NCBI GenBank assembly: GCA_030154385.1
Contig: JASKJZ010000132.1
Location: 1 to 7,058 of the forward strand
Reading direction: 5' to 3'
DNA from: Clostridiales bacterium
Lineage (GTDB): Bacteria; Bacillota_A; Clostridia; Lachnospirales; Lachnospiraceae
Length of the DNA stretch: 7,058 nt
Shown: in pieces, positions 1 to 7,058 of the stretch
Layout: the number at the start of each line of letters is the position of its first letter
How positions within the stretch are numbered: the stretch's first letter is position 1
Translations under genes and position numbers: made by a program
Notes under the pieces: model-generated
Seen by the model: the letters and a program-made list of their open reading frames with translations, nothing else
Database searches by the model: none
Told to the model about the DNA's origin: nothing

Positions 1-246
1 TGGGACTTTAACCTGTTGTTTATTAAACTTGAGATTAGCTTTCCTATTATAGTAAGTAATATCACATTCTTCATTCATACATAAATAATAATCGTAGTCA
101 CCAATTTGTTCTATCAACTCATCACTTACTATATGTTTTACTGTAATATTTTTTACATAAGTACCCTTGATTCCGCAAACCGGACACAATTTATTTTCCA
201 ACTCACATGAAGATTTGCTTGAGCTTTCATAGCAGCATTTATTCAA
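1..246 (-). CDS. CopZ-N-like iron-sulfur/zinc metallochaperone, 3' end beyond window
   Basis: This partial reading frame gives 82 residues from a TTG start and is still open at the window edge. The start is set by GGGAGGT at 253-259, about 7 nt upstream; no ATG lies nearby in frame. Cysteines fall at residues 4, 5, 14, 21, 24, 56 and 61. A CPVCG motif at 21-25 and a YYLCMNEEC-type motif at 54-61 resemble the N-terminal domain of Archaeoglobus CopZ and the related 'putative iron-sulfur cluster-binding metallochaperone' proteins, which bind a [2Fe-2S] cluster and zinc in that domain (family knowledge, recalled). It lies 118 nt downstream of arsC, beyond a hairpin, so it may be a weakly co-transcribed last gene of the ars operon or have its own transcript. 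It is probably a cytoplasmic carrier of metal or arsenite to a partner. Family call is moderately sure; substrate is unknown. Confidence 0.7.
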   Translation of the reverse strand, partial: MNKCCYESSSKSSCELENKLCPVCGIKGTYVKNITVKHIVSDELIEQIGDYDYYLCMNEECDITYYNRKANLKFNKQQVKVP

Positions 247-324
247 ATTTTGACCTCCCATTCAATTCTTTCTTACATATTATGTGCATTAATAATAGCT
301 ATTTTTAGACAATACTAACCTTTA

Positions 325-357
325 AAACGCCAATTACTATACTTGCAATTGGCGTTT
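325..357 (-). terminator. Hairpin after arsC, possible weak intrinsic terminator
   Basis: A perfect 11-bp inverted repeat pairs 325-335 with 347-357 around an 11-nt loop. It starts 7 nt past the arsC stop codon. In the minus-strand transcript the stem is followed by only four U residues and then AAAGG, so termination may be partial, allowing some read-through into the downstream metallochaperone gene. The stem is seen directly; its terminator role is inference. Confidence 0.6.
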
Positions 358-364
358 ATAATCA

Positions 365-769
365 TTATGATTTTAGTCTTTCTTTTAGTTCTTTAATCTT
401 TGTCTCTATTGTAGATATTACTTTTTTAAATTCCTCATCACTCTTTCCGGTAGGATCATCAAGTCCCCAATCCTCGCGGTGCTTACATGGCAGATATGGG
501 CATTCCACATTGCACCCCATCGTAACAACGATATCTACTGGAGGGATTTCATCAAGTAGCTTAGAACGTTGGGTTAATTCCATATCTATATTATATATCT
601 CTTTCATAAGCCTAACTGCATCTTGATTGATTTGAGGTTTGGTTTCAGTACCGGCAGAATAACTTTCAAATACGTCACTCGCAAAGTGTTTACCAAGAGC
701 TTCTGCTATTTGAGATCTACAAGAGTTATGGACGCATATAAATGCTACCTTTGTTTTAGTATCACTCAT
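365..769 (-). CDS. arsC: Arsenate reductase ArsC, low-molecular-weight phosphatase type
   Basis: This 134-residue cytoplasmic enzyme reduces arsenate to arsenite, the form exported by Acr3. The phosphatase-like loop C-x5-R is at C12-R18 (CVHNSCR), with a second cysteine at 17. The resolving region holds C86 and C90 (MGCNVEC), plus an extra C95, and a WGLDDP motif at 101-106 supplies the conserved aspartate of this fold. This matches the thioredoxin-coupled ArsC family (pI258/B. subtilis type) in length and motif order, although the spacing of the redox cysteines is shorter than in those enzymes. The start at 769 is chosen because AAAGGAGG lies 7 nt upstream; the longer ATG at 793 would put that site inside the coding region and overlap acr3. 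It follows acr3 by 13 nt in the same operon. Confidence 0.95.
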   Translation of the reverse strand: MSDTKTKVAFICVHNSCRSQIAEALGKHFASDVFESYSAGTETKPQINQDAVRLMKEIYNIDMELTQRSKLLDEIPPVDIVVTMGCNVECPYLPCKHREDWGLDDPTGKSDEEFKKVISTIETKIKELKERLKS

Positions 770-782
770 AATTTTTCCTCCT

Positions 783-1841
783 TTATTTTGCATCTGGCTT
801 TGGAAACCAGTGCTTTGTATTATTTGCTATTTTAACCAGAATCAACATGACTGGTACTTCAACAAGTACACCTACAATGGTCGCTAATGCAACCGGACTT
901 TGGGTTCCGAAAAGTGCAATAGCTACAGCAACAGCCAATTCAAAGAAGTTTGAAGCACCAATCATACCAGCAGGAGCCGCTACATTATGTGGTAGCTTTA
1001 AAGTTTTACTTGCCAGATAAGCGATGAAGAATATTAGGAAAGTCTGGATAATCAATGGTATAGCAATTAAAACAATGTGTAATGGATTATTCAGAATTAC
1101 ATCGCCCTGAAATGAAAAAATAATTACTAAAGTCAGCAATAAACCTATGATGGTGATATTTCCGAATTTTGGTATGAAACTCTTTTCAAAGTATTCGAAC
1201 CCTCTCTTGTTCGTGATATAGTTACGAGTAATTACTCCACCAGCTAAAGGAATCACAACAAACAATACTACAGAAAGGATAAGGGTATCCCATGGAATCT
1301 GCACACCACTAACACCCAAGAGAAACGCTACTATAGGCGTAAAGGCTACAAGAATAATAAGATCATTTGTTGCCACTTGCACCACAGTATAAGCTGCATT
1401 TCCTTTTGTCAAATGGCTCCATACAAATACCATCGCCGTACATGGAGCAGCCCCAAGAAGAATTGCTCCTGCAAGATAATCCTTTGCCAGTTCAGCTGGG
1501 ATAAACGCTTTAAATATCACATAGAAAAACAGCCATGCAATACCGAACATGGTAAAGGGTTTTATCAACCAGTTAGTTATCCATGTGACAAAAAGTCCTT
1601 TAGGATTTTTACCTACATTCTTGATGCTTTGAAAATCAACCTTTAGCATCATTGGGTAAATCATAAGCCATATAAGAATAGCAATTGGGATAGATACTTC
1701 TGCATATTCAAATTGGCCTAAAAAAGCAGGGATTCCAGGCAAAAATTTACCAATAAGTACACCTGCAATCATGCATAATGCTACCCATATAGTTAGATAT
1801 TTTTCAAAGAATCCTATTCCTTGTGTCTTTTCATTACTCAT
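783..1841 (-). CDS. acr3: Arsenite efflux permease of the ACR3 family
   Basis: This 352-residue integral membrane protein has about ten hydrophobic segments, the usual size and layout for ACR3 transporters of the BART superfamily. These export As(III), and sometimes Sb(III), using the proton gradient. The signature segment GAAPCTAMVFVWS (residues 130-142) contains C134, corresponding to the functionally essential cysteine of characterised ACR3 proteins. A second conserved region, GASNFFELAVA (295-305), carries the conserved glutamate E301. The start is ATG with AAGAAGG about 7 nt upstream. It lies 36 nt after arsR and 13 nt before arsC, so it is the middle gene of an arsR-acr3-arsC operon and should be under ArsR control. 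No truncation is seen. Confidence 0.96.
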   Translation of the reverse strand: MSNEKTQGIGFFEKYLTIWVALCMIAGVLIGKFLPGIPAFLGQFEYAEVSIPIAILIWLMIYPMMLKVDFQSIKNVGKNPKGLFVTWITNWLIKPFTMFGIAWLFFYVIFKAFIPAELAKDYLAGAILLGAAPCTAMVFVWSHLTKGNAAYTVVQVATNDLIILVAFTPIVAFLLGVSGVQIPWDTLILSVVLFVVIPLAGGVITRNYITNKRGFEYFEKSFIPKFGNITIIGLLLTLVIIFSFQGDVILNNPLHIVLIAIPLIIQTFLIFFIAYLASKTLKLPHNVAAPAGMIGASNFFELAVAVAIALFGTQSPVALATIVGVLVEVPVMLILVKIANNTKHWFPKPDAK

Positions 1842-1877
1842 ACATTTACCTTCTTTCTGAATATTTTTTTAGCTCTA

Positions 1878-2216
1878 CTAATAACACTCTATATCTTTTC
1901 TTATAATCCAAGCCTCAAGATTGCTCAGGTCAGATTTAAACGATTCTTTTGAGCGAATATTTTCATGTATAAGGCTATCTAAAAACTTATTATTTGTGTT
2001 CCGTACAACTGAATAGTACACCCACTGAGCTTGTTTTCGGTCCTCTACAAGACCTGCATTTTTTAAATATTTCAAGTGTCTTGATGCTTTAGTCTGTGTT
2101 ATGCCTAATGTCTCAACAATATCACAGACACAAAGATCTTTAGTATAAAGTAAATTTATAATTCTCAATCTAGTTTCGTCTGACAGAGCTTTCATCATGT
2201 CAACAATATTTTCCAC
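1878..2216 (-). CDS. arsR: ArsR-family As(III)-responsive transcriptional repressor
   Basis: This is a 112-residue winged-helix repressor. The N-terminal segment DETRLRIINLL (13-23) leads into DLCVCDIVETL, where C29 and C31 form the CxC metalloid-binding motif of type I ArsR proteins. The recognition helix region is TQTKASRHLKYLKNAGLV, followed by a wing ending near WVYYSV. A further cysteine, C111, sits next to the C terminus and could be a third ligand; that is inference. Translation starts at GTG (2216-2214), with AGGAGAGGAG about 7 nt upstream; the ATG six codons in has no comparable site. It is the first gene of arsR-acr3-arsC, and a perfect inverted repeat at its promoter gives a likely autoregulatory operator. 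Binding of As(III) or Sb(III) should release it from DNA. Confidence 0.95.
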   Translation of the reverse strand: MENIVDMMKALSDETRLRIINLLYTKDLCVCDIVETLGITQTKASRHLKYLKNAGLVEDRKQAQWVYYSVVRNTNNKFLDSLIHENIRSKESFKSDLSNLEAWIIRKDIECY

Positions 2217-2244
2217 CTATATACTCCTCTCCTTAATATTTGTA

Positions 2245-2262
2245 TATTCGCTTATGCGAATA
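2245..2262 (-). promoter_or_regulatory. ArsR operator palindrome
   Basis: A perfect inverted repeat, TATTCGC-TTAT-GCGAATA, lies 28 nt upstream of the arsR GTG start and 7 bp downstream of the -10 box, so it covers the expected transcription start. ATTCGC/GCGAAT half-sites of this kind are common for ArsR/SmtB repressors. The repeat is seen directly; ArsR binding is inferred from position. Confidence 0.8.
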
Positions 2263-2269
2263 CATACAT

Positions 2270-2298
2270 ATTATACACCATAGTGCATTCAAATAAAA
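2270..2298 (-). promoter_or_regulatory. Promoter of the arsR-acr3-arsC operon
   Basis: Reading the minus strand, a perfect TATAAT -10 box is at 2275-2270. At 17-bp spacing the -35 position (2298-2293) holds TTTTAT, a poor match. The -10 is directly followed by the ArsR palindrome, the usual arrangement for a derepressible promoter. The -10 call is stronger than the -35 call. Confidence 0.65.
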
Positions 2299-2334
2299 GC
2301 CCTAATATCCATTTTTATTATTTACTATAGAGAG

Positions 2335-2360
2335 AAAGAAGCAGATTACTCGACTTCTTT
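2335..2360. other. Weak stem-loop between the two operons
   Basis: A 7-bp AAAGAAG/CTTCTTT stem (2335-2341 with 2354-2360) encloses a 12-nt loop. On the plus strand it is followed by a T-rich run, on the minus strand by a pyrimidine run. The stem is A-T-rich and no plus-strand gene needs terminating, so any terminator role is uncertain. Confidence 0.25.
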
Positions 2361-2397
2361 TATTTTTTATACTTTATTCTTCTCATATTTTAATACA

Positions 2398-2437
2398 ACT
2401 TCCGCAGCAAAGGTCTGCAGATGAGGTTATCAGAAGT
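2398..2437 (-). terminator. Possible stem-loop terminator after the redox operon
   Basis: On the minus strand, ACTTCTG pairs with CGGAAGT (2437-2431 with 2404-2398, one G-U), starting about 15 nt past the stop codon of the small redox protein. A short inner CAG/CTG pairing is also possible. The 3' flank TTGTATT is only moderately U-rich. It could end operon A before the arsR promoter; evidence is weak. Confidence 0.35.
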
Positions 2438-2452
2438 GCATTTCATATTTAT

Positions 2453-2806
2453 TTAGCCTCTTACTTTTTGCAGTATCTTTACTACCTCATCAGTTTTAAG
2501 AACCTTACCATAGGAAACCACTTTTCCATCGATGACAAGAGCAGGGGTAGCCATCACTCCATACGCTGCAATCTGTGAAAAATCAGTTACATGATCAATA
2601 GTAGTATCCATTCCAAGTTGTTCCAAGGCTGCTTTTGTTGCCTCTTCAAGTTGATTACACTTGGCACATCCACTTCCCAATACCTTTACTCCTGCACCTT
2701 CAGATTTAGCGGTTTCTGCTTTTGCCATGCTTTCAGTATCACAATTTCCACCACAGCAACAAGATTTAGTTTCCTCTTTTTTACTCTTCTTACCAAACAA
2801 TGCCAT
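2453..2806 (-). CDS. Small thioredoxin-fold redox-active disulfide protein with Cys-rich N terminus
   Basis: This 117-residue protein shows no signal peptide or membrane segment and is probably cytoplasmic. A lysine-rich head (MALFGKKSKKEE) leads into SCCCGGNC (15-22), a likely metal or thiol site. A linker is followed from about residue 40 by a compact thioredoxin-like domain of the 'redox-active disulfide protein 2' type: CxxC active site GCAKC (C47, C50) and cis-proline segment MATPAL (P88). The head motif closely resembles the C-terminal tail of the ferredoxin/DUF2703 protein in the same operon. The ATG is preceded by AGGAGA about 8 nt upstream and lies 26 nt after the CcdA-like gene. A natural role is donating electrons to the CcdA-like transporter, or shuttling metalloid thiolates; both are inference. 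It is the last gene of operon A. Confidence 0.85.
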   Translation of the reverse strand: MALFGKKSKKEETKSCCCGGNCDTESMAKAETAKSEGAGVKVLGSGCAKCNQLEEATKAALEQLGMDTTIDHVTDFSQIAAYGVMATPALVIDGKVVSYGKVLKTDEVVKILQKVRG

Positions 2807-2832
2807 AATAATTCTCTCCTTTTAATATTATT

Positions 2833-3522
2833 TTAAAACCCAAGATAAAACATATAAAAACCAATAAGCAATATCAAAGTACCCATCGCTATTTTCAACA
2901 CAGTGCTTACTTTACCATATTTTTTGCTCGAAGAAAGCTTTTGAACAAAGCCTATAGACGTTCCAGCTACAATTGCAAGAATGCCATGACCAATTGAATA
3001 CAGTAGCAATAATAATATTCCCCAAAAAACGCTTCCTTTTCCGGCTACAATAGCAAGTAGAGCAATAAGTACAGGCGTAGAGCAGGGTGAGGAAAAAACT
3101 CCTCCAAGAATTCCAGCAATAAAAGCACCTAAGTAGCCTTTTTTAGTATTTTTAGAAATAAGATAACTCGAAGGTATAATTTCATATATTCCCCAAGTCT
3201 GCAAAGCCATTAACAACATTAAAACACCAAGAATAATGTACCACCATGATGCTGAAGTACCAATTAAACGACCAGCAATAGAAGCAGTTACCCCAAGCGT
3301 TGTAAATGTAACAGCAGCTCCCAAAGCGAAAGTGACCGATAGCCAAAAGGCTCTTTTTGTATCGCGCTGACCTGTGCCCCCTACATATCCTATGACTAGA
3401 GGGATGCTAGACAAAGAACACGGGGTAAAAGAAGTAAGTACTCCAGCAAAAAGTGCAAGAACAGGTGCAAGCAAACCACTCTCGGTAATTATTTCGGATA
3501 AACCTTCTAGGAGTTGTGTCAT
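2833..3522 (-). CDS. ccdA: CcdA-type transmembrane thiol-disulfide electron transporter
   Basis: This 229-residue membrane protein has six hydrophobic segments, the normal size for CcdA (DsbD transmembrane domain family). The two hallmark cysteines lie in the expected settings: C35 in FTPCSLSSIP and C147 in FSSPCSTPVL. The family passes reducing equivalents from cytoplasmic thioredoxin across the membrane to an extracytoplasmic thioredoxin-fold protein, often for cytochrome c maturation, but no cytochrome gene is nearby here. Its ATG overlaps the stop of the upstream thioredoxin-like gene by 4 nt (ATGA), with GGAGG just upstream, which implies translational coupling and a functional pair. A thioredoxin-like protein is encoded on each side: a membrane-anchored one upstream, a soluble one downstream. 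This matches an outside acceptor and an inside donor. The symbol denotes the family, not a proven role. Confidence 0.9.
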   Translation of the reverse strand: MTQLLEGLSEIITESGLLAPVLALFAGVLTSFTPCSLSSIPLVIGYVGGTGQRDTKRAFWLSVTFALGAAVTFTTLGVTASIAGRLIGTSASWWYIILGVLMLLMALQTWGIYEIIPSSYLISKNTKKGYLGAFIAGILGGVFSSPCSTPVLIALLAIVAGKGSVFWGILLLLLYSIGHGILAIVAGTSIGFVQKLSSSKKYGKVSTVLKIAMGTLILLIGFYMFYLGF

Positions 3523-4079
3523 TCATCCACCTCCATGTCGGCAAGGATAGCCCTCATCTGCTCTTCTGTCAGTCCACCTTGGTGAACTGTGAAAGCATGC
3601 TCACCTGTATCCTTGTGGCTATACATATCAAACTTAATTTGTATATCATCGCTTGGCACATAAGGTTTTCCGTCAGCCTTGATAATTACCTGAGTAGGAA
3701 TCACCTGAATAGGAAAATCCTTTGCAACTTCTCCGTTTTTCCATACGTCAACAAACTTGATTATTGCTTTACCTTGCATTTCTGCATTTAATGTTTTTAG
3801 TACAGGAGCCATTTCCTTGCATGGAATACATGAATCGGCTCCGAAATCAATGATAATGGGTAGCTTATACTCCTTCAGTGCATCTAAATCAATTGATGTT
3901 GCCTCAAGTACAAAATCTTCTTCATTCTTAGGTGTTACAAGGTTTTCTGCCCCTTTGTTCTCAGGAAGAGCCACAATGGGATCTGAACCTTTATTTACAT
4001 TCTTGAACATCCAAATTCCTGCAACAATGAGAACCAAACAAATGGTGATTATGACTTTAAGTAGTTTTTTCTTATCCAT
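3519..4079 (-). CDS. Membrane-anchored thioredoxin-like protein
   Basis: This 186-residue protein has an N-terminal lysine patch and one hydrophobic helix (about residues 7-25), followed by a thioredoxin domain that should face outside the membrane. The active site is SCIPC (C84, C87) within DFGADSCIPCKEM, with serine in place of the tryptophan of ordinary WCxxC thioredoxins. The cis-proline is P128 in VIPTQ. C14 in the helix does not sit in a convincing lipobox, so a lipoprotein is unlikely. The chosen ATG at 4079 overlaps the upstream TGA by one base. A TTG at 4088 would add three residues but lies only 3 nt from GGAGG, too close to use. The 3' end overlaps the CcdA-like gene by 4 nt. It probably receives electrons from CcdA and reduces a disulfide or metalloid species outside; the target is unknown. 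Confidence 0.88.
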   Translation of the reverse strand: MDKKKLLKVIITICLVLIVAGIWMFKNVNKGSDPIVALPENKGAENLVTPKNEEDFVLEATSIDLDALKEYKLPIIIDFGADSCIPCKEMAPVLKTLNAEMQGKAIIKFVDVWKNGEVAKDFPIQVIPTQVIIKADGKPYVPSDDIQIKFDMYSHKDTGEHAFTVHQGGLTEEQMRAILADMEVDE

Positions 4080-4843
4080 CAGCAGCAATCACCTCCACAA
4101 GAGCAGCTAGATTTATTTTTCTTTCCTCCATAAAATTCTTTTAGATTTTCAGGTAATTCATACTCTCCGCATGAGCAACCGGTTTCCATCTGCCCAAATA
4201 CCGCATTTAAGATAGCTTCAGCGAGCATTTCTTTCGGAGGCACTTCATAGGATTCCCCTTTATACTCAAACACCCGGCAGTTAACATCGGTTCCGCTTAT
4301 GTCACTACAGCAGCCGCAGCTATTCTCTGCAACCGATTGACAAATATCCTGACCGTTCACGCGGATTGTAGGCGATGAAAGAAACCGATATTGTTCTGCA
4401 ATTTCCGCTGTTTTCATCTCGATTTTGTTATACTCTACTTCAAAACCAGCAAGGCTTAGTGCAGGGGCAAGTGTCATCATGACCTTATCAAGTACATTGT
4501 CCGTTCCAATGCAACGGTCACAAGTTTTAAGATCAAGATAGAGATACTCAATAATAATTTTCTTTTCGGATGCTGTTTCACATCCGCAGGAGCAACAGGA
4601 TTCCTCCACTAATTGCTCTCCGTTTGGCGGAGTCCAACCAGTGTCCTCACCCAAATAGGTGATCGCACCGACCGGGCAACGGTTGCCACAGCCATGACAA
4701 TGATCGACACATAACTCAGGATTTTTTACAACAGGTGAAGGGGCCTTTGTTTTGTCATATACACCATGGGAGCACTTTGCTACACACGTGCCACACTCCA
4801 CGCATGTCAGATAATCAATAACAGGATACCATTTCTTTGCCAT
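4079..4843 (-). CDS. Ferredoxin-like (2x 4Fe-4S) plus DUF2703 fusion, Cys-rich
   Basis: This 254-residue cytoplasmic protein has 25 cysteines. Residues 10-60 form a ferredoxin-like module with two cluster motifs: C14/C17/C20/C24 (CVECGTCVAKC) and C45/C49/C52/C56 ending in CP. A linker holds SCCSCGC (82-88). From about 95 to 215 is a DUF2703-type domain with TCDRC (C108, C111), SSPTIRVNG (157-164), C168, CGCC (176-179) and C189. The tail has CSC (223-225) and SCSCGGDCC (246-254). DUF2703 proteins recur in arsenic-related clusters, but their reaction is not established to my knowledge. The start at ATG 4843 follows AAGGAGG by 9 nt; the upstream TTG at 4867 would bury that site. It begins 32 nt after the second half-permease and abuts the thioredoxin-like gene. 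It may carry electrons or hold soft metal(loid)s; this is inference. Confidence 0.85.
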   Translation of the reverse strand: MAKKWYPVIDYLTCVECGTCVAKCSHGVYDKTKAPSPVVKNPELCVDHCHGCGNRCPVGAITYLGEDTGWTPPNGEQLVEESCCSCGCETASEKKIIIEYLYLDLKTCDRCIGTDNVLDKVMMTLAPALSLAGFEVEYNKIEMKTAEIAEQYRFLSSPTIRVNGQDICQSVAENSCGCCSDISGTDVNCRVFEYKGESYEVPPKEMLAEAILNAVFGQMETGCSCGEYELPENLKEFYGGKKNKSSCSCGGDCC

Positions 4844-4875
4844 ACTTGGTTTCCTCCTTAAATTCAATTGAGTCC

Positions 4876-5415
4876 TTAATAATCAAAGTTTTCTGCGTTC
4901 TTATATATCTTGTTGACTTCCTCTTTAGAAGCCAATTTTGCAAGAATAACTGCTATAATTATAATTCCAGGTATATCAACAAGCAGTCTTGTTACAGCAA
5001 ATTTAGTACCTAAAGCAGCTACTTCAAACAAAAGCATCGGTATTTTCGTAGTCGACCATGCACCAATAAAAATTAAAACGTTGCTGAACTTAACGCCTTT
5101 TTTCATAAAAACAGCTGCTACAGGAAATGCACCATATAAAGGTCCGGCTGCAGCAGAACCAATAAATATGGATAAAAGAATACCCTTCAACCCTGACCCT
5201 TCCCCCATATATTTGATCATTGTTTCTCTTGGAACCCATATATCTAAAAGTCCAAGGAGTACAAATATAGGTGGTATTACAAGAATCATTTCTTTTAATG
5301 AATATCCAGTTATGTTCAACGCTTTTATTCCTAGTTCATAATTGAATATGGTCAATATCAAAATCCCAGTTGCTACTGCTATAAATGCTCGATATCTTTT
5401 CAATATTTTTTTCAT
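4876..5415 (-). CDS. Half-size permease, ArsP/COG0701-like (second of a pair)
   Basis: This 179-residue protein has about five hydrophobic segments (roughly 11-25, 41-60, 79-100, 110-135, 142-163). The core VPRETMIKYMGEGSG leads to IGSAAAGPLYGAFPVAAVFM and FIGAWSTTKIPM. This matches one repeat unit of the two-repeat ArsP/permease fold, including the upstream ArsP protein's C-terminal half, but at about half the full length. It contains no cysteine, so it lacks the FCSCSS-type site of ArsP. It starts 1 nt after the stop of the other half-permease, so the two are probably made together and form a heteromeric channel or carrier. The acidic-aromatic C terminus (ENFDY) is likely cytoplasmic. The substrate is not shown by the sequence; the neighbours suggest a thiophilic metal(loid) or a thiol compound. 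Confidence 0.8.
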   Translation of the reverse strand: MKKILKRYRAFIAVATGILILTIFNYELGIKALNITGYSLKEMILVIPPIFVLLGLLDIWVPRETMIKYMGEGSGLKGILLSIFIGSAAAGPLYGAFPVAAVFMKKGVKFSNVLIFIGAWSTTKIPMLLFEVAALGTKFAVTRLLVDIPGIIIIAVILAKLASKEEVNKIYKNAENFDY

Positions 5416-5416
5416 A

Positions 5417-5893
5417 TTAAGACACCACCAAACTAATAATATATGCTACAACGAATGAGAAGATAAAGGCTAAAATATTCCGGTATATAGTAAGTTTCTT
5501 CCCAAAATATTTAATTTCAACCGGTATTGTAACAACGCCTACCATCATCAGAGTTGAGATAAAAGCTCCTATTTGCATGTACCCTGCACCACCTTGCAAA
5601 AGTAATGCTGCGGTTGGAAAGGCAACAAAACCAGGTATTAAGGTGACCGCTCCAACAATTGCAGCCAGAACAACTCCCATCCAACCTGAATCAGAACCAA
5701 TGATTGTTGAAATGACCTCTGGATTTACAACTGCAAGTAGCACACCAACCAATATAATAACAACTAAGAATTCAGGCAGAATGTTTTCAAAAGCTTTCCA
5801 TGCTTTTCTTAAGGCCATCTTCGTCTTCTTCTTATCTTTATAATATGAGAATAATAATAATGCCACGGTAATTATATATAATGCTATATTCAT
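5417..5893 (-). CDS. Half-size permease, ArsP/COG0701-like (first of a pair)
   Basis: This 158-residue membrane protein has about five hydrophobic segments (roughly 2-17, 40-59, 73-96, 102-122, 138-157) and a lysine-rich loop (KDKKKTK) after the first. Its core, NPEVISTIIGSDSG followed by IVGAVTLIPGFVAFPTAALLL and FISTLMMVGVVTIP, aligns by eye with the next gene's core in the order P, G-SG, IG, P-G-FP-AA, G, FI. Both therefore look like homologous half-units of one permease. It has no cysteine. The ATG follows GAGGGTG by about 7 nt. A large palindrome lies between it and the ArsP gene, so it may also have its own regulated transcript. The family call rests on these repeat features; the transported substrate is unknown. 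Confidence 0.8.
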   Translation of the reverse strand: MNIALYIITVALLLFSYYKDKKKTKMALRKAWKAFENILPEFLVVIILVGVLLAVVNPEVISTIIGSDSGWMGVVLAAIVGAVTLIPGFVAFPTAALLLQGGAGYMQIGAFISTLMMVGVVTIPVEIKYFGKKLTIYRNILAFIFSFVVAYIISLVVS

Positions 5894-5916
5894 ATAATCA
5901 CACCCTCTTTCCTTAT

Positions 5917-5938
5917 GTAGTGTAAATTTTTACACTAC
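5917..5938. promoter_or_regulatory. 22-bp palindrome upstream of the half-permease pair, possible operator
   Basis: Ten-bp arms GTAGTGTAAA and TTTACACTAC flank a central TT with no mismatch. It sits 23 nt upstream of the half-permease ATG and 11 nt after the ArsP stop. A TATAAA hexamer (minus strand, 5954-5949) is 10 bp upstream, without a good -35. There is no U run after the stem on the minus strand, so an operator or an mRNA-processing hairpin fits better than a terminator. The sequence differs from the ArsR palindrome. Confidence 0.55.
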
Positions 5939-5949
5939 CCTTATTAAGT

Positions 5950-6954
5950 TTATACAAGCAGATAGCCAAAAGCATTGAATAGGTATCCAATGACGATTAT
6001 TCCAATAGTTACCACACCGAAAAATACTGCTAATAACTTTGTCTTAACAACTTTTTTAAGCATTATCATAGACGGAAGCGAAAGCGCAGTAACACCCATC
6101 ATAAAAGATAGTACCGTTCCAAGTCCAACTCCCTTTAACACTAAAGCTTCTGCAATCGGAAGCGTTCCGAATATATCCGCATACATAGGTACACCAACGA
6201 ATGTTGCAATAAGCACAGAATACCACTTATCCTGACCGAGAACCGCTGAAATAATATTTTCAGGTACCCAATTGTGTATTGCAGCCCCAATGCCAACTCC
6301 TATCAGAATATAAAGCCAAACTTTTTTCACAATATCTTTTACTTGATCTTTCCCGAAATTTATTCTTTCTTTAGTAGTCAGTTCTTCTTGCTCTGATTCC
6401 ATCATTTTATTGCTATAAACAAAAGGTTCTACATAATCTTCAAGTTTAGCCTTGCTTATTATAGTTCCACCTAAAACAGCCAGAACAAGACCTACCAACA
6501 CGTATGCTATCGCAATTTTCCAGTTGAAGATGCTGGCAAGCAATAGTACAGATGCCAAATCAACAAGTGGGGATGAAATCAAGAAAGAGAAGGTAACCCC
6601 TATTGGAAGTCCTGCACTAGTAAATCCAATAAAAAGTGGTATTGATGAACACGAGCAAAATGGTGTTATCGTTCCTAGCAAAGCTCCCAGTATATTGGCA
6701 GTAACTCCATTATATCTTCCGAGTATTTTTCTCGTCCTCTCCGGAGGAAAAAAACTCTGTACATATGAAATCGCAAATATAAGTACAGATAATAATATAA
6801 ATATTTTTACGATATCATAAATGAAAAAGTGAATACTTCCGCCAAGTCTCTCTGAGATATTCAAGCCAAACACATCTTCTACTAAAATCTTTACTAGATC
6901 AGATAACCACACCATTTTTAATAGCTGATTATTTAAAAACTCAAAAATAAACAT
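5950..6954 (-). CDS. arsP: ArsP-family permease (putative organoarsenical efflux)
   Basis: This 334-residue protein has about eight to ten hydrophobic segments in two similar halves joined by a charged cytoplasmic loop (about 168-210). The first half carries GTITPFCSCSSIPLF (94-108) with C100 and C102, the hallmark of ArsP and related COG0701 permeases. The second has VPENIISAVLG and FVGVPMYADIFGTLP. Characterised ArsP proteins export trivalent organoarsenicals such as methylarsenite (family knowledge); the actual substrate here is inferred. The start is uncertain: the ATG at 6954 lies 5 bp from the IS end and has no Shine-Dalgarno site beyond a G-rich stretch about 13 nt away, and M14 (6915) has none either. 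Insertion has probably removed the native leader and may have cut a few N-terminal codons. It is the first gene of operon A in this window. Confidence 0.85.
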   Translation of the reverse strand: MFIFEFLNNQLLKMVWLSDLVKILVEDVFGLNISERLGGSIHFFIYDIVKIFILLSVLIFAISYVQSFFPPERTRKILGRYNGVTANILGALLGTITPFCSCSSIPLFIGFTSAGLPIGVTFSFLISSPLVDLASVLLLASIFNWKIAIAYVLVGLVLAVLGGTIISKAKLEDYVEPFVYSNKMMESEQEELTTKERINFGKDQVKDIVKKVWLYILIGVGIGAAIHNWVPENIISAVLGQDKWYSVLIATFVGVPMYADIFGTLPIAEALVLKGVGLGTVLSFMMGVTALSLPSMIMLKKVVKTKLLAVFFGVVTIGIIVIGYLFNAFGYLLV

Positions 6955-6961
6955 ATTTTTG

Positions 6962-7016
6962 TACCGACCCCCAAAAGTTAGACCATAAAATCTAACAATT
7001 GGAGGTCGGTATTTTT
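6962..7016 (+). promoter_or_regulatory. IS-end hairpin over the transposase ribosome binding site, with T run
   Basis: Positions 6962-6982 pair with 6991-7011: 8 bp, a C-A mismatch, 4 bp, a 2x2 A-A internal loop, then 6 bp closed by an 8-nt loop. The 3' arm contains the whole GGAGG (7001-7005), and TTTTT follows at 7012-7016. A transcript entering from outside would mask the ribosome binding site and might terminate. Pairing is seen; function is inferred. Confidence 0.6.
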
Positions 7017-7058
7017 ATGTCCAAATATTCTTTTGAATTTAAAAAGCAAGTTGTAAAT
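7017..7058 (+). CDS. IS3-family transposase orfA, N-terminal fragment (runs off window)
   Basis: Only 14 codons are present, MSKYSFEFKKQVVN, still open at the edge. The phrase YSFEFKKQVV is typical of the start of the helix-turn-helix OrfA protein of IS3/IS150 elements, which binds the element ends and is normally joined to the DDE catalytic OrfB by programmed frameshifting. GGAGG lies 11 nt upstream of the ATG. It is the only plus-strand gene in the window and is divergent from the ArsP permease gene. Whether the full element is intact cannot be seen. Confidence 0.8.
   Translation, partial: MSKYSFEFKKQVVN

Follow-up and report, generated by a model that had tools for sequence, protein, structure and literature searches.

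An ArsP–ArsE arsenic-resistance operon with separable ferredoxin–DUF2703 and thioredoxin–CcdA modules in a Clostridiales bacterium

Seven closely packed minus-strand genes (2453..6954) in a contig from a Clostridiales bacterium combine ArsP-type permeases with dithiol and iron–sulfur proteins, raising the question of what membrane transport and thiol redox chemistry accomplish together at one locus. The original prediction treated these genes as a single unit of undefined function. Analysis of the whole 7,058-nucleotide stretch (the window) identifies them instead as the first genes of an arsenic-resistance operon, a type that other bacteria also carry; in the accessible text of a 2010 study, CcdA, a thioredoxin and an ArsE-type protein are already reported in ars operons (PMC2963123). 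The features of the window are as follows, in the order of transcription.

5950..6954, minus strand: ArsP-type permease, 334 aa, Pfam ArsP_1
5917..5938, no strand: perfect inverted repeat with 10-bp arms and a 2-bp spacer, in the ArsP–HP1 gap
5417..5893, minus strand: half-permease HP1, 158 aa, partial ArsP_1 match
4876..5415, minus strand: half-permease HP2, 179 aa, partial ArsP_1 match
4079..4843, minus strand: FdD, a 2x[4Fe-4S] ferredoxin domain fused to DUF2703, with a Cys-rich tail, 254 aa
3519..4079, minus strand: TrxA, N-terminally anchored thioredoxin, 186 aa from the corrected start
2833..3522, minus strand: CcdA, DsbD_TM-type membrane electron carrier, 229 aa
2453..2806, minus strand: ArsE (MTH895 family; 'redox-active disulfide protein 2'), 117 aa
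2234..2273, no strand: operator-like inverted repeat immediately upstream of arsR, with 18-nt arms that are 83% complementary
1878..2216, minus strand: ArsR/SmtB repressor with an LCVCD motif (HTH_5, 60.7 bits; NF033788, 97 bits, cut-off 55)
783..1841, minus strand: Acr3-type arsenite efflux permease (SBF, 148.5 bits), with relatives in ars loci
365..793, minus strand: ArsC, a thioredoxin-type arsenate reductase by resemblance (LMWPc, 61.8 bits)

All seven open reading frames are present, on one strand and mostly touching or overlapping as originally described, with spacings of 56, 1, 32, −1, −4 and 26 bp once two starts are revised by comparison with relatives (FdD to ATG 4843 instead of TTG 4867, and TrxA to ATG 4079 instead of TTG 4088). 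The limits drawn around the block were too narrow: the seven genes are real, but arsR, acr3 and arsC continue on the same strand, starting 236 bp past ArsE, and thus link a repressor, an arsenite permease and an arsenate reductase to them as in an ars operon. ArsC is assigned by resemblance, as it falls under its NCBIfam cut-offs (95 bits against NF010053, cut-off 215). Palindromes sit in both the ArsP–HP1 and the arsR gaps and, as read from the sequence, would allow more than one transcript. The arsR repeat has the core ATTCGC-TTAT-GCGAAT (2246-2261), and the 5917-5938 repeat retains both arms, with an altered spacer, in the copy of the locus in genome G001. An insertion sequence separates the window's ArsP from its upstream region, and expression is therefore uncertain.

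The family identities originally proposed hold in profile searches (ArsP_1, DUF2703, thioredoxin, DsbD_TM and TIGR00412). The permease matches ArsP_1 (PF03773) above the cut-off with 236.5 bits, across profile positions 4-293 of 294, and carries a TPF-CSC motif whose two cysteines (Cys100 and Cys102) are present in all 64 aligned relatives; it matches the ArsP of locus L019 at 84%. The half-permeases cover only the first part of the same profile, HP1 at positions 14-134 (31.3 bits, just below the 32.3 cut-off) and HP2 at positions 4-146 (56.2 bits), and have no conserved cysteine among the 9 and 6 relatives aligned, respectively. FdD contains DUF2703 (125.3 bits) and 4Fe-4S dicluster domains; residues 101-220 are predicted to adopt a thioredoxin-like fold (mean pLDDT 80-97 per block), and the structure model of the ferredoxin part is of poor quality. 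Eight ferredoxin cysteines are kept in 63-65 of 65 relatives, and both the redox cysteines of DUF2703 and its further C184, C186, C187 and C197 in 57 of 57. TrxA matches the thioredoxin profile (49.2 bits), is modeled with a thioredoxin fold (pLDDT 86.6) and bears a CIPC motif (Cys87 and Cys90 in 189-aa numbering), its CxxC being present in 21 of 21 relatives; the single hydrophobic helix predicted at its N terminus would, as a membrane anchor, place it outside. CcdA scores 91.6 bits against DsbD_TM (PF02683; cut-off 27.1), and its Cys35 and Cys147, found in 22 of 22 relatives, align with both cysteines of the solved CcdA 5vkv. ArsE belongs to the MTH895/ArsE family (TIGR00412, 99 bits, cut-off 62; E = 2.5e-12 against 1ilo) and combines a CAKC motif, with CxxC in 66/66 relatives, with an N-terminal CCC..C cluster (Cys16-18 and Cys22, present in 54-58 of 66).

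To place these proteins in context, 79 related loci were compared, for which the ferredoxin/DUF2703 protein had served as bait, as raw counts uncorrected for kinship. ArsP, a ferredoxin and/or DUF2703 protein, and ArsE occur in that order on one strand in 64 of the 79, an arrangement that is more than chance; rare co-occurrence elsewhere had been named as grounds for abandoning the original prediction, and for the core this did not materialize. Among the 48 loci with full context, 41 contain both ArsP and ArsE and 7 neither. When the FdD bait was dispensed with, 26 of the 30 loci read had ArsE no more than 400 bp from an ArsP match (in 5 of these 26, a match of only 21-24% identity), and on plasmids a gene annotated 'permease' precedes ArsE in 5/6 ArsE regions hand-picked from 46 records. 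Conservation shows a core of ArsP and ArsE, its regular small soluble dithiol partner, accompanied in relatives by an arsenic-type ArsR (the CxC of the ArsR preceding ArsP is present in 60/60).

FdD, TrxA-CcdA, the half-permeases, and Acr3 with ArsC for inorganic arsenic are modules added to this core as optional extras, with TrxA-CcdA and the half-permeases observed to be separable. The coherence and arsenic context of the gene set are borne out, and its unity is not: by profile, the complete set is present in 5/79 loci (L011, L014, L043, L046 and L055, all with the half-permeases 3' of ArsE rather than, as in the window, 3' of ArsP), with L054 as a rearranged sixth. TrxA and CcdA occur together in 14 of the 48 full-context loci, with TrxA alone in 1 and neither in 33, and none of the 25 CcdA-matching loci lacks a TrxA match (L075 as a remote pair). 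As CcdA is also absent from 29 of the 30 ArsE loci, the exception being the remnant in G001, ArsP-ArsE evidently manages without the relay. Nor is a fixed ferredoxin-to-DUF2703 chain required, since ferredoxin-only (21/79) and DUF2703-only (14/79) loci exist.

Gene fusions provide a further view of these partnerships. Thirteen public proteins join ArsE and thioredoxin domains with a predicted membrane helix between them, and P0117 is a single TM-Trx-CcdA protein in which an anchored thioredoxin is joined to CcdA. In a set of 35 proteins, ArsE is joined to ArsP in 8, to DUF2703 in 6 (one of which also bears a ferredoxin domain) and to the Acr3 family in 1, and 19 of the 35 have other partner domains or none; the L062 ORF is a further joined protein. 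The fusion proteins are mostly single sequences from metagenome-type collections, and several ArsE joins probably arose by stop loss or in assembly, as with P0011/P0013 and with P0017, which carries adapter-like residues.

The ArsP family exports trivalent, mainly organic, arsenicals. Among the originally listed candidates As(III), MAs(III), roxarsone, Sb, Hg and Cd, trivalent arsenicals are suggested as the probable substrate here by the cysteines of ArsR, the motif of ArsP and the linkage to acr3 and arsC. We favor, at a probability of roughly 0.55, an ArsP-type arsenic island in which FdD would supply electrons to ArsE and CcdA would relay them to an external TrxA, a relay that, judged from sequence, would serve in exporting trivalent (organo)arsenicals. 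In FdD, the 4Fe-4S clusters would be the entry point of low-potential electrons, which would pass to the DUF2703 CxxC and then to ArsE; ArsE would hold the trivalent arsenical and the ArsP CSC in thiol form in the cytosol; and CcdA would move electrons over the membrane to TrxA, which on the export side would reduce disulfides or arsenic-thiol adducts. The CcdA step from ArsE to TrxA is favored because the redox cysteines are invariant, the pair is inherited jointly, and ArsE-helix-Trx and Trx-CcdA fusions exist. Thiol chemistry on both sides of the membrane, as originally proposed, appears likely. A more specific version, which we regard as less likely than not, is a dedicated, ferredoxin-driven thiol pathway across the membrane: FdD would draw directly on the anaerobe's pool of ferredoxin to serve ArsE, and those same electrons would travel outward through CcdA-TrxA. 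If true, electrons arriving at the outer face would set free the trivalent (organo)arsenical that ArsP exports, or hold it in reduced form, and the pathway, by-passing NADPH-thioredoxin reductase, would be to arsenic what DsbD is elsewhere.

The same redox genes might instead serve ArsC, with TrxA, ArsE and FdD recycling the cytosolic arsenate reductase and the transmembrane role of CcdA secondary or lost. The window does contain arsC, as do 23 of the 48 full-context loci, all 23 with ArsE; however, loci with a CcdA match hold arsC in 12/25 and arsP in 23/25 (ArsP being near-constant in this sample anyway), and an external TrxA would be misplaced for the task, making this explanation unlikely. 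The cysteines of the proposed relay could also carry arsenic rather than electrons, with ArsE and DUF2703 as ArsD-like carriers of As(III)/MAs(III) to ArsP and Acr3, and the outer TrxA accepting or releasing the arsenical. The conserved cysteines beyond CxxC in both proteins, the joining of ArsE to ArsP, DUF2703 and the Acr3 family and in the L062 ORF, and a published account of DUF2703 as a relative of 1ilo that also occurs in fusion with ArsD (PMC3091736) are consistent with such carriers, but with several of the joins resembling artifacts, and a ferredoxin domain and CcdA better suited to electrons, we consider this improbable too. Far less probable still is a broader thiol/organometal system of the SAO kind, for mercury or other metals, merely parked in an ars island. 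ArsP does match SaoE (NF040736, 116.4 bits) and the SO_0444 Cu/Zn efflux model (NF033936, 112.4 bits), ArsE weakly matches SaoT (16 bits), and a MerB-type domain lies beside thioredoxin in 23/102 relatives of an ArsE-thioredoxin protein; yet the three model matches are far under their respective cut-offs of 325, 300 and 65, no organomercurial-lyase family was found among the window proteins scanned, and the linked genes are arsR, acr3 and arsC.

Counting against the favored relay, the locus in G001, the nearest genome examined and possibly not kin, is 99% identical and has lost FdD and the relay. The same genome gave no match to ResB of cytochrome c maturation (the control matched in 5/14 genomes) and no DsbD_TM match at threshold, in keeping with the original remark that no cytochrome gene justifies the classical role of CcdA. 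If not an assembly error, this near-identical locus lacking FdD, TrxA and CcdA is a natural comparison, and as a small module that comes and goes beside ArsP-ArsE the three genes offer a direct genetic test.

Castillo and Saier (2010) described ars operons that contain CcdA, thioredoxin and 'redox-active disulfide protein 2', with 8 instances from 7 organisms, 7 of the instances with arsC (PMC2963123); the text available ties this trio to ArsC and, unlike the present analysis, mentions no ferredoxin-DUF2703 protein, half-permease, fusion or ArsP-ArsE rule. The ars cluster of Rhodococcus aetherivorans BCP1 includes a DUF2703 gene (PMC6514093) and, with that of Peptoclostridium acidaminophilum, resembles the window in having it among arsR, acr3 and arsC; in the sections available, however, neither is reported with a ferredoxin fusion or between ArsP and ArsE. 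An excerpted source proposes trivalent methylated arsenic as an antibiotic between anaerobes (PMC11653729). In the published literature, we found no report of a ferredoxin-DUF2703 protein between ArsP and ArsE, of the modular rules or of the fusions.

ArsP itself is reportedly, from work by Chen in 2015, a methylarsenite/roxarsone efflux permease. The window ArsP shares with known members the family, the CSC form of the C(S/T)C motif and the TPF preceding it, which corresponds to cluster 2 in the available part of the motif's description (PMC4435449). In contrast, the window locus has additional redox partners, and export by its ArsP is predicted from sequence. The ArsEFG system of Shewanella putrefaciens is said to have been described by Chen, Zhang and Rosen in 2019, and NCBIfam names the ArsE family accordingly; ArsG, to judge from an NCBIfam cross-match, is a DsbD_TM-like membrane protein, whereas the window CcdA reaches only 43.2 bits against its model (NF040495, cut-off 200) and keeps both CcdA cysteines. 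DsbD and CcdA-ResA are transmembrane dithiol relays, and the window set has in common with them a two-Cys CcdA, an anchored thioredoxin and a cytosolic dithiol protein; it differs in sitting in an arsenic operon, where the donor would be ArsE.

ORF and domain searches bore out the seven genes and family names of the original prediction, which lie on the minus strand from 6954 to 2453 in the order ArsP, the half-permeases HP1 and HP2, FdD (a 2x[4Fe-4S] ferredoxin domain fused to DUF2703), the anchored thioredoxin TrxA, the membrane carrier CcdA and the small dithiol protein ArsE. The block had been drawn too short, as arsR, acr3 and arsC stand on the same strand from 236 bp further on. The starts of FdD and TrxA were moved inward, to 4843 and 4079, respectively, because relatives start there; FdD and TrxA then overlap by 1 base and TrxA and CcdA by four, and the remaining gaps in the seven-gene block are 56, 1, 32 and 26 bp. 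Further features of the window are listed here (G001 is the nearest genome compared, maybe not kin, and L110 its locus).

1-261, minus strand: 2Fe-2S (seleno)protein gene resembling the Csac_0668 family, start of gene only (107.6 bits, cut-off 190)
5917-5938: perfect palindrome in the ArsP–HP1 gap, its arms present in the G001 copy too
6957-7058, plus strand: insertion-sequence end, transposase-like start at 7017

The Csac_0668-like gene comes after arsC and is cut by the window's end; a longer copy lies at L110 10631-11119. The core pattern of the palindrome was found in none of the other loci compared besides the G001 copy.

Using FdD as bait against GTDB contigs returned 79 loci, given here as raw counts with kinship ignored. 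In 64 of the 79, a single strand carries ArsP, a ferredoxin and/or DUF2703 domain, and ArsE in this order; contig ends truncate some of the remaining 15. The profile map covers the bait strand from 2.6 kb upstream to 6.5 kb downstream of where the bait match begins; full-context loci extend at least 2 kb and 6.5 kb, respectively, on these two sides.

Loci with a profile match to each component (all loci, n = 79; full-context loci, n = 48)
ArsR: 65; 42
ArsP: 69; 41
Ferredoxin: 65; 42
DUF2703: 58; 34
TrxA: 24; 15
CcdA: 24; 14
ArsE: 67; 41
HP1: 12; 6
HP2: 7; 4
Acr3: 27; 15
ArsC: 34; 23

Of the 48 full-context loci, 41 have ArsP together with ArsE and seven have neither. The ferredoxin part occurs without DUF2703 in 21/79 loci and DUF2703 without the ferredoxin in 14/79; since the two domains occur fused or alone, the core is ArsP–ArsE, to which ferredoxin and DUF2703 are exchangeable additions. 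TrxA and CcdA were both found in 14 full-context loci and neither in 33, and the single locus with TrxA alone (L019) contains fragments only. Wherever in a locus CcdA matched (25 loci), TrxA matched too (in L075 as a remote pair); 23 of these loci include ArsP, 21 ArsE and 12 ArsC.

The half-permease pair was found in 9/79 loci (L004, L008, L011, L014, L040, L043, L046, L054, L055), and HP1 pieces in L002, L036 and L038, broken and between ArsP and FdD in the last two. Profiles place all seven components together in 5/79 loci (L011, L014, L043, L046, L055), and a sixth, L054 from a Synergistaceae assembly, also has them, rearranged and on both strands. None of the six shares the window's placement of the half-permeases between ArsP and FdD. 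HP1 matched in 23 of 296 genomes of the class of G001, with an ars gene within ~1.5 kb in G001 only among the 23 loci read; a half-permease pair on contig C10 of genome G062 (L080, L125) lies ~4 kb from an ArsR–ArsP–ArsE set on the same strand. The ars-linked HP1 sequences formed no single clade.

Searching with the ArsE family model TIGR00412, independently of the FdD bait, gave a match in 68 of the 296 genomes. Of 30 loci returned, 26 have a same-strand ArsP match within 400 bp of ArsE (five at only 21-24% identity), and CcdA is within reach in one, the remnant of G001 itself. ArsE comes after a gene annotated 'permease' in five of six plasmids opened from 46 records with an ArsE match (Bacillota, Fusobacteriota, Pseudomonadota); in the sixth, from Sulfuricella (L114), it adjoins arsC. 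This last plasmid also carries, at 4787-5895, a thioredoxin–CcdA pair ~7 kb from ArsE that does not follow the ArsP operon plan and has OsmC and an RND efflux set as neighbors.

Cysteines are strongly conserved in the relatives aligned: the CSC pair of ArsP (64/64), the eight ferredoxin cysteines (63-65 of 65), the CxxC and four more cysteines of DUF2703 (57/57), the CxxC of TrxA (21/21), two cysteines of CcdA (22/22) and the CxxC of ArsE (66/66), together with ArsE Cys16-18 and Cys22 (54-58 of 66). The half-permeases have no conserved cysteine in the relatives aligned. ArsR proteins directly upstream of ArsP retain a CxC pair (60/60) and a CC near the end (47/60), and such sites bind trivalent arsenic in known ArsR proteins. 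We put the probability of an arsenic role for the gene set at about 0.9.

The start of TrxA is positively charged and leads into a single predicted N-terminal helix, so its thioredoxin domain (modeled as such, pLDDT 86.6) should face outside. The DUF2703 part of FdD gave a good-confidence, thioredoxin-like model but only middling fold scores, and the ferredoxin part, from 22 sequences, a poor one. A published analysis (PMC3091736) likewise assigns DUF2703 to the thioredoxin clan, its top structure hit being 1ilo (MTH895, of the ArsE family).

Thirteen proteins, most of them single sequences, combine ArsE and thioredoxin domains among the 7996 candidates scored, which were those with most words in common. 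Each has a predicted helix separating an N-terminal CAKC/CPKC from a C[KIM]PC motif further on, and they are 36-84% identical to the public protein P0031 over the aligned part (query itself left out). A common layout even among diverged members makes the set look natural. Read from protein sequence, these fusions put ArsE on the same route as the anchored thioredoxin; as electrons cannot pass along a single helix, a CcdA would be expected between them. Another protein, P0117, unites an anchored thioredoxin with CcdA. In 35 long ArsE-domain proteins, partners were DUF2703 in six (one also with a ferredoxin domain), ArsP_1 in eight, and the Acr3 family and thioredoxin in one each, with unrelated or no partner domains in 19. 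Several ArsE–ArsP joins were discounted as stop-loss or assembly products; an open ArsE–Acr3 frame in a Treponema assembly (L062 8835-10292) may reflect a one-base stop loss. MerB-type domains are joined to TrxA-related thioredoxins in 23 of 102 proteins (e.g. P0064, P0078, P0099, P0103), two of which additionally carry NosL. It is probable that CcdA relays electrons through the membrane to TrxA; that ArsE would donate to this relay and FdD be where electrons enter is, as a joint claim, somewhat doubtful.

The G001 island is 99.8% identical to the window along 2941 bp and 99.1% along 1172 bp, and window 2942-5789 is missing from it. At the junction (L110 7951-7958), an 8-base direct repeat, DNA for the first 35 residues of HP1 is fused to that for the last 35 of CcdA, so that HP2, FdD and TrxA are gone and only small parts of HP1 and CcdA remain; an assembly error, in what is one assembly only, is possible. 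The G001 genome has no ResB or DsbD_TM match at threshold. Its second ArsR (L110 8676-9014) has Phe in place of the second Cys of the window's CxC site. By eye, ORFs beside the island (L110 531-6263) resemble ABC-F, rRNA methylase, transposase and a large serine recombinase remnant, neighbors that suggest a mobile island. In G001, arsR precedes ArsP, with promoter-like sequence ahead of it. In the window, the end of an insertion sequence that we take to be IS3-like (of 203 matching Enterococcus plasmid records, 202 are 80-90% identical to 6957-7044) has replaced the upstream DNA to within about six bases of the ArsP start, cutting ArsP off from the ribosome-binding site and arsR present in the G001 copy. 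With its upstream DNA thus replaced, the window block may no longer be expressed.

In the literature searched, no report was found of a ferredoxin–DUF2703 protein between ArsP and ArsE, or of ArsE–thioredoxin fusions. DUF2703 is reported in an ars cluster of Rhodococcus (PMC6514093) and was also found here in Peptoclostridium, and the ars operons of two isolates, both anaerobic methylators, include arsP and a gene of the thioredoxin family according to a figure legend (PMC12124457). Overall, we regard the seven genes and their neighbors as an ars operon of a known kind, carrying a modular thiol-electron extension that is unusual.
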